This document shows, piece after piece, positions 1 to 59,402 of a DNA stretch of 59,402 nt. The first letter of the stretch is position 1. Each line of letters opens with the position of its first letter. The notes beneath the pieces are model-generated. The model saw only the letters and a list, made by a program, of their open reading frames with translations. It did no database searches and was not told where the DNA came from. The stretch lies in assembly GCA_903906365.1 (NCBI GenBank), contig CAIVKC010000006.1, positions 1 to 59,402 of the forward strand. Reading direction: 5' to 3'. The stretch comes from an uncultured Bacteroidota bacterium (lineage in GTDB: Bacteria; Bacteroidota; Bacteroidia; Chitinophagales; Chitinophagaceae). A program made the translations under genes and the position numbers.

Positions 1-2
1 AC

Positions 3-122
3 GAAGTTTTACAGATCTTAGGTAGTTCATTGTTGGATAAAACTCCAATAAACCAGTTACTTAAGAAAACAAGCAATCAAGATGTCAAAGAACTTTTATA
101 TAATCAATTGAAAATCTGGTAG
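3..122 (+). CDS. C-terminal end of an unidentified protein (5' truncated)
   Basis: An open frame enters from the left edge and runs 39 codons to a TAG. The visible tail is hydrophilic and lysine/leucine rich (ends NQLKIW), with no motif I recognise. The stretch is clearly more A+T rich than the genes that follow. No function can be assigned from this fragment. Reality of the frame rests only on its being open to the window edge. Confidence 0.45.
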   Translation, partial: EVLQILGSSLLDKTPINQLLKKTSNQDVKELLYNQLKIW

Positions 123-195
123 TTTAAACGAGACGGTAGTGTAAATACATAATTATAAATTTACGTTTTGAACAGAACCTAAATTCCCCTTATCC

Positions 196-636
196 ATGAG
201 AAAAATCCTGGTTTGTACTGTCATCCTGGTCACCGGTTTCATGTCGGTTTCGGCGCAGAGTCGGGACATGGACATGATACGCAAACTGAGTAATGACTGG
301 ATCCAAGCCTATCTTCACAAGGATACCGCTTCCCTTTCGCGCTTACTCTCCGACGATATGCGACAAATCACGGCAACAGGGGATATTCTCACCAAAAAGG
401 ACATTCTCATCAAACTAGCCGATCCACAGCGGCAATACCTGTCCATCGTTATTGATAGTGTAACTTATTTGCATGTCATTGACAATCTCGGATTTATTAC
501 CATCAAGTCTACGGTTATCCGAAAACTCAATGGTATTCAATCCACCATCAACAACTGTTACTCCAATGTGTTTATGAAGATAAGGGGTAAATGGAAGGCT
601 GTGCATTCCCATGTAACCATATTGCAGGCCCGCTAA
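196..636 (+). CDS. Secreted NTF2-like (SnoaL/DUF4440-type) protein
   Basis: 146 residues. An N-terminal signal peptide (residues 1-20, ending VSAQ) predicts export to the periplasm. The mature part has the NTF2-like pattern: an initial helix with a WIQAYLHKD segment, an LLSDDM segment, then alternating strands ending in GKWKAVHSHVT, typical of DUF4440 proteins. Such domains bind small molecules or serve as small enzymes, so no reaction can be named. The gene stands alone between the AT-rich left edge and a convergent lipoprotein gene. It could equally be called a ketosteroid-isomerase-like protein; the fold call is moderately sure, the function unknown. Confidence 0.7.
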   Translation: MRKILVCTVILVTGFMSVSAQSRDMDMIRKLSNDWIQAYLHKDTASLSRLLSDDMRQITATGDILTKKDILIKLADPQRQYLSIVIDSVTYLHVIDNLGFITIKSTVIRKLNGIQSTINNCYSNVFMKIRGKWKAVHSHVTILQAR

Positions 637-788
637 AGGCCTGCACTAAAAGCCCCCCGGACCAATAGGCCTCCAGGGCTGAGTTTTCGGGCAATGACCC
701 CGGATTCACAGACCTGTTGCGCAAGGCCTGGGGCAGGCAGGCCCAAAAAGTAAGTATATACTGTTTGGACCTGCTGGTTTGTCAATGG

Positions 789-1400
789 CTATTGCCGGAG
801 CAGTTTAACCGTAAAATCAGCCTTTTCCTGGATGGTCTGTGTTATGCCGGAAATAACCTCTATGGTATCTTTTATAATGCTGGATTTCATGGACAGTGTA
901 TCCCCGGTAATGGTAAAATGATACCCGCTCGCCATGGTTTGGGAGGTGCCCCCGGGCAGACTGGAGGAACTGATGAAGGCCCCGCCGGGGAAATATATCG
1001 AATCGGAGCCGATTACCTGGTATTTACTGACAGAACTGGTTGGTTGGATGGACCAGGAAATGGGGCTCACAAAGGTATCCACCAGCATGCCGTTTTCGTA
1101 ACTCTTAAGCAATACCTGTGCGGTGGCCCCATAGGTAATATTGGTGGAAGTGGCTGTTCCCGATGCAAAAACCACGGTGCCGCCATTATTGGTGGTCGTA
1201 TAATCGGAAGTGGATACGTCCAGAAATTGCGTGCCCAGGTCGGTATATTGAGCATTATAGACGGTGGACGCTGTCATGTACTTGAATGCCCAGGTTCCGG
1301 AAAGGGAGCTACTGGCTGCTTGGGAGCTGCTATTGTCTTTTTTACAGGATACCACAGCGGCCATGATAATGGCCATGGGAATAAAGAGCCGTTTTTTCAT
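789..1400 (-). CDS. Lipoprotein of unknown function (lipocalin-like)
   Basis: 203 residues. The N-terminus has a basic start, a hydrophobic run and a lipobox ending VVSC at Cys19, followed by KKD and a serine-rich spacer. This is a type II lipoprotein signal, so the protein should be membrane anchored. The mature part begins LSGTWAFKYMTAST and is rich in short Thr/Ser/Val strands, resembling the many small lipocalin-like lipoproteins of Bacteroidota. I cannot name a ligand. It is transcribed towards the 196-636 gene and divergently from rimO. A long frame on the opposite strand is a shadow of this gene. Confidence 0.7.
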   Translation of the reverse strand: MKKRLFIPMAIIMAAVVSCKKDNSSSQAASSSLSGTWAFKYMTASTVYNAQYTDLGTQFLDVSTSDYTTTNNGGTVVFASGTATSTNITYGATAQVLLKSYENGMLVDTFVSPISWSIQPTSSVSKYQVIGSDSIYFPGGAFISSSSLPGGTSQTMASGYHFTITGDTLSMKSSIIKDTIEVISGITQTIQEKADFTVKLLRQ

Positions 1401-1650
1401 AAAATATGAGGTTGGTTAGGGTGAACGGTAAACTTACCAAACTCTCCCATATATTCCAAAATAGGGCCTCATAATTCCGCCATCCTGGCCAATAGTCCTT
1501 AGGGCGGCCTGGATTCCCTGCCATTTGGTAAACAGGCGGCAGGAGCCGCAGGTAAATTCCCACCGGAGCGCCTGTTTTGTCCGCCAGACCCCCAATTCAG
1601 GGCACAGGATCTTTTATTGGACTGGGGGCAGCGGAATGGCCAGCCTTCGT

Positions 1651-1658
1651 TACCTTTG
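1651..1658 (+). promoter_or_regulatory. Putative -7 promoter element of rimO
   Basis: TACCTTTG fits the Bacteroidota -7 consensus TAnnTTTG. It lies 12 nt before the rimO start codon, implying a very short leader. No TTG (-33) box is seen at the usual spacing. Confidence 0.5.
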
Positions 1659-1670
1659 CCGCCTGAAATT

Positions 1671-2978
1671 ATGAAGACAAAAACGCTTAAAAAAGACAAG
1701 GTTAATATTATTACCCTGGGGTGCAGCAAGAACATGGTTGACAGTGAAGTGCTCAGCGGGCAGCTGCATGCCAATGATATAGATGTGGTGCATGAGAGTA
1801 AAAAGAGGGACCATAATATAGTGGTGGTAAATACCTGTGGATTTATTGATAAGGCCAAAGAGGAATCCATCAATACCATTATTGAGCAGGTTGCCCTCAA
1901 AAAAAATGGCCGGCTGGACAAAGTCTATGTAACCGGTTGCCTCAGCCAGCGTTACCGGGAGGATCTGGAAAAGGAAATTCCCGAAGTGGACGCATGGTTT
2001 GGCACCATGGAGTTACCCATGATGCTCAAGCAGTTTGAAGCCGATTACAAGAGCGAATTGCTGGGCGAGCGATTCCTCTCCACCCCCAAACACTATGCAT
2101 ACCTGAAAATTGCCGAGGGCTGCAACCGGACCTGTTCATTTTGCGCCATACCGCTGATGCGGGGAACCCATATCAGCAGGCCCATCGAGGAACTGGTGCG
2201 GGAAGCGGAAAGACTGGTGAGGATGGGGGTAAGGGAAATCATGCTGATAGCACAGGAACTCACCTATTACGGGCTGGATCTCTACAAAAAAAGGATGCTT
2301 CCGGACCTGCTCAACCGGCTCGCTGATATCAGGGGACTTGAATGGATACGTCTGCATTATGCCTACCCTTCGAAGTTCCCGCTGGACATTATTGACGTCA
2401 TGAAGTCAAGGGAGAATATCTGCAACTACCTGGACATGCCCCTGCAGCATGCCAGTGATCCCATGCTGAAAGCGATGCGCAGACAGATCACCAAGTCCGA
2501 AATGGATGAATTGATCCTGGCCATCCGCGAAAAGCTACCCCAAATCTGTCTGAGGACAACGCTGATTGCCGGTTTTCCCGGGGAAACCAGGCAGGACGTG
2601 GAAACCCTGAAATCATTTCTGCAGCAGCACCGCTTTGACAGGGTCGGTATTTTTTCCTATTCCCATGAGGAAGGAACACATGCTTACGGACTCACCGACG
2701 ATGTCTCCCCAGAGGAAAAGGACAACAGGGCCAGGGAGATCATGGAACTCCAACAGGAGATTTCCTACGGAAAGAACCAGCTAAAAGTGGGACAAATTTT
2801 CAAAACCCTCATTGATAAAAAGGAAGCCGGCCGCTATATCGGCAGGACCGAATTTGACTCAGTGGAAGTGGACAATGAAGTCATCATCGAAAGCGGGCAA
2901 AAGCTCCCCATCGGGGATTTCGTCCGGGTAAAGATTACCAAGGCCTACGACTTTGACCTGGAAGGCGTGGTAGTTTAG
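1671..2978 (+). CDS. rimO: Ribosomal protein S12 methylthiotransferase RimO
   Basis: 435 residues, the normal length for RimO, a radical SAM enzyme that adds a methylthio group to the beta carbon of a conserved aspartate of ribosomal protein S12. The N-terminal UPF0004 domain carries the first cluster cysteines (LGCSKNMVDSE, VNTCGF, VTGCLSQ). The radical SAM domain has CX3CX2C at Cys151/155/158 followed by FCAIPLMRG, and the C-terminus is a TRAM domain. LGCSKNMVDSE favours RimO over MiaB. The ATG at 1671 was chosen because it gives the standard MiaB/RimO start and sits just after a -7 element; the frame stays open upstream but without another ATG. It is a single gene. Confidence 0.95.
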   Translation: MKTKTLKKDKVNIITLGCSKNMVDSEVLSGQLHANDIDVVHESKKRDHNIVVVNTCGFIDKAKEESINTIIEQVALKKNGRLDKVYVTGCLSQRYREDLEKEIPEVDAWFGTMELPMMLKQFEADYKSELLGERFLSTPKHYAYLKIAEGCNRTCSFCAIPLMRGTHISRPIEELVREAERLVRMGVREIMLIAQELTYYGLDLYKKRMLPDLLNRLADIRGLEWIRLHYAYPSKFPLDIIDVMKSRENICNYLDMPLQHASDPMLKAMRRQITKSEMDELILAIREKLPQICLRTTLIAGFPGETRQDVETLKSFLQQHRFDRVGIFSYSHEEGTHAYGLTDDVSPEEKDNRAREIMELQQEISYGKNQLKVGQIFKTLIDKKEAGRYIGRTEFDSVEVDNEVIIESGQKLPIGDFVRVKITKAYDFDLEGVVV

Positions 2979-3076
2979 TCCTTTTTTAACCCTTAGAGAA
3001 TGATAATTGACCAAAACAGGTTAATTTTTGTTTAGTATAGATTAATTGACGCATCCGGGGCTGTTGGTTATTGCCT

Positions 3077-3084
3077 TAATTTTG
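3077..3084 (+). promoter_or_regulatory. Putative -7 promoter element of the hydroxyproline/glycosidase operon
   Basis: TAATTTTG matches TAnnTTTG and lies 16 nt before the first gene of the seven-gene cluster (start 3101). No TTG box at the usual distance was found. Confidence 0.5.
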
Positions 3085-3100
3085 CTTCAAATCATTTATC

Positions 3101-4021
3101 ATGAGCATTAACTGGAATGGCGTCATCCCCGCACTGACTACCAAATTTACACCCGACGATCAGCTGGATCTGGCAGCATTTGAAACCAATCTGGAAGCCC
3201 AGATCGCAGCAGGCGTGCAGGGCGTCATCATCGGCGGCTCACTGGGAGAGGCGAGCACCCTGGAACCTGCGGAAAAGGAGACCCTGGTCCGATTTGCAGT
3301 GGAGAAGGCAGCCGGCCGCATTCCGGTGCTGATGAATATCGCCGAAGGATCCACCCGCCAGGCGGTAGGGCAGGCCTCCATGGCGGAACAATGCGGTGCA
3401 GAGGGCCTTATGCTGTTACCACCCATGCGCTATAAAGCCGACCACCGGGAGACCGTGACTTTCTTTAAAACGGTGGCCGCTTCAACTGGTTTACCTATAA
3501 TGATTTATAATAATCCATATGATTATAAAATCGAGGTCACCCTGGATATGTTTGAAGAATTGCTGGTGCTTCCCAATATCCAGGCTGTGAAGGAATCCAC
3601 CCGGGATGTGAGTAATGTCACCCGGCTGATCAACCGTTTTGGCAGCCGGCTGAAGATCCTTTGCGGCGTGGACACCATTGCCCTGGAAGAACTCCAGATG
3701 GGAGCCAATGGCTGGATAGCCGGATTGGTCTGTGCCTTTCCGTGTGAAACGGTGGCTATTTTCAGGCTGGCTAAAGCCGGCAGGTTGGAGGAAGCCCTTC
3801 AGATTTACCGCTGGTTTTTGCCCCTGCTGGAATTGGATATACATCCCAAACTGGTTCAATACATCAAACTGGCAGAAACCCAGGCTGGTATTGGAACCGA
3901 ATATGTCAGGGCACCGAGGCTGATGCTGGCAGGCAGGGAAAGAGAAGATATTTTGCAGATTATTAATAAAGGAATAGCAAACAGGCCGCTGCTGCCTGAT
4001 TATCTTTCCATAAAACTATAA
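3101..4021 (+). CDS. DapA-family lyase, probable 1-pyrroline-4-hydroxy-2-carboxylate deaminase
   Basis: 306 residues, a full-length DapA/NAL-type TIM barrel. Visible signatures are GGSLGEAST near residues 46-54, the YNNP motif with Tyr136, and the Schiff-base lysine Lys164 in AVKEST. In hydroxyproline clusters this family deaminates and dehydrates 1-pyrroline-4-hydroxy-2-carboxylate to 2-oxoglutarate semialdehyde. That role is inferred from the neighbours: the semialdehyde dehydrogenase starts 3 nt downstream, and the epimerase and FAD oxidase are in the same operon. A true DapA (lysine pathway) is less likely in this setting. No signal peptide, so cytoplasmic. It is the first gene of the run and has a -7 element just upstream. 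Confidence 0.8.
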   Translation: MSINWNGVIPALTTKFTPDDQLDLAAFETNLEAQIAAGVQGVIIGGSLGEASTLEPAEKETLVRFAVEKAAGRIPVLMNIAEGSTRQAVGQASMAEQCGAEGLMLLPPMRYKADHRETVTFFKTVAASTGLPIMIYNNPYDYKIEVTLDMFEELLVLPNIQAVKESTRDVSNVTRLINRFGSRLKILCGVDTIALEELQMGANGWIAGLVCAFPCETVAIFRLAKAGRLEEALQIYRWFLPLLELDIHPKLVQYIKLAETQAGIGTEYVRAPRLMLAGREREDILQIINKGIANRPLLPDYLSIKL

Positions 4022-4024
4022 ATC

Positions 4025-5515
4025 ATGGGTTTTCAGGATGCCAGCCTTTCAGAAATTAATCAGATCATGGAGCAGGCCGCCCTCGCTTCCCAGGTATATG
4101 GTAAAATGTCCCTGATCAGCAGGGCCGGGTTCATGCGGGCCATTGCCGGTGAATTGGATGCCATCCGGGAAACGCTCCTGATCACCGCGATGGAGGAAAC
4201 CCATCTTCCTCAGCCCAGGCTCAACGGGGAATTAAACAGGACGATTTATCAGCTGAACAGTTATGCCGATGCCTGCGTGGCGGGAAACTGGCTGGAGGCC
4301 CGTATAGACACAGCCATCCCTGAAAAAATGCCCCCCAAACCGGATATAAGAAAAATGCTGGTCCCCCTGGGACCCGTTGTGGTTTTCGGGGCCAGTAATT
4401 TCCCCTTTGCCTATTCCACGGCGGGAGGGGACACGGCCTGCGCCTTGGCGGCCGGTTGCCCGGTGATTGTAAAGGCGCATCCGGCCCATGCCCGAACTTC
4501 GGAACTGGCGGCCGGAGCCATTATGGCTGCGGCCGGAAAATGCGGGCTTCCAAAGGGCGTATTTGCCCATATTCATTCTTCGGGTTTTGAGGGTGGCCGC
4601 GCACTCGTGTCCCACCCGGCCGCCCGTGCGGTAGGTTTTACCGGCTCTTTTAGTGGAGGTAAAGCCTTGTTTGATATTGCCAGTCAGCGTAAAGAGCCTA
4701 TAACGGTGTTTTCTGAAATGGGCAGCATCAATCCGGTATTCCTGCTTTCGGAAAAAATCCGCCAGGAGGCGGAAGTCGTGGCTAAAATGTATGCCGCATC
4801 CATTACCCTGAGTGCCGGCCAGTTTTGCACCAACCCGGGGCTGCTTGTCGGAATAGATGGACCGGATCTGGAACATTTTCTGGACATACTGGGATCGGAA
4901 ATCCAGCATATAAAGCCTTCCTCCATGCTCCATCCCGGCATTGCGGCCGCCTACAGGGAAAAAAAGGCGCTGGCCCTTTCCCAACAGGAGGTGCGCCTGG
5001 TAGCTCAGTCCGATACCCAGGCCGAAGCCTTGGAAGGGATACCCACCATTGCCAGTGTTCACGGGGATGCTTTTTTATCCAACCCGCTTTTGCACCAGGA
5101 GGTATTCGGACCTTATTCGCTGGTGATTCGCTGCCGCAACCAGGAACAGATGCTGGCTGTTGCCAGGCACCTGGAAGGGCAACTGACCTGCACGGCCATG
5201 GCGACCCCCCAGGATATCCGGGATAACCCCCAGTTGATGGATGCCATCGGTCAGCTCTGCGGACGTTTTATCCTCAACGGGGTACCCACCGGCGTGGAAG
5301 TCTGCCTGTCCATGCATCATGGAGGTCCCTATCCGGCAACTACGGACAGCCGCTATACTTCCGTAGGGGCAGACGGTATCAAACGATTCGCCAGACCCCT
5401 TTGTTTTCAGAACTGGGATGACCAATTTCTCCCGGATGAACTGAAAAATGCCAACCCGCTTGGTATATGGCGTACCGTGAACGATCAATTGACCAAGGAA
5501 CCCATCACATCATGA
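4025..5515 (+). CDS. Aldehyde dehydrogenase, probable 2-oxoglutarate semialdehyde dehydrogenase
   Basis: 496 residues, a complete aldehyde dehydrogenase. The general base is Glu231 in FSEMGSINP and the nucleophile is Cys268 in SAGQFCTNPG. The FGASNFPFAYS segment and the sequence style match the NADP-type 2,5-dioxopentanoate dehydrogenases that finish hydroxyproline or pentose catabolism by making 2-oxoglutarate. It begins 3 nt after the DapA-family gene and its stop overlaps the start of the galactosidase-like gene in an ATGA, so translation is probably coupled in both directions. Cytoplasmic. The same enzyme type also serves L-arabinose oxidation, which could let one enzyme handle both parts of the inferred substrate; that is speculation. 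Confidence 0.85.
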   Translation: MGFQDASLSEINQIMEQAALASQVYGKMSLISRAGFMRAIAGELDAIRETLLITAMEETHLPQPRLNGELNRTIYQLNSYADACVAGNWLEARIDTAIPEKMPPKPDIRKMLVPLGPVVVFGASNFPFAYSTAGGDTACALAAGCPVIVKAHPAHARTSELAAGAIMAAAGKCGLPKGVFAHIHSSGFEGGRALVSHPAARAVGFTGSFSGGKALFDIASQRKEPITVFSEMGSINPVFLLSEKIRQEAEVVAKMYAASITLSAGQFCTNPGLLVGIDGPDLEHFLDILGSEIQHIKPSSMLHPGIAAAYREKKALALSQQEVRLVAQSDTQAEALEGIPTIASVHGDAFLSNPLLHQEVFGPYSLVIRCRNQEQMLAVARHLEGQLTCTAMATPQDIRDNPQLMDAIGQLCGRFILNGVPTGVEVCLSMHHGGPYPATTDSRYTSVGADGIKRFARPLCFQNWDDQFLPDELKNANPLGIWRTVNDQLTKEPITS

Positions 5516-7623
5516 TATTGCTTAAGAAGTCTTGCCTGCTGAACTGCCGCTGCCTGCTGCTGCTCCTTTTTTCCCTATGGCGGCCAGCCCGGTCACAGGG
5601 GCCCCAGCCGCCCCTTAACGGACCATGTGCCGTCAGCATGCGAAACGGGCAACTGCTTATCTCCTATGACAACCGAAGATTGCTGGAGGCCGCTGTCGAC
5701 CCCAAGCAGGTTTCATTCCTTCATATAGAGAACAGGACAGCCAACCGGGTGGAGCAGGTCTTTGTCCTGGAATCCGGCAATGGTGCAGAATTTGAACTCG
5801 ACGGCCAGATCCAGGGGTCTGAGGAGTCTTTTGCCTGTGAAGCTGACAATCCCCCCAAGGCCGTCGCCCTGGTACGCCACAGCTCCGGGGAGAGCAAGAG
5901 CCTGCTGAACCGGGCGGTTTATGACCGCAGCAGGGATTGGGTGCTGTCTTTTGATCTCCCCGCACCGGTCTCCCTGGAACCGGCCGGAACCTCCGAGGGG
6001 CGCCATATCTATCACTTCCATGTTAAGACTTCCAAATTATCCATACGCTTTCGTCCCCGCTTTTACCAATACCACAAGGGGTTGACCTATTTTGAACCAT
6101 GGACCTACCGGATATGGGACAAACCGGTGGTCGGATGGTGTTCCTGGTTTGCCTACCTCAATAAGGTCACCGAGCAGAATATCCGGACGGTGGCAGATTC
6201 TCTGTCCAGCGTCTTACTGCCCTACGGGTATCAATACCTCCAGATTGATGATGGTTATCAGCAGGAACCAATTGGCAAGCCGGAACACTGGCTCCAGCCC
6301 AATAATAAGTTTCCCTCCGGGATGGCCGCCTTGAGCCGCTACATCAGTGACCGGGGTCTGAAACCCGGGATATGGACCAATGTATCCTTCGCCGACAGTG
6401 CCTTTGCCAACGCCCATCCTGACTGGTTTGTCAGAAATGACCGTCAAAAACCTGTTTCCGGGGAGTGGGTGGGCTATGTTATGGACGGCTCCAATCCCGC
6501 TACCATTGATCACCTGATCCGCCCTGTTTATGACAGCCTGAAGAAGGAAGGGTGGAATTATTTCAAGGTGGATGCCCTGCGACATTTAAGATATGAAGGA
6601 TATAATTCCTATCCATCCTATTTTAAGGCCCGCGGCATCAGCCGGGAGGATGCCTTTCGCTCGGTGGTTACATCCATCCGCAAATCGGTGGGTAAGGACA
6701 ATTACCTGCTGGCCTGCTGGGGCATCCGTCCGGAACTCATCGGGCTGGTGGACGGTTGCCGGATCGGCAATGACGGATTCAGTTATGCAGGGTTGGCTCA
6801 GTTCAACTCTTTCAATAATGTCGTATGGAGGAATGATCCCGACCATGTGGAACTTACTGATGCGGAAGCTTTCCGTTCCTGCAGCGTGACCTCACTGACC
6901 GGATCGGTTTTGCTTCTCACCGACAAACCCGAACGCTATAAGGGGCCGATCCTGGAGGCTGCACGCAGAACCTCGCCCGTCCTTTTTACCCGGCCTGCCC
7001 AGGTCTATGAGGTCGATCCCTCCCGCATACAGTCCCTGGGCAGATATCCCATGGAGGTTAGCGGCGATGGTCCCAGGGTCTTTGATGCCAGTTATACCCC
7101 TTTTACAGAATTATATTCCCTGGAACTGACCCGTCCTTTTGGAAACTGGCTCGTTTTGGGAAGGATGAATGACCGTCATGCCAGGCTCCCTCTTTCCGAG
7201 CTGGGACTTCAGGCTGACTCAACCTACGAAGTATTTGAATTCTGGACCAGGACCTACCTGGGCAGGGTAAAAAAGGAGCTGGTTTTCCCCGCCATCGATG
7301 CCGCCTACAATTGCCAGGTCTTCTGCCTGCGCAAAGCGGTTTCACATCCGCAGCTGCTGGCCACCAACCGGCACATTTCATGCGGGGGTGTAGAGCTGAT
7401 ATCCTGTGACTGGAAAGGCGGCCTCCTCAGCGGGCAAAGCGAACTGGTGGCTGGTGATGAATATGACATCTATATACAGGTTCCTTCCGGCTACCGGCCC
7501 GGTAAGATCAGCACAGAGGCGGATCTGCTGGGCAGCAAACTGGAAAACAGCCTGCTTACCGTGCGCATGAAATCAAAACAGGCCCGGACCATATCCTGGG
7601 AAATTGAATTTTTACAACCATGA
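5512..7623 (+). CDS. Secreted alpha-galactosidase-like glycoside hydrolase (clan GH-D, GH36/GH27 type)
   Basis: 703 residues from the ATG at 5512; upstream in-frame codons would only extend into the dehydrogenase gene and spoil the signal peptide. A hydrophobic leader (residues about 8-25, ending ARSQG) indicates export. The barrel shows YLQIDDGYQ, the putative nucleophile Asp354 in YFKVDAL, and the putative acid/base Asp421 in CRIGND, all clan GH-D features. A beta-sandwich N-terminal region precedes the barrel, as in GH36, and a beta-rich tail follows. Expected activity is release of alpha-galactose, with beta-L-arabinopyranosidase or raffinose-synthase-like activity as alternatives. It overlaps the dehydrogenase before it and the epimerase after it by ATGA each, so it is embedded in the hydroxyproline operon. 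Confidence 0.8.
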   Translation: MILLKKSCLLNCRCLLLLLFSLWRPARSQGPQPPLNGPCAVSMRNGQLLISYDNRRLLEAAVDPKQVSFLHIENRTANRVEQVFVLESGNGAEFELDGQIQGSEESFACEADNPPKAVALVRHSSGESKSLLNRAVYDRSRDWVLSFDLPAPVSLEPAGTSEGRHIYHFHVKTSKLSIRFRPRFYQYHKGLTYFEPWTYRIWDKPVVGWCSWFAYLNKVTEQNIRTVADSLSSVLLPYGYQYLQIDDGYQQEPIGKPEHWLQPNNKFPSGMAALSRYISDRGLKPGIWTNVSFADSAFANAHPDWFVRNDRQKPVSGEWVGYVMDGSNPATIDHLIRPVYDSLKKEGWNYFKVDALRHLRYEGYNSYPSYFKARGISREDAFRSVVTSIRKSVGKDNYLLACWGIRPELIGLVDGCRIGNDGFSYAGLAQFNSFNNVVWRNDPDHVELTDAEAFRSCSVTSLTGSVLLLTDKPERYKGPILEAARRTSPVLFTRPAQVYEVDPSRIQSLGRYPMEVSGDGPRVFDASYTPFTELYSLELTRPFGNWLVLGRMNDRHARLPLSELGLQADSTYEVFEFWTRTYLGRVKKELVFPAIDAAYNCQVFCLRKAVSHPQLLATNRHISCGGVELISCDWKGGLLSGQSELVAGDEYDIYIQVPSGYRPGKISTEADLLGSKLENSLLTVRMKSKQARTISWEIEFLQP

Positions 7624-8621
7624 AAAAGACATTTTTTTGTATTGATGCACATACCTGTGGCAACCCGGTCCGGCTGGTGGCCGGCGGAGGGCCTGTACTG
7701 CAGGGAAAGGACATGAGTGAAAAGCGGCAGCATTTTCTGCGGGAATTCGACTGGATCAGAAAGGGGCTGATGTTTGAACCAAGGGGTCATGACATGATGA
7801 GCGGGAGCATACTCTATCCTGCCCATGACCCGGAAAATGACGTGGCCGTTCTCTTTATTGAAACCAGCGGCTGCCTTCCCATGTGCGGACACGGTACCAT
7901 CGGAACAATCACCATAGGTATTGAAGAGGGCCTCATCATTCCCCGTATTCCCGGTCAGGTAAGGATGGAAACCCCTGCCGGACTTGTATTGATCAGCTAC
8001 CGACAGGAGGGCCGCAAGGTAAAATCTGTCCGGCTGACCAATGTGCCTTCCTTTCTGGCCGCTGAACATATTTCGGTGGAATGCCCGGACCTGGGTACCC
8101 TTCAGGTGGACGTATCCTATGGGGGAAACTTCTATGCCATCGTGGACGTACAGCCAAATTTCCCCGGGCTGGAAAACTATACGGCCGGACAGCTCATCGC
8201 CTGGAGCCGGGTTTTACGGCAGCGCATCAACGCCAGCCATCAGTTTCAACATCCTGAAAATCCAACCATTTCAGGTTGCTCCCATATTTTGTGGACCGGC
8301 GCCGTGCTGGACAAGACATCCACCGCGCGTAATGCGGTTTTTTACGGAGATAAGGCCATTGACCGTTCCCCCTGCGGAACAGGGACTTCCGCCAGGATGG
8401 CGCAGTGGCATGCAAGGGGTAAACTCAAGATGGGGGACGATTTTATCCACGAAAGTATTATCGGCTCCCAATTCACCGGGCGTATTGAGGAGGAAACCTG
8501 GGTGGGTTCCAGCAGGGCCATTCGCCCCAGCATTGAAGGCTGGGCCAGGATCTACGGATACAATACGATTTCCATCGACCCCGAGGATGACCCCTATGCC
8601 CTGGGGTTTCAGGTCATCTGA
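7620..8621 (+). CDS. 4-hydroxyproline 2-epimerase (proline racemase family)
   Basis: 333 residues. This family interconverts trans-4-hydroxy-L-proline and cis-4-hydroxy-D-proline with two catalytic cysteines. Both are present: Cys89 in MCGHGTIG and Cys252 in SPCGTGTSARMA. Presence of the first cysteine argues against trans-3-hydroxy-L-proline dehydratase, where it is Thr or Ser. The pattern is closer to hydroxyproline epimerase than to proline racemase, but substrate preference cannot be proved by eye. No signal peptide, so cytoplasmic. Its ATG overlaps the stop of the upstream galactosidase-like gene (ATGA). It performs the first step of the inferred hydroxyproline pathway; the D-amino acid dehydrogenase at 12392 would act next. 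Confidence 0.9.
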   Translation: MKKTFFCIDAHTCGNPVRLVAGGGPVLQGKDMSEKRQHFLREFDWIRKGLMFEPRGHDMMSGSILYPAHDPENDVAVLFIETSGCLPMCGHGTIGTITIGIEEGLIIPRIPGQVRMETPAGLVLISYRQEGRKVKSVRLTNVPSFLAAEHISVECPDLGTLQVDVSYGGNFYAIVDVQPNFPGLENYTAGQLIAWSRVLRQRINASHQFQHPENPTISGCSHILWTGAVLDKTSTARNAVFYGDKAIDRSPCGTGTSARMAQWHARGKLKMGDDFIHESIIGSQFTGRIEEETWVGSSRAIRPSIEGWARIYGYNTISIDPEDDPYALGFQVI

Positions 8622-8637
8622 GCAGGTCTGAAGACCC

Positions 8638-8645
8638 TAATTTTG
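8638..8645 (+). promoter_or_regulatory. Putative internal -7 promoter element before the GH51 gene
   Basis: TAATTTTG matches TAnnTTTG and lies 19 nt before the GH51 start, in a 43-nt gap. It may give the glycosidase genes a second promoter within the operon. Confidence 0.4.
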
Positions 8646-8664
8646 AATGTAAAAACGGATCGAC

Positions 8665-10188
8665 ATGAAAAAATACCTGGTATCCTGCCTATTGTTTTTA
8701 ATCCTCACGTCCTGGCTGCAGGGGCAATCACTAAAGGCCAGAATCAAGATCGACCTGGAAAGGCAAGTGGGAGATATCGACCCGCTTATCTATGGAAATT
8801 TCACCGAACACCTCGGGCGTTGTATCTATGGGGGGATATATGATCCCAATTCCCCGGTTGCCAACCAGGACGGGTTTCGCAAGGATGTAGTGGAAGCCAC
8901 CAGGAACCTGGGGGTAACGCAGGTCCGCTGGCCAGGCGGCAATTTTGCCTCCGGCTACCACTGGACAGATGGCATTGGACCCCGCGAAGGCCGCCCGAAA
9001 AGAAAAGACCTGGCCTGGGGTGATACGGAGTCCAATTTGGTCGGAACCGATGAATTCATGCAATTTGCCCGTCAGGCACATGTGGAGCCCTATGTTTGTG
9101 TTAACCTGGGAACCGGGAGTTGGGATGAGGCAAGAAACTGGGTGGAATATTGTAATGCCAAAACAGGCCTTTATTATTCTGACCTGCGGGCCAAAAACGG
9201 GCATCCCGAGCCCTACCATGTTAAATACTGGGGGCTGGGCAATGAAATGGACGGCCCCTGGCAGATGGGACACCGTTCGGCTGAGGATTATAGCAAATTC
9301 GCACTGGAAGCGGCCAAACTGATGAAGTGGTCTGATGATTCCATTAAACTCGTTGCCTCTGGATCGAGTTTCTACAATGCCGGATGGATGGACTGGAATA
9401 AAACTGTACTCACCACCCTGCATGACCATATAGACTATCTTTCCCTGCATCATTATTCGGGGAATTATGATAAGGATCACTATAAATTCATGGCCATTAC
9501 CATCAGGGTCGAAGATATTATCCGGCTCACCGAAGGACTCATCAACGAGGTCAGGGACCTCTATAAGATGGAGAAGCCCATTTACATAGCATTTGATGAA
9601 TACAACGTATGGTACCGGGCCGAAAATGCCCAAAAGCTCGAAGAACACTATAATATGCAGGATGTGCTGGTCGTAGCCATGTACCTCAATACCTTCCTAC
9701 GCCATGCCAATGTGGTTAAAATGGCCAATATGGCGCAGTTGGTCAATGTAATTGCACCCATGATGGTTACCAATGGTAAACTTTGGCTGCAGACCATTTA
9801 TTATCCTCTGCAGCTTTTTGCCCTGCATTGCAAGGGTCATTCCCTGGAAACCTTTCTGGAATGCGACAAGTACGATGCCGGAGACTTTAAGCAGGTTCCT
9901 TACCTGGATGTATCTTCGGTATATAATGAACAAACTAAGGAGGTCTTCATCAATGTCGTTAACAGACACCTGGATAAATCCATCGAGACTTCCATTGCCA
10001 GCCAGTTTGGCAAATGGGCATCCCAGGCGACGGTTTATGAAGTCAATTCCCAAAACCTGACCGATGAAAATACAGCGGAAATGCAAAAGGTAAAGACAAA
10101 AGAAACGACCATTAACACCGGCAGCGAAGGGTTCACTTATAGTTTCCCGGCCCATTCTTTTACCATGATCAAGGTTAAACTCAAATAA
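8665..10188 (+). CDS. Secreted alpha-L-arabinofuranosidase, GH51
   Basis: 507 residues with a signal peptide (residues 1-21, ending LQGQ). The N-terminal part has the GH51 opening GNFTEHLGRCIYGGIYD and the RWPGGNFASGYHW motif. The acid/base is Glu194 in LGNEMDG and the nucleophile is Glu312 in AFDEYNVWYR, giving the standard retaining GH51 pair. A C-terminal beta-sandwich follows. The family releases terminal alpha-L-arabinofuranose from arabinan, arabinoxylan or glycoproteins. Here it sits between the hydroxyproline epimerase and a GH127 enzyme, which suggests it removes the alpha-linked arabinose that caps hydroxyproline arabinosides. That substrate is inferred; arabinan remains possible. 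Confidence 0.92.
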   Translation: MKKYLVSCLLFLILTSWLQGQSLKARIKIDLERQVGDIDPLIYGNFTEHLGRCIYGGIYDPNSPVANQDGFRKDVVEATRNLGVTQVRWPGGNFASGYHWTDGIGPREGRPKRKDLAWGDTESNLVGTDEFMQFARQAHVEPYVCVNLGTGSWDEARNWVEYCNAKTGLYYSDLRAKNGHPEPYHVKYWGLGNEMDGPWQMGHRSAEDYSKFALEAAKLMKWSDDSIKLVASGSSFYNAGWMDWNKTVLTTLHDHIDYLSLHHYSGNYDKDHYKFMAITIRVEDIIRLTEGLINEVRDLYKMEKPIYIAFDEYNVWYRAENAQKLEEHYNMQDVLVVAMYLNTFLRHANVVKMANMAQLVNVIAPMMVTNGKLWLQTIYYPLQLFALHCKGHSLETFLECDKYDAGDFKQVPYLDVSSVYNEQTKEVFINVVNRHLDKSIETSIASQFGKWASQATVYEVNSQNLTDENTAEMQKVKTKETTINTGSEGFTYSFPAHSFTMIKVKLK

Positions 10189-10353
10189 TTACTGGTTTGC
10201 TGCTGTCTCCCGGTCCCGGTAGGCCAGGGGCTTGCCAACAAATGCCGGGCGGGCATTGTGGTAAATGCTTACATTTAGAAACGAATTTCACCTGAGGCCC
10301 TATCCGGTACTCTAAACCCGGGTTTTCAAGGCCTTCAAAAAAAAAAGAGCAAT

Positions 10354-12315
10354 ATGAAAAAATGCGCGGGTGTTCTGATTTTATTTGCGCTCTGGGGCAG
10401 TGCCCGGGGACAGTCCTCCATGCTGAAACTGGAACCGGTAAGTTTTGCCCAGGTTAATATAACCGATGGTTTCTGGAAGCCCAAAATTGACAAGGTAGCC
10501 ACCAGGACACTGGCAGCCTGCATTTACCAGACCGAAACGGCCACCCCGCGCATACGCAATTTCGAAAAAGTGGCCCGCCACAAAGGCGAACAGCATGAAG
10601 GAATATTCTACGATGATTCTGACGTTTTCAAAGCGCTGGAGGCCATGTCCTATTCGTTGAAAACCCATCCCAACGCCGAGATGGAAAAAAAATGTGATGA
10701 ATGGATTGAAAAAATCCAGGCAGCCCAGTTACCCGACGGGTACTTAAATACGTATTTCACGCTTCGGGGACTTGACCAGCGCTGGACGGATATGAGCATG
10801 CATGAGGACTACAACGCCGGACATATGATCGAGGCTGCCGTGGCCTATTATGAGGCCATCGGCAAAAGAAAATTTCTGGATGTGGTGATCAGGTGGGCGG
10901 ATTATTTTGATTCCCTGTTCGGGCCGGGTAAAAGGGATTGGGTAACCGGTCACCAGGAACTGGAACTGGCACTCGTAAAACTTTTTAAAGTCACCCGAAA
11001 TGACAAATACCTTAAACTGGCCCACTGGTTGCTGGAGGAGCGCGGCCATAAACTGGCCAAAGGATATACCTGGACCGATTGGAAGGATACGGCCTATGCG
11101 CAGGACCTGGTACCTGTCAGGGATCAAAAAAAGATTACCGGACATGCCGTGCGGGCCATGTACATGTATACAGGGGCTGCCGACGTCGCTGCCCTTACCG
11201 GTGACATGGGCTATCTCAATGCCATGCGAACCGTGTGGGAAGATGTCGTTTACCGTAACATGTATATAACTGGCGGGATTGGATCGGCAGGCAGTAATGA
11301 GGGATTTTCCACCGATTATGATTTACCCAACGAGCAGGCCTATTGCGAAACCTGCGCTTCGGTGGGCATGGTATTCTGGAACCAGCGCATGAACGCCCTC
11401 ACGGGTAAGGCTGAATATATTGATGTGCTGGAAAGGAGCCTCTATAACGGGGCCCTGGACGGATTGTCACTGAGCGGGGACCACTTCTTTTACGGGAACC
11501 CGCTGGCTTCAACGGGTAAAAATGCCAGGAGGGAATGGTTTGGAACTGCCTGCTGCCCGGCAAACATTGCCCGGCTGGTGGCCTCTCTGGGAAATTATGT
11601 ATATGCAAAATCACCCAATGGAATCTGGATCAATTTATTTGTGGGCAGTAATACCACCCTTGTCCTGGACAAGACAACGGTGGCTGTGAATATGGAAACC
11701 AATTATCCCTGGGAGGGCAGGGTAGTGCTGCACCTGGACCCCTCTCAAAAAGCAGCTTTTGCTTTGCATATCAGGATACCGGGCTGGGCAGACGGGGTAG
11801 CCGTCCCGGGCAACCTCTACCAATTTGCCGATACGGTAAACAGCCTGCCGGTTTTGATGATCAACAATAAGGCGGTGAATTTTTCCCGTGAAAACGGCTA
11901 TGCTGTCGTACAAAGAACCTGGAAAAAAGGGGATAAAGTGGAATGGTTGCTTCCCATGGAAATAAGAAAGGTTGTGTCCAGGCAGGATGTCAAAGCCGAT
12001 AAAAACCGGATAGCCCTTCAGCGGGGACCGCTGGTATATTGTGTGGAAGGGGCTGATAACAGCGGAAAGGCCTGGAATATCCTGCTGCCGGATAACACCC
12101 TGCTTTCCACCATTCATGAAAACATATTGACCGAACCCGTTGTAAATATTACGGGGGAGGTACCCGTCACCGAAGTGAGTGAGGATGGGTTGTCGGTCAG
12201 GACTTCCAGGAAAAAAATCATCGCCATACCCTATTATACCTGGTGTAACCGGGGCAGTAACCAAATGCAGGTGTGGCTTCCCACCCGGATCGGGGATATA
12301 AAATTAAATTACTAA
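10354..12315 (+). CDS. Secreted beta-L-arabinofuranosidase, GH127 (DUF1680)
   Basis: 653 residues, typical for GH127, with a signal peptide (residues 1-20, ending ARGQ). The family uses a cysteine nucleophile in a zinc site. The full site is visible: Glu332 and Cys334 in YCETCAS, and Cys400 and Cys401 in GTACCPANI, equivalent to Glu338, Cys340, Cys417 and Cys418 of Bifidobacterium HypBA1. An (alpha/alpha)6 barrel followed by beta domains fits the sequence. HypBA1 removes beta-L-arabinofuranose from hydroxyproline, so its place in a hydroxyproline-catabolic cluster is highly suggestive. The upstream gap of 165 nt has no gene; it holds a 6-bp stem (AATGCC/GGCATT) and an A-rich run just before the start. 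Confidence 0.93.
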   Translation: MKKCAGVLILFALWGSARGQSSMLKLEPVSFAQVNITDGFWKPKIDKVATRTLAACIYQTETATPRIRNFEKVARHKGEQHEGIFYDDSDVFKALEAMSYSLKTHPNAEMEKKCDEWIEKIQAAQLPDGYLNTYFTLRGLDQRWTDMSMHEDYNAGHMIEAAVAYYEAIGKRKFLDVVIRWADYFDSLFGPGKRDWVTGHQELELALVKLFKVTRNDKYLKLAHWLLEERGHKLAKGYTWTDWKDTAYAQDLVPVRDQKKITGHAVRAMYMYTGAADVAALTGDMGYLNAMRTVWEDVVYRNMYITGGIGSAGSNEGFSTDYDLPNEQAYCETCASVGMVFWNQRMNALTGKAEYIDVLERSLYNGALDGLSLSGDHFFYGNPLASTGKNARREWFGTACCPANIARLVASLGNYVYAKSPNGIWINLFVGSNTTLVLDKTTVAVNMETNYPWEGRVVLHLDPSQKAAFALHIRIPGWADGVAVPGNLYQFADTVNSLPVLMINNKAVNFSRENGYAVVQRTWKKGDKVEWLLPMEIRKVVSRQDVKADKNRIALQRGPLVYCVEGADNSGKAWNILLPDNTLLSTIHENILTEPVVNITGEVPVTEVSEDGLSVRTSRKKIIAIPYYTWCNRGSNQMQVWLPTRIGDIKLNY

Positions 12316-12391
12316 TAAAATAAGGCTGCCCTGGCCCGGCATTAGACATTATTCCAACAGGGCAGGCAGCCGGACAAAAAATGGAATCAAC

Positions 12392-13642
12392 ATGGGAAAA
12401 CAGGTCACTATTGTAGGAGGCGGGGTCATAGGCCTCTGCTGTGCATATTACTTGAACAAAGGGGGCCACGAGGTCACCGTAATAGAAAAGGGCGATATCA
12501 CAAACGGTACTTCTTTCGGGAATGCCGGGTATGTTTCACCGAGCCATTTTATTCCCCTGGCCTCACCGGGCATCGTGGCAAAAGGCCTTCGCTGGATGCT
12601 CAGTTCCTCCAGCCCTTTTTACATCAAACCCAGGATGAATATTGATTTAATCAGGTGGGGGATGGCTTTTTACCGGAGCGCCAATGAAAAAACGATGGAA
12701 AAACACATCCCGCCCCTGAATGATATACTTCATCTCAGCCGATCCCTGATGACGGATATGAAATCGGAACTGGGAAATCAGTTCCGAATGGCAGAAGTGG
12801 GTTGTTTCATGCTATATAAGAGTACAGCCACCGAAAAGCATGAACTGGAACTGGCCGCCCAGGCCGCCAGGCTGGGCATTGAAACAAAAGTCCTTACCGG
12901 GGCGCAGGTGCAGGATATGGAACCGGAAGTGGAAGTGACCGTACGGGGTGGTGTTTTGTACCCGATAGACTGTCACTTACATCCCGGGGATTTCATGAAG
13001 ACCCTGAAATCCCACCTGCAGGCCGGTGGCGTCAAACTCATGCTTCAAACCACGGTTACCGGTTTTGAAAAAAACGGGAACAGGGTCCAGGGGGTTATTA
13101 CAGACCAGGGAAAAGTTGCCTGTGATGAACTGGTCATTGCCTCCGGTTCCTGGATTCCCCAGGTGGCTGACCAGTTGGGAATTCACCTGCTGCTGCAGGC
13201 GGGCAAAGGATACAGTATCACCTATACCGATGTGGAAAAAAATCTCCATCATCCAGCCATTTTGGTGGATGACCGGACCGCGATGACCCCGATGGGTAAG
13301 GATCTGCGGATGGGAGGAACCATGGAAATCAGCGGGATTAATGATCATATCCTGATAAAGCGGGTACAGTCCATATTCCGGGCAGCCAAAAATTATTACC
13401 CCAATTTGCCAGTCAGCTTTCCGGAGACGGACAGGATATGGAGCGGCCTTCGACCTTTGAGTCCGGACGGACTGCCCTATATAGGCAGGCACAGTAAATA
13501 TACCAACGTAACCATTTCCGGCGGACATGCCATGCTGGGAATTTCCCTGGCTGCCGGGTCCGGCAAACTGGTGGAAGAAATCCTATCCGGCAAAAAAACC
13601 AGTATGGATATGGAGGCTTTTGGAGTAGAGCGGTTTGGTTAA
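12392..13642 (+). CDS. FAD-dependent D-amino acid dehydrogenase, probable cis-4-hydroxy-D-proline dehydrogenase
   Basis: 416 residues of the DAO superfamily. The N-terminus has the FAD-binding beta-alpha-beta motif VGGGVIGLCCAYYL with a following acidic VIEKGD, and the C-terminus has a second FAD segment (WSGLRPLSPDGLPYIG and SGGHAMLGISLA). The family resembles DadA-type D-amino acid dehydrogenases. In this cluster the expected reaction is oxidation of cis-4-hydroxy-D-proline to 1-pyrroline-4-hydroxy-2-carboxylate, feeding the deaminase at 3101. It lies 76 nt after the GH127 gene and is the last gene of the run. No signal peptide is evident; association with the inner face of the membrane is usual. 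A glycine or D-alanine substrate cannot be excluded by sequence alone. Confidence 0.85.
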   Translation: MGKQVTIVGGGVIGLCCAYYLNKGGHEVTVIEKGDITNGTSFGNAGYVSPSHFIPLASPGIVAKGLRWMLSSSSPFYIKPRMNIDLIRWGMAFYRSANEKTMEKHIPPLNDILHLSRSLMTDMKSELGNQFRMAEVGCFMLYKSTATEKHELELAAQAARLGIETKVLTGAQVQDMEPEVEVTVRGGVLYPIDCHLHPGDFMKTLKSHLQAGGVKLMLQTTVTGFEKNGNRVQGVITDQGKVACDELVIASGSWIPQVADQLGIHLLLQAGKGYSITYTDVEKNLHHPAILVDDRTAMTPMGKDLRMGGTMEISGINDHILIKRVQSIFRAAKNYYPNLPVSFPETDRIWSGLRPLSPDGLPYIGRHSKYTNVTISGGHAMLGISLAAGSGKLVEEILSGKKTSMDMEAFGVERFG

Positions 13643-13679
13643 TTTTACAGACGGTCCCATTTAGTAGGGCCAGACTTCC

Positions 13680-13687
13680 TATTTTTG
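13680..13687 (+). promoter_or_regulatory. Putative -7 promoter element of bshC
   Basis: TATTTTTG matches TAnnTTTG and lies only 8 nt before the bshC ATG. The transcript would be nearly leaderless. Confidence 0.45.
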
Positions 13688-13695
13688 CCTTTTCT

Positions 13696-15303
13696 ATGAA
13701 TTGTACTGCCACCCGTTTATCATTTTCGGAGACCGGATATTTTTCCAGGATCATTACGGATTATCTCCGCCGCGCGGAGGCCCTGGAGCCATTTTATGGA
13801 CATCCGGCCTCCCTGAAGGGGATAGTGGAGGCCATAAAGGATCGGGAGCGGTTCAACACACCCCGGGAACTGCTGGTCCGGGAAATCAGCCAACAGTACC
13901 AATCGGTGGAAACCAGCCCCCTTGTCAGGGAAAATATCGAAAAACTGGCTTCCCCAGTTACCTTCACCATCACAACGGCCCATCAGCCGGCTATTTTTAC
14001 GGGGACGCTCTATTTTGTTTATAAGATACTCCATGTGATCCGGCTCTCCCGGTTTCTGGGTAAATCCCTTCCCCAATACCAGTTTGTACCCGTATTCTAT
14101 ATGGGCAGTGAGGATGCAGACCTGGACGAACTGGGCCATATATACCTGGAACAGGAAAAACTGGCATGGGATACCCTCCAGCGGGGGGCGGTGGGAAGGA
14201 TGAAAACAACCGGTCTGGAAAAAATCCTGGACCGAATCGCCGGCCAGTATGGCAACCTGCCCCATGGAGCGGAACTGGTTGCACTGCTTAAGGAGGCCTA
14301 CCTGGGCAGTGAGGATATCCAGACTGCCACTTTTGCCCTGATCAACCGCCTGTTTGCCAATCATGGACTGGTTGTTATCATACCCGACAAGGCGGGCTTT
14401 AAAAAGGAAATGTTACCGGTTTTCCAGGATGACCTTTTTAATGGAAAGCCATCCGCCATCGTCGGCCATACCATATCACAGCTATCGCAGCATTATAAGG
14501 TCCAGGCTGCTCCCAGGGAAATTAATTTGTTTTACCTCAAAGACGATCTCCGCGGCAGGATTGAACGTTCCGGTGACCGTTATGTCGTGCATGATTCCCG
14601 GATTTCATTTTCAGGGCAGGAAATCTCAGCGGAATTGCAGGAGCATCCCGAACGTTTTAGCCCCAATGTGATTTTAAGGGGACTCTTGCAGGAAACCATC
14701 CTGCCCAATATTGCTTTTGTGGGCGGAGGGGGTGAAACGGCTTACTGGCTCGAACTAAGGGCATTATTTGAACATTACCAGGTACCTTTTCCGGTGCTGG
14801 TCCTGCGCAATTCTTTTTTGATTGTGGAGGATAAATGGAAAAGGAAAATGGACATGGCCGGTCTGGGCATCCGGGATATCTTCCGAAAGGAGGAAGACCT
14901 GGTCAACCAGATCGTACGCCAGGAATCCCGTGAACAACTCAGCCTGACTAAGGAGCGAAAGGAACTGGAATCCTTTTACTTAAAACTCAAAGAACTGGCC
15001 CGGCCCGTCGACCAGACCCTGGTAGGGCACGTGAATGCCCTGGAGACCCGGGCCATAAAGACCCTGGAAGAACTGGAAAAAAAATTATTCAGGGCTGAAA
15101 AGCGCAAGTACTCCGACAGGAGAGGCCAGATACACCAGCTAAAAACTGCCCTGTTTCCCTTGAACGGATTGCAGGAACGTATCGATAATTTCATCCCCTA
15201 TTTTGCCAAATACGGACCCCGGTTTCTGGAAATGATCCTGGCCCATTCGCTGGCCCTGGAACAGGAATTCGTGGTGCTCAGCGACATACAGCCCGTCAAC
15301 TGA
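13696..15303 (+). CDS. bshC: Putative cysteine ligase BshC (bacillithiol synthesis)
   Basis: 535 residues, normal for BshC, which adds cysteine to glucosaminyl-malate in the last step of bacillithiol synthesis. Visible family marks are the N-terminal SFSETGYFS, the TTAHQPAIFTGTLYF motif near residues 94-108 (nucleotide-binding region), VPVFYMGSEDADLDE, and the long C-terminal coiled-coil helices around residues 415-480. The start is set by the conserved N-terminus and the -7 element 8 nt upstream. bshA and bshB are not nearby, but a YfiT/BstA-type protein at 26077 suggests that bacillithiol is used. A 6-bp hairpin with a T run follows the gene. Confidence 0.92.
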   Translation: MNCTATRLSFSETGYFSRIITDYLRRAEALEPFYGHPASLKGIVEAIKDRERFNTPRELLVREISQQYQSVETSPLVRENIEKLASPVTFTITTAHQPAIFTGTLYFVYKILHVIRLSRFLGKSLPQYQFVPVFYMGSEDADLDELGHIYLEQEKLAWDTLQRGAVGRMKTTGLEKILDRIAGQYGNLPHGAELVALLKEAYLGSEDIQTATFALINRLFANHGLVVIIPDKAGFKKEMLPVFQDDLFNGKPSAIVGHTISQLSQHYKVQAAPREINLFYLKDDLRGRIERSGDRYVVHDSRISFSGQEISAELQEHPERFSPNVILRGLLQETILPNIAFVGGGGETAYWLELRALFEHYQVPFPVLVLRNSFLIVEDKWKRKMDMAGLGIRDIFRKEEDLVNQIVRQESREQLSLTKERKELESFYLKLKELARPVDQTLVGHVNALETRAIKTLEELEKKLFRAEKRKYSDRRGQIHQLKTALFPLNGLQERIDNFIPYFAKYGPRFLEMILAHSLALEQEFVVLSDIQPVN

Positions 15304-15320
15304 CCACCGAAGGGCACAAC

Positions 15321-15350
15321 CCGGCTTGGATTGCCGGAGCCGGATTTTTC
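15321..15350 (+). terminator. Putative terminator after bshC
   Basis: CCGGCT at 15321 pairs with AGCCGG ending at 15343 around an 11-nt loop, followed by ATTTTTC. It sits in the 47-nt gap between the convergent bshC and esterase genes. Confidence 0.45.
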
Positions 15351-16241
15351 CTACTGGTGAAAACTTTCCCCTATAAAACGCAGGGCGTCGGTGATACCGC
15401 TCCGCCAGTAAGTCCAGGAATGAGACCCGTCCCTGACGCGGAATTCATGGGGTACTTTTTTTTCGGTCAGCAGCAGATGAAGCATGCAATTGCCCCTTGT
15501 CAGGAAATCATCATCCCCGCAGTCGATCCAGTAGCGCACTTCACTGAGTTGCTCATAAGTCTTATTTTCCACCAGTTTCAAAACAGAATTGCTGTACCAG
15601 AAGGTATTGAGCCGGTCCCTGCCCTTTAAATTATGACCGTAGAGCTGTGCGTAGGTGCCTTCCCAGTTCCCCGCAGTCTTGGCAAGCATTTCATCATCGG
15701 TATATACCGCTGCGCTCAGGGGGGCCGCTGCAGCAAATAACTGCGGGTATTTCAGGGAATATATCAGGGTGCCATAGCCTCCCATGGAAAGTCCGGCAAT
15801 ACCGCGATACCTTTTCTGGGACCGGATTCTGTATGTCTTTTCAATGGCCGGCATGAATTCCCTGATAAAGAAGTCTTCGTATTTTTCCTTGCCGTCAAAG
15901 GAGTTGATGTACCAGCTGGAATCCGCATTGGGCATTACGATGATCATGGGGGGAATGGTCCCCTCGGCAATGGCTTTGTCTGCATAGCGGTTGATCTCAC
16001 CAAACTGCAGCCAGCCCGTATGGTCATCGGTGTAACCATGTAACAGATAGACAACCGGATAATTCCTGTCGGAGCTAGCATAATCGGGAGGAAGGTAAAT
16101 GGCGTATTTCACACTCCGGCCCAGCACGAAGCTTGGTATACTCAGTTCCTCATTGACTTTTCCCGTTGGCTGGCTAAAGCTCACTGAACCCGGCAGAAGC
16201 AGGGACATTATCAAAACTATTTTCCCCCAATGGATGACCAT
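15351..16241 (-). CDS. Secreted alpha/beta-hydrolase esterase (CE1/esterase D-like)
   Basis: 296 residues with a signal peptide (about residues 1-24, ending VSFSQ). The domain is a putative esterase fold: YPVVYLLHGYTDD gives the oxyanion region, and GIAGLSMGGYG carries the nucleophile serine. The C-terminal EFRVRDGSHSWTYW places the catalytic histidine. Relatives include feruloyl and acetyl esterases of family CE1 and S-formylglutathione hydrolases; the signal peptide favours a polysaccharide or glycoconjugate substrate. It lies just beyond the arabinose/hydroxyproline cluster but is convergent to bshC, so co-regulation is not shown. About 720 nt without a clear gene lie upstream of its start. 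Confidence 0.85.
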   Translation of the reverse strand: MVIHWGKIVLIMSLLLPGSVSFSQPTGKVNEELSIPSFVLGRSVKYAIYLPPDYASSDRNYPVVYLLHGYTDDHTGWLQFGEINRYADKAIAEGTIPPMIIVMPNADSSWYINSFDGKEKYEDFFIREFMPAIEKTYRIRSQKRYRGIAGLSMGGYGTLIYSLKYPQLFAAAAPLSAAVYTDDEMLAKTAGNWEGTYAQLYGHNLKGRDRLNTFWYSNSVLKLVENKTYEQLSEVRYWIDCGDDDFLTRGNCMLHLLLTEKKVPHEFRVRDGSHSWTYWRSGITDALRFIGESFHQ

Positions 16242-16961
16242 AACTGTTTTAGTTTTAAAAGTAAATGTAAGAAGCGATTCAATGGATCATCCAAAATTCA
16301 AAAAAAAAGGGAATATCCCACCGGATCCATCCGGGCCCCCAAGGGGTTTATTTATTTAAATACCGGTGATTTTTTTAACTTTCAAGCAATTATTTTCGGT
16401 TACAGGCGTTATAAGACTCCCACCTGTCCGCTCCCCCTGAAATAAAGATTTTTGGCTTCCTCACTCATGGCAGGCATCGATTTTTATTGATAAAATATCC
16501 TAAATCAATGTCATATGAAACCACACGCTATACACCAAACCAGGGTCAATTGCCGGGTTGATAACCGGCCCTCCCAGCTAAAAGCTGCGGGATTATCCGT
16601 CTCCACCACTGGCCAGATCAAATTGGTCCCTCCCAGCGATGAAACCTGTTCCAAGTTAAATGCCATGGCAAGGCAATATCCTTTTTGTATCTACTATCGG
16701 GAAAAGAGCTTTGATCCGCTCTGACAACAAAATTCGGAGATGGTTACCGGCCCCATAGGCCTGGCTTCCCTTGATAGGCGGTGTTCCCCCTCTCTCTCGG
16801 GGTTCCAGCTGTCAAACCCTGCATTTTTTTAGCCCTTTACAGACTAATAGTAGGTCTTTAATGAATACAGCATGCGATGGTAGAGCGTGTCAGCCCGGCA
16901 CTCCTGTATCCCCCTTTGAAGGAAGCAAATGGAATCTGTTGGAATGGAAGCCCTGATCCTA
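16242..16961. other. 720-nt region without a convincing gene
   Basis: This lies between the esterase start and the end of purE, both on the minus strand. It must contain the esterase promoter. The part from 16360 to 16510 is A+T rich. A CCCC/GGGG stem around 16786-16802 is too short to interpret. No tRNA-like or riboswitch-like fold was seen. Short open frames exist, but none has recognisable content; one is listed separately. Confidence 0.5.
16515..16724 (+). CDS. Possible small hypothetical protein (doubtful)
   Basis: A 69-codon ATG-initiated frame in the long non-coding stretch. The product has no signal peptide, membrane segment or familiar motif, and contains a cluster of polar residues followed by an aromatic patch (FCIYY). 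Codon use is not obviously unlike that of neighbours. There is no clear promoter or ribosome binding site. I list it only because it is the best frame in the region; it may well be chance. Confidence 0.15.
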   Translation: MKPHAIHQTRVNCRVDNRPSQLKAAGLSVSTTGQIKLVPPSDETCSKLNAMARQYPFCIYYREKSFDPL

Positions 16962-17528
16962 TCAGGGGGTCTTGGTATCAAAATGGTTATGGTATCCGGA
17001 AGCCTGCAGTTTAGCTGCTTTTAAGAGCACTTCATTTTCCAGGTTTTTTTTGAAGGCTTCTACTTTTTCTCCGATGATTTGATCAAAAGCCCCGATGATA
17101 CTGGCGGCCAGAATGCCTGCATTTTTGGCTCCATCCAGGGCGACCGTAGCTACCGGGATGCCATTGGGCATTTGAAGAATGGATAGAATGGAATCCCATC
17201 CGTCCAGGGAATTGGAGGAATGGACCGGTACGCCGATGACGGGCAGGGAGGTTACGGCGGCAACCATACCCGGCAGGTGGGCGGCGCCGCCTGCTCCTGC
17301 AATAATGACCTTCAGTCCCCGGGCGCGTGCACCGGAAGCATAGGTGATCATCCGCTGGGGGGTTCTGTGCGCCGAAACAACGGTGAGTTCATAGGGTATC
17401 CCAAAGGTTTGCAGGATATCGGCAGCTGCCTTCATGACAGGCAAATCAGAATCACTACCCATAATGATACCTACCCAGGGTAAGGGTTCCTTGGCTTCTA
17501 TATGACTGGTATTGGACATAGTCGGCAT
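16962..17528 (-). CDS. purE: N5-carboxyaminoimidazole ribonucleotide mutase PurE
   Basis: 188 residues. PurE moves the carboxyl group of N5-CAIR to C4 to make CAIR in purine synthesis. The family signature [10 protein letters not shown] lies near the N-terminus, followed by VVSAHRTP with the catalytic histidine and the [11 protein letters not shown] loop. Length and motifs fit class I (bacterial) PurE, which works with PurK. The N-terminus has about 17 extra residues before the core, so a start at the internal methionine three codons in is possible. purK lies 111 nt upstream on the same strand, giving a purKE order. Confidence 0.95.
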
Positions 17529-17639
17529 GAATTTAATTCATTAAGGTGACCCGCACCTCCCTGCATCCTGGCAGGTTGGTTAGGCCATAAGGGTCTTCAC
17601 AGGTAAATGTAAGGAATTGGCAGGGCAGTTGAAAAAAGG

Positions 17640-18764
17640 CTATTTGCTGATGACTTTCAATTGTTCTTTGATGGCATGTGCACGCCTGACCAGATCCTGT
17701 TTGTCTTTTCCCAGTATGGTGACATGTCCCATCTTGCGGCCCGGCTTGGTCTGACGTTTTCCGTAAATGTGGACGAAGACATTGTCCATGGACAGGACTT
17801 TTTCCAGCCCTTCATAGTGGGCTTCCCCACTGTATCCCGGCTCTCCCAGCAGGTTAACGATGGCTGCCGGCAGAATGGGGGAGGTATTGCCCAGCGGATA
17901 GCCCAGCATGACGCGCCATAACATGTCGAACTGGGAACTGTAATTGCCCTCAATGCTGTGGTGGCCGCTGTTGTGAACCCGGGGTGCCGTCTCATTGACA
18001 TATACCTCCTGGTTTTTATCTACAAAAAGCTCCACTGCAAAAATCCCCGGGCTTTTAAGTTCCCTGACCACTTTTAACGCAATGGCTTCGGTCTTCCAGA
18101 GGGTTTTTTCAGGCATTTCGGCCGGGCTGATCTGGTAATCCAGCAGGTTCAGGTCTGCCAGAAAGGCCATGTCCACAGGAGGGTAAATGGCGGCTTCCCC
18201 CTTTTGGTTAATAGCGATGATCACCGCGATTTCCTTATGTATATCCACCATTTTTTCCAGGACCCCCGGGGCATCAAACCCTTTTTTCATATCATCGGCC
18301 GTATGCATGACCTGCACGCCCCTCCCGTCGTAACCGCCACTGCCCAGTTTATGGACGGCGGGAAGGAAACCGGAATGCCCAAATATTTGCTGGAGGTTCT
18401 CCGTGACAAGGAAATCAGCGGTGGGAATCTGGTGTTCTTTATAAAATTGCTTCTGGAGAATCTTGTTTTTGATGATTTTCAGGGCGGATGGTTTGGGGAA
18501 AATCTGCACATTTTCTTTTTCCAGCTGCCAGAGGGCCTCCTCGTTGACAGATTCGATTTCAATGGTGATAGCGTCCAGCCCCTTTCCAAAATTATATACC
18601 TCCTCATAATTGCGGATGTCACCTTTTATGAAGTGATGGCATAGATGAGCCGCAGGACATTGTTCATCATTTTCCATCACATAGGTCTCCACCGGGTAAT
18701 TGGCAGCGGCCTGCAACAGCATCCTTCCCAACTGGCCTCCCCCGAGTATTCCGACTTTTCTCAT
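17640..18764 (-). CDS. purK: 5-(carboxyamino)imidazole ribonucleotide synthase PurK
   Basis: 374 residues, an ATP-grasp enzyme that carboxylates AIR with ATP and bicarbonate to give N5-CAIR for PurE. The start was placed at MRKVGILGGGQLGRM, the standard PurK N-terminus; the frame runs 22 codons further upstream, but that extension has no homology-like content. The GSGGYDGRGV loop, the AVELFVD segment and NETAPRVHNSGHH are clear ATP-grasp/PurK marks. It precedes purE in the same direction. A TTGTTA-T-TAACAA palindrome lies about 100 nt upstream of its start, in the region shared with hppD. Confidence 0.95.
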   Translation of the reverse strand: MRKVGILGGGQLGRMLLQAAANYPVETYVMENDEQCPAAHLCHHFIKGDIRNYEEVYNFGKGLDAITIEIESVNEEALWQLEKENVQIFPKPSALKIIKNKILQKQFYKEHQIPTADFLVTENLQQIFGHSGFLPAVHKLGSGGYDGRGVQVMHTADDMKKGFDAPGVLEKMVDIHKEIAVIIAINQKGEAAIYPPVDMAFLADLNLLDYQISPAEMPEKTLWKTEAIALKVVRELKSPGIFAVELFVDKNQEVYVNETAPRVHNSGHHSIEGNYSSQFDMLWRVMLGYPLGNTSPILPAAIVNLLGEPGYSGEAHYEGLEKVLSMDNVFVHIYGKRQTKPGRKMGHVTILGKDKQDLVRRAHAIKEQLKVISK

Positions 18765-19140
18765 GCTTGCTTTTTGGACGTGAAGATAATAAACAGCCGG
18801 CAAATGGATGGCCTGAAACCGCGGGGTCACTTCGTTTTTTTAACATCAAAGACACAGGTGGAAGTGTTGTTATTAACAATAAGTGCTTTATCTTTAGAAC
18901 AGAAAATGATACCCGATTACCCGCATAAAGTTTTTGGTGATAAACGCTCCTGCTATTGCCTGCTCATGGAAGCATTGGCCATGGATGCTGTCCGTTAAAT
19001 TCCTGCACTACTGACAAAGTGGGCAAAAGCCCCGTATTTTTTTTTGAGTCTGCCTGTTCCTTGCCATGTGAACAGCGCTCCGGTTGGCTGACATTTCAGC
19101 TGGCCCCCATTCATTCAAACCATTCAAATCAGCTTCAGAC
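18765..19140. other. Divergent purK/hppD intergenic region
   Basis: A 376-nt spacer between two divergent genes. It holds the 13-nt palindrome at 18867-18879 and a TATCTTTA sequence (18889-18896) resembling a -7 element for the plus strand. Otherwise I see no gene, RNA fold or terminator in it. Confidence 0.5.
18867..18879. promoter_or_regulatory. Candidate operator palindrome TTGTTA-T-TAACAA
   Basis: A perfect 6-bp inverted repeat with a 1-nt centre in the divergent purK/hppD spacer, 9 nt before a TATCTTTA element. The shape suits a dimeric regulator, but nothing identifies one. A+T-rich palindromes also occur by chance. Confidence 0.3.
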
Positions 19141-20271
19141 ATGTCTACCTTAACCATTCCGGGAACAGCCAAAGAAACCCAAACCGATTTTTTGCCCCTG
19201 CAGGGGACCGATTACGTGGAATTCTATGTCGGCAATGCCAAACAGGCAGCCCATTTCTATAAGTCAGCCTTTGGCTTCCAGTCCCTGGCCTATGCCGGCC
19301 CCCAGACCGGTGTAAGGGACCGGGTGAGCTATGTGGTACGGCAAAACAAGGTGACCCTGGTATTTACCACGGCCCTGCGCACGGGTAATGCCATAGCAGA
19401 CCATGTCTACCTGCATGGAGACGGGGTCAAAGTGCTGGCCCTTCGGGTAGATGATGCTGCCCTGGCCTGGGAGGAAACCACCAAACGGGGTGGTAAAAGT
19501 TATATGGAACCCGTTAAACGCTCCGACGCGGATGGGGAGGTTGTGCTGAGCGGTATATTTACCTATGGTGAAACGGTGCATGTTTTCGTGGAAAGAAACA
19601 AATATAGCGGCCCTTTTCTCCCCGGCTTTGTACGCTGGGACACGCATTATAACCCGGTGGAAACCTGCCTTTTGTACGTAGATCACTGCGTAGGTAATGT
19701 AGGATGGAATATGATGGAACCCTGGGTTCGGTATTATGAGCAGGTCATGGGATTTCGCAATATTCTCAGCTTTGATGACAAGGATATTTCCACGGAATAT
19801 TCGGCCCTGATGAGTAAGGTCATGAGCAGTGGCAACGGATTTGTCAAATTTCCCATTAATGAGCCGGCGGAGGGCAAAAAAAAATCCCAGGTGGAGGAGT
19901 TTTTGGAGTTTTTCAATGGGGAGGGGGTGCAGCATGTCGCCCTGGCCACAAACCATATTGTCGAAACGGTCAGCCGGATGAGGGATCGCGGCGTCGAATT
20001 CCTTCAGGTGCCCCCTTCCTATTATGAGGAGTTGCTCGACCGGGTGGGACCCATTGAGGAGGATATCAGGCCGCTCAGGGAACTGGGGATACTGGTAGAC
20101 AGGGACGAGGAAGGCTATTTGCTGCAGATTTTCACCAAGCCGGTGGAAGACAGGCCGACCCTGTTTTTTGAGATCATTCAGCGAAAGGGAGCCAGGAGCT
20201 TCGGAAAGGGAAACTTCAAAGCATTATTTGAAGCCATCGAACGGGAACAGGGCCTGCGGGGCAATTTGTAG
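19141..20271 (+). CDS. hppD: 4-Hydroxyphenylpyruvate dioxygenase
   Basis: 376 residues. HppD converts 4-hydroxyphenylpyruvate to homogentisate in tyrosine breakdown. Two VOC-fold halves are visible. The iron ligands are His182 (VDHCVGNV), His265 (VQHVALAT) and Glu344 (FFEIIQRKG). The C-terminal segment with GNFKALFEAIEREQ is the usual lid helix. The ATG at 19141 was chosen over an upstream in-frame start because it gives the family length. No other tyrosine-catabolic gene (homogentisate dioxygenase, fumarylacetoacetase) is adjacent. The divergent neighbour is purK. Confidence 0.95.
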   Translation: MSTLTIPGTAKETQTDFLPLQGTDYVEFYVGNAKQAAHFYKSAFGFQSLAYAGPQTGVRDRVSYVVRQNKVTLVFTTALRTGNAIADHVYLHGDGVKVLALRVDDAALAWEETTKRGGKSYMEPVKRSDADGEVVLSGIFTYGETVHVFVERNKYSGPFLPGFVRWDTHYNPVETCLLYVDHCVGNVGWNMMEPWVRYYEQVMGFRNILSFDDKDISTEYSALMSKVMSSGNGFVKFPINEPAEGKKKSQVEEFLEFFNGEGVQHVALATNHIVETVSRMRDRGVEFLQVPPSYYEELLDRVGPIEEDIRPLRELGILVDRDEEGYLLQIFTKPVEDRPTLFFEIIQRKGARSFGKGNFKALFEAIEREQGLRGNL

Positions 20272-20409
20272 GTTATTCAAGGCGTTTCTTAGGGGAAATA
20301 TGGTAATTTTAAACTTCATTTGGGGGTGGCCCAAAAGAAACTGGTGGTTAAAGTAAGTGTTATCAATTAACTTTATTCTTAATCATATCATTTTTTACAT
20401 ATATATTTC

Positions 20410-21597
20410 ATGAAAGGGAAACGATCTATATATTTAGCAGCGCTTGTTTTGATGTCCGGGTTAATGACAACCCAGCTCCTGCAGGGACAATCTTCTGCCT
20501 CCTCCTTTACTTTTATGGAATTCCAGCGCAGCATCCCCAAGGTCAGTGATATCATGAAACGCAAGGAAGATACCCTCATGAAGCAATTCCGGGATAAGGG
20601 GCTGGTATGGCCTGCCAAATTTTTATATATAAGGTCTTTTAAATACGACTCTGAACTGGAAATATGGGTAAAAAATAAAAAAGAGGATAAATTCCGTTTT
20701 TTTAAAACGTATAAAATTTGTGCGCTGGCAGGGACCCTGGGGCCCAAGCGAATGGCCGGTGACTACCAGGTTCCGGAAGGTTTTTATTATATCAATGAAT
20801 TTAACCCCAGGAGCCAGTATCATTTTGCCCTTGGTATAAATTACCCGAATGCCTCCGACCGGCTGCTGAGCGATATTTCCCAGCCGGGGGGAGATATTTA
20901 TATCCATGGCAGCTGCGTGACCACCGGTTGCATCCCCATTACGGATGACCAAATCGAAGAAGTCTATATACTGGCCGCCCATGCCAAAGACCAGGGGGAT
21001 GATTTCATACCGGTCCATATATTCCCGGTCAATTTCAAAAATCCCCGTTCCGTCGGCTACCTCAATAAATACCTGCTGAACTTTTCGGAATTTACCGGAT
21101 TTGAAAAGAGCCTTCGCAATGCCTATAATTATTTTGAAAAATTCCACCAGATTCCACCCGTCCTCATTGACGATAAAGGTGATTACCTGACCGAAGAAGT
21201 AGCCATGGCCGAGGAAATCAAGGCGGAACCCAAAATTAAAAAGAAGCCGGTACATGCCCTGCAGCCGATACGCGATGAGGACTTGGCCAAATCAGTCGAT
21301 AATTTGCCGGTCTATCCGGGTGGCAATGATGCCTTTCAGTCCTTCATCAATAAGCTGAGCGGAGAAATGGTGAAGGAACTCCAGGAGGGGCAGCGCAAAA
21401 CCTTTGTGCTGGTAGAGTATATCATCGATGAACATGGTAAAACCGTGTATGCCAGGGTAATCCGGGGAGGCAATGAGGAAATGAATGAAAAGATTGAGGC
21501 CGCTTTTCTGAACATGCCCTTATGGGATCCCGCCAAGCGTCTTGGCAAGGAAATTGGGATCAAACTCAAACAAACCATCATGGTGGGCGTAGAATAA
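20410..21597 (+). CDS. Periplasmic L,D-transpeptidase (YkuD) fused to a TonB C-terminal-like domain
   Basis: 395 residues with a signal peptide (residues 1-26, ending LLQGQ). Residues about 70-230 form a YkuD/YafK-type L,D-transpeptidase domain. The motif runs His166-Gly-Ser, then Cys174 in TTGCIPIT, the expected catalytic pair for crosslinking or anchoring on murein. After a short linker rich in Lys and Glu (about 255-285), residues about 300-395 resemble TonB_C: DNLPVYPGGNDAF, then VEYIIDEHGKTVYARVIRGG and a closing MPLWDPAKRLGK. A TonB_C domain usually contacts outer-membrane receptors, so the fusion might join the wall to an outer-membrane partner; that is inference. It stands alone and converges on aspartate kinase. 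Confidence 0.8.
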   Translation: MKGKRSIYLAALVLMSGLMTTQLLQGQSSASSFTFMEFQRSIPKVSDIMKRKEDTLMKQFRDKGLVWPAKFLYIRSFKYDSELEIWVKNKKEDKFRFFKTYKICALAGTLGPKRMAGDYQVPEGFYYINEFNPRSQYHFALGINYPNASDRLLSDISQPGGDIYIHGSCVTTGCIPITDDQIEEVYILAAHAKDQGDDFIPVHIFPVNFKNPRSVGYLNKYLLNFSEFTGFEKSLRNAYNYFEKFHQIPPVLIDDKGDYLTEEVAMAEEIKAEPKIKKKPVHALQPIRDEDLAKSVDNLPVYPGGNDAFQSFINKLSGEMVKELQEGQRKTFVLVEYIIDEHGKTVYARVIRGGNEEMNEKIEAAFLNMPLWDPAKRLGKEIGIKLKQTIMVGVE

Positions 21598-21605
21598 AGC
21601 CCTGC

Positions 21606-22868
21606 CTATTTCATCAATACCTGGACCGTTTCGGGTGACTGTTGTCTTAAGACCACCTGCTTTCCCGTGGTCAGGCGCTGCAGGGTCTCTTCCAAATAAT
21701 GCCTGATGGTAAGCAGGGTCAGCCCTTTTTCAATCTGTACATTAAAAATAGTGGCAGCTTCCAGGGCCATTTTTTCTATTTTGTCGGGCTTGTCATCCAG
21801 GCAGACCTGCAGGGTTACCGCGCCGCTCTGGATCAGATTGGGTTTTATTTTCAGGGAAGCCAGCAGCTGGTAAAGGGCCGCCGTATGGGTTTCTCCCACG
21901 AAAGAAAAATCCCTGGAGTGCAGCTTCACCAGGACCTGGTTCATTTTCAATACGATGATGGGTGGTAATCCCTTAATGCTCTTGTTATGAATGACGGTTC
22001 CGGGAAGACTTCTGTCCAGGAAACACTTGACATATAAAGGAATGCCTTTATTCTGAAGGGGTTTGATGGTTTTGGGGTGGATGACCTGCGCTCCGTAATA
22101 GGCCATCTCGATTACTTCGTCATAATTGAGCTCGCTGATCAGCCGCGCATCGGGAAATTCCTTAGGATCAGCGTTCATGACTCCTTCCACATCCTTCCAG
22201 ATGGTCTGGCTTTCGGCATCCAGCATATTGGCAAATACGGCCGCTGTATAATCGCTTCCTTCCCTTCCCAGGGTTGTGCTCTCGTTTTCATCGGTGGACC
22301 CAATAAATCCCTGCGTGATTACCAAATCAGCGGTTTCAAAAAGTGGCCCTATGACCGAACTGACCCTGGCTTGGGTGTGTTCCCAGTCGATGCTGGCATC
22401 CCTGAAATTGTCATCCGTCCGGATAATATCCCTGACATCCACCCATTTGTTTTCGATACCCATTTCATTCAGATAGGCGCTGACAATGGCCGTGGACAGG
22501 AGTTCCCCCACACATACCACCTGGTCATAATAATAATCAAACTCCCGCAGGGGGCGGTCATGCAGCAGCCATTCAATCTCGGTTAAGAAGTCCCTGATCC
22601 TGCTCTCGGCCGCCAGATAGTTTTTTACCAGCAGGTATTTGGCCATGGTCAGGTGGGTTTCCTTTACCTGCCTGAAAAGCAGGAATGCTTCTTCCTGCCT
22701 GCCCTTATAATAGGCTTCCACTACTTTTTCCAGCGCATTGGTTGTTTTTCCCATGGCGGAGATGACAACCAGCAGTTTTTCTGCCGGATAGGACCGGAGG
22801 ATCTCCGGCAAACGGGAGATGCGCTCTATATTACTCACACTCGCCCCGCCAAATTTGAAAACTTTCAT
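21606..22868 (-). CDS. Aspartate kinase (monofunctional)
   Basis: 420 residues from the start MKVFKFGGASV, the typical aspartokinase opening; the frame extends 44 codons upstream without plausible content. The kinase domain shows the VISAMGKTT loop, TTLGREGSDYTA, and WKDVEGVMNADP. Residues from about 300 carry ACT-like regulatory repeats (VLKMNQVLVKLHSRDFSF and onward), which usually sense lysine or threonine. There is no fused homoserine dehydrogenase. The gene converges on the L,D-transpeptidase gene with an 8-nt gap and is divergent from fbp. A TATATTTG -7 element lies 34 nt before its start. Confidence 0.92.
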   Translation of the reverse strand: MKVFKFGGASVSNIERISRLPEILRSYPAEKLLVVISAMGKTTNALEKVVEAYYKGRQEEAFLLFRQVKETHLTMAKYLLVKNYLAAESRIRDFLTEIEWLLHDRPLREFDYYYDQVVCVGELLSTAIVSAYLNEMGIENKWVDVRDIIRTDDNFRDASIDWEHTQARVSSVIGPLFETADLVITQGFIGSTDENESTTLGREGSDYTAAVFANMLDAESQTIWKDVEGVMNADPKEFPDARLISELNYDEVIEMAYYGAQVIHPKTIKPLQNKGIPLYVKCFLDRSLPGTVIHNKSIKGLPPIIVLKMNQVLVKLHSRDFSFVGETHTAALYQLLASLKIKPNLIQSGAVTLQVCLDDKPDKIEKMALEAATIFNVQIEKGLTLLTIRHYLEETLQRLTTGKQVVLRQQSPETVQVLMK

Positions 22869-22902
22869 ATGTGGATTATTTGAAAATACCGGAAACAGTC
22901 CG

Positions 22903-22910
22903 CAAATATA
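22903..22910 (-). promoter_or_regulatory. Putative -7 promoter element of the aspartate kinase gene
   Basis: Read on the minus strand this is TATATTTG, matching TAnnTTTG, 34 nt before the start at 22868. Confidence 0.5.
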
Positions 22911-23097
22911 GTGTAAGAAATACAGGCTTCTATGGGAATATACCGGTGCGCCGGACCGCCTGTGGGGATCCATCCAAAACCAGGCAGCGCCTCTAAGCAT
23001 GGATGTTGGGCGGCAGGCCGGGACTGGAATTTAATTCCCTGTAAAGCTTTTAATGGAAGGGCAGGAAATGATTATAAATCTCCAGGAATTATTCTCT

Positions 23098-23105
23098 TAT
23101 TTTTG
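23098..23105 (+). promoter_or_regulatory. Putative -7 promoter element of fbp
   Basis: TATTTTTG matches TAnnTTTG and lies 33 nt before the fbp start. Confidence 0.5.
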
Positions 23106-23138
23106 TTTTACGATTGCTTTACCAGACAAAAAAGCCCC

Positions 23139-24161
23139 ATGATTGTTAACAGAAAAGTGTTGACCCTGGATGAATTTACCATCCAGCAGTTGCGTGACTT
23201 TCCGCATGCTACCGGCGAACTGAGTAATCTCCTGCGTGACATTGGCCTGGCAGCCAAGCGGGTCAATGTGGAGGTCAATAAGGCGGGACTGGTGGATATC
23301 CTGGGAGACATAGGAACAGTCAACGTACAGGGGGAGGATGTAAAGAAGCTGGATGTATTTGCCAACAACCAGTTTATGGGAGTGCTGCGGCACGGCATCA
23401 GTTGCGCGGGTATCGGAAGTGAGGAACTGGAGGATGTGGTGGTCTTTGATGATGAGGTTAGTAACCAGTCCAAGTATGTATGTCTTTTTGATCCCCTGGA
23501 TGGAAGTGGTAATATTGATGTGAATGTATCGATTGGAACGATATTCGGGGTATACAGGAGGGTCAGTGAACTGGGTAAACCCTGCCGTAAGGAAGATTTT
23601 CTGCAGCCCGGTATCAAACAGGTCGCTGCAGGCTATATTATCTACGGCTCCTCCACGATGATGGTCTATGCTACCAGACGGGGAGTCAACGGCTTTACCC
23701 TGGATCCCTCCATCGGGGAATTCACCTTGAGCCACCCCCATATCCAATGTCCCCCCGATGGTAAAATTTATTCCGTAAACCATGGAAATTTTTTCAAATA
23801 TGGCCAGGGAGTAAAAAAATACATTGACCTCTGCCAGCGAAAGGGTAATCCGGAAGGAGGGCCCTACACCCAGCGATATATTGGAAGCATGGTAGCCGAT
23901 GTCCACCGCAATCTTATCAAGGGGGGTATCTTCATGTATCCTGCCACTACGGATAAACCGGGCGGGAAATTGAGGCTGCTCTATGAATGCAATCCCTTTG
24001 CCTTCATTGTGGAAGTCGCCGGCGGAAGGGCAACCAATGGGAAGGAAAGAATCCTTGATATCCAGCCTGCCAGCCTGCACCAGCGCTCCCCGTTTTTTAT
24101 CGGCAGCAAAAACATGATGGAAGAACTGGAAACCTTCCTGAAAGATAACCCAAACACCTAA
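23139..24161 (+). CDS. fbp: Fructose-1,6-bisphosphatase class 1
   Basis: 340 residues, the class 1 length. The enzyme dephosphorylates fructose-1,6-bisphosphate in gluconeogenesis. The metal-binding motif [12 protein letters not shown] lies near residue 120, and the substrate-binding [22 protein letters not shown] signature is complete. The ATG at 23139 ([13 protein letters not shown]) was preferred because the longer open frame upstream has no family content and because a -7 element lies between the two. It is followed after 9 nt by a GNAT gene. A long frame on the opposite strand (over 400 codons) is a compositional shadow. Confidence 0.95.
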
Positions 24162-24170
24162 AAGTCCCCC

Positions 24171-24626
24171 ATGGTAACCATCATTGATTTTGAAGACAGG
24201 TATGCCCCGGAATTCAAAAGACTCAACGCCGAATGGCTCATTCAGTATGACCTGATGGAGTCCCATGATCTGGAAATACTGGATAACCCCCGGGATTGGG
24301 TGCTGGACAGGGGAGGGCACATCTTCCTGGCAGTCCAGGACGGAATCGTAGTGGGTACCTCCGCCCTGATGAAGGCAGGGGAGGAGACCTTTGAACTGGT
24401 TAAAATGTCGGTATCCCCCCGGCACCAGGGACAGGGCATTTCCAAAAAGCTGCTGGAGGCCTGCCTGATAAAGGCCAGGGAACTGGGAGCCCGGAAATTA
24501 ATTCTCTTTTCCAATTCCCGGCTGCTGACAGCCCTTTCCCTGTATAGCCAGTTTGGCTTTCGTCATATCCCTGTCCTGGATTCCCCCTTTGTAACGGCTG
24601 ATGTAAAAATGGAACTGCTGCTTTGA
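24171..24626 (+). CDS. GNAT-family N-acetyltransferase
   Basis: 151 residues, a single GNAT domain. The acetyl-CoA binding motif A is VSPRHQGQGISKKLLEACL (residues about 82-100), followed by the ARKLILFSNS strand and the LYSQFGF motif B end. The substrate is unknown; small-molecule or protein N-acetylation are both possible. The N-terminal VTIIDFEDRYAPEFKRLNAEW helix is typical. It starts 9 nt after fbp, so co-transcription is likely, though no functional link is evident. Confidence 0.88.
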   Translation: MVTIIDFEDRYAPEFKRLNAEWLIQYDLMESHDLEILDNPRDWVLDRGGHIFLAVQDGIVVGTSALMKAGEETFELVKMSVSPRHQGQGISKKLLEACLIKARELGARKLILFSNSRLLTALSLYSQFGFRHIPVLDSPFVTADVKMELLL

Positions 24627-24688
24627 CATCGCCCCGTTAAACCCGCCATGGTTTTTCTCTTCCAAGATGCATAGAGCGAAAAATACCC

Positions 24689-25192
24689 ATGCGTATATTA
24701 TTTCTGTTTAGGATCTTGTTTTTATGGTTCATGCCGGCCATGCCTCCCGGTCCCGGATGGGGGGAGCGTGAAGTGCACCGGCAAGGGGCCGCCATGGACG
24801 CAAAGACGCAGTCCCAAGAGGCTATGGCCCTGGAGGTGCTGGACCTGGTAAACAGGCACCGAAAAACACTGGGTATGCCCGCTCTCAGGCTCAGTCCCAT
24901 TGAATCCTCCGTAGCCCAGAAACACAGCTCGGAGATGGCTTCGGGAAAGACCCCTTTTGGCCATGACGGGCTCCAGCAAAGAATCGATGTCATTTCCCGG
25001 CAGATAGGCCCCCTCAGCGCGGAAGCGGAAAATGTGGCTTTTGGTCCCAGGGATGCCAAATCCGTGGTGGATATGTGGTTGAAAAGCCAGTTGCACCGCG
25101 GCAATATGGAGGGAGCTTACACCCTGACTGGAATAGGGGTATCGGCGGACCGGCAGGGCCGGCTCTATTTTACCCAGATTTTTACCCGCTGA
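24689..25192 (+). CDS. Secreted CAP-domain (SCP/PR-1-like) protein
   Basis: 167 residues. A hydrophobic N-terminus (residues 2-19) suggests export. Residues about 45-165 form a CAP domain: VLDLVNRHRKTLGMPALRLSP, AQKHSSEMASG, GHDGLQQRI, AENVAFGP and VDMWLKSQLHRGNMEG, followed by TGIGVSADRQGRLYFTQIFTR. The conserved His and Glu of the CAP cavity are present. Bacterial members are linked to wall or surface functions, but a specific role is unknown. It follows the GNAT gene by 62 nt on the same strand. Confidence 0.85.
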   Translation: MRILFLFRILFLWFMPAMPPGPGWGEREVHRQGAAMDAKTQSQEAMALEVLDLVNRHRKTLGMPALRLSPIESSVAQKHSSEMASGKTPFGHDGLQQRIDVISRQIGPLSAEAENVAFGPRDAKSVVDMWLKSQLHRGNMEGAYTLTGIGVSADRQGRLYFTQIFTR

Positions 25193-25262
25193 AAATGGGA
25201 CGAGGTTAAAGTCCTGCCGAAATTATTGGCCCGCAAAAGGAACTGATGTAAATTGCCTGTCT

Positions 25263-26027
25263 ATGACCAAGCAAAGTATCATTTCCGTTAAAAACCTGAA
25301 AAAGAATTACGGGGATTTTGAAGCCGTCAAAGGCATCAGTTTTGACGTGTTCGAAGGGGAGATTTTCGGGCTGTTGGGACCCAACGGGGCCGGCAAATCC
25401 ACCACCCTGGAAATCATAGAGACCCTCCGGGAGAAGACAAGCGGGACCGTGATCGTGGACCATATTGACCTGGATAAGGGTCCCGAAGACATCAAAAAAA
25501 TCATTGGCGTTCAATTACAGACATCCGGGTATTATCCGGGCCTTAACCTAAGTGAACTGATTGGTTTGTTCGGGGGCCTGTACAACCGGGATGTTCAGCC
25601 GCTGGAACTTCTCGACAGGGTCAACCTGCGCGATAAGGCAAGGTCAAAGTACAAGGAATTGAGCGGGGGCCAGAAACAACGTTTTTCCATAGCGACCACC
25701 CTGATCAATCAGCCCAAAATCATATTCCTGGATGAACCGACCACTGGGCTTGACCCCCAGGCCAGGCGCAACCTGTGGGATCTGATCAAGGACATCCGCT
25801 CCAAGGGTACAACCGTTATCATGACCACCCATTATATGGATGAAGCCGAAGTGCTTTGTGACCGGGTCGCTATTATTGACTCCGGAAGGATCATCGCCCT
25901 GGACAGCCCCGATAAACTGATCGATAACCTGGTAGCCACCGGTTTTGAGCGGCCCCGGGAAGTGAAAAAGGCCAATCTGGAAGATGTATTCATCAAACTC
26001 ACCGGCCATGTCCTGCGCGAGGAATAG
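25263..26027 (+). CDS. ABC transporter ATP-binding protein (orphan)
   Basis: 254 residues, one ABC ATPase domain. Walker A GPNGAGKST is near residue 39, the signature LSGGQKQR near 135, and Walker B IIFLDEPTTGLD near 155. The family resembles ABC-2 type exporters (CcmA/NodI/DrrA group). After Walker B the usual long C-terminal extension is reduced to about 30 residues ending LEDVFIKLTGHVLREE. No permease gene is adjacent, so the partner must be elsewhere. The substrate is unknown. It stands between the CAP gene and the bacillithiol-transferase-like gene on the same strand. Confidence 0.9.
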   Translation: MTKQSIISVKNLKKNYGDFEAVKGISFDVFEGEIFGLLGPNGAGKSTTLEIIETLREKTSGTVIVDHIDLDKGPEDIKKIIGVQLQTSGYYPGLNLSELIGLFGGLYNRDVQPLELLDRVNLRDKARSKYKELSGGQKQRFSIATTLINQPKIIFLDEPTTGLDPQARRNLWDLIKDIRSKGTTVIMTTHYMDEAEVLCDRVAIIDSGRIIALDSPDKLIDNLVATGFERPREVKKANLEDVFIKLTGHVLREE

Positions 26028-26076
26028 CCCGACCTGTTAAATATTTTACCCTCCATTACGGATAATAAAAAAAATT

Positions 26077-26598
26077 ATGGACCAACGCTATCCCATCGGA
26101 AAATATGAGCCCCGCCCTTTTTCCGAATCCCAGAAGCACAGCTGGCTCAATGACATTAAGTTCCTTCCGCTGGCATTGGAGAATTCAATACTCAACCTCG
26201 ATGAACACCAGCTGGAAACCCCCTACCGGGAAGGCGGCTGGACGGTCAAACAATTGGTTCATCATGTGGCCGACAGTCACATGAATGCCTATACCCGCTT
26301 TAAATTGGGCCTTACAGAGGAAAATCCCACCATCCGGACCTACAATGAAAAATTGTGGGCAGAACTCGATGATGTCCGGGAACTGCCGGTCAATATCTCC
26401 GTTACCCTCCTGCATGCCCTGCACATTCGGTGGTTTGAAACGCTGGCTCATCTCAGTGAACAGCAATGGAACAGGACCATTTTACATCCCGAACATCAAA
26501 AGACCTTTACACTCTGGCATCTGCTGGGCATGTATGCATGGCATGGCAGACACCATGTGGCCCATATTAACAACCTGCGTGAAAGGATGAAATGGTAG
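26077..26598 (+). CDS. YfiT/BstA-like putative metal-dependent hydrolase (DinB fold, bacillithiol transferase family)
   Basis: 173 residues. The N-terminal RYPIGKYEP opening, VHHVADSHMNAYTRFKL (His62/63 region) and the C-terminal HGRHHVAHI (His156-x3-His160) give the three-histidine metal site of the YfiT/BstA group. These proteins use nickel or zinc to transfer bacillithiol to electrophiles in Firmicutes. Since bshC is in the same window, a bacillithiol-dependent role is reasonable. It starts 49 nt after the ABC ATPase gene and is followed almost directly by a NUDIX gene. The precise substrate cannot be stated. Confidence 0.85.
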   Translation: MDQRYPIGKYEPRPFSESQKHSWLNDIKFLPLALENSILNLDEHQLETPYREGGWTVKQLVHHVADSHMNAYTRFKLGLTEENPTIRTYNEKLWAELDDVRELPVNISVTLLHALHIRWFETLAHLSEQQWNRTILHPEHQKTFTLWHLLGMYAWHGRHHVAHINNLRERMKW

Positions 26599-26624
26599 CA
26601 TCACCCCAACAATTACACGGGAAT

Positions 26625-27182
26625 ATGAAGGACCTCAGCTGGAAAATAGTTTCCACCCAATACCTGTTCCGGGATACCTGGTTTACCATCCGGGCGGATA
26701 CCTGCCAGGATAGAACCGGTAAAATAATATCTCCGTATTATGTGTATGAGTTTCCCACCTGGGTGACTGCAGTGGCCATTACCCGTGAGGGGCAATTCAT
26801 CATGGAACGCCAATACCGGCACGCGCTGGGTCAAACCGATTACGAAATACCAGGTGGCTGTGTGGATGACACGGATCCCTCCCTGGATGCCGCCATTGAG
26901 CGGGAATTACTGGAGGAAACGGGTTACAGGTTTGACCGGTTGGAATACCTGGGAAAGACCTCCTCCAATCCATCCACCAACAACAATTGGATGCATATGT
27001 ACCTGGCCACCGGCGGCATTCTTGAGCAGGCCCAGCAGCTGGATCATAATGAAGAAATTGAACTGGAGCTCTTTACCCTGGCTCAGCTAAAGGAATTGCT
27101 GAAGCAAAACAGGATCGTTCAAAGTATGCACGTCACCGCACTTTTCTATGCTTTGGAAAAACTGGGTGAAATGCATTATTGA
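26625..27182 (+). CDS. NUDIX hydrolase (ADP-ribose pyrophosphatase-like)
   Basis: 185 residues from the internal methionine MKDLSWKIV; an alternative start at 26592 would overlap the previous gene by 7 nt and add 11 residues. The NUDIX box is GGCVDDTDPSLDAAIERELLEETGY. Its C-terminal half (RELLEETG) is standard, but the first half has Asp/Pro where Glu is expected and the spacing is shifted by one. The EIPGG strand and overall layout resemble ADP-ribose or nucleoside-diphosphate-sugar pyrophosphatases. The 3' end overlaps the end of folC, which is convergent, by 7 nt. Confidence 0.85.
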   Translation: MKDLSWKIVSTQYLFRDTWFTIRADTCQDRTGKIISPYYVYEFPTWVTAVAITREGQFIMERQYRHALGQTDYEIPGGCVDDTDPSLDAAIERELLEETGYRFDRLEYLGKTSSNPSTNNNWMHMYLATGGILEQAQQLDHNEEIELELFTLAQLKELLKQNRIVQSMHVTALFYALEKLGEMHY

Positions 27183-28486
27183 ACCAGGGCCAGGTTCACC
27201 TCTCCCACCACAAAGAGCGATCCGCAAATTACCAGCAGGTCTTTTTTGCCTGCCGTGGAAAGAGCGGCCCTTACCGCCTGATTCACCTCCTGGTAGGCAT
27301 TTCCCTGGAGGCCGCAAAGAGCCGCCATTTTCTGCAGCTGTTCTTCGGGCAAAGCCCTGGGGATCTGTGCTTTGGTGAAATAATAGTGTGCGTGTTTGGG
27401 CAGCAGGGAAAGGATCGTTTCGACCTCCTTGTCCTTCACCATTCCCAGGACAATATGGAGTTCCAGGTGGTCTGTGATCTCAATTTGACGCATCAATTGC
27501 CGGATGCCTGCTTCATTATGGCCCACATCCAGCACCACCAGCGGATGTTCCCGGATGATTTCCCAACGACCGTGCAGGCCGGTCAGTTTCCTGACCATCA
27601 TGAGGGCTTTATGAATATGGGAGGCGCTTATTTTCCATCCCTGTTCCTGCAGGAGGTGCGCGGCTTGCAAGACGGTGACCACATTCTTAATCTGGTATAT
27701 GCCATTGAGATCAAGCTGGTACCTTGTTTTTTCATTGTTACTGCTGCTGGTCGCCTCTACGGTAAGGAGGTGCGGGCTGATTTCCCAGTCAGCAATGAAA
27801 ATATGCCTGTCGGCGAAATATAAGTGACAGTTCAGCCCAGCTGCCTTGGATTCAAAGACCTCATTGGTGCGAATGTCCGATTCACCTACGACCACCGGCA
27901 CTCCGGGCTTGATGATCCCTGCTTTTTCAAAGGCTATTTTTTCCAGGGTATCGCCCAGCAGGTTCATATGATCAAAACTGATATTGGTAATGACGGAAAG
28001 TTCCGGGATGATGATATTAGTACTGTCAAAGCGCCCCCCAAGACCTACTTCTACGATGGCGATATCGACCTGCTCCTGCGCAAAATATTTAAAGGCCATG
28101 GCGACCGTAATTTCAAAAAAGGAGGGCTCTATGTCCTCTATCAGGGATTGGTTTTCTTCCACAAAAGCAGTCACAAATTCCCTGGTGATCATGTCACCGT
28201 TGATTTTGATTCTTTCCCGGAAATCATGCAGGTGGGGGGAAGTATAGAGACCGGTCTTATAACCCGCTGTCTGGAAAATAGCAGCAAGCATATGGCTGGT
28301 GGAGCCTTTTCCATTGGTTCCCGCAATATGAACGGACTTAAAGGCATCCTGCGGATTGCCGATGGCCTGGCATAAACGGATGGTATTGGTAATATCTTTC
28401 TTGAATGCGGCCGCTCCAATCCGGCTGAACATGGGAAGGCGGGTAAAAAGATATTCAATCGTCTGCTCGTAAGTCATAGGCTGCAA
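27176..28486 (-). CDS. folC: Folylpolyglutamate synthase / dihydrofolate synthase
   Basis: 436 residues. FolC adds glutamate to dihydropteroate and tetrahydrofolates. The P-loop GTNGKGST is at residues 56-63, followed by the YTSPHLHDFRERI motif, EVGLGGRFDSTN and SFDHMNLLGDTLEKIAFEKAGIIK, all diagnostic of the Mur-ligase-like family. The start may be MQPM or the fourth residue methionine. It is downstream of tonB on the same strand, but a hairpin-plus-T-run separates them. Its last codons overlap the convergent NUDIX gene. Confidence 0.95.
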   Translation of the reverse strand: MQPMTYEQTIEYLFTRLPMFSRIGAAAFKKDITNTIRLCQAIGNPQDAFKSVHIAGTNGKGSTSHMLAAIFQTAGYKTGLYTSPHLHDFRERIKINGDMITREFVTAFVEENQSLIEDIEPSFFEITVAMAFKYFAQEQVDIAIVEVGLGGRFDSTNIIIPELSVITNISFDHMNLLGDTLEKIAFEKAGIIKPGVPVVVGESDIRTNEVFESKAAGLNCHLYFADRHIFIADWEISPHLLTVEATSSSNNEKTRYQLDLNGIYQIKNVVTVLQAAHLLQEQGWKISASHIHKALMMVRKLTGLHGRWEIIREHPLVVLDVGHNEAGIRQLMRQIEITDHLELHIVLGMVKDKEVETILSLLPKHAHYYFTKAQIPRALPEEQLQKMAALCGLQGNAYQEVNQAVRAALSTAGKKDLLVICGSLFVVGEVNLALVQ

Positions 28487-28532
28487 AGTAAAAGCAAAAA
28501 CCTGTACGGCCCGGTAGGGTCAGACAGGTTTT
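28485..28532 (-). terminator. Terminator between tonB and folC
   Basis: On the minus strand AAAACCTGT pairs over 9 bp with ACAGGTTTT (arms at 28524-28532 and 28497-28505) around an 18-nt loop, and TGCTTTTAC follows. It lies in the 63-nt gap after the tonB stop codon. Confidence 0.65.
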
Positions 28533-28549
28533 ATAAAAAATGCCTGGAT

Positions 28550-29422
28550 TCAGTTCCTGACCCTTAAGTTAAAGTAGAGGGTACCCACGGCCTCATTTCC
28601 CGTGGCATTGAATTTGATTTGTTTGGCCTTGCGCAGGGCAATATTGACGGACTTGGATTCCGAAGTGGTCGATCCCCTCAGCTGGTAGGCCGCACTGACC
28701 ACATTTCCACTTTCGTCCACATGGACATCGACGGCCACCGTGCAATTTTCATTAAAATCATCGGTAAAGGAGGGCATGGAAAATCTACGTCCCTGCAGGC
28801 TCGGGGAGAGTCTTACCCCACTGTTTCCCTGGCCGCCCGCCCCCTTGTAATTATCGGAATTGGGATTTCCTCCCGGAGCGCCCTGGTCCCCTTTTCCACC
28901 GGCGATGCCCTGGTTACCGCCCGGTTTGAAATTATCAGCATCATTGCCCCCGGTACCATTGCCGCTCACACCGTGAAAAACAGCCTTGGGCCTTGGTTTG
29001 ACAACAGGCGGAGCCTCTACGGGATGGATCACTTTTACGGGGACTTTTTTGGCCACATCCCGGACAGGTATCTTGGTGGCTTCGGGCTTGGTGACCAGTG
29101 GCTTTTTGATGACCGGGGCATCGGCATCCCTGTCATTGGTTTCCACCTCTTTGGCCGCTGTATTTTCCACGACCGCCGGTCTGGGAGGGGTATATTTTTC
29201 CTGGTCCTGCGGGGAAGGCTTACCGGGCAGAAATGGCTGGTCGGTTCCAAGCCCCTGGTCGCTGTTTCCCAGATTTACTTCTATACCCTCATCCGCCGGT
29301 ACGGGGGGAAGGGTGGGCAAGGTCCAGGTTATGAAAAGCAGAATAATGGCCAGCAGGGTACAAATAGCCAGCGTATAACCAGAAGCTTTCAGGTTTTTTT
29401 CCGATTCAAAATTGTCTGCCAT
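28550..29422 (-). CDS. TonB-like energy transducer
   Basis: 290 residues. An N-terminal cytoplasmic stretch is followed by one membrane helix (about residues 15-33). Next comes a Pro/Lys/Val-rich region (about 60-145), a glycine/asparagine-rich low-complexity linker (about 148-205), and a C-terminal beta-rich domain with CTVAVDVHVDESGNVVSAAYQLRGSTT and ALRKAKQIKF that resembles TonB_C. TonB proteins carry energy from ExbBD to outer-membrane receptors. No exbB or exbD gene is adjacent, so partner genes must lie elsewhere. A variant TATATTCG promoter element precedes it and a good terminator follows it. Confidence 0.82.
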   Translation of the reverse strand: MADNFESEKNLKASGYTLAICTLLAIILLFITWTLPTLPPVPADEGIEVNLGNSDQGLGTDQPFLPGKPSPQDQEKYTPPRPAVVENTAAKEVETNDRDADAPVIKKPLVTKPEATKIPVRDVAKKVPVKVIHPVEAPPVVKPRPKAVFHGVSGNGTGGNDADNFKPGGNQGIAGGKGDQGAPGGNPNSDNYKGAGGQGNSGVRLSPSLQGRRFSMPSFTDDFNENCTVAVDVHVDESGNVVSAAYQLRGSTTSESKSVNIALRKAKQIKFNATGNEAVGTLYFNLRVRN

Positions 29423-29441
29423 GTATTGGGAATTAACTGTA

Positions 29442-29449
29442 CGAATATA
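29442..29449 (-). promoter_or_regulatory. Possible variant -7 element (TATATTCG) of the tonB-like gene
   Basis: Read on the minus strand this is TATATTCG, one base from TAnnTTTG, 19 nt before the start at 29422. The same variant precedes the DUF5686 gene at 56185. Confidence 0.3.
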
Positions 29450-29570
29450 CTACATTAACCAACGACTATATTGCAAGTTACCTTTCAATCCACACAAATC
29501 GGGCGTAGTAATTGTTAATAATTGGGCGGCTGCACCAGCTGATTTCCGACATGTCCGATTGCCACAGGGT

Positions 29571-30287
29571 TCAGGCAATCCTATGGTAGATGAAATCGGG
29601 CATCCATTTGATGACCTTGGCCACCAGCCACCAGCGCTGGGTAATATAGACCCTCCATTTTTTCTTTTCGATGGCCTCCACAATCTGCTCTGCAGCTTTC
29701 TGGGGGGAAGAAACCCAGAACCGTCTGCTTCCTTTGGCCAGCGGCGTATCGACGAAACCAGGCTGGACATCGGTTACATAAATGGATGATTTCATCTTTT
29801 TTGACTTGATATGGAGCCCTTCGAAATAAACGCTCTGAAAGGCTTTACTGGCGCTGTAGGCTGGCGCCAGGCTGCTGCCGCGCTGCGAGGCAACGGAGGA
29901 GGTGGCCGCCAAGTGGCCGTATCCCTGTTCCAAAAAGTAGTTAAAACTGAAATTTATGATTTCAATAAATCCGTTGACATTGGTATCCACGGTGGTCTTG
30001 TCCAGTTTCCAGTCAAGGGTCTCGCTGTTGTCCCCAAATCCGGAATTGTAAATGAGCAGGTCCATTCCATCCATCTTTTTAACCAGGGATTGCAAATGGG
30101 TAAGACTTTCATTGGCTGTAACATCAAAACATTCCGTGATAATGTGGTTGGGGTATTCCAGCAACAGGGTATACAGGTAATCCTGTCTCCTGCCGGTGGC
30201 TCCTACCAGCCATCCGGCAGCCGCATATGATTTTGCCAGTTCCCTGCCAATACCGGAAGTGGCGCCAATAATGATGACTTTTTTCAT
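29571..30287 (-). CDS. Short-chain dehydrogenase/reductase
   Basis: 238 residues from MKKVIIIGATSGIG; a start 9 codons earlier would only add a non-conserved extension. The NAD(P)-binding GATSGIG motif is at residues 8-14, the LIYNSGFG (NAG-like) motif is in the middle, and the catalytic Ser plus YSASK (Tyr-x3-Lys) follow. A C-terminal basic, tryptophan-rich stretch (KKWRVYITQRWWLVAKVIKW) may touch membranes, as in DltE/YdfG-type enzymes that act on lipid substrates. The substrate is unknown. It lies between tonB and the radical SAM gene on the same strand. Confidence 0.88.
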   Translation of the reverse strand: MKKVIIIGATSGIGRELAKSYAAAGWLVGATGRRQDYLYTLLLEYPNHIITECFDVTANESLTHLQSLVKKMDGMDLLIYNSGFGDNSETLDWKLDKTTVDTNVNGFIEIINFSFNYFLEQGYGHLAATSSVASQRGSSLAPAYSASKAFQSVYFEGLHIKSKKMKSSIYVTDVQPGFVDTPLAKGSRRFWVSSPQKAAEQIVEAIEKKKWRVYITQRWWLVAKVIKWMPDFIYHRIA

Positions 30288-30463
30288 ACTATAAGGAGCA
30301 AAAAAGGGTAACAAGAGGTGAATGCCTGTAAACCAGTAACAATTTTCAGTCCAAATCTTTTAACAGCGGGGGATGGATCAAAAAAAAACAGGCTGTATAT
30401 TGTCCGCCCTTGCGGCCGGTTCTGACCGAGACCCAGCAAAGGGGGCCAGGCAAACAGTTGCAC

Positions 30464-31765
30464 CTAATGGGCAAAATCCGCGGCGAAATCTCCTGTGATT
30501 CTTTCCATGGGCGGATTGAAATAACCAAAGCGTACCTGCGGAAATTCCTCATGGATCAGATCCATGAGTTGTTTCACTCCCAGGAACTCACCTGTTTCAG
30601 TGACACCTATCCTGCCCAGGTACCAGTCCGGGTCAATGTTGAAATTACGCCATTGGATCATACTCAGGTCGGTTTCCCTTATAAGCCGGCGCAGGGCTTC
30701 GTATTCTTCCACACTGTCTGTCATTCCCGGGAAAATGAAGTAGTTGATGGAAGCCCATCCCTTGTAATGGCGCACTACCCGGAGGCTTTCCAGTATATCC
30801 TCAAATGCATAATTATTGGGCCTGTAATAGGCCTCATAAATAGGCTTACGGGCAGAATTGGTGCTCACACGGATCGAATTCAATCCAGCCTCGCATAATT
30901 TTTGAACGGCCTCCGGTTTAGAACCGTTTGTATTGATGTTGATGCTTCCCCTGGAAGTGTGTTTGCGTATTTGAAGGATGGAGTCACGGATGGTTTCCCA
31001 CATCAGCAGGGGCTCGCCTTCACAACCCTGGCCAAAACTTACTATGGGAAAAGGTGCGGTCTGCAGATGGGGTACCGTAAATTCTACAATTTCTTCAGCA
31101 GACGGGCGGAAGTTAAGCCGGTCCTGGGTGGAGGGAATGGATTCCTCCTGTGGCTGAAAGGAAATGCAGCCAATACAATTGGCGTTGCAGGCAGGTGAAG
31201 TGGGTACAGGGCATTCCCACCGGCCCAGGGAGAAATTCCTGGCAGCCGGACATTGATAGGTCATGCAGCAGTTCTCCATCAGGTGTTTGACCAGCCGGTT
31301 ATGCGGGTAGGCCTCCAGCAGGTGGCGGGTACCCGTTTCAATGAGGCGGGCATCATAGCCGGCGTTTTCCTGGCGTATGTCGTCTTCAATCCTCACGGCC
31401 GGAACATAAAAAGTGCCGTCCAGCCAGGCTGCCGCCGTGTAGCAAAACAGGGGCAGGGTGGGGGCGTCCTTTCCGGACTCATAAGCCGCCAGGTAGAGTC
31501 CGGTATGGGCGGGTGGTATAAAGGCAGCCACAGCCCAGCCCTTGTCACAGAGACGCATTTCACCGGTCCCCACATCGATACCGATACCGCGCCGGCCGGG
31601 GAGTTCATAGAGTGACCCGCCTTCCGGCAAGGGAATCCAGTCTTCGGCGGGAACAGCCAATGCATCCCAGCCGCTGCGGCCGGTCGCAAAAAGGTCCGTA
31701 TCCTCAAATATATTTCCTTTGCCGTCAGAATACAGTATATAGGGCGATTGTTGCAGAACCATCAT
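30464..31765 (-). CDS. Radical SAM protein of unknown function
   Basis: 433 residues. The radical SAM CX3CX2C motif is Cys193-Cys197-Cys200 (ACNANCIGC). Unusually, this follows an N-terminal domain of about 165 residues, and four more cysteines (166, 167, 172, 185) lie just upstream, which could bind another cluster. Downstream, FGQGCEGEPLL, INTNGS and RVSTNSARKP are the usual SAM barrel motifs. No known family name fits with confidence. It may be co-transcribed with the two membrane-protein genes and the arginase-family gene upstream (gaps 68, 60 and 17 nt). The start could be the first or second methionine. Confidence 0.85.
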   Translation of the reverse strand: MMVLQQSPYILYSDGKGNIFEDTDLFATGRSGWDALAVPAEDWIPLPEGGSLYELPGRRGIGIDVGTGEMRLCDKGWAVAAFIPPAHTGLYLAAYESGKDAPTLPLFCYTAAAWLDGTFYVPAVRIEDDIRQENAGYDARLIETGTRHLLEAYPHNRLVKHLMENCCMTYQCPAARNFSLGRWECPVPTSPACNANCIGCISFQPQEESIPSTQDRLNFRPSAEEIVEFTVPHLQTAPFPIVSFGQGCEGEPLLMWETIRDSILQIRKHTSRGSININTNGSKPEAVQKLCEAGLNSIRVSTNSARKPIYEAYYRPNNYAFEDILESLRVVRHYKGWASINYFIFPGMTDSVEEYEALRRLIRETDLSMIQWRNFNIDPDWYLGRIGVTETGEFLGVKQLMDLIHEEFPQVRFGYFNPPMERITGDFAADFAH

Positions 31766-31833
31766 AATCGATTGACTTTTAGCGGCTGCCGTTACCGGTA
31801 CCTGGCAAGATCCATCGCCTCTTACCAGTCAGC

Positions 31834-32427
31834 CTACAGATAATGTTCGCAAAATTCGTGAATTTGTTCCAGTTCCTGGTAATCAAGATTTTTCCGGAAG
31901 CTGAAATGGTAGACCTGGCGGCTGGAGGTTTCTATGCGTATGCTGTCGTAGTATGCTTCCACCCGGTTGATATGGGTCCAGATCATGAATGTATGACGGG
32001 GGATGCCAGGCAGGGTGATCCCTGTATGGTAAAAACAAAGGACTTCGTTTTGGGCTGCCAGCCTTTCACAATAGCAAAGGTACAGGTAGGACAAACTCAG
32101 GCAAAAATGGAATATGCCGGAAAAATAGGCCCCGGCTCCCATCATGATGATCCCAATACCCGCAAAAAAGACAACTTCCACCAAACGGAAAAACAGGTTT
32201 ATCCGGGGCGCGCTTGCCAGCAGTCCCCTGCCTGCAAATACCAGGATGATGATATCAAGGGCAATGAGCACCTGACACCATAGAAATACCGGGTGAATGC
32301 CACTGCCATTAAGATGGCTGAGTGCATGGATGAGAATCAGTAATCCGGCCAGTAAATGGAGCCAGCTTCCTGATAATTTCAATTTTTGGATGGCAGGGTG
32401 AATGACCGGTAGGCAAAGAGACTCCAT
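31834..32427 (-). CDS. Membrane protein with C-terminal PH-like domain (paralogue A)
   Basis: 197 residues. Three or four hydrophobic helices occupy about residues 20-115, followed by a soluble part of about 80 residues with an alternating strand pattern (EVLCFYHTGITLPG, NRVEAYYDSIRIET, QVYHFSFRKNLDYQELEQIHEFCEHYL). The layout and the ending match the next gene upstream, suggesting an old duplication. The soluble part looks like a bacterial PH-like fold, a tentative call. Function unknown. It lies in a same-strand run with a radical SAM gene downstream and an arginase-family gene upstream. Confidence 0.75.
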   Translation of the reverse strand: MESLCLPVIHPAIQKLKLSGSWLHLLAGLLILIHALSHLNGSGIHPVFLWCQVLIALDIIILVFAGRGLLASAPRINLFFRLVEVVFFAGIGIIMMGAGAYFSGIFHFCLSLSYLYLCYCERLAAQNEVLCFYHTGITLPGIPRHTFMIWTHINRVEAYYDSIRIETSSRQVYHFSFRKNLDYQELEQIHEFCEHYL

Positions 32428-32487
32428 GGCCGATATTTATTCGCTATGATGCGCCTGCCCGGGAATTCCACAAAAAACCGGTTATAA

Positions 32488-33069
32488 TCAGGGCGAACCC
32501 AAACCGGAAGCCGGGAGTTGGGATGCATGGAGTTGTTTTCTGCAGAATTCATTAAATTCATCTTCATCGGCTTCCCCTTCCGGGTCATCCAGGGCCTCTT
32601 TCTGAAAGAGGGTATTATTTCTGAAATCAAGGGTCAGCAGGCCGTCCTTGAGGATCACATTATTGAAATCCTTCCACCCATAGGTTCTTTTGAACAGGGT
32701 ATTGATGACAACCTGCTCCTGGGAAAATCCCACCTCCAGTGGATGCTTTGCCTGGTATTCCAGCAGGGACAGCAGGAAAAACAGCAGGGAAACCCATTGC
32801 AGGTAAGGCATGAATATCCAGCAGGTACCTGAGAGGAACAGCAGGTATTTATAGCGGGGGGAGGGTTGGCTACCCCTGGCCTTCACCATATTGACTACAA
32901 TACCTGCAATCAACAGGAGGGACACCAGGCTGAATAATACATCAAAGCGGCCCGCTGCCAATTGTTTGAAAATGAAGGCAGCAGCCGACAGCAGGCAAAG
33001 CAGGATATTCATCATATCAATGTACCGGTCGTTATTCCTCCTTAAAGTGACTATATATTGGTATACCAT
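32488..33069 (-). CDS. Membrane protein with C-terminal PH-like domain (paralogue B)
   Basis: 193 residues. A short basic N-terminus precedes about four hydrophobic segments (residues 18-108), then a soluble beta-rich stretch (EVGFSQEQVVINTLFKRTYGWKD, VILKDGLLTLDFRNNTLFQ) and a helix EDEFNEFCRKQL. The tail DFRN..FNEFCRKQL parallels FRKN..IHEFCEHYL in the neighbouring protein. Function unknown; membrane sensing or scaffolding are guesses only. It begins 17 nt after the arginase-family gene, so the two are likely co-transcribed. Confidence 0.75.
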   Translation of the reverse strand: MVYQYIVTLRRNNDRYIDMMNILLCLLSAAAFIFKQLAAGRFDVLFSLVSLLLIAGIVVNMVKARGSQPSPRYKYLLFLSGTCWIFMPYLQWVSLLFFLLSLLEYQAKHPLEVGFSQEQVVINTLFKRTYGWKDFNNVILKDGLLTLDFRNNTLFQKEALDDPEGEADEDEFNEFCRKQLHASQLPASGLGSP

Positions 33070-33086
33070 GGACCCGGGTTAGCAGT

Positions 33087-34130
33087 TTAGCGGTTGTTGG
33101 CTACCATCAGGTTACAGAATTTCCACAGGATCCTGGCAGCCACATTGGCGTCCCAGTCGGTTTGACCGATGCCCACTTCGACCAGGTCAAATCCAATCAA
33201 TTTCCTGCCGCTTTTGATAATTTGGCTGACCAGATAGAAAATTTGCTCGGTCTCAAATCCCCCCGGAACCGGTGTGCCGGTATTTCTGCACAGTTTGGGA
33301 TCCAGCCCGTCGATGTCAAAACTGATATATACTTTTTCGGGAAGGTGTCCAATGATTTCGTCTGCAATTTGCTTCCATCCCTGCCCTTCATATTGCCGTT
33401 CCTTAATGTCCCGGTCAAAATAGGTAATCACCCGGTAATTGCTGTTGCAGATATAATCCCATTCTTCCTGGCAATAGTCCCTGACGCCGACCTGAACCAG
33501 TGTTTTGATCTGGGGAATTTCCTCCAGGGCATTGTACATGATACTGCCATGGCTGTATAGGAAACCTTCATAGGACCGGCGCAGGTCGCAATGGGCATCC
33601 ACCTGCAGCATGCCAAAATCACCATGTTTTTCGGCCACTGCCCTGAAATAACCCAAAGGGACACTGTGGTCCCCGCCCAGTACGGCTACCAGTTTGCCGC
33701 GGTTAAGCAGTTCCAGGGTCTGTTCATATACCCAGTTATTGAGAAAACGGCTCCCCTCGTTGATTTCCTTGAGGGATTTGGACATGAAATTGTTGTTGGC
33801 CACCAGATCTCCCTTGGAGATATAGTCGATATAGAGCTCCGCCTCTTTGCGGAGGTAGTCACTTTTCATGAGAATTTTGCGGTCGGAACGCCGCATAAAA
33901 AATCCCTGTTTCCAGCCATTGTTCAGGTCGTTGTCAAAAATGTCCACCTGCATGCTGGCATTAAATATGTGTTCGGCAGCCCTTGAAGTGCCTGAGCCAT
34001 AACTGACGGTAACCTCCCAGGGTACCGGTAAAATGATCAGGCGCGCCTCCTCTTCTGAAAAAGGAAGCCCGAACAGGTTGTTTTTGGGATTACTGGCCGC
34101 ATTTACATCGAAATTTGATAAATCTTTCAT
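33087..34130 (-). CDS. Arginase/agmatinase/formimidoylglutamase-family enzyme
   Basis: 347 residues from MKDLSNFDV; eight codons further upstream are open but unlikely. The binuclear manganese motifs are complete: GGDHS (His155), DAHCD (residues 178-182) and DIDGLDP (272-278). The PVPWEVTVSYGSGTSRA opening is typical of agmatinase and formimidoylglutamase-like members. Which guanidino substrate is used cannot be told by eye; no his-degradation or polyamine gene is adjacent. It heads a minus-strand run with the two related membrane proteins. A perfect 12-bp hairpin lies in the divergent region upstream. Confidence 0.88.
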   Translation of the reverse strand: MKDLSNFDVNAASNPKNNLFGLPFSEEEARLIILPVPWEVTVSYGSGTSRAAEHIFNASMQVDIFDNDLNNGWKQGFFMRRSDRKILMKSDYLRKEAELYIDYISKGDLVANNNFMSKSLKEINEGSRFLNNWVYEQTLELLNRGKLVAVLGGDHSVPLGYFRAVAEKHGDFGMLQVDAHCDLRRSYEGFLYSHGSIMYNALEEIPQIKTLVQVGVRDYCQEEWDYICNSNYRVITYFDRDIKERQYEGQGWKQIADEIIGHLPEKVYISFDIDGLDPKLCRNTGTPVPGGFETEQIFYLVSQIIKSGRKLIGFDLVEVGIGQTDWDANVAARILWKFCNLMVANNR

Positions 34131-34217
34131 GATTGACGCCGCGTGGTAGTTCACGCAGTGCGCAAGGTAGTTCAGTAAAGATTTACCAGCAAAAAAATGG
34201 CCCGAGGACCCTTTTTG

Positions 34218-34245
34218 GGAATCCCGGCTGGGAAGCCGGGATTCC
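34218..34245. repeat. Perfect 12-bp extragenic palindrome with GGGA loop
   Basis: GGAATCCCGGCT pairs perfectly with AGCCGGGATTCC around a 4-nt GGGA loop. It sits in the 203-nt divergent region between the arginase-family gene and ccmE. No T run follows on either strand, so it does not look like a terminator. It resembles REP-type extragenic elements, or a protective RNA hairpin. Confidence 0.7.
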
Positions 34246-34307
34246 GGCGCAGGTCAGGGATTCTCAGCTAAAGGATGGCGGGATGAAATCCGTGATTGTT
34301 TTTGAAC

Positions 34308-34315
34308 TAACTTTG
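34308..34315 (+). promoter_or_regulatory. Putative -7 promoter element of ccmE
   Basis: TAACTTTG matches TAnnTTTG and lies 18 nt before the ccmE start. Confidence 0.5.
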
Positions 34316-34333
34316 CAAAATATACGGAATGAT

Positions 34334-34750
34334 ATGAAAAGATTAAATATTATACTCCTCGTATTCATTGCAATAGCCATTGGGGTGCTGGTGAGTTTTA
34401 TGGGTAATTTATCTACCTATGAGACCATTGCCTCCGCCAGACAAAAAGAAGGCAAGAGTGTGACCATTGTGGCCAAACTGGACAAATCGCAACCTGTTGA
34501 ATATGACCCCAAGAAAAACCCCAATTACGTCTGTTTTCATGTTGTGGACACCCTGGGTAACAAGGCCAAGGTGGTTTACCACTATGAAAAGCCCTATGAC
34601 ATGGATAAAACAGAAAGGATTGTGCTGAAGGGTAAAATGGTGGATGGCGTTTTTGACATCACCCAAAAAGACGGGATACTCATCACCTGTCCTTCCAAAT
34701 ACAAGGATGATCCCTATATCGTCAAGAAAAATCTTAGCCAAAATCAATAA
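34334..34750 (+). CDS. ccmE: Cytochrome c maturation protein CcmE, CxxxY type
   Basis: 138 residues. CcmE is a membrane-tethered periplasmic heme chaperone. One N-terminal helix (residues 4-23) anchors it, followed by an OB-fold domain (SVTIVAKLDKS, NYVCFHVVDTLGN, ERIVLKGKMVDGVF). The heme-binding motif is Cys119-x3-Tyr123 (CPSKY) in place of the classical HxxxY, a variant known in some other bacteria and archaea. The start MKRLNIILL was chosen over a longer frame because it gives the anchor helix directly and a -7 element lies upstream. The CcmF-type gene follows after 13 nt. The ABC part of the Ccm system (ccmABCD) is not in this window. Confidence 0.9.
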   Translation: MKRLNIILLVFIAIAIGVLVSFMGNLSTYETIASARQKEGKSVTIVAKLDKSQPVEYDPKKNPNYVCFHVVDTLGNKAKVVYHYEKPYDMDKTERIVLKGKMVDGVFDITQKDGILITCPSKYKDDPYIVKKNLSQNQ

Positions 34751-34763
34751 CTAATTTTTAGAA

Positions 34764-37202
34764 ATGGATTATATTGGTGAGCACCTGATGCCCGGTAAAC
34801 TGGGCCATTTTTTCGTCGTTCTTTCCTTTGCCTCCTCCTTTGTTGCCATGGTTGCTTTCTTTAAGGCAGCCAATTGCCCAAACCCAGCCGAAGAATCTAG
34901 CTGGAAACGATTGGGAAGAATCGCCTTTGCCATTGATTTTGCTTCGGTACTATCTATTTTCGGTACCATCCTGTACCTGATTACCCACCAGTTGTTTGAA
35001 TACAATTTTGCCTGGGAGCATTCCAGTAAATCGCTGGATTTCCAGTACCTGCTAAGCTGCATCTGGGAAGCCCAGGAAGGTTCTTTCCTGCTGTGGACCT
35101 TCTGGCATGGTGTGCTGGGAACCATCCTGATTTTTCGCGCCGGTAAATGGGAGGCTCCGGTTATGACCGTCCTGAGTTTTGGGCAGCTTACGCTGGCCAC
35201 GATGCTGTTGGGGATCTATGTTTTTGGCTCCAAGGTGGGCATCAACCCCTTTTTGCTGGTAAGGGAACAATTCGGGGATGGACCTATGTTCAGCAGGCCC
35301 GATTACCTGAGCATGCCCCAGATGCAGGACGGACAAGGGTTGAATTCCCTGCTTCAGAATTACTGGATGGTGATTCACCCTCCCGTTCTATTCCTGGGGT
35401 TTGCCTCCACCATTGTTCCTTTTGCTTATGCCATGGCAGGCCTGTGGAAAAGGCAATACGGGGGATGGACTAAAATTGCATTGCCATGGACCCTGTTTTC
35501 AGCCTGTGTGCTTGGCACCGGTATCATGATGGGTGGAGCCTGGGCTTATGAATCCCTGACTTTTGGCGGTTACTGGGCCTGGGATCCGGTGGAAAATGCC
35601 TCCCTGGTTCCGTGGCTTGTACTGGTTGCAGGACTGCACACCCAGGTTGTATTTAATGCGACGGGCCATTCCCTGCGAGCGACCTATTTTTTCATCCTGC
35701 TCAGTTTTCTGCTTATTTTATATGCAACCTTTCTCACCCGCAGCGGAGTATTAAATGGCGTTTCGGTCCATGCTTTTGTGGACGAGGGTCTCAATGCCCA
35801 ACTCATTGTTTTTGTCGCTGTTTTTTTTATTCCAACCCTGATACTATATGCTTCACGGTACCGGGAGATACCCCATATCCTCAAGGAAGAAAGCAGCTAT
35901 TCCAGGGAGTTCTGGATGTTTATTGGCTCGCTGGTCCTGTTTCTCTCGGCGCTGTTTATTATATTTTCCACCTCACTGCCGGTTTTTAATAAGTTGTTCG
36001 GCACCAAATGGACGGTCGGGGAAGATACCACCTTCGCGTATAACCGCATTCTGATCTTCATAGCGGTCATATTGGGACTGCTGACGGCTATAACCCAGTA
36101 TCTGAAGTACAAGAACACCTCCAGGCAGTTTCTTTTCAAAAAGATGGCCTGGCCAACAGGGATATCCCTGCTTGTTTCCGCACTGATCAGCATTTTTGGC
36201 CGTGTGCATTACGATAAATACGGCGCAGGCTTCCTGATCGCCATTCACCTGGCACTCTTTGGTGCTGTCTACGCCGTGGTGGCCAATGCCTCCTATATCT
36301 GGCTGGGGCTGGGCGGAAAACTGAAATCTGCAGGGGCCGCTGTGGCCCATACCGGATTCGGACTGATGCTGCTGGGTATTTTATTATCCTCCTCCAAGCA
36401 GGAGATACTTTCCATCAATACCACCGGCATCAATCTGCCTTTTGATCCCAGCACCAAACAGAATCCTCTGGAAAATATCACCCTGCTGAAAAACGTGCGT
36501 ACTGATATGGGTAAGTACTGGACCACCTATGAAAACAGCGATTCGGTGTCTAAATCCGGCAATATCACTTATTTTAAAATAAACTTTGTCAAAAAAGACG
36601 GTACCGAAGAATTCAACTTATATCCCAATTTGATCAAGACGACTAAGGGACAACAGGGGGTTTCCCAAAACCCGGATAAGTACCATTATTTGAATAGCGA
36701 TATTTTTACATATGTAACCTATTCGGATAAAATGGAGGACCAAAAGGATACGGCAGCTTTTCAGAAGTATCCCGTTTCGCCCAACGATACCGTATATTAT
36801 TCGAAGGGTTATATGGTGATCAATAAGATCGTTCCCAATCCAAACAATGACAAATATCATTTTAATCCCTCCGATACGGCGCTGATGGCGGATATCACCG
36901 TATATGGCAAAGACAGTATGAGCTACCATGCCAGACCCGCTTTTTACGTCAGGGATAACCGCATCCATGCTGTGGCCGATACGGTTTTTGCCCAGAATCT
37001 GGCCATCGCGCTCAATGGGGTAGCTTCCGGCAATAAGCTCGAATTGTTGGTGAAGGAATCCTCCATGATGGTTCCCTATGTTTCCCTCAAGGTGATCGAA
37101 TTTCCGCAGATCAATATCCTTTGGCTGGGTACCATTATCATGATAATTGGATTCATTATGAGCATTATACGCCGGCGCAAAACAAAGATGCAGGCTGTTT
37201 AG
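34764..37202 (+). CDS. Cytochrome c biogenesis heme-lyase subunit, CcmF/CcsA type
   Basis: 812 residues, a polytopic membrane protein with at least a dozen helices. The WWD-type heme-handling motif is GGYWAWDPVENASLVPW (WAWD at residues 271-274). Conserved histidines lie in the flanking helices (for example YWMVIHPPVLFLG and LVAGLHTQ). A large periplasmic region (about residues 560-785) precedes the last helix, as in CcmF. It follows ccmE by 13 nt and would receive heme from it and attach it to apocytochrome c. CcmH-like thioredoxins are not adjacent. Confidence 0.92.
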   Translation: MDYIGEHLMPGKLGHFFVVLSFASSFVAMVAFFKAANCPNPAEESSWKRLGRIAFAIDFASVLSIFGTILYLITHQLFEYNFAWEHSSKSLDFQYLLSCIWEAQEGSFLLWTFWHGVLGTILIFRAGKWEAPVMTVLSFGQLTLATMLLGIYVFGSKVGINPFLLVREQFGDGPMFSRPDYLSMPQMQDGQGLNSLLQNYWMVIHPPVLFLGFASTIVPFAYAMAGLWKRQYGGWTKIALPWTLFSACVLGTGIMMGGAWAYESLTFGGYWAWDPVENASLVPWLVLVAGLHTQVVFNATGHSLRATYFFILLSFLLILYATFLTRSGVLNGVSVHAFVDEGLNAQLIVFVAVFFIPTLILYASRYREIPHILKEESSYSREFWMFIGSLVLFLSALFIIFSTSLPVFNKLFGTKWTVGEDTTFAYNRILIFIAVILGLLTAITQYLKYKNTSRQFLFKKMAWPTGISLLVSALISIFGRVHYDKYGAGFLIAIHLALFGAVYAVVANASYIWLGLGGKLKSAGAAVAHTGFGLMLLGILLSSSKQEILSINTTGINLPFDPSTKQNPLENITLLKNVRTDMGKYWTTYENSDSVSKSGNITYFKINFVKKDGTEEFNLYPNLIKTTKGQQGVSQNPDKYHYLNSDIFTYVTYSDKMEDQKDTAAFQKYPVSPNDTVYYSKGYMVINKIVPNPNNDKYHFNPSDTALMADITVYGKDSMSYHARPAFYVRDNRIHAVADTVFAQNLAIALNGVASGNKLELLVKESSMMVPYVSLKVIEFPQINILWLGTIIMIIGFIMSIIRRRKTKMQAV

Positions 37203-37355
37203 TTCTATAAGGAAGGGACCCTGTTGTGCCCGGGGAGGTGCACGAAATTTGCTAAAAATCCGTTAATTCAACCAGGTATCCCTGTATCATCAGGGTTACT
37301 TACAGGCCTGCGGGATATAAACTATGGAAGTTTTTGGCTATTTTTATTTACTTCT

Positions 37356-37988
37356 ATGATTACTGGGATGCCTAAATATCTCCTGCATGTAACCCTCAGC
37401 ATGCTTATTTTATGCTCCGGCCTGGAAAGCCTCGCCCAGGTTGATACATCCATCATATACGGTCCCTACGATACCATCATGGTACCGGCCAAAAGGATAG
37501 ACGGGGAACTGTTGCCCCTCAGAAACCTGGAAACCTTTCGCATCGGGGCCCCCATGCCTGCGGCCATGCGCAAAAGGTTGGAAGAATGGACCAGGCTTCG
37601 AAATGCGGTTTATGTAACCTATCCCTATGCAAAAAAGGCGGGCCTGATTATGAATGACATGAACCTCAAACTGTCCAAAATGACCTCGGAGGGAGACCGG
37701 AAATCCTACATCAAATCAAGGGAAAAGGAATTAAAAAAGGAATTTACGGATCCCCTGACCAACCTGTCCATCTACCAGGGAAAAATCCTGATGAAACTGA
37801 TTAACCGGCAGACCGGTAATAACTGTTATGATATCATCAAGGAATACAAAGGAGGATTTACGGCCCGTTTCTGGCAAACGGTGGCATTTTTTTTCAGCAG
37901 TAACCTCAAACAGCCCTATGATGCCAAGGGGGATGACCGCCAGATAGAGTCTATTGTGGATGAAATGGAACGCATGTACCACGGTTGA
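37356..37988 (+). CDS. Secreted DUF4294 protein
   Basis: 210 residues from the ATG at 37356; an alternative start four codons later (MPKYLLHV) is as likely. A signal peptide ends about SLAQ. The rest matches the pattern of DUF4294: a conserved DGE segment (AKRIDGELLP), WTRLRNAVYVTYPYAKKAG, a charged helix and LIKREL-like middle (SREKELKKEFTDPLTNLSIYQGKILMKLINRQTGNNCYDIIKEYKGG), then an aromatic FWQTVAFFFSSNLK. The function of the family is unknown. It follows the CcmF-type gene after about 150 nt without an evident promoter. It converges on the heptose adenylyltransferase gene. Confidence 0.78.
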   Translation: MITGMPKYLLHVTLSMLILCSGLESLAQVDTSIIYGPYDTIMVPAKRIDGELLPLRNLETFRIGAPMPAAMRKRLEEWTRLRNAVYVTYPYAKKAGLIMNDMNLKLSKMTSEGDRKSYIKSREKELKKEFTDPLTNLSIYQGKILMKLINRQTGNNCYDIIKEYKGGFTARFWQTVAFFFSSNLKQPYDAKGDDRQIESIVDEMERMYHG

Positions 37989-38053
37989 TCTTCCCCCTTA
38001 TTCCATCCCGCGGCCCCTGACCGCTCCTTTTTTTTCGGGCGAAAGTCCCCGGA

Positions 38054-38545
38054 TCACAAACGGTGAATCTGATCGATAAATTCAGTGGTTGAAAAGCCTT
38101 CCACCAGCGGGTTTATCACCACCCGGCCTCCATGGGCCATTACCACATCTGCCCCGACTATCTGATCCAGGGAATAATCCCCTCCCTTGACAAGGACATC
38201 CGGCAGGATGGCGCTGATCAGTTCAAAGGGAGTATCCTCTTCAAATATAATGACGGCATCTACCATGATCAGGGAAGCGAGGATGGTGGATCTGGAATGT
38301 TGGTTATTGACGGGTCTTTTTGGCCCCTTGAGTTTGCGCACGGAGGCATCGGCGTTTACCCCAACAATCAGGTAATCAGCCTCGCTCGCCGCCTGCGAAA
38401 GGGAGGCAATATGTCCCATATGGAGAATATCGAAACATCCGTTGGTAAAAGCAATGCTTTTACTCAGCAGCCGGAGCCGGCTTACCTGATGAAGCAGTTC
38501 CGGGAGTTCAAAGATTCTCTGGGATATAATCTGGGGACTTTTCAT
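38054..38545 (-). CDS. D-glycero-beta-D-manno-heptose 1-phosphate adenylyltransferase (RfaE2-like)
   Basis: 163 residues from MKSPQIISQ. It is a single nucleotidyltransferase domain with the [12 protein letters not shown] motif (HxGH type), [18 protein letters not shown] and [12 protein letters not shown]. These are the marks of the C-terminal half of HldE, here as a free-standing protein. It makes ADP-heptose for lipopolysaccharide or related glycolipids. Its 5' end overlaps the 3' end of the flippase-like gene by 38 nt in a different frame, so the two are tightly linked. No heptose kinase or isomerase gene is nearby. Confidence 0.88.
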
Positions 38546-39545
38546 GTGTTGATTTATTAATCCGGGGGAGTAATATAAAACTAATGGCGCCAAAAATCAC
38601 AAAGCTAAGAAATTGGCCAAACCACAATAACCAGCCCAGGGCCTGACCATAGGGCTCCTTGGGAATATTGTATAAAGCAACGGTCTGTTCCACCAGAAGG
38701 GCATAGGCACCAATGCCTCCCGGGGAAAGAATCATGCCGATACTTCCCATTGCCAGGACCGTAAGCGCATCGGTCAGGGTCAGGTGGCTGGTTTCTGTGA
38801 TGGCAAAAAACCCCAAATAAGTGCTCAGCCAGTAAAGCATCCAGATACCCAGCGTATAGGCAAAGAACAACCATTTGTTTTTGAGCGCTTTGACACTGGT
38901 AAGGCCATGCAGGATATTCATCAGGATGGCTTTGAGCTTTTGCACCAGGTCGATATGTCCCAACCGGCTGAATACAAACTTAAGGATCAGTACCACCCCT
39001 GCGATCAAGGCCATGATATACGATATGCGGTAAAGGGAGATTTCCCCCTCCTTATTTTCAAATAAGGGGTAAATGGAAGACTGGGCCAGGGAATGAAGTA
39101 CATCAAACTGAAGCAGGAAGGTTAATCCAAATACCGTTGCCAGACATAGAACGTCAAAGGCCCTTTCTGCCACAATGGTTCCAACCAGTTTGTCGGCAGG
39201 CACCTTTTCGTAGCGTGCGAGGATGGTGCATTTGACTACTTCCCCGAGCCGGGGGGCACCCAGATTAACAAAATAACCAATCAGGACACCGAAAAAAGTA
39301 TTGAGCCTGGAAGGCTGAAAACCCAGGGGTTCCATCAGCTGTCTCCAGCGTAAGGCCCTTAACCAGTTACTCAGCAGCAGCAGGAACATGACGGGAATCA
39401 GCAGCCAGTAATGGGCTCTGTGCATAGCGTCTTTGAGCCTGGCCCATCCTGTTTTGTCCATTCCCCGTAGGCTGAGCCACACAAAAAACGCTGCAAGAGC
39501 AGCGAATAAAAGATATTGTAATGCGCCCAGGAGTTTCTTATTCAT
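38508..39545 (-). CDS. Flippase-like (lysylphosphatidylglycerol synthase transmembrane domain) membrane protein
   Basis: 345 residues, polytopic with about eight hydrophobic helices. The pattern is that of UPF0104/LPG_synthase_TM proteins: an early [13 protein letters not shown] loop, then [33 protein letters not shown], and a later [18 protein letters not shown]. Such proteins are thought to move or modify lipids; a stand-alone role here is unknown. The downstream heptose adenylyltransferase gene overlaps it by 38 nt. A hairpin with a T run lies between it and panD. Confidence 0.88.
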
Positions 39546-39562
39546 AAGTCAGGGACAATTTA

Positions 39563-39594
39563 CAATAAAACAAAGCATTAAAAAAAACGCTTTG
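39563..39594 (-). terminator. Putative terminator after panD
   Basis: On the minus strand CAAAGC and GCTTTG (39589-39594 and 39571-39576) form a 6-bp stem with a T-rich 12-nt loop, followed by TTTTATTG. It separates panD from the flippase-like gene, but read-through is possible. Confidence 0.4.
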
Positions 39595-39603
39595 GTTACA
39601 AAA

Positions 39604-39948
39604 TTATAGTTTATTGCCCTGTTTTGGAAAGACGATGCTTGGTTTGAATTTTTTTGCCTCTTCAAAGTCCATGGTCGTATAGGAGATGATCACCACGATG
39701 TCCCCTACGGCCCCCTGTCTGGCAGCTGGTCCATTGAGGCAACACACACCCGAACCCCTTTTCCCCCGGATCAGGTAAGTCTCCAGCCTGGCTCCGTTGT
39801 TTACGTTGACAACCTGGATTTTTTCATTTTCGATCATGTTGGCGGCATCCATCAGGTCTTCATCGAGGGTAAGGCTTCCCACGTAATGCAGGTTGGCTTC
39901 CGTAATCTCGGCACGATGCACTTTTGATTTGAGTATTTCAATTTGCAT
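39604..39948 (-). CDS. panD: Aspartate 1-decarboxylase PanD
   Basis: 114 residues, the standard length. PanD makes beta-alanine for pantothenate and matures by self-cleavage at a Gly-Ser bond to give a pyruvoyl group. The cleavage site Gly24-Ser25 is in [10 protein letters not shown]. The [16 protein letters not shown] start, the [11 protein letters not shown] segment and the [13 protein letters not shown] motif are all conserved. panC lies 69 nt upstream on the same strand, so the two probably form an operon. Confidence 0.96.
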
Positions 39949-40017
39949 ATACTTATTTTAGGATAATAGTTATAAAAATTACAGGGCACAAATGTAACAA
40001 TCCGGCCTGAGCTAAGT

Positions 40018-40866
40018 TCAGTGTGCCAAAACCAGGTTATCAATCAGCCTGGTTTCACCCTGAAAGGCAGCAATTAATGCCACCAGGGGACTATGTCCAT
40101 CCCATTGTACCATTTTTTCCAGGTTTTCTGCCCGTGCCAGTTCAATATAGTCAACCCTGAATCCTCGCTCCATCAGCCGTGACCTGGCATTTTCAACCAA
40201 ACCGGAGAGGTCCCCGCTATGGAGATGTTCCCTGATCCATTGAAGGGCCTCATAGATGGCAGGGGCATTGGCCCGTTCCATATCACCGAGCCGCAGATTT
40301 CTGCTGCTCATGGCCAAACCGTCGGATTCCCGCAAGGTAGGGCAGGTGTGAAAGGACGGTTGGCTCCCCCCCGTCTCAAGCAGCCTTTTGATGACCAGGC
40401 ACTGCTGGTAATCCTTTTCACCCATAAACAGGTCAGTGGGCCCGACAATGCGGAGCAGTCGGTGCATAACCTGGCAAACTCCCTGGAAATGCCCGGGCCT
40501 GTACTGGCCCTCCAGGATGGTCTCCAAATATCCCAGGTCATAATGCTCCAGGTGATGGGTGCCGTCGGGGTATATTTCTGCAGGATCTGGCAAAAACAGG
40601 ACATGGGTCCCATTTTTCTCCAGCAGGTAAATGTCCTTTTCCAGGGTAATGGGGTATTTCTTAAAGTCCTTGGGGTCATTGAATTGGGTGGGATTCACAA
40701 AAATACTGCAGACCGTAAGGTCCGTAACTCCCATGGAGGCCTTTATGAGGGATATATGCCCATTGTGCAGGGCCCCCATGGTCGGAACAAATCCAATACG
40801 AAGGCCTGAATTCCTTCGGGATTCCAGGTATTTGGCCAATTCCAGGGATCGTTTAAATAGGATCAT
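40018..40866 (-). CDS. panC: Pantothenate synthetase PanC
   Basis: 282 residues from MILFKRSLE; the frame extends 11 codons upstream without family content. PanC joins pantoate and beta-alanine with ATP. The signature VPTMGALHNGHISL lies near residue 30, followed by VNPTQFNDPKDF, GQYRPGHFQGV, GEKDYQQ and SSRN motifs. It precedes panD in the same direction and is divergent from a GT5 half-protein. panB is not in the window. Confidence 0.96.
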   Translation of the reverse strand: MILFKRSLELAKYLESRRNSGLRIGFVPTMGALHNGHISLIKASMGVTDLTVCSIFVNPTQFNDPKDFKKYPITLEKDIYLLEKNGTHVLFLPDPAEIYPDGTHHLEHYDLGYLETILEGQYRPGHFQGVCQVMHRLLRIVGPTDLFMGEKDYQQCLVIKRLLETGGSQPSFHTCPTLRESDGLAMSSRNLRLGDMERANAPAIYEALQWIREHLHSGDLSGLVENARSRLMERGFRVDYIELARAENLEKMVQWDGHSPLVALIAAFQGETRLIDNLVLAH

Positions 40867-40925
40867 TTTCGAGTGTTTTATGGCAGCCAAAAGCTGCAAC
40901 AGTACTAATTCTCTAATAAATACCT

Positions 40926-40933
40926 TACCTTTG
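40926..40933 (+). promoter_or_regulatory. Putative -7 promoter element of the GT5-like gene
   Basis: TACCTTTG matches TAnnTTTG, 45 nt before the start at 40979. Confidence 0.5.
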
Positions 40934-40978
40934 CAAACTAATTTTGAAAAGGCAATTCCTCATTAATTACATTCAATA

Positions 40979-41791
40979 ATGTTAACAAAGAAAAGAATTT
41001 TATTTATTGCCAACGAAATGTCTCCTTATTTGGAGCTGACCGAGTTTGCCGAAACGGTGAACAAGCTGGCAATTAAATCAAATGATTCAGGATTTGAAGT
41101 TAGGTGCATTATGCCAAGGTTCGGGGTAATTAATGAAAGAAGGCACCGGCTGCATGAAGTGGTCAGGCTCTCCGGGATCAACGTCTCCATCAATAACGAT
41201 GACTATCCCCTGCAGATTAAAGTGGCCTCACTGCCCAATGCCAGGTTACAGGTTTATTTTCTGGATAACGAGGACCTTTTCAAAAGGAAATACATATTCA
41301 ATGATGAAAATGAAAAGTGGTATGAGGACAACGGGTTAAGAACGGTTTTTTTCTGCAAAGGCGCCCTGGAAACCGTCAAAAAATTCGGCTGGCCTCCTGA
41401 TATCATCCATTGCAGCGGCTGGATGTCTTCCATGGTGCCCCTGTTTTTAAAGACCGTATACAAAAAAGAGCCCGTATTTGCCCACAGTAAGGTCGTATTC
41501 ACCATCGGTCAAAATACATTCAAGGAAAAACTGGGAGCAGACTTCCTTAAACTGTCCAATATTCACGCCAATATCAAGCCCAAGGATTTAGAACCATTCA
41601 AAGAGGTGAATAATACAGCCCTTTTCCGGGGCGGTGCCAATTATGCGGATGCCGTTACTTTTGGAGCCGAAAAGGTCGATAAGAAATTATCTGATGAGTT
41701 CGGCAAGATCAGGAATAAGCAGGTATTATCCTTTAATGCAGAGTCGGACCTGACGGATTACCTGCAGTTGTACCATGATCTGACCAAATAG
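40979..41791 (+). CDS. Glycogen/starch synthase N-terminal-domain protein (GT5-like, half-length)
   Basis: 270 residues. The sequence follows the N-terminal Rossmann domain of glycogen synthase: RILFIANEMSPYLELTEFAETVNKLA, VRCIMPRFGVINERRH, VYFLDNEDLFKRKYIF, and PPDIIHCSGWMSSMVPL. The KTGGL loop that binds ADP-glucose is replaced by LELTEF. The whole C-terminal domain with the nucleotide site and catalytic glutamate is absent. It is therefore unlikely to be an active glycogen synthase on its own. The gene ends cleanly, without sign of a frameshift remnant downstream. It is divergent from panC. Confidence 0.85.
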   Translation: MLTKKRILFIANEMSPYLELTEFAETVNKLAIKSNDSGFEVRCIMPRFGVINERRHRLHEVVRLSGINVSINNDDYPLQIKVASLPNARLQVYFLDNEDLFKRKYIFNDENEKWYEDNGLRTVFFCKGALETVKKFGWPPDIIHCSGWMSSMVPLFLKTVYKKEPVFAHSKVVFTIGQNTFKEKLGADFLKLSNIHANIKPKDLEPFKEVNNTALFRGGANYADAVTFGAEKVDKKLSDEFGKIRNKQVLSFNAESDLTDYLQLYHDLTK

Positions 41792-41861
41792 CCAACCGGG
41801 TTGTCTTTGTTAGCATGTTCATAATTTATTGATTTTTATAACAAATTATAATTTCTGCCAT

Positions 41862-41869
41862 TATCTTTG
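41862..41869 (+). promoter_or_regulatory. Putative -7 promoter element of metK
   Basis: TATCTTTG matches TAnnTTTG, 90 nt before the metK start. The leader is A+T rich and shows no clear riboswitch fold. Confidence 0.45.
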
Positions 41870-41959
41870 CCAGGTTTTAAAGAATCCATTAGTCGTTTAT
41901 TTTGATGATTAATGGCTTTTTATTTATAATGAATTGATCAATTTCAAATTTAAACCTCT

Positions 41960-43213
41960 ATGTCTTATTTATTTACTTCCGAAAGTGTTTCTGAAGGCCA
42001 TCCAGATAAAGTGGCTGATCAGATTTCTGATGCGCTTATTGATAATTTCCTGGCCTTCGATCCGCAATCCAAAGTAGCCTGTGAAACCCTGGTCACCACC
42101 GGGCAGGTTATACTCGCCGGGGAAGTAAAATCCAAGGCATATTTGGATGTTCAGGAAATCGCCAGAGAAGTTATTCGGAAAATTGGATATACTAAGAGCG
42201 AGTACATGTTCGAGGCCAATTCCTGTGGTATACTGTCTGCCATCCATGAACAGTCCTCCGATATCAACCAGGGCGTGGACCGCAAAAAAAAGGAAGATCA
42301 GGGAGCGGGCGATCAGGGGATGATGTTCGGTTATGCAAGCAATGAAACAGATGATTACATGCCACTGGCACTGGACCTGGCGCATAAAATTCTGCTGGAA
42401 CTGGCCGTCTTGAGAAGGGAAAACAAGCAGATCAAATACCTGCGCCCTGATGCAAAAAGCCAGGTGACCCTGGAATACGATGATAATAACAAACCGGTTC
42501 GCATAGATGCCATCGTGGTTTCCACCCAGCATGATGATTTTGATACCGAAGCCAGGATGCAGGCCAAAATTAAAAATGATATCATTTCCATACTCATTCC
42601 CCGGGTAAAGGCGAAGTATAAGAAATACGCAAAACTGTTCAACGATAAAATAAAATATCATATCAACCCGACCGGCAAATTTGTAATCGGCGGACCCCAT
42701 GGCGATACAGGCCTGACAGGACGCAAGATTATCGTGGACACCTATGGCGGAAAGGGTGCCCATGGCGGAGGAGCTTTCAGCGGTAAAGATCCTTCCAAAG
42801 TGGATCGCTCCGCGGCCTACGCCACCCGTCATATCGCCAAGAACCTGGTGGCAGCCGGAGTCGCTGAAGAGGTGCTGGTTCAGGTCTCCTACGCCATCGG
42901 CGTGGCCCAACCCACCAGTATTAATGTAAACACCTTTGGCACTTCCAAACTCGGGCTTACCGATGGCCAGATAGCCAAAAAAGTGAGCGAATTATTTGAT
43001 ATGAGACCCTATTTTATCGAAAACCGCCTGAAACTGCGTAATCCGATTTACAGCGAAACAGCGGCATATGGCCATATGGGGCGTAAACCTGAGATCGTCG
43101 AAAAGACCTTTAAATCTCCGGACGGAAAGACCATTACCCGTAAGGTTGAACTCTTTACCTGGGAAAAGCTGGATTATGTTCCAAAGGTCAAAAAGGCATT
43201 TAACCTGAAATAG
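41960..43213 (+). CDS. metK: S-adenosylmethionine synthase
   Basis: 417 residues. MetK makes S-adenosylmethionine from methionine and ATP. The opening [15 protein letters not shown], the central hexapeptide GAGDQG and the C-terminal [13 protein letters not shown] and [19 protein letters not shown] motifs are all intact. The protein is somewhat longer than the E. coli enzyme, with extra residues around 125-200 ([22 protein letters not shown] and onward), as in related Bacteroidota enzymes. A strong hairpin terminator follows 20 nt after the stop. Confidence 0.97.
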
Positions 43214-43233
43214 TTCATCAATTATATAACTCA

Positions 43234-43264
43234 AACCTCTCCGTCTCGGGGAGGTTTTTTATTT
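43234..43264 (+). terminator. Intrinsic terminator after metK
   Basis: AACCTCTCC pairs with GGGGAGGTT (9 bp, one T-G wobble) around the loop GTCTC and is followed by TTTTATTTT. The end overlaps a TATTTTCG sequence just before the next gene. Confidence 0.85.
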
Positions 43265-43270
43265 TCGTAT

Positions 43271-43834
43271 ATGGATACCGCAACAAATCCCTGGAAAATT
43301 CTCCATAGCCGGCCGGTTTATGAGAACAACTGGATAGGAGTCACTGAGTTTGATGTGATCAATCCCGGAGGCGGAAAAGGCATTTACGGTAAGGTCCATT
43401 TTAAAAATATTGCCGTTGGGGCCATCGCACTGGATGAGGCATTCAATACCTATCTGGTCGGCCAATACCGGTTTCCTATTGACCAGTACAGCTGGGAAAT
43501 ACCGGAGGGAGGGGGTGATCCTTCCGAAGACCCGCTGGCATCAGCCCAGCGGGAGCTCCTGGAGGAAACCGGACTGGTTGCCGGGCATTGGGAAAAGATA
43601 TTGACCATGCACCTGTCCAATTCCATTTCCGATGAGATAACCATGCTCTACCTGGCCCGGAAGCTGGAACAGCGCACCCCCATGCCGGAAGAAACCGAAG
43701 AGCTGGTAATCAGAAAACTCCCGTTTGAAGAAGCTTACCAAATGGTGGTAAGGGGTGAGATTACAGATGCCATGAGTGTAGCCACCATACAGAAGGTGCA
43801 ACTGATGATACTGGAAGGAAAAATAAGCAAATAA
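43271..43834 (+). CDS. NUDIX hydrolase (ADP-ribose pyrophosphatase-like)
   Basis: 187 residues. The NUDIX box EGGGDPSEDPLASAQRELLEETGL fits GX5EX7REUXEEXGU exactly. The N-terminal half (WKILHSRPVYENNWIGVTEFDVINPGG) and VGQYRFPIDQYSWEIPEGGG strands are those of ADP-ribose or related pyrophosphatases. It starts a few nt after the metK terminator, and its stop is 5 nt before rlmB, so it forms a pair with rlmB. The upstream TATTTTCG (43260-43267) may be a promoter element, but it is only 3 nt from the ATG. Confidence 0.9.
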   Translation: MDTATNPWKILHSRPVYENNWIGVTEFDVINPGGGKGIYGKVHFKNIAVGAIALDEAFNTYLVGQYRFPIDQYSWEIPEGGGDPSEDPLASAQRELLEETGLVAGHWEKILTMHLSNSISDEITMLYLARKLEQRTPMPEETEELVIRKLPFEEAYQMVVRGEITDAMSVATIQKVQLMILEGKISK

Positions 43835-43839
43835 AAATC

Positions 43840-44595
43840 ATGAAAAAGTCCGGATTGATTATCGGGAGGCAGCCCCTGATAGAGGCCATCGGAGCAGGCA
43901 GGGCCATCGACAAGATATTGTTCCAGCGCAATGTCAGCGGTGAGTCCATCGGGGAGATCAGGAAACTGGCCAAAGAACATAATATACCCATTCAGCAGGT
44001 CCCCCCTGAAAAAATGCAGGCCATTACACGCCTTAACCACCAGGGGGTAATTGCCCTGGCGGCGCTGATTGATTTCCTGGATCTGCAGACGGTCATCGAT
44101 CATGTCGTTTCGCAGGGGAAAATGGCCCTCTTTGTAATGCTTGACGGCATCACGGATGTCAGAAATATTGGAGCGATTGCCCGCACCGCGCTATGCTGCG
44201 GGGCCCAGGCCATTATAATACCCGATAAAGGGGTAGGTGCCATAAACGAAGAGGCTATGAAATCCTCTGCGGGTGCGCTTGAAAACATTCAGGTATGCCG
44301 GGTCGGGAGTCTCCTGAAGGCAGCCGACATCCTTCACCTCAATGGAATCAGAATGTACACCAGCGAAATGAAGGCCGACCTGAAGGTCTATGAAGTTGAC
44401 TTTTCCGTTCCCTGCTGCATCGTGATGGGCAGCGAGGACAAGGGCGTCCAGCCCTATATCAGCAAGGCAGCAGATGAACACTTCACCATACCCATGGCCG
44501 GTGATTTTGATTCCCTGAATGTTTCAGTGGCTGCGGGAATTGTGCTCTATGAGGCCATGCGAAAAAGAATGGGCGACCCCACCCCCGGCAGATAA
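43840..44595 (+). CDS. rlmB: TrmH-family RNA methyltransferase RlmB
   Basis: 251 residues, SPOUT class. The N-terminal substrate-binding domain begins GLIIGRQPLIEAI and contains the PEKMQAITRLNHQGVIA segment. The C-terminal knot domain has LDGITDVRNIGAIARTALCCG, then IVMGSEDKGVQPYI and IPMAGDFDSLNVSVAAGI, the three SPOUT motifs. The protein probably methylates the 2'-O of G2251 in 23S rRNA. It follows the NUDIX gene by 5 nt. Confidence 0.92.
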   Translation: MKKSGLIIGRQPLIEAIGAGRAIDKILFQRNVSGESIGEIRKLAKEHNIPIQQVPPEKMQAITRLNHQGVIALAALIDFLDLQTVIDHVVSQGKMALFVMLDGITDVRNIGAIARTALCCGAQAIIIPDKGVGAINEEAMKSSAGALENIQVCRVGSLLKAADILHLNGIRMYTSEMKADLKVYEVDFSVPCCIVMGSEDKGVQPYISKAADEHFTIPMAGDFDSLNVSVAAGIVLYEAMRKRMGDPTPGR

Positions 44596-44828
44596 TAAAT
44601 GCTCATATGACCGGATTCGCGCTGTTGACGGTCTCCCTGACTTAAATAGTCCTATCCGGACAGGCTGTTCATGACCACCGTGTACCCTCACAGTAAGAGT
44701 CATGCACTAAACCCAGGCTAAAAAAGGAAAAACCGGGAATATGCTGCTGCGATAAGGGGCAACGGGGGGGGAAATCCAATGCCATTTACCTGGCGCAAAG
44801 GAGCCATAAATTTCAGTAGTTTCGCTGG

Positions 44829-45686
44829 ATGGGATCATCCATTATACTCACCGAATGCCCCCGGGATGCTATGCAGGGATGGAAGACCTTTATTCCCACC
44901 CGGCAAAAGATTACCTATCTAAACCAGCTGCTTCGGGTTGGCTTTGATGTGCTTGATTTCGGGAGTTTTGTCTCCCCGGCCGCCATTCCACAGATGAAAG
45001 ATACCAGGGAAGTGGTTAAAAAGCTCGACTTAAGCCATTCACAGACCAGACTGCTGGCCATTGTGGCCAATGCAAGGGGGGCCCGGGAAGCCGCCGCCTT
45101 TGATGAAATATCCCTGCTCGGGTTCCCTTTTTCGGTGTCGGAGACCTTTCAACTTAGAAATACCCATAGTACCATGGATCAATCCCTGGAAAGGGTGGAG
45201 GAAATCCAACGGATCTGCCTGGCCCGTGGCAAGCAGTTGGTTATTTATATTTCCATGGCCTTTGGAAATCCGTACGCTGATCCATATTCTGAAGATATTG
45301 TTTTTCAATGGGTTAAAAGGCTGTCCGGGCTGGGAATCCAAATTATTTCACTGGCCGATACCGTGGGGGTGGCCACAGCCCCACAGGTCTTTTCAGTGAC
45401 AAGCTACCTGATCGGTGCACTTGAACAGGTTGAAATTGGCGTGCACCTCCATTGCACACCGGCCAACTGGCAGGCAAAACTGGAGGCTGCACTGCAAGCG
45501 GGATGCCTTAGATTTGATGGTGCACTGCGGGGGGTAGGTGGCTGCCCCCTGGCCCATGATGCACTCGTGGGCAATATGGATACCGAACGGATGATACCCT
45601 ACTTTCGGGAAAAGGGGATCCTGGGAAGCCTAAACGAAGAAGCGCTCCGGGACTGTTCTTCCATGGCGGCACAGATTTTTTCCTGA
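44829..45686 (+). CDS. Hydroxymethylglutaryl-CoA lyase
   Basis: 285 residues, a TIM-barrel HMGL-like enzyme that splits HMG-CoA into acetoacetate and acetyl-CoA in leucine breakdown. The N-terminal ECPRDAMQG motif carries the metal-binding Asp, DFGSFVSPAAIPQM follows, GVHLHCTP gives the metal histidines, and GVGGCPLAHDALVGN carries the catalytic Cys239. The start must be at 44829 because ECPRD begins only eight residues in. A TAGTTTCG sequence (44817-44824) ends 4 nt before the ATG, so the transcript may be nearly leaderless. Other leucine-catabolic genes are absent. The 233 nt before it hold no evident gene. Confidence 0.92.
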   Translation: MGSSIILTECPRDAMQGWKTFIPTRQKITYLNQLLRVGFDVLDFGSFVSPAAIPQMKDTREVVKKLDLSHSQTRLLAIVANARGAREAAAFDEISLLGFPFSVSETFQLRNTHSTMDQSLERVEEIQRICLARGKQLVIYISMAFGNPYADPYSEDIVFQWVKRLSGLGIQIISLADTVGVATAPQVFSVTSYLIGALEQVEIGVHLHCTPANWQAKLEAALQAGCLRFDGALRGVGGCPLAHDALVGNMDTERMIPYFREKGILGSLNEEALRDCSSMAAQIFS

Positions 45687-45735
45687 GGAGGTATTTTAGG
45701 GCCTTTGGCCAAAAAACCAATTTGAATAAAATAGT

Positions 45736-46713
45736 ATGGAATTCGTTTTACCCATCAACATACCACCGTTAAAAAAGCAAATTTCCTATCGGGAGGGCCT
45801 TTTTTTGGTAGGATCCTGTTTTACAGAACATATCGGCGATTTTTTGAAGGACCTCAAGTTCCCGGTTCTTCAAAACCCCCATGGAATTGTGTTTGATCCC
45901 TGGAGTGTTTCCCGCAACCTGTTGAGTTATGTTGATAACCGCCGATATAGCGAAGCAGACCTGACCTTCTTCCATGAAATGTGGCATAGCTGGAACCACC
46001 ACAGCTGTTTTTCAGATATCAGCCAAGAGGACTGCCTCAGGCGAATCAATGCGGCCCAGGAAAAAGCCCATGATTTCCTTGGATCCGCCAGGTGGCTATT
46101 TATAACTTTGGGTACGTCCTATAGTTACCGGCTGGCCGAAAATAACCAACCAGTTGCCAATTGTCACCGGGCGCCTGCCCAGATGTTCACCAAACACATG
46201 ATGACCATTGAGGAAATCCATGTGGAACTGGACAATTGTATCCACCAGCTGAAGCGATTCAATGATAAATTGGAACTGATCTTTACGGTTAGCCCGGTGA
46301 GACATATCAGGGACGGGGTTGTCAATAACAACCGGAGCAAGGCAAGGCTCATCGAAGTGGTACATCATCTGGTCAACAAATTTGACGGGATTCATTATTT
46401 TCCCGCCTATGAACTGATGATAGACATCCTCAGGGACCACCGGTTTTATGACCTGGATATGGTCCATCCCAATTACCAGGCAACCAGCTATATCCTGGAA
46501 AGATTCGCGGAATTTGCCATTGACTGGCCTTCCAGGGAATTGATGGAAGAGATCAAAAAGATCAAAATTGCCCGGGGCCACAGGGCTTTTCAGCCGGATA
46601 CCCAGGCCCACCGGAACTTCCTGAAATCACATGCTGAAAAGGTCATGCATCTCATGTCCCAATACCCCTTCCTTGACCTGGAAGAGGAATTGGCTTATTT
46701 TTCCGGCCATTAA
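45736..46713 (+). CDS. GSCFA-domain protein
   Basis: 325 residues. The protein begins with a short strand and FLVGSCFTEHIGDFL, where residues 26-30 form the family-naming GSCF(A/T) motif. GHWHS-like FHEMWHSWNHHS, FITLGTSYSYRL, VSPVRHIRDG and HYFPAYELMIDILRDHRFYDLDMVHPN follow, a layout resembling SGNH/GDSL hydrolases with a closing DxxHPN triad. No substrate is known to me. No signal peptide is present, so cytoplasmic. It starts 49 nt after the HMG-CoA lyase gene on the same strand. Confidence 0.88.
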   Translation: MEFVLPINIPPLKKQISYREGLFLVGSCFTEHIGDFLKDLKFPVLQNPHGIVFDPWSVSRNLLSYVDNRRYSEADLTFFHEMWHSWNHHSCFSDISQEDCLRRINAAQEKAHDFLGSARWLFITLGTSYSYRLAENNQPVANCHRAPAQMFTKHMMTIEEIHVELDNCIHQLKRFNDKLELIFTVSPVRHIRDGVVNNNRSKARLIEVVHHLVNKFDGIHYFPAYELMIDILRDHRFYDLDMVHPNYQATSYILERFAEFAIDWPSRELMEEIKKIKIARGHRAFQPDTQAHRNFLKSHAEKVMHLMSQYPFLDLEEELAYFSGH

Positions 46714-46871
46714 ATGATGGGATTGTCGGGGGATAGTGGATTGGGACAAATGGCATCCCGGGATTTCAGTTGTTTTTTTTAAGTGAATCATTCAATTCAT
46801 CTTGAAATTTGGCATAAATGGTTTCCCTGTAAGGCGAAGATTCCCCCCAGTATGAACGTAAATATTACAAT

Positions 46872-47168
46872 ATGAAACATTATTTTGTACTGAAATTAAT
46901 ACCTCCGCGACCGGATTTTGCCCAGCATATGACTGCCGAGGAGCGGGAGGTTATGCTGCGGCATGTCGAATATTGGAAAGACCTCATGAACAGGGGCTTT
47001 GTACTGGCTTTTGGCCCTGTGCTGCATCCGGAAGGCAGTTATGGCCTGGCGGTGGTGGAAGTGGATGATCCGGCGCAGGTGATTGATTTTATGGCCGGCG
47101 ACCCGGCGCTTTCGATTTGTAGGTATGAACACCATCCGATGATGGCCATGGTTCCTCCACGGAAATAA
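46872..47168 (+). CDS. YciI-family protein
   Basis: 98 residues, a single YciI-like ferredoxin-fold domain: KHYFVLKLIPPRPDFAQHMTAEEREVMLRHVEYWKDLMNRGFVLAFGPVLHPEGSYGLAVVEV. Family members have a conserved His-Asp pair and are suspected lyases or dehydrochlorinase relatives, but a reaction cannot be given. No signal peptide. It stands alone, 158 nt after the GSCFA gene and 60 nt before an unknown gene. Confidence 0.88.
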   Translation: MKHYFVLKLIPPRPDFAQHMTAEEREVMLRHVEYWKDLMNRGFVLAFGPVLHPEGSYGLAVVEVDDPAQVIDFMAGDPALSICRYEHHPMMAMVPPRK

Positions 47169-47228
47169 GGCCTGACCCCCAGCCAAGGGGTAACACTCTT
47201 TTTGAAGGTACGCTAACTGCTGACTGAT

Positions 47229-48002
47229 ATGCGATTTGAACTACTGGCCGTTGTTGACAGGATGCTCCAATATTATCAAAAGCCCCGCAGCAGGCGGCGG
47301 TTCCAGGAATATATTTCCATGATAGAACCCGACAGGGGCGCAGATATGGTTTTGCCGGTAGGGGCTTACAATCCCATGGCAGGAGACTATATGATTGACC
47401 GGATGAAAGCATTCCAAAATGTAGGCGCCGAAGATATCATCAAAGAAGAACTTACCCACTTGAACAGTCAAATGGAGGCAGGCAGTGGCAGTGAGGGTAG
47501 GATAATTAGTGTCGTTTTATGTGTGGCAGATGACCAGAATGGCAAATGGACCAATCGGTATACCGCAGATTATGATCATACATTTCGGCTGGGCGCGCTG
47601 CTTAAAAGGGATTTTTGTACGCCGGTCTGGTGGGTAACTGAAATGCCGGACCAGGAAATGATTCGGCAAAGAACACGGGAATTCTGCGCCAGAACCATTT
47701 TCCGGCTGAATAACCCGGACCCGGTAAGCCTGGAGCAGCATATCGTTCAGGAAATTTTTGTATCCCGGCACTCCAGCGGCAAAATCCCGGAGACCTTACC
47801 GATCGATTGGGAATTCCTGGATTCGCTGCGGAAAAAATATGGCGAGGTCACCCAATACGACAGAATCCTGAATTATTTTTATGGTGACGCTGCCTTCCTG
47901 TCTCTTGGGTATGGCGGGCCCATGGGCATTGAAGAACCCTTTGCTGGTTTTCTCTACGCCCGGCACCCGCGGACACTGCAGGCCGGCCCCTTTAGGGAAT
48001 AA
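47229..48002 (+). CDS. Unrecognised conserved-looking cytoplasmic protein
   Basis: 257 residues with no signal peptide or membrane segment. I do not recognise the family. The composition is that of a folded soluble protein. Visible segments include MVLPVGAYNPMAGDYM, RIISVVLCVADDQNGKWTNRYTADYDHTF, CTPVWWVTEMPDQEMIRQRTREFCARTIFR, and a glycine-rich end YGDAAFLSLGYGGPMG. The regular codon use and the absence of a competing frame support a real gene. It lies between the yciI and Pr6Pr genes; context gives no role. Confidence 0.75.
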   Translation: MRFELLAVVDRMLQYYQKPRSRRRFQEYISMIEPDRGADMVLPVGAYNPMAGDYMIDRMKAFQNVGAEDIIKEELTHLNSQMEAGSGSEGRIISVVLCVADDQNGKWTNRYTADYDHTFRLGALLKRDFCTPVWWVTEMPDQEMIRQRTREFCARTIFRLNNPDPVSLEQHIVQEIFVSRHSSGKIPETLPIDWEFLDSLRKKYGEVTQYDRILNYFYGDAAFLSLGYGGPMGIEEPFAGFLYARHPRTLQAGPFRE

Positions 48003-48123
48003 GCCGGATTCACCCGGGGCCGCAGCCTGTCCAACGGGCAGAGGATCATGGCTGAAAATAGGGGCGGGGCGCTAAGGGTACCGGTATGACGTTAATTATG
48101 TACGCTCAAAATGCTTTATTATT

Positions 48124-48771
48124 ATGAAACACTCATCAATTGCCCGGCCTTACCTCTTTGGCATGGCGGTTTTAGGATGGTTTGCCCTGATCAGTCAGCT
48201 TTACCTCAACCTGAGCAGCGGAATTTCCCCCTGGCCAGAAACGCTGGTGCGATATTTCAGTTATTTTACCCTGGATACCAATTTGCTGGTAGCCCTCTGC
48301 TGTACCGTATTATTGGTAAAACCGGACTCAAAAGCCGGCCGTTTTTTTTCCAGGGCTGGTACCCTGACTGCTATTACACTTTATATCCTGGTGGTAGGTC
48401 TGGTTTACAACCTGATTTTAAGAAGTCTCTGGAATCCGAAGGGACTTCAAAAATGGGTGGATGAGTTACTGCATTCGGTCATTCCGCTGCTGTTCTTGAT
48501 ATGGTGGATAAACCTTGTAACCAAGGGCACTTTGACAATGAGAACCATACTGCCCTGGATGATATACCCCCTCGGCTATGCTGTTTTCATTTTGATTCGG
48601 GGATCCCTGTCCGGGTTTTATCCTTACCCCTTCGTGGATGTTACGTCCCTGGGCCTGCAGGGCGCACTGATAAATGCCCTGCTGCTATGTGCCATGTTCC
48701 TGCTGATATCCCTGTTATTTCTCGGCCTTGACCGCCTGCTTTCCAGGGCAACAGGTTTGCAGAAAATCTGA
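48124..48771 (+). CDS. Pr6Pr-family integral membrane protein
   Basis: 215 residues with about six hydrophobic helices. Characteristic segments are ETLVRYFSYFTLDTNLLVALC, VYNLILRSLW, ELLHSVIPLLFLIWWI and YPFVDVTSLGLQGALINALLL, which fit the Pr6Pr (FAR-17a/AIG1-like) group. A conserved asparagine and histidine of that group (FTLDTN, LLHSV) are present. Enzymatic or transport function is unknown in bacteria. It stands 121 nt after the unknown gene and converges on the phosphotransferase gene. Confidence 0.82.
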   Translation: MKHSSIARPYLFGMAVLGWFALISQLYLNLSSGISPWPETLVRYFSYFTLDTNLLVALCCTVLLVKPDSKAGRFFSRAGTLTAITLYILVVGLVYNLILRSLWNPKGLQKWVDELLHSVIPLLFLIWWINLVTKGTLTMRTILPWMIYPLGYAVFILIRGSLSGFYPYPFVDVTSLGLQGALINALLLCAMFLLISLLFLGLDRLLSRATGLQKI

Positions 48772-48840
48772 TTACCAAAGGGCAGCGATATCCAATCAAC
48801 GGTATCATTACCGGCCGGCATGGGTGTTATAAAGGCTTAA

Positions 48841-49911
48841 TCAGGGGATAAACGAGTGGGCATTTTTAAGATACTCCTCCAGCCTTTCGAGCAAAATGAG
48901 CTGGTTTAAAGCCCGGTTGAGGTTTTGTTCGGGGTAATTGATCCTGTAGTATATATCTCCGTTTATGAAATCGGTGACAAAACGGATAGATTGCATATAG
49001 GTAAGAATAAGTCCGGAATAGTGCATGTTTTTCTTTTCCTCACTGGTAAAGATTTCACCTGCGCCCAATAGGTACCCCTCCATAATGGCCTCATAAAAAG
49101 AGGGGCGAACCTTTATGAACTCCCATTCCGTGCTGTTCTCATCCACGCTGCAGGTCATGGTCCTGATCATGTCCCCGATATCGGAAAAGAATTTACCCGG
49201 CATCGTGGTATCCATGTCCACCGGACAAATGACCTCATTGGTTAACTTGTTGAAAAGGATATTGCTGATTTTGCAATCATGATGCATTACACGGCTTGGA
49301 TAGGCATCGGAATGCTGAATGCTGTCATAAAAAGCGACGAGTTTCTTCCGCTGCCGGAGCTGGGCAATGATGTGGGTTGATTTTAATAACCTGTTTATGG
49401 GACCCTTTGCAATAGCTTCTTCAAATTGCTGAAACCTGAAGGAAAGATTATGGAAATCGGGGATAATTTCCTTGAGCCTGCTTATATCCAGGCCCTGCAG
49501 GGACCTGGTAAATTCAGCAAAACTCTTGGCTACCGTAAAAGCGGCTTCTTCGGTGAGCGCATTCATGGGGGAATAGGAATTCTCCACGAATGCATTGGCC
49601 CTCCAGTAGTTTTTGTGGGCATCCACCCAGAGATAACCACCTTCACTGCTGGCAAGGGGTGCTGGAATACGTACCGAAGGGCTATGGGCATTCAGGTATT
49701 CGTAAATTTCCTGGTAATTGCTGATAATGTCTTCGGGTTTCTTGAAGATGTTGGCATTGATTGCCTGTAACACGGTACTTTGGCTATTGGTATGATCCAA
49801 TATTTTATAAGTGGAGTTGATCAGCCCGTTGCCCAGCGGTTCAACATCCAGTTCATCATGCTGATTCACGAATTTATGAACAGCATCCAGTATAACTTCC
49901 TTGGTCACCAT
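48841..49911 (-). CDS. APH-like phosphotransferase, possible N-acetylhexosamine kinase
   Basis: 356 residues, an aminoglycoside-phosphotransferase-like kinase fold. The catalytic loop is RVMHHDCKISNILF (HxDxxxxN), and the metal-binding Asp lies in ICPVDMDTTMPG. The N-terminal lobe begins VEPLGNGLINSTYKI, typical of the family. Sequence style resembles NahK-type N-acetylhexosamine 1-kinases rather than antibiotic kinases. Its start is 8 nt after the GH109-type gene on the same strand, so both are almost certainly co-transcribed. That supports a sugar-kinase role, with N-acetylgalactosamine or -glucosamine as likely substrate; this is inference. Confidence 0.75.
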   Translation of the reverse strand: MVTKEVILDAVHKFVNQHDELDVEPLGNGLINSTYKILDHTNSQSTVLQAINANIFKKPEDIISNYQEIYEYLNAHSPSVRIPAPLASSEGGYLWVDAHKNYWRANAFVENSYSPMNALTEEAAFTVAKSFAEFTRSLQGLDISRLKEIIPDFHNLSFRFQQFEEAIAKGPINRLLKSTHIIAQLRQRKKLVAFYDSIQHSDAYPSRVMHHDCKISNILFNKLTNEVICPVDMDTTMPGKFFSDIGDMIRTMTCSVDENSTEWEFIKVRPSFYEAIMEGYLLGAGEIFTSEEKKNMHYSGLILTYMQSIRFVTDFINGDIYYRINYPEQNLNRALNQLILLERLEEYLKNAHSFIP

Positions 49912-49919
49912 GATTACAT

Positions 49920-51245
49920 TTAGAATTCATCTGTTGTTGCAAAATTATTTTTCCGGTACATCCACTGTCCTCCGGTAAAATCAGGGAATTCCACCGTCTG
50001 GTTTCCAAGATCAATGCTCATTTCGCTCAAGGGGGTGATGGCACTCCAGGCAGCGGCATCATAGACATCCATGGGGGTGGATGTTTTCCTTTTGATGGAT
50101 TCAACAAACGCATGAAGGACAAAAAAATCCATACCTCCGTGACCGGCACCTGCCGTATCCTTACCCCAGCGCTGCCAGAGGGGATGGTCATATTTTTCAA
50201 GGTAGGATTTGGCCTCTTCCCATTCGTCCTCTTTTTTACTGACTCCTTCTATATACAGGGATTTATTGACATCCATCCACAGTCCTTTGGTACCCTGAAC
50301 CCTAAAACCGAGCGAATAGGGTCTGGGGGAATTGGTATCATGCTGCAACAGAACGGTTTCTCCGTTGGTGCACTTGATTTGTGTGGTTACGATATCTCCC
50401 AGTTTGAATTCAACTTTGGCATTGGGATGGGAACTTCCTCCCTTCTCCACGATATAGTTGTGTAATCCCCTGGTCTTGGTAGAAAACGAGGACAGGGATA
50501 AAAACCTGTTTCCATGGTTAATATTGAGCATTTGGGCCACCGGACCTATTCCGTGGGTAGGATAAAGGTCCCCGTTTCGGTGCAGGGAATGGTTGGTTCT
50601 CCATTTGGCTTCAGAGAAGGCTTTTTCTCCGAATTCAACCCCATTGTTGAACTTGATTCCCCTCAGGTCATGCTGGTAGCCTGCCTGCAGATGCAATAGT
50701 TCCCCGAACAGGTCCAGGCGGACCATGTTTAGCACAGCCATTACATCCCTGCGATAACATACATTTTCCAGCATCATCAAATTGCCCCGGTTTCTTTCGC
50801 AGGCTTTTACCACATTCCAGTGGTCTTCCAGGGTCAGGCCAAGACAAACTTCTGTTCCCACATATTTCCCGGCATCCAGGCTCTCAATGGCCATAGGCGC
50901 ATGCCATTCCCAGGGAGTGGCTATGATTACACCCTCTATTTCCTTAATTTCCAGCAATTTTCTCCAGGCATAGGGGTCTCCCTTGAAAATTTTTGGCATG
51001 GGCTTGCCGGATTTTTTGACCACATCGGCAGCCATCTGAAGCATGTGGTCGTCCACATCGCATATGGCCACCACCTCCACATCGTCTCTTCGAAGGGCGT
51101 TATCCAGGTGATTTTGGCCGCGAAGCCCTGTTCCTATGAATCCTAGTTTGACTTTCTTACTATCCGAGTATAAACTACCGCTGGGGAGTATGTGCACTGT
51201 TGCTGCAGCCAAAGCCGTGTTCTTAACGAAGGTTCTGCGGTTCAT
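49920..51245 (-). CDS. Gfo/Idh/MocA-family protein, probable GH109 glycosidase (alpha-N-acetylgalactosaminidase type)
   Basis: 441 residues. The N-terminus MNRRTFVKNTALAAA is a twin-arginine-type signal, so export is likely. The Rossmann domain has GFIGTGLRGQ for NAD, then EVVAICDVDD, PWEWHAPMAIESLDAGKYVGTE. The C-terminal domain has GHGGMDFFVLHAFVESIKRKTSTPMDVYDAAAWSAITPLSE. This tail and YPTHGIGPVAQMLNI fit GH109, enzymes that use bound NAD to cleave alpha-N-acetylgalactosamine. Ordinary dehydrogenase activity is the alternative. It is followed after 8 nt by the sugar-kinase-like gene. Confidence 0.85.
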   Translation of the reverse strand: MNRRTFVKNTALAAATVHILPSGSLYSDSKKVKLGFIGTGLRGQNHLDNALRRDDVEVVAICDVDDHMLQMAADVVKKSGKPMPKIFKGDPYAWRKLLEIKEIEGVIIATPWEWHAPMAIESLDAGKYVGTEVCLGLTLEDHWNVVKACERNRGNLMMLENVCYRRDVMAVLNMVRLDLFGELLHLQAGYQHDLRGIKFNNGVEFGEKAFSEAKWRTNHSLHRNGDLYPTHGIGPVAQMLNINHGNRFLSLSSFSTKTRGLHNYIVEKGGSSHPNAKVEFKLGDIVTTQIKCTNGETVLLQHDTNSPRPYSLGFRVQGTKGLWMDVNKSLYIEGVSKKEDEWEEAKSYLEKYDHPLWQRWGKDTAGAGHGGMDFFVLHAFVESIKRKTSTPMDVYDAAAWSAITPLSEMSIDLGNQTVEFPDFTGGQWMYRKNNFATTDEF

Positions 51246-51405
51246 ACAGGTTAATTGCTTTTTTTATGAAAGGGCAAAGTAGATAAATTTGATGAAAATA
51301 ATGGGGGAGGTGGAAATTCACGCAAACGTATGCGGGGACGGGCCGGAGCGATTCTCCCTGACCATGGACAACAGCGGCCGGCCACATGTGTAGGTAATTT
51401 GACTG

Positions 51406-52011
51406 TCAGTGAATCCTGTCTCCGCGCATATCGATGGACTGCATGACACCCGATTCATAATCCAGCCACTGGGACCAGCGTTGGCGTACCATGGCCTTAT
51501 CTAAATAGAATTCCGCCAGTTCAATGAAAAGATGATAGTGTCCGGCCTCGCTTTCCATGAATCTCCGGTAGAAATTGCGCAGGTACTCATCCTCAAGCCC
51601 CTCACTCAATCTTTTGAAACGTTCGCAACTCCTTGCTTCAATGAGGGCAAAAATCAGTAGTTTGTCCAACAGCCGCTCCTGCGGGCTACCCCCCTTTTTT
51701 TCAAATTCAAGCAGTTTGTTTACATACAGGTCTTTCCTTTGTTTGCCCAGGGAAAGCCCTCTTTTCCTCAATTCAGCCAGTACCTGCCTGAAATGTCCCC
51801 ATTCCTCGGTAACCAGCGGAGTCAGGTCATTGACCAGCTTTTCCCTGTCAGCATATTTTTGGATCAACGAGATGCAACTGAGGGCCGCCTTTTGTTCACA
51901 ATAGGCATGGTCGGTGAGTATATCTTCCAATGACATGGTTGCCAAATCCACCCAGCGTGGGTCGGTTGGCAGTTTAAGCCCCAGGATATTTTTTACTTCT
52001 GTTGTGGTCAT
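51406..52011 (-). CDS. miaE: tRNA-(ms2io6A37)-hydroxylase MiaE-like
   Basis: 201 residues, a ferritin-like diiron protein. Two ExxH motifs are seen, Glu70-x2-His73 (TEEWGH) and Glu155-x2-His158 (SEAGHY), with further candidate ligands Glu39 and Glu125/130. The opening LPTDPRWVDLATMSLEDILTDHAYCEQKAA is characteristic of MiaE, which hydroxylates the isopentenyl group of ms2i6A37 in tRNA. The divergent bioF-like gene starts only 47 nt away, so promoters must be very close. The window also holds rimO but not miaB or miaA. Confidence 0.9.
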   Translation of the reverse strand: MTTTEVKNILGLKLPTDPRWVDLATMSLEDILTDHAYCEQKAALSCISLIQKYADREKLVNDLTPLVTEEWGHFRQVLAELRKRGLSLGKQRKDLYVNKLLEFEKKGGSPQERLLDKLLIFALIEARSCERFKRLSEGLEDEYLRNFYRRFMESEAGHYHLFIELAEFYLDKAMVRQRWSQWLDYESGVMQSIDMRGDRIH

Positions 52012-52058
52012 GATTTCTGGATTCGGATGAATAGGAGGATATTTGAATATTCAAAAAT

Positions 52059-53174
52059 ATGAAAGAAGATTTTCTTAATCAGAAATTACAGGAAAGAAAA
52101 GACCAGCATTCCCTCCGGGAATTACTCTTGCCGGGAACGGGCATTGATTTTTTTTCAAATGATTACCTGGGGGTGGTAAAAAACCAATTGCTGGAAACAT
52201 ACCTGCTCGGTTCCGACCAGCCCGGCAGACCACTAAAACACGGCAGTACCGGTTCCAGGCTGCTGGCGGGTAATTATAGTATGGTAGAGGAGGCTGAAAA
52301 TATTATTTCCGCATTCCACCAAAGCCAGGCGGGTTTGATTTTCAATTCAGGCTACGATGCCAATATTGGACTGCTCAGTTGTATTCCCCGGCGGGAGGAT
52401 ACGATTATTTACGATTATCTCAGCCATGCCTCTATCCGTGACGGCATCAGGTTGTCATTGGCACATTCCTTTTCATTTCGGCACAACGACCTCGGGGACC
52501 TGGAAAAAAAAATGCAGGCTGCCAGCGGACAGGTATTCGTCGTAACCGAAAGCGTTTTTTCCATGGACGGGGATATGGCCCCGTTGGCAGAAATGAGTGC
52601 GTTATGCCGAAAATTCGGAGCCCTGCTCATTGTGGACGAAGCCCATGCCACCGGTGTGGTCGGGGATCGGGGAGAAGGCCTGGTTCAGTTCCTTGGCCTC
52701 CAGCAGCACTGTTTTGCCAGGGTACATACCTTTGGAAAGGCCCTTGGATGTCACGGGGCTATCATTTTGGGAAGCCATTCTCTTCGCAATTACCTGATTA
52801 ATTATTCAAGACCCTTCATTTATACAACCGCCCTTCCTGAGTCCAGCATTGCCGCCATTTCAGCGGCCTATGCCCTTTTCCCTTCCATGGTACAACAAAG
52901 AAGCCATATCGGGGCACTTATTTCCCAGTTCCAGGAGGCGGATCTGCCCTTTGAACGGCTCCACAGCAACACGCCGGTTCAGGGAATAATCGTACCTGGC
53001 AATGAAAGGGTACGACAATTGAGTCTGAAATTACAACAGGCAGGAATAGAGGCCAGGGCCATATTGTATCCTACCGTTCCTAAAGGCAGTGAAAGACTGC
53101 GACTGATCCTTCATGCACATAATACCCCGGAGGAACTGCGGCACCTCACCGAAGAACTTGTTGTCAGAAATTAA
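52059..53174 (+). CDS. 8-Amino-7-oxononanoate synthase-like PLP enzyme
   Basis: 371 residues, alpha-oxoamine synthase family. Motifs are FFSNDYLG, HGSTGSRLLAGN, FNSGYDANIGLL, DEAHATGVVGDRGEG and the Schiff-base Lys227 in HTFGKALGCHG. BioF joins pimeloyl-thioester and alanine for biotin. No bioA, bioB, bioC or bioD gene lies nearby, so a biotin role is likely but not shown; 2-amino-3-ketobutyrate CoA ligase or another acyl condensation is possible. No signal peptide. It is divergent from miaE and 43 nt before the penicillin acylase gene. Confidence 0.85.
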   Translation: MKEDFLNQKLQERKDQHSLRELLLPGTGIDFFSNDYLGVVKNQLLETYLLGSDQPGRPLKHGSTGSRLLAGNYSMVEEAENIISAFHQSQAGLIFNSGYDANIGLLSCIPRREDTIIYDYLSHASIRDGIRLSLAHSFSFRHNDLGDLEKKMQAASGQVFVVTESVFSMDGDMAPLAEMSALCRKFGALLIVDEAHATGVVGDRGEGLVQFLGLQQHCFARVHTFGKALGCHGAIILGSHSLRNYLINYSRPFIYTTALPESSIAAISAAYALFPSMVQQRSHIGALISQFQEADLPFERLHSNTPVQGIIVPGNERVRQLSLKLQQAGIEARAILYPTVPKGSERLRLILHAHNTPEELRHLTEELVVRN

Positions 53175-53217
53175 TTTTATATTCGGTGATCGTTAAAAAC
53201 CCCATATAGAAGATTAT

Positions 53218-55662
53218 ATGCAGTTCACCCGTTTATTGATTGTATGTGCCATTACGCTGGGATTGATCCTTGTCTTAAACCGGGAATGGACGGTGGGCGG
53301 CAAATCCATCCCGCCCATGGGTAAATTCCTGAGTCCCCAGCATGGTTTCTGGCAAAACGCTGATCCAATGGACAAAAACTACGGGGGCGATTTCCTGTTT
53401 TCCCAACTTAAAGATAAAGGGGAAGTGTATCTGGACGACAGAATGGTTCCTCACGTATTTGCCCAAAACGAGGATGATGCTTATTTCATGCAGGGTTATT
53501 TACATGCCAGGTTCCGTCTCTGGCAGATGGAATTTCAAGTTTATGCCGCTGCCGGCAGGATCAGCGAACTGATAGGGGATAAGGCGATTAATTTTGACAG
53601 GGATAAGCGCAGGCTGGGCATGGTCTATGCGGCAGAAAGATCCCTGGAACTGATGGAAAGGGATTCTATTACCAAAAATGAATGTGATTCCTATACGGCC
53701 GGGGTAAATGCCTATATAGAAAACATGAAGGAAAGTGAATTGCCGGTGGAGTATAAGCTGCTCAATTACCAACCTGAAAAATGGACCAACCTGAAAACGG
53801 CCCTGTTCCTCAAATATATGTCCCTGGACCTGGCAGGGGGGGAGAACGATTTTGAATATTCCAATGCCAAAACTCTGTTTGGCATGAAGGATTTTGAAAA
53901 GATGTATCCCTATGGCCAGGATTCTTTGGATCCGATTGTGCCCAGGGGTACGGTCTTTGAAAATCCCGGGGTCATTACGCGTCCGCCGGCCTCGGCAGAC
54001 TCCCTGTATTTTAACCGGAAGGATTCCCTCCATCTGGCGCCCGTTAAACCCGACAAGGATAATGGCAGCAATAACTGGGCCGTCAGCGGTAAAAAAACCA
54101 AAAGCGGGGCCCCGATACTCTGCAATGATCCCCATCTGGGGTTGAATCTTCCTTCCCTTTGGTTTGAAATGCAGATATCCACTCCCCAGTTCAATGCCTA
54201 TGGGGCCACTTTCCCGGGCGCACCGGGAGTGGTCATCGGATTCAACGACAGTTGCGCATTCGGTTTCACCAACGCCGAAAGGGATGTGCGGGATTATTAT
54301 GAGATCAAATTCCGCGATGAATCCATGAAGGAATACTGGTTTAACGGGGAATGGAGGCTATCCAATTTCAGGTATGAACATATAGGGGTCAAAGGCAGGA
54401 ACGAAATCATCGATACCATTGCCTATACTGTTTTTGGACCTGTCATGTATGATAAAAAATTCACGGGGGGAAGATCCACCCAAGGTAATTATTATGCAGT
54501 GAGGTGGAAGGCCCATGATACCAGCAATGATCTCAGATGCTTTAACGGCCTGGACCACGCCAGAAACTACCAGGATTATTATGCCGCCATCCAGTACCTG
54601 CATACTCCCGGGCAGAATTGCATATTTGCCTGCAAAAATGGCGATATTGCCATTTGGGACCAGGGTGAGTTTCCCGCCCGTTGGAAACACCAGGGTGATT
54701 TTATCATGCCCGGCACAGACAGCAGTTACATGTGGCAGGGTATGATTCCCCAGGCCGAGAACCCTCACCAGGTCAATCCGGAACGGGGGTTTGTGAGCAG
54801 CGCCAATCAATTTCCCGCGGACCCGGCGACCTATCCCTATTACCTGGCAGGCTCCTTCCCCCCATACCGCGGACTGGTCATCAACAGAACGCTTTCTTCC
54901 ATGAAAGACATCACTACCGACATGATGAAAAGCCTGCAGACCGAGAATTACAATGTCTTTGCCGAAATGGCAAGGCCGGTTTTGCTTAAAAATATCAATG
55001 ACTCGCTGCTGACCCCCGTGGAATCTGATTATCGTGACTTGCTTGCCCACTGGAACCTGCGCAATGATATCGGTGAAAAGGGCGCCACCGTCTTCTCCCT
55101 TACATGGGACAGCCTGGAAAGGGTGGTTTGGGGGGATGAACTCACCCGTTCCTCCCTTCCCCTGGTGTACCCTACGGAAAGTACCCTGTTGGAGGCTATC
55201 TTGAAGGACTCCAGCTTTAAATTCCTGGATGACATCAATACCCCGCAACTGGAAACGCTAAGGGATGATGTAACGTCTGCCTTCAAAAAAGCCGTCGTCA
55301 CCCTGCAAAAAACTGCCTCAGCCGGAAGACTGGAATGGGGAAAGTTCAAAGACACCCGTATTAAGCACCTGACCAAACTGGAGCCATTCAGCCGGCTGCA
55401 CCTGCCCATCGGAGGGGGCAATAATTGTATTAATGCCACCAAGGCTGAACATGGCCCCGGATGGCGCATGGTGGTGGAATTGACACCGGTAACCCAGGCC
55501 TTCGGGGTTTACCCGGGTGGACAAAGCGGCAATCCAGGCAGTCCGTATTACGATAGTTTTGTGGACCAGTGGGTCTCCGGTCAATATTACCCGCTGTGGG
55601 TCATGAACCGGGAGGATGCCAGTGACAAACGGGTGAAATTCAGAATCACTTTTAGTAAATAA
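53218..55662 (+). CDS. Penicillin acylase-family Ntn hydrolase
   Basis: 814 residues. An N-terminal hydrophobic helix (residues 4-20) serves as an export signal or anchor. The proenzyme is expected to cleave itself before Ser284 in DNGSNNWAVSG, giving an alpha chain of about 260 residues and a large beta chain with the N-terminal serine nucleophile. Other marks are VYLDDRMVPHVFAQNEDDAYFMQGYLHARFRLWQME and FTNAERDVRDYYEIKF. The natural substrate is unknown; quorum-sensing lactones, N-acyl amino acids or beta-lactams are all possible for the family. It follows the bioF-like gene by 43 nt. Confidence 0.92.
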   Translation: MQFTRLLIVCAITLGLILVLNREWTVGGKSIPPMGKFLSPQHGFWQNADPMDKNYGGDFLFSQLKDKGEVYLDDRMVPHVFAQNEDDAYFMQGYLHARFRLWQMEFQVYAAAGRISELIGDKAINFDRDKRRLGMVYAAERSLELMERDSITKNECDSYTAGVNAYIENMKESELPVEYKLLNYQPEKWTNLKTALFLKYMSLDLAGGENDFEYSNAKTLFGMKDFEKMYPYGQDSLDPIVPRGTVFENPGVITRPPASADSLYFNRKDSLHLAPVKPDKDNGSNNWAVSGKKTKSGAPILCNDPHLGLNLPSLWFEMQISTPQFNAYGATFPGAPGVVIGFNDSCAFGFTNAERDVRDYYEIKFRDESMKEYWFNGEWRLSNFRYEHIGVKGRNEIIDTIAYTVFGPVMYDKKFTGGRSTQGNYYAVRWKAHDTSNDLRCFNGLDHARNYQDYYAAIQYLHTPGQNCIFACKNGDIAIWDQGEFPARWKHQGDFIMPGTDSSYMWQGMIPQAENPHQVNPERGFVSSANQFPADPATYPYYLAGSFPPYRGLVINRTLSSMKDITTDMMKSLQTENYNVFAEMARPVLLKNINDSLLTPVESDYRDLLAHWNLRNDIGEKGATVFSLTWDSLERVVWGDELTRSSLPLVYPTESTLLEAILKDSSFKFLDDINTPQLETLRDDVTSAFKKAVVTLQKTASAGRLEWGKFKDTRIKHLTKLEPFSRLHLPIGGGNNCINATKAEHGPGWRMVVELTPVTQAFGVYPGGQSGNPGSPYYDSFVDQWVSGQYYPLWVMNREDASDKRVKFRITFSK

Positions 55663-55697
55663 AAAGACTCCGGCCAGAAAATATTCAAAAAATCAGT

Positions 55698-56060
55698 ATG
55701 AAATTCATCATCTCCACCTTGCTTACCGCACTGCTCGGTTTCGTCTCCGGCCTTTACCTTCCCTGGTGGGGGATAGCCCTGGCTGCCCTGATTCCGAGTG
55801 CGGTCATCCACCAGGGGCATGGCAGATCATTCCTGTCTGGTTTTCTGGGTATTTTTATCCTTTGGGGTGCTTTGTCCTGGTGGATCGATTCCAAAAATAA
55901 CAGTATACTCTCCCAAAAGATCGCACAGATATTGCCACTGGGAGGCTCCGTTTTTTTTCTGGTATTACTTACCGCTTTCATAGGAGCACTGGTAGCAGGT
56001 CTGGCCGGACTGGCAGGCAGCTATCTAAGGCGGGCTCCGGAACCAAATCAGGCCATCTAG
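55698..56060 (+). CDS. Small integral membrane protein
   Basis: 120 residues with four hydrophobic segments (about 3-18, 22-37, 45-61 and 80-108) and a short polar loop DSKNNSILSQK. The C-terminal helix is alanine/glycine rich (IGALVAGLAGLAGSYLRR). No enzyme motif is seen and I do not recognise a named family. It starts 35 nt after the penicillin acylase gene, so it is probably co-transcribed. Confidence 0.75.
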   Translation: MKFIISTLLTALLGFVSGLYLPWWGIALAALIPSAVIHQGHGRSFLSGFLGIFILWGALSWWIDSKNNSILSQKIAQILPLGGSVFFLVLLTAFIGALVAGLAGLAGSYLRRAPEPNQAI

Positions 56061-56184
56061 TTTATTGATACTGCCCCCCCGGAAATCCCGGATTAGAATG
56101 ATTCATAGCATTATTATTTTATATATATAGTTATTTTATCTTTTCCTGATGTTGAATTTCACATTTCCCTAACCTGCCAGGGTA

Positions 56185-56192
56185 TATATTCG
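56185..56192 (+). promoter_or_regulatory. Possible variant -7 element (TATATTCG) of the DUF5686 gene
   Basis: TATATTCG differs by one base from TAnnTTTG and lies 20 nt before the start at 56213. The surrounding region is A+T rich. Confidence 0.3.
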
Positions 56193-56212
56193 TTTATCAT
56201 TTGATTTCTCTG

Positions 56213-58756
56213 ATGAAACAATTTCTATCAATCCTTATCTTATTTCTCCTGGTTGGATCTCCGGTACTGGCCGCTAAAATATCGGGAACCATTCGGGATG
56301 AAAATGGAAATATACTTCCCTATGCATCCATCCTGGTAAAGGGAACCAGCAAGGGTACCACGGCCAATAATGAAGGCAGATATTTTTTGGAACTGGAACC
56401 GGGAACCTATACGATCATCAGTCAATATGTAGGGTATGGCAGGCAGGAAAAGGAAGTCAACCTCGGTGAGGGCTCCCTGACACTGAATTTTCAGCTTTTT
56501 CCCCAGCAGTTGTCCCTGCAGACGGTGATCGTACGCCCCGGCGGTGAGGATCCTGCTTACGAGATTATCCGGCAGGCCATTAAAAAGCGAAAGGAATATG
56601 AGGCGCCTCTGGATTCTTTTACCTGTGAGGCATATATTAAAACGCTGGTAAAAACCAGGCATCTGCCTAAAAAAGTCTTTGGAAAGAAAATTGAGGCTTC
56701 GGACCGCAGGGACATGGGGGTGGATTCGGCCGGCAGGGGGATTATCTACCTCTCTGAAAACCTGACAAAGATTGCCTTTAAAAAGCCTGGTAAGATCAAA
56801 TTGGAGGTGTTGTCAGGTCGTCAAAGCGGTTCCAATGGATTCGGATTCAGCTTTCCCACCTTTATCAATTTCTATAACAACAATGTCACCATTCTGGCAT
56901 CCCGTCTTAACCCCCGGGGCTTTGTTTCTCCCATCGCCGAGTCAGCCATGAATTTCTATAAATACAAATTCCTGGGATCGTTTTGGGAAGACGGCCGGGA
57001 GATCAATAAGATTGAAGTCATTCCGCGCAGGAAATACGAACCCCTGTTTTCAGGAACCATCAACATAGTAGACGGAGAATGGCGGATACACAGCCTGGAT
57101 CTGATGCTCAAAAAGGAGTCCCAGCTTGAAATTCTGGATACGCTGATCATCCGGCAGTTCCAGGTTCCCATTAATAAAAAAGTCTGGGAGACAAAGGACC
57201 AGGTGGTCTATTTTACCTTCAATCTGCTGGGAATAGATGCCGTTGGCAATTTCCTGAACGTATATAATAAATATGATCCTGCACCCAGTTTCCGGAAAAA
57301 ATATTTCAACAATGTGGTCGTCAGGTTTGATACCACAGCCAACAAAAAGACCAATGCTTACTGGGATTCTCTGCGGCCCGTGCAACTTGAACCAGAGGAA
57401 CTCAGCAATTACAGGGTCAAGGACAGTATTTACCTCTACAATAAAGATTCCGTGCTGTCCAGACGCAACCGGGATTCTTTGCTGAAAAAACAGGGTCATG
57501 TTAAGGCTATGCAAATCCTCTATTCCGGTTTTCACCGTTCCGATTATGCACCGGTCAATCCGCTGGAATATTCATTTGAGCCCTTATTGTCCAACCTGGA
57601 ATATAATACAGTGGAGGGCCTTTCCATGACCTTGGCCGGAACCATGCAAAAGAAATTTACCCGATCTGGGGACCAGCTTTCCTTTTCCCCGCATATACGG
57701 TATGGGTTCGCCAATACCAGCCTGAATGCCTGGGCCAGCCTGAATTTGAACAAAAGATCCTTCACTTTTGATGATAACGGCGGAAATGCTTCCCGCCAAA
57801 ACTGGTCGCTTTCCGGAGGAAAACGCATCAGCCAGTTTAATAACAGTAATCCCATTTCCGAAACCCTCAATGGTCTCTATACCCTGCTGTTCCGGGAAAA
57901 TTACATGAAGATTTATGAAAATTATTTTACGGAACTCGCCTATTCCAACCGTTTGGACAATGGACTGCGCGTAAGGGCGAACCTGCTCTATGAGGACAGG
58001 ATGCCCCTGGACAACAGCTCGGATTATTCTCTGTTTGGAAGTTCCCGCTCTAAGGTATTTACGCCCAATTACCCGGTTGAAAAACTTTCCACCCAATTCA
58101 GCCGGCATCAGGCCCTGTTAACCGGATTGGAGATCCAATACAGGCCGGGGCTTCGTTACATTGAATTTCCCCACAACAAGTTTCCGATCGGATCCAAGTA
58201 TCCGACCCTTTCACTCACTTACCAACATGGGTGGAAATCATTGCTCGGCAGTGATGTTGATTTCGATAAGTGGAGTTTTTCCCTATGGGATGAAGTCAAT
58301 TTCAAATTGAAAGGAAAACTCAACTACAGATTCAGCATCGGTGGTTTTTTCAACACGGCCTCCGTCTATATCCAGGATTACCAGCACTTTAATGGCAACC
58401 AGCTGATCTTCGCCAGCCAGTTTATGAACAGTTTTCAGCTGGCTCCCTACTATGCAAACAGTACCACTGCCGGGTTTTATGCCACCGGTCATCTGGAGCA
58501 TCATTTCAATGGATTGATTACCAATAAAATACCTTTATTCAGGCGATTGAACTGGAACCTGGTAGCCGGTTCCAATGCCTTCTACGTTAACCAGCAGAAT
58601 AATTATGTGGAAGTATTCGGGGGGCTTGAAAATATTCTCAAAGTCCTGCGGGTGGATTTTATAGCCTCCTATCTCAATGGACATACCGGGCAAACAGGAG
58701 TCCGGATAGGACTGGGAGGGCTTTTGGGCAGCAGTATCCGTATAAACAGGAAATAA
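56213..58756 (+). CDS. DUF5686 outer-membrane protein with carboxypeptidase-regulatory-like domain
   Basis: 847 residues from MKQFLSIL; a start four codons earlier is possible. A signal peptide ends about VLAAK. Residues about 23-105 form a CarboxypepD_reg-like beta-sandwich (ISGTIRDENGNILPYASILVKGTSKGTTANNEGRY). The middle part (about 115-400) with AYEIIRQAIKKRK and FTCEAYIKT is the DUF5686 soluble region. The rest is a run of amphipathic strands ending in a C-terminal segment, as in a beta-barrel. Members are suspected to be exporters or assembly factors; the role is unknown. It stands alone after a 152-nt spacer. Confidence 0.9.
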   Translation: MKQFLSILILFLLVGSPVLAAKISGTIRDENGNILPYASILVKGTSKGTTANNEGRYFLELEPGTYTIISQYVGYGRQEKEVNLGEGSLTLNFQLFPQQLSLQTVIVRPGGEDPAYEIIRQAIKKRKEYEAPLDSFTCEAYIKTLVKTRHLPKKVFGKKIEASDRRDMGVDSAGRGIIYLSENLTKIAFKKPGKIKLEVLSGRQSGSNGFGFSFPTFINFYNNNVTILASRLNPRGFVSPIAESAMNFYKYKFLGSFWEDGREINKIEVIPRRKYEPLFSGTINIVDGEWRIHSLDLMLKKESQLEILDTLIIRQFQVPINKKVWETKDQVVYFTFNLLGIDAVGNFLNVYNKYDPAPSFRKKYFNNVVVRFDTTANKKTNAYWDSLRPVQLEPEELSNYRVKDSIYLYNKDSVLSRRNRDSLLKKQGHVKAMQILYSGFHRSDYAPVNPLEYSFEPLLSNLEYNTVEGLSMTLAGTMQKKFTRSGDQLSFSPHIRYGFANTSLNAWASLNLNKRSFTFDDNGGNASRQNWSLSGGKRISQFNNSNPISETLNGLYTLLFRENYMKIYENYFTELAYSNRLDNGLRVRANLLYEDRMPLDNSSDYSLFGSSRSKVFTPNYPVEKLSTQFSRHQALLTGLEIQYRPGLRYIEFPHNKFPIGSKYPTLSLTYQHGWKSLLGSDVDFDKWSFSLWDEVNFKLKGKLNYRFSIGGFFNTASVYIQDYQHFNGNQLIFASQFMNSFQLAPYYANSTTAGFYATGHLEHHFNGLITNKIPLFRRLNWNLVAGSNAFYVNQQNNYVEVFGGLENILKVLRVDFIASYLNGHTGQTGVRIGLGGLLGSSIRINRK

Positions 58757-58767
58757 AATAATTGATT

Positions 58768-58775
58768 TACCTTTG
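58768..58775 (+). promoter_or_regulatory. Putative -7 promoter element of trhO
   Basis: TACCTTTG matches TAnnTTTG, 50 nt before the trhO start. Confidence 0.45.
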
Positions 58776-58825
58776 CCCTTTAATGAAATTTTGTTCACCA
58801 GGCAAGTGTCCTTAAAATTTCCACT

Positions 58826-59402
58826 ATGGCCGTATTGCATAACCGGGTTTCCCAAAAGGAGCTCAAAGAACTTCTGTATCAGGAAACCGATCCCAGGACC
58901 ACCATCTCCTTTTATCTTTATTTCCCCATCAGCGATACAAGGCAATTCAGGGATGAGCTTTATCAGGGCCTACAGGCCCTGAAGGTATTTGGCCGTGTAT
59001 ATATCGCTACAGAAGGCATCAATGCACAAATCAGTGTCCCTTCGAAAAATTTTGATCTGCTGAAATCCTATTTATACAGCATCAGGCCACTGGAAGGCCT
59101 CCGGCTGAATGTAGCAGTAGATGATGATGGTAAATCCTTCTGGGTATTAAAAGTCAAGATCCGCGAGAAAATTGTTGCCGACGGTATCATCGATCCTGCA
59201 TTCAGCATGGAAAAAAAAGGGAAGTATGTCAATGCCCTCCAGTTCAATGAACTTACCTCAGATCCTGAAACCATCGTGGTGGACATGCGTAACCACTATG
59301 AATTTGAGGTGGGCCATTTTGAAGGAGCCCTGGAAGTGCCTTCCGATACATTCCGGGAACAATTACCCATGTCGGTAAATATGCTGGAAGATAAAAAGGA
59401 TA
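58826..59402 (+). CDS. trhO: tRNA uridine(34) hydroxylase TrhO (rhodanese-like), 3' truncated by the window
   Basis: 192 codons are visible and the frame is open at the right edge. The N-terminal ferredoxin-like domain shows FYLYFPISDTRQFRDELY and GRVYIATEGINAQISVP, both diagnostic of the YceA/TrhO family, which makes 5-hydroxyuridine at tRNA position 34. The start of the rhodanese domain is seen (PETIVVDMRNHYEFEVGHFEGA); its active-site cysteine lies beyond the window. Start chosen at 58826; an earlier ATG (58783) is in another frame and stops quickly. Confidence 0.92.
   Translation, partial: MAVLHNRVSQKELKELLYQETDPRTTISFYLYFPISDTRQFRDELYQGLQALKVFGRVYIATEGINAQISVPSKNFDLLKSYLYSIRPLEGLRLNVAVDDDGKSFWVLKVKIREKIVADGIIDPAFSMEKKGKYVNALQFNELTSDPETIVVDMRNHYEFEVGHFEGALEVPSDTFREQLPMSVNMLEDKKD

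What the first reader, a model, noticed from the sequence alone, without database searches (positions are those of the whole stretch)
3101..13642. A candidate extensin-degrading locus: hydroxyproline catabolism interleaved with three arabinogalacto-type glycosidases
Seven consecutive same-strand genes encode the four enzymes from trans-4-hydroxy-L-proline to 2-oxoglutarate (epimerase 7620, FAD dehydrogenase 12392, DapA-family deaminase 3101, semialdehyde dehydrogenase 4025) mixed with exported alpha-galactosidase-like, GH51 and GH127 enzymes. Plant extensins carry Ser-O-alpha-galactose and Hyp-O-beta-L-arabinofuranosyl chains capped by alpha-L-arabinofuranose. Each decorating linkage has a matching enzyme here, and the freed amino acid has a complete catabolic route. 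I infer one pathway that consumes both the glycan and the hydroxyproline of such glycoproteins. I am not aware of this full combination being described as one locus.
Basis: partly seen in the sequence, partly recalled or inferred. Interest (0 to 1): 0.9.

Follow-up and report, generated by a model that had tools for sequence, protein, structure and literature searches.

The report
Operon for eating plant extensin glycoproteins
A soil-type bacterium carries one tightly packed gene cluster that seems built to strip the sugars off plant cell-wall proteins of the extensin kind and then burn their unusual amino acid, hydroxyproline; relatives carry rearranged versions of the same set.

Summary
Seven co-directional genes (3101-13642) encode a complete trans-4-hydroxyproline (Hyp) route interleaved with an alpha-galactosidase-like enzyme, a GH51 and a GH127; the alpha-galactosidase gene overlaps Hyp genes on both sides by 4 bp. 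None of the loci examined has the same seven-gene order, but the functional set recurs. Window-type GH127 lies within 5 kb of the Hyp epimerase in 18 of 33 genomes having both (0.09 expected). The 3 copies of this alpha-galactosidase found in 396 genomes (window included) all sit in Hyp loci. An unrelated GH27 alpha-galactosidase sits with Hyp genes elsewhere, including a GH127-GH27-Hyp operon outside the order. Other Hyp loci add GH146-type enzymes, peptidases, a permease or araBDA; in four loci (mostly Cytophagales) GH51-GH127-GH146 heads an L-arabinose operon. These contexts intersect on Hyp-arabinosides of extensin-type glycoproteins. In the window's genome a Hyp-type AraC gene, a permease and a GH146-type gene lie on another contig. 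Not shown: any enzyme activity. GH127 specificity is unresolved by sequence (tie with an aceric-acid hydrolase), and the locus lacks peptidase, transporter and regulator genes. I saw no earlier description in the open-licence library searched. New variant of a known kind.

The parts
3101..4021 (+). DHDPS-family gene, probable pyrroline-4-hydroxy-2-carboxylate deaminase
   Evidence: PF00701 188.8 bits; family present in 94 of the fetched loci including the window; this superfamily does this step in the Hyp route (PMC4113996 passage)
4025..5515 (+). Aldehyde dehydrogenase, probable 2-oxoglutarate semialdehyde dehydrogenase
   Evidence: PF00171; best NCBIfam model 2,5-dioxovalerate dehydrogenase, far below its cut-off
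5512..7623 (+). GH36/27-type alpha-galactosidase with a signal-peptide-like start, candidate for Ser-O-alpha-galactose
   Evidence: PF02065/PF16499 over cut-off; 1zy9 E=6.3e-25, both catalytic Asp positions kept; overlaps ALDH and epimerase genes by 4 bp each; found in 3 of 396 genomes, each time in the Hyp locus
7620..8621 (+). 4-hydroxyproline 2-epimerase
   Evidence: NF010578 equivalog 592.7 bits over cut-off 376; C89/C252 pair
8665..10188 (+). GH51 alpha-L-arabinofuranosidase with a signal-peptide-like start, candidate for the alpha-1,3-Araf cap
   Evidence: PF06964, PF22848; 1pz3 E=1.5e-131
10354..12315 (+). GH127 with a signal-peptide-like start, candidate beta-L-arabinofuranosidase
   Evidence: PF07944, PF20736, PF20737; catalytic residues aligned with 3wkw
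12392..13642 (+). DAO-family FAD enzyme, probable cis-4-hydroxy-D-proline dehydrogenase
   Evidence: PF01266 217.8 bits; family present in 93 of the fetched loci including the window
3019..3042 (+). Candidate operator for the Hyp-type AraC regulator, upstream of the first gene
   Evidence: Best match within the 122-bp upstream gap to a motif learnt from relatives' AraC-DapA intergenic regions; score 8.4, shuffle p 0.047, sixth best in the whole window; weak alone

Best explanation
The locus is a hydroxyproline-glycoprotein utilisation operon of a Chitinophagaceae bacterium. Three exported glycosidases trim extensin-type glycopeptides: the alpha-galactosidase takes Gal off Ser, GH51 the alpha-1,3-Araf cap, GH127 the beta-linked Araf; a GH146-type enzyme from another contig probably takes the last Araf off Hyp. 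Peptidases and a permease encoded elsewhere deliver free trans-4-Hyp. The epimerase makes cis-4-hydroxy-D-proline, the FAD enzyme oxidises it, the DapA-like enzyme deaminates and the dehydrogenase yields 2-oxoglutarate; arabinose goes through araBDA on another contig. An AraC regulator gene next to the GH146-type gene may control both sites. Shown: gene content, packing, catalytic residues, recurrent co-location. Inferred: substrates, export, regulation, joint transcription.
For: Packing with 4-bp overlaps. Window-type GH127 within 5 kb of the epimerase in 18 of 33; a second GH127 group (38-48% identity) within 10 kb in 10 of 61 genes, 0.28 expected. Araf-type GHs (127/146/51) in 30 of 83 Hyp loci of the window's family, 16 genera. 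Alpha-galactosidase: 3 copies in 396 genomes, all in Hyp loci; a GH27 alpha-galactosidase instead in L048 and in L250/L263 outside the order, in the order GH127-GH27-DapA-ALDH-epimerase-FAD. araA within the fetched stretch in 5 of 121 Hyp loci, two families. In 4 of 80 GH127-centred loci GH51-GH127-GH146 heads araB-araD-araA. S9 and M24 peptidase genes and DUF885 genes at Hyp loci (DUF885 is of unknown function in Pfam, its peptidase likeness is recalled). Window genome contig C49: GH146-type gene, Hyp-type AraC, amino-acid permease. Extensin glycan structure: PMC7933510 section 9, read.
Against: No activity data. GH127 specificity is ambiguous, and the GH127 of L263 is clearly nearest 6ex6 (755 bits). 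The exact gene order was seen only in the window. 0 of 38 Hyp loci of the second family (f18) hold an Araf-type GH. 15 of 33 window-type GH127 genes in epimerase-bearing genomes are not within 5 kb of it (two at 24-28 kb, 11 on another contig), and 9 of 42 are in genomes without the epimerase. Among the 80 GH127-centred loci, 37 with at least 5 kb of flank on both sides show no Hyp gene. Alpha-galactosidases occur in only 5 of 121 Hyp loci of the order. One Hyp locus (L083) has an AbnA-like GH43, which points to arabinan. No transporter, peptidase or SusCD in the locus. The operator match in the window is weak and there is none upstream of the C49 permease. Kinship inflates the co-location statistics.
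Confidence: 0.68

Rival explanations
1. Arabinogalactan-protein (AGP) utilisation: Hyp comes from AGP backbones, and the GHs trim alpha-Gal, alpha-Araf and terminal beta-Araf of AGP side chains.
For: AGPs also hold Hyp. An enzyme releases alpha-D-Galp-(1->3)-L-Ara from gum arabic AGP (PMC8939339, start of abstract seen), and GH127 BT3674 works with galactanases on larch arabinogalactan (PMC10850190 passage).
Against: The families I recall as typical of AGP breakdown (galactanases, beta-galactosidases, glucuronidases) were not among the recurrent families annotated at Hyp loci. Among 78 further operon ORFs no GH family shown matched two or more (only the first 25 of 118 families are shown, so single cases are not excluded).
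Confidence: 0.15
2. Two adjacent functions without one substrate: a general arabinan/arabinoside GH module that settled in a Hyp operon, with shared transcription but separate substrates (for example RG-I arabinan plus free Hyp).
For: The GH51-GH127-GH146 module exists with araBDA and no Hyp genes in four loci; GH146 BT0349 was characterised on arabinan-derived oligosaccharides (PMC10850190 passage); 37 of 80 GH127-centred loci have flanks long enough and no Hyp gene; L083 has an AbnA-like GH43.
Against: Repeated association with different GH127 groups, two alpha-galactosidase families, peptidases and araBDA, in different orders and orientations.
Confidence: 0.14
3. Chance neighbourhood in this one strain.
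For: The exact seven-gene order was seen only in the window.
Against: 18 of 33 against 0.09 expected for GH127; 3 of 3 for the alpha-galactosidase, 2 of 2 without the window.
Confidence: 0.03

Closest known systems
Bacterial trans-4-hydroxyproline catabolic clusters (epimerase, D-Hyp oxidase/dehydrogenase, deaminase, 2-oxoglutarate semialdehyde dehydrogenase)
   Same: Same four superfamilies and the Cys/Cys epimerase (PMC4113996 passages)
   Different: Three glycosidase genes with signal-peptide-like starts are interleaved; the main text of that paper holds no word starting with 'glycos' or 'arabino'
HypBA1/HypBA2/HypAA systems of Bifidobacterium longum and Xanthomonas euvesicatoria for Hyp-linked arabinooligosaccharides
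   Same: Exo-arabinofuranosidases including GH127/GH146 types; in Xanthomonas a putative prolyl oligopeptidase gene is adjacent (PMC6085000 passages)
   Different: Those use GH121 and GH43; 'epimerase' does not occur in the main text of the Xanthomonas paper and its passages show no Hyp catabolism; here a GH51 stands where they have GH43, no GH121 is among the seven genes, and the Hyp route and an alpha-galactosidase are included
Bacteroidota polysaccharide utilisation loci
   Same: Co-localised exported glycosidases
   Different: No SusC/SusD among the seven genes or the three flanking genes scanned; some relatives' Hyp loci have them (L044; SusC-like ORFs in L244 and L248)

Membership tests
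trans-4-Hyp to 2-oxoglutarate pathway | 4Hyp 2-epimerase with Cys/Cys active site | tested here: met
   NF010578 over cut-off; C89, C252
trans-4-Hyp to 2-oxoglutarate pathway | DAO-type, DHDPS-type and ALDH-type partners in the cluster | tested here: met
   PF01266, PF00701, PF00171
trans-4-Hyp to 2-oxoglutarate pathway | Substrate specificity of the four enzymes | not testable with these tools
   needs enzyme assays
GH127 | Catalytic domain with acid/base Glu, Zn-binding Glu/Cys and Cys nucleophile | tested here: met
   PF07944 344 bits; five residues aligned with 3wkw
GH127 | beta-L-arabinofuranosidase rather than aceric-acid hydrolase activity | tested here: inconclusive
   519.9 bits to 4qjy and 519.2 to 6ex6; aceric-acid hydrolase model 440 bits, cut-off 950
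GH51 | Arabinofuranosidase domains and catalytic Glu motifs | tested here: met
   (residue roles recalled)
GH36/GH27 alpha-galactosidase | Melibiase domain with two catalytic Asp | tested here: met
   PF02065 45.3 bits, cut-off 27; Asp pair aligned with 1zy9 (roles recalled)
GH36/GH27 alpha-galactosidase | Fold confirmed by structure prediction | tested here: inconclusive
   AlphaFold2 with 3 sequences gave mean pLDDT 49.5; not used
HypBA1/HypBA2/HypAA-type HRGP system | GH121 beta-L-arabinobiosidase and GH43 HypAA | tested here: not met
   neither among the seven gene products; the rest of the genome was not searched for them
Polysaccharide utilisation locus | SusC/SusD pair | tested here: not met
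   none among the seven genes and three flanking genes scanned

The most novel reading that the evidence does not exclude
A dedicated extensin utilisation system: in Bacteroidota, genes for both sides of the protein-sugar bond (Hyp catabolism and L-arabinose release or catabolism) and for Ser-O-alpha-Gal have come together several times, with non-orthologous alpha-galactosidases (GH36-type and GH27) recruited in parallel. The window's alpha-galactosidase would be, as far as the review section and listings I saw tell, the first named bacterial enzyme for peptidyl-Ser alpha-galactose of extensin, and an AraC regulon would tie scattered parts together.
Probability: 0.45. Interest if true: 0.78.

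Novelty: new variant of a known kind. Interest (0 to 1): 0.66.

Why it matters
Extensins are cross-linked plant cell-wall glycoproteins, and I know of little work on how soil bacteria consume them. A locus pairing glycan removal with catabolism of the freed amino acid gives an immediate list of enzymes to test on Hyp-arabinosides and Ser-galactose peptides. The review section read (PMC7933510 section 9) names bacterial enzymes for the arabinose linkages but none for Ser-Gal. It would also explain why Hyp loci in Chitinophagaceae hold a changing set of glycosidase and peptidase genes.

Tried and rejected
Aceric-acid (RG-II) role for GH127: considered because 6ex6 scores as high as 4qjy. Not excluded, but it does not account for the Hyp or araBDA neighbours. 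Trans-3-Hyp dehydratase or proline racemase in place of 4Hyp epimerase: rejected, those models are below cut-off and the Cys/Cys pair is present.

AlphaFold2 model of the alpha-galactosidase: mean pLDDT 49.5 with three sequences, so no fold search was made.

Operator test: the motif is clear in relatives but weak in the window (p 0.047, sixth best site of the window). The shuffles kept only base composition and p values are uncorrected. The composite pattern was built from the two candidate sites themselves, so its two exact hits are not independent evidence; the one-mismatch site lies inside a SusC-like ORF and was discarded.

Serine dehydratase beside a Hyp locus (L133) is suggestive for Ser-Hyp repeats but similarity found it in 1 of the 124 order loci and in none of the 80 GH127-centred loci; not used as main evidence.

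Rows dropped: the GH127 hits were split at 58% identity, where one search shows a gap between 58 and 48%; one search scored at most 3 candidates per genome and at most 2, so copies may be missed. In one search, 22 of 81 rows had too little flank to be labelled. In one search, 2 of 30 intergenic regions were outside the length limits. In one search, 78 of 102 listed ORFs were scanned and 25 of 118 families were shown. Of 124 loci from the order (123 genomes, one split over two contigs), 4 had no called epimerase ORF; searches use the other 120 plus the window. Presence means anywhere in the fetched stretch (up to about 19 kb), not always inside the operon. One search gives no shuffle control.
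Full report
What is there. Seven + strand genes lie between rimO and bshC: DapA-type deaminase, semialdehyde dehydrogenase, alpha-galactosidase, 4-hydroxyproline epimerase, GH51, GH127 and an FAD amino-acid dehydrogenase. Gaps are 3, -4, -4, 43, 165 and 76 bp, so the alpha-galactosidase gene overlaps Hyp genes on both sides. The epimerase model is far over its curated cut-off and the Cys/Cys pair is present. The three glycosidases have signal-peptide-like N-termini (by eye) and keep their catalytic residues (most roles recalled).

Conservation. The epimerase is over cut-off in 124 of 396 genomes of the order. I fetched 124 stretches from the other 123 genomes and mapped genes by tblastn and ORF families. 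DapA-type, FAD and ALDH families are in 94, 93 and 84 loci (window included), and in a number of the window's relatives the core stands near rimO and bshC. In or near this core a restricted set recurs. Of 121 loci with a called epimerase (window included): GH127 in 23 (12 genera), GH146-type in 19 (11 genera), GH51 in 7, alpha-galactosidase in 5, DUF885 in 27, S9 (DPP IV-like) in 7, M24 (aminopeptidase P-like) in 7, amino-acid permease in 7, AraC in 39 (families identified on representatives; the GH146 label rests on the C49 copy, 55% identical to a family member, and the assignment of 5opj to GH146 is recalled). Araf-type GHs occur in 30 of 83 loci of the window's family (16 genera) and in 0 of 38 of the other family. 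In 16 of the 23 loci with GH127 it is in the same co-directional run as the epimerase. None of the loci examined has the window's exact order; nearest are L134 (epimerase-GH51-GH127-GtaA-FAD-bshC) and L109 (epimerase-alpha-galactosidase-GH127, with one small ORF between).

Is it chance? Window-type GH127 (58% identity or more) has 42 genes in 42 genomes; 33 of these genomes have the epimerase and in 18 the two lie within 5 kb, 0.09 expected; 15 do not. A second group (38-48%) gives 10 of 61 within 10 kb, 0.28 expected. The alpha-galactosidase family (E <= 1e-110) was found in 3 of 396 genomes, each time in the Hyp locus, in two genera and at different positions. These numbers ignore kinship. 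On an epimerase gene tree the label 'window-type GH127 nearby' (18 rows) changes 11 times and the GH146 label (19 rows) 14 times (quick tree, no shuffle control, possibly inflated). On a GH127 tree of 81 rows, 22 in Hyp context (21 of the 80 fetched loci plus the window), 37 not and 22 unlabelled, the label changes 5 times, at least 4 forced by starred branches, 18 in shuffles. So the association is partly inherited and partly renewed.

Both sides of the bond. In 4 of 80 GH127-centred loci from named genomes (L173 Cytophagales, L198 and L200 Cyclobacteriaceae, L174 labelled Bacteroidetes only) GH51-GH127-GH146 stands directly upstream of a NUDIX gene and araB-araD-araA. In 5 of the Hyp loci araA lies within the fetched stretch, with araD. 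In a Pontibacter genome (L224) the same GH127 lies 5-10 kb from AmpP-like, weakly DPP IV-like and DUF885 matches. An operon of the window's family (L048) reads DapA-ALDH-GH27 alpha-galactosidase-permease-GH51-epimerase-FAD-DUF885. Outside the order, 20 further loci included L250 and L263 with GH127-GH27-DapA-ALDH-epimerase-FAD in one direction; in the same genus L267 and L268 have GH127 before DapA without GH27, and L266 has neither. The GH127 of L263 is nearest 6ex6, so its activity is uncertain. Most of the other 18 loci had no GH127 or alpha-galactosidase match; L244 and L256 had GH146-type matches. What the positive contexts share is a substrate made of Hyp, L-arabinofuranose and alpha-galactose. 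Extensin fits: Ser-Hyp3-5 with Hyp-beta-Araf chains capped by alpha-Araf, and Ser-alpha-Gal (PMC7933510 section 9).

The missing parts. The window locus has no regulator, transporter or peptidase. On contig C49 the same genome has a GH146-type gene (best solved relative 5opj, 505 bits), an AraC gene 57% identical to the AraC of a relative's Hyp locus and an amino-acid permease 57% identical to a Hyp-locus permease. The araBDA genes are on C24 beside a second GH51. A motif learnt from AraC-DapA intergenic regions of relatives has a match upstream of DapA at 3019-3042 (p 0.047; sixth best in the window) and in the GH146-AraC gap of C49 (p 0.009), but none upstream of the C49 permease. In L250, L263, L267 and L268 its best match in the upstream gap lies before GH127, the first gene (p 0.046, 0.0045, 0.014, 0.029), and not between the GH genes and DapA; in L266 it is before DapA (p 0.001). 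These p values are uncorrected.

Literature. Ten full-text searches listed no paper that, from title, abstract start or the passages I opened, describes Hyp catabolism and arabinofuranosidases as one locus. The library holds open-licence papers only and several listed papers were not opened. Closest: the Xanthomonas HypBA1/BA2/AA study (PMC6085000, passages), a genome-neighbourhood study of proline racemase relatives (PMC4113996, passages), an in silico proposal of HRGP use by Latescibacteria (PMC4454575, passages) and Bll4HypBA1 as the Araf-beta-Hyp enzyme (PMC10850190, passages).

Verdict. Substrate, export, induction and regulation remain to be shown by experiment.

Noticed in passing
L096, L105, L109, L120, L134: A glutaminase-A-like six-hairpin protein (PF16335, DUF5127, DUF4964 in the L134 copy) recurs inside Hyp operons of four genera; its role is unknown and it is a candidate enzyme of the same pathway.
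   Followed up: partly
L133:14115-15692 (genome G313, same genus as the window): A gene with L-serine dehydratase domains lies with DPP IV-like, M1-like and aminopeptidase P-like genes next to AraC, epimerase and FAD genes: Ser and Hyp are the main residues of extensin repeats.
   Followed up: partly
e.g. L116:7554-8828 (-): A fatty-acid-hydroxylase-family gene (family found in 32 loci) sits on the opposite strand inside or beside the Hyp cluster; no link to Hyp is apparent.
   Followed up: no
L194 and L206: A GH127 gene directly followed by a DAO-type FAD gene and preceded by what looks by eye like a LacI-type regulator and a SusCD pair, with no epimerase in the stretch.
   Followed up: no
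window 15351-16241 (-): An esterase-family gene (PF00756) with weak similarity to a feruloyl-esterase model (87 bits, cut-off 1200) lies just beyond bshC.
   Followed up: no
L089:10051-12357 and family members: A Sortilin/BNR-repeat protein (family in 12 loci) stands between ALDH and epimerase in several relatives; function unknown.
   Followed up: no
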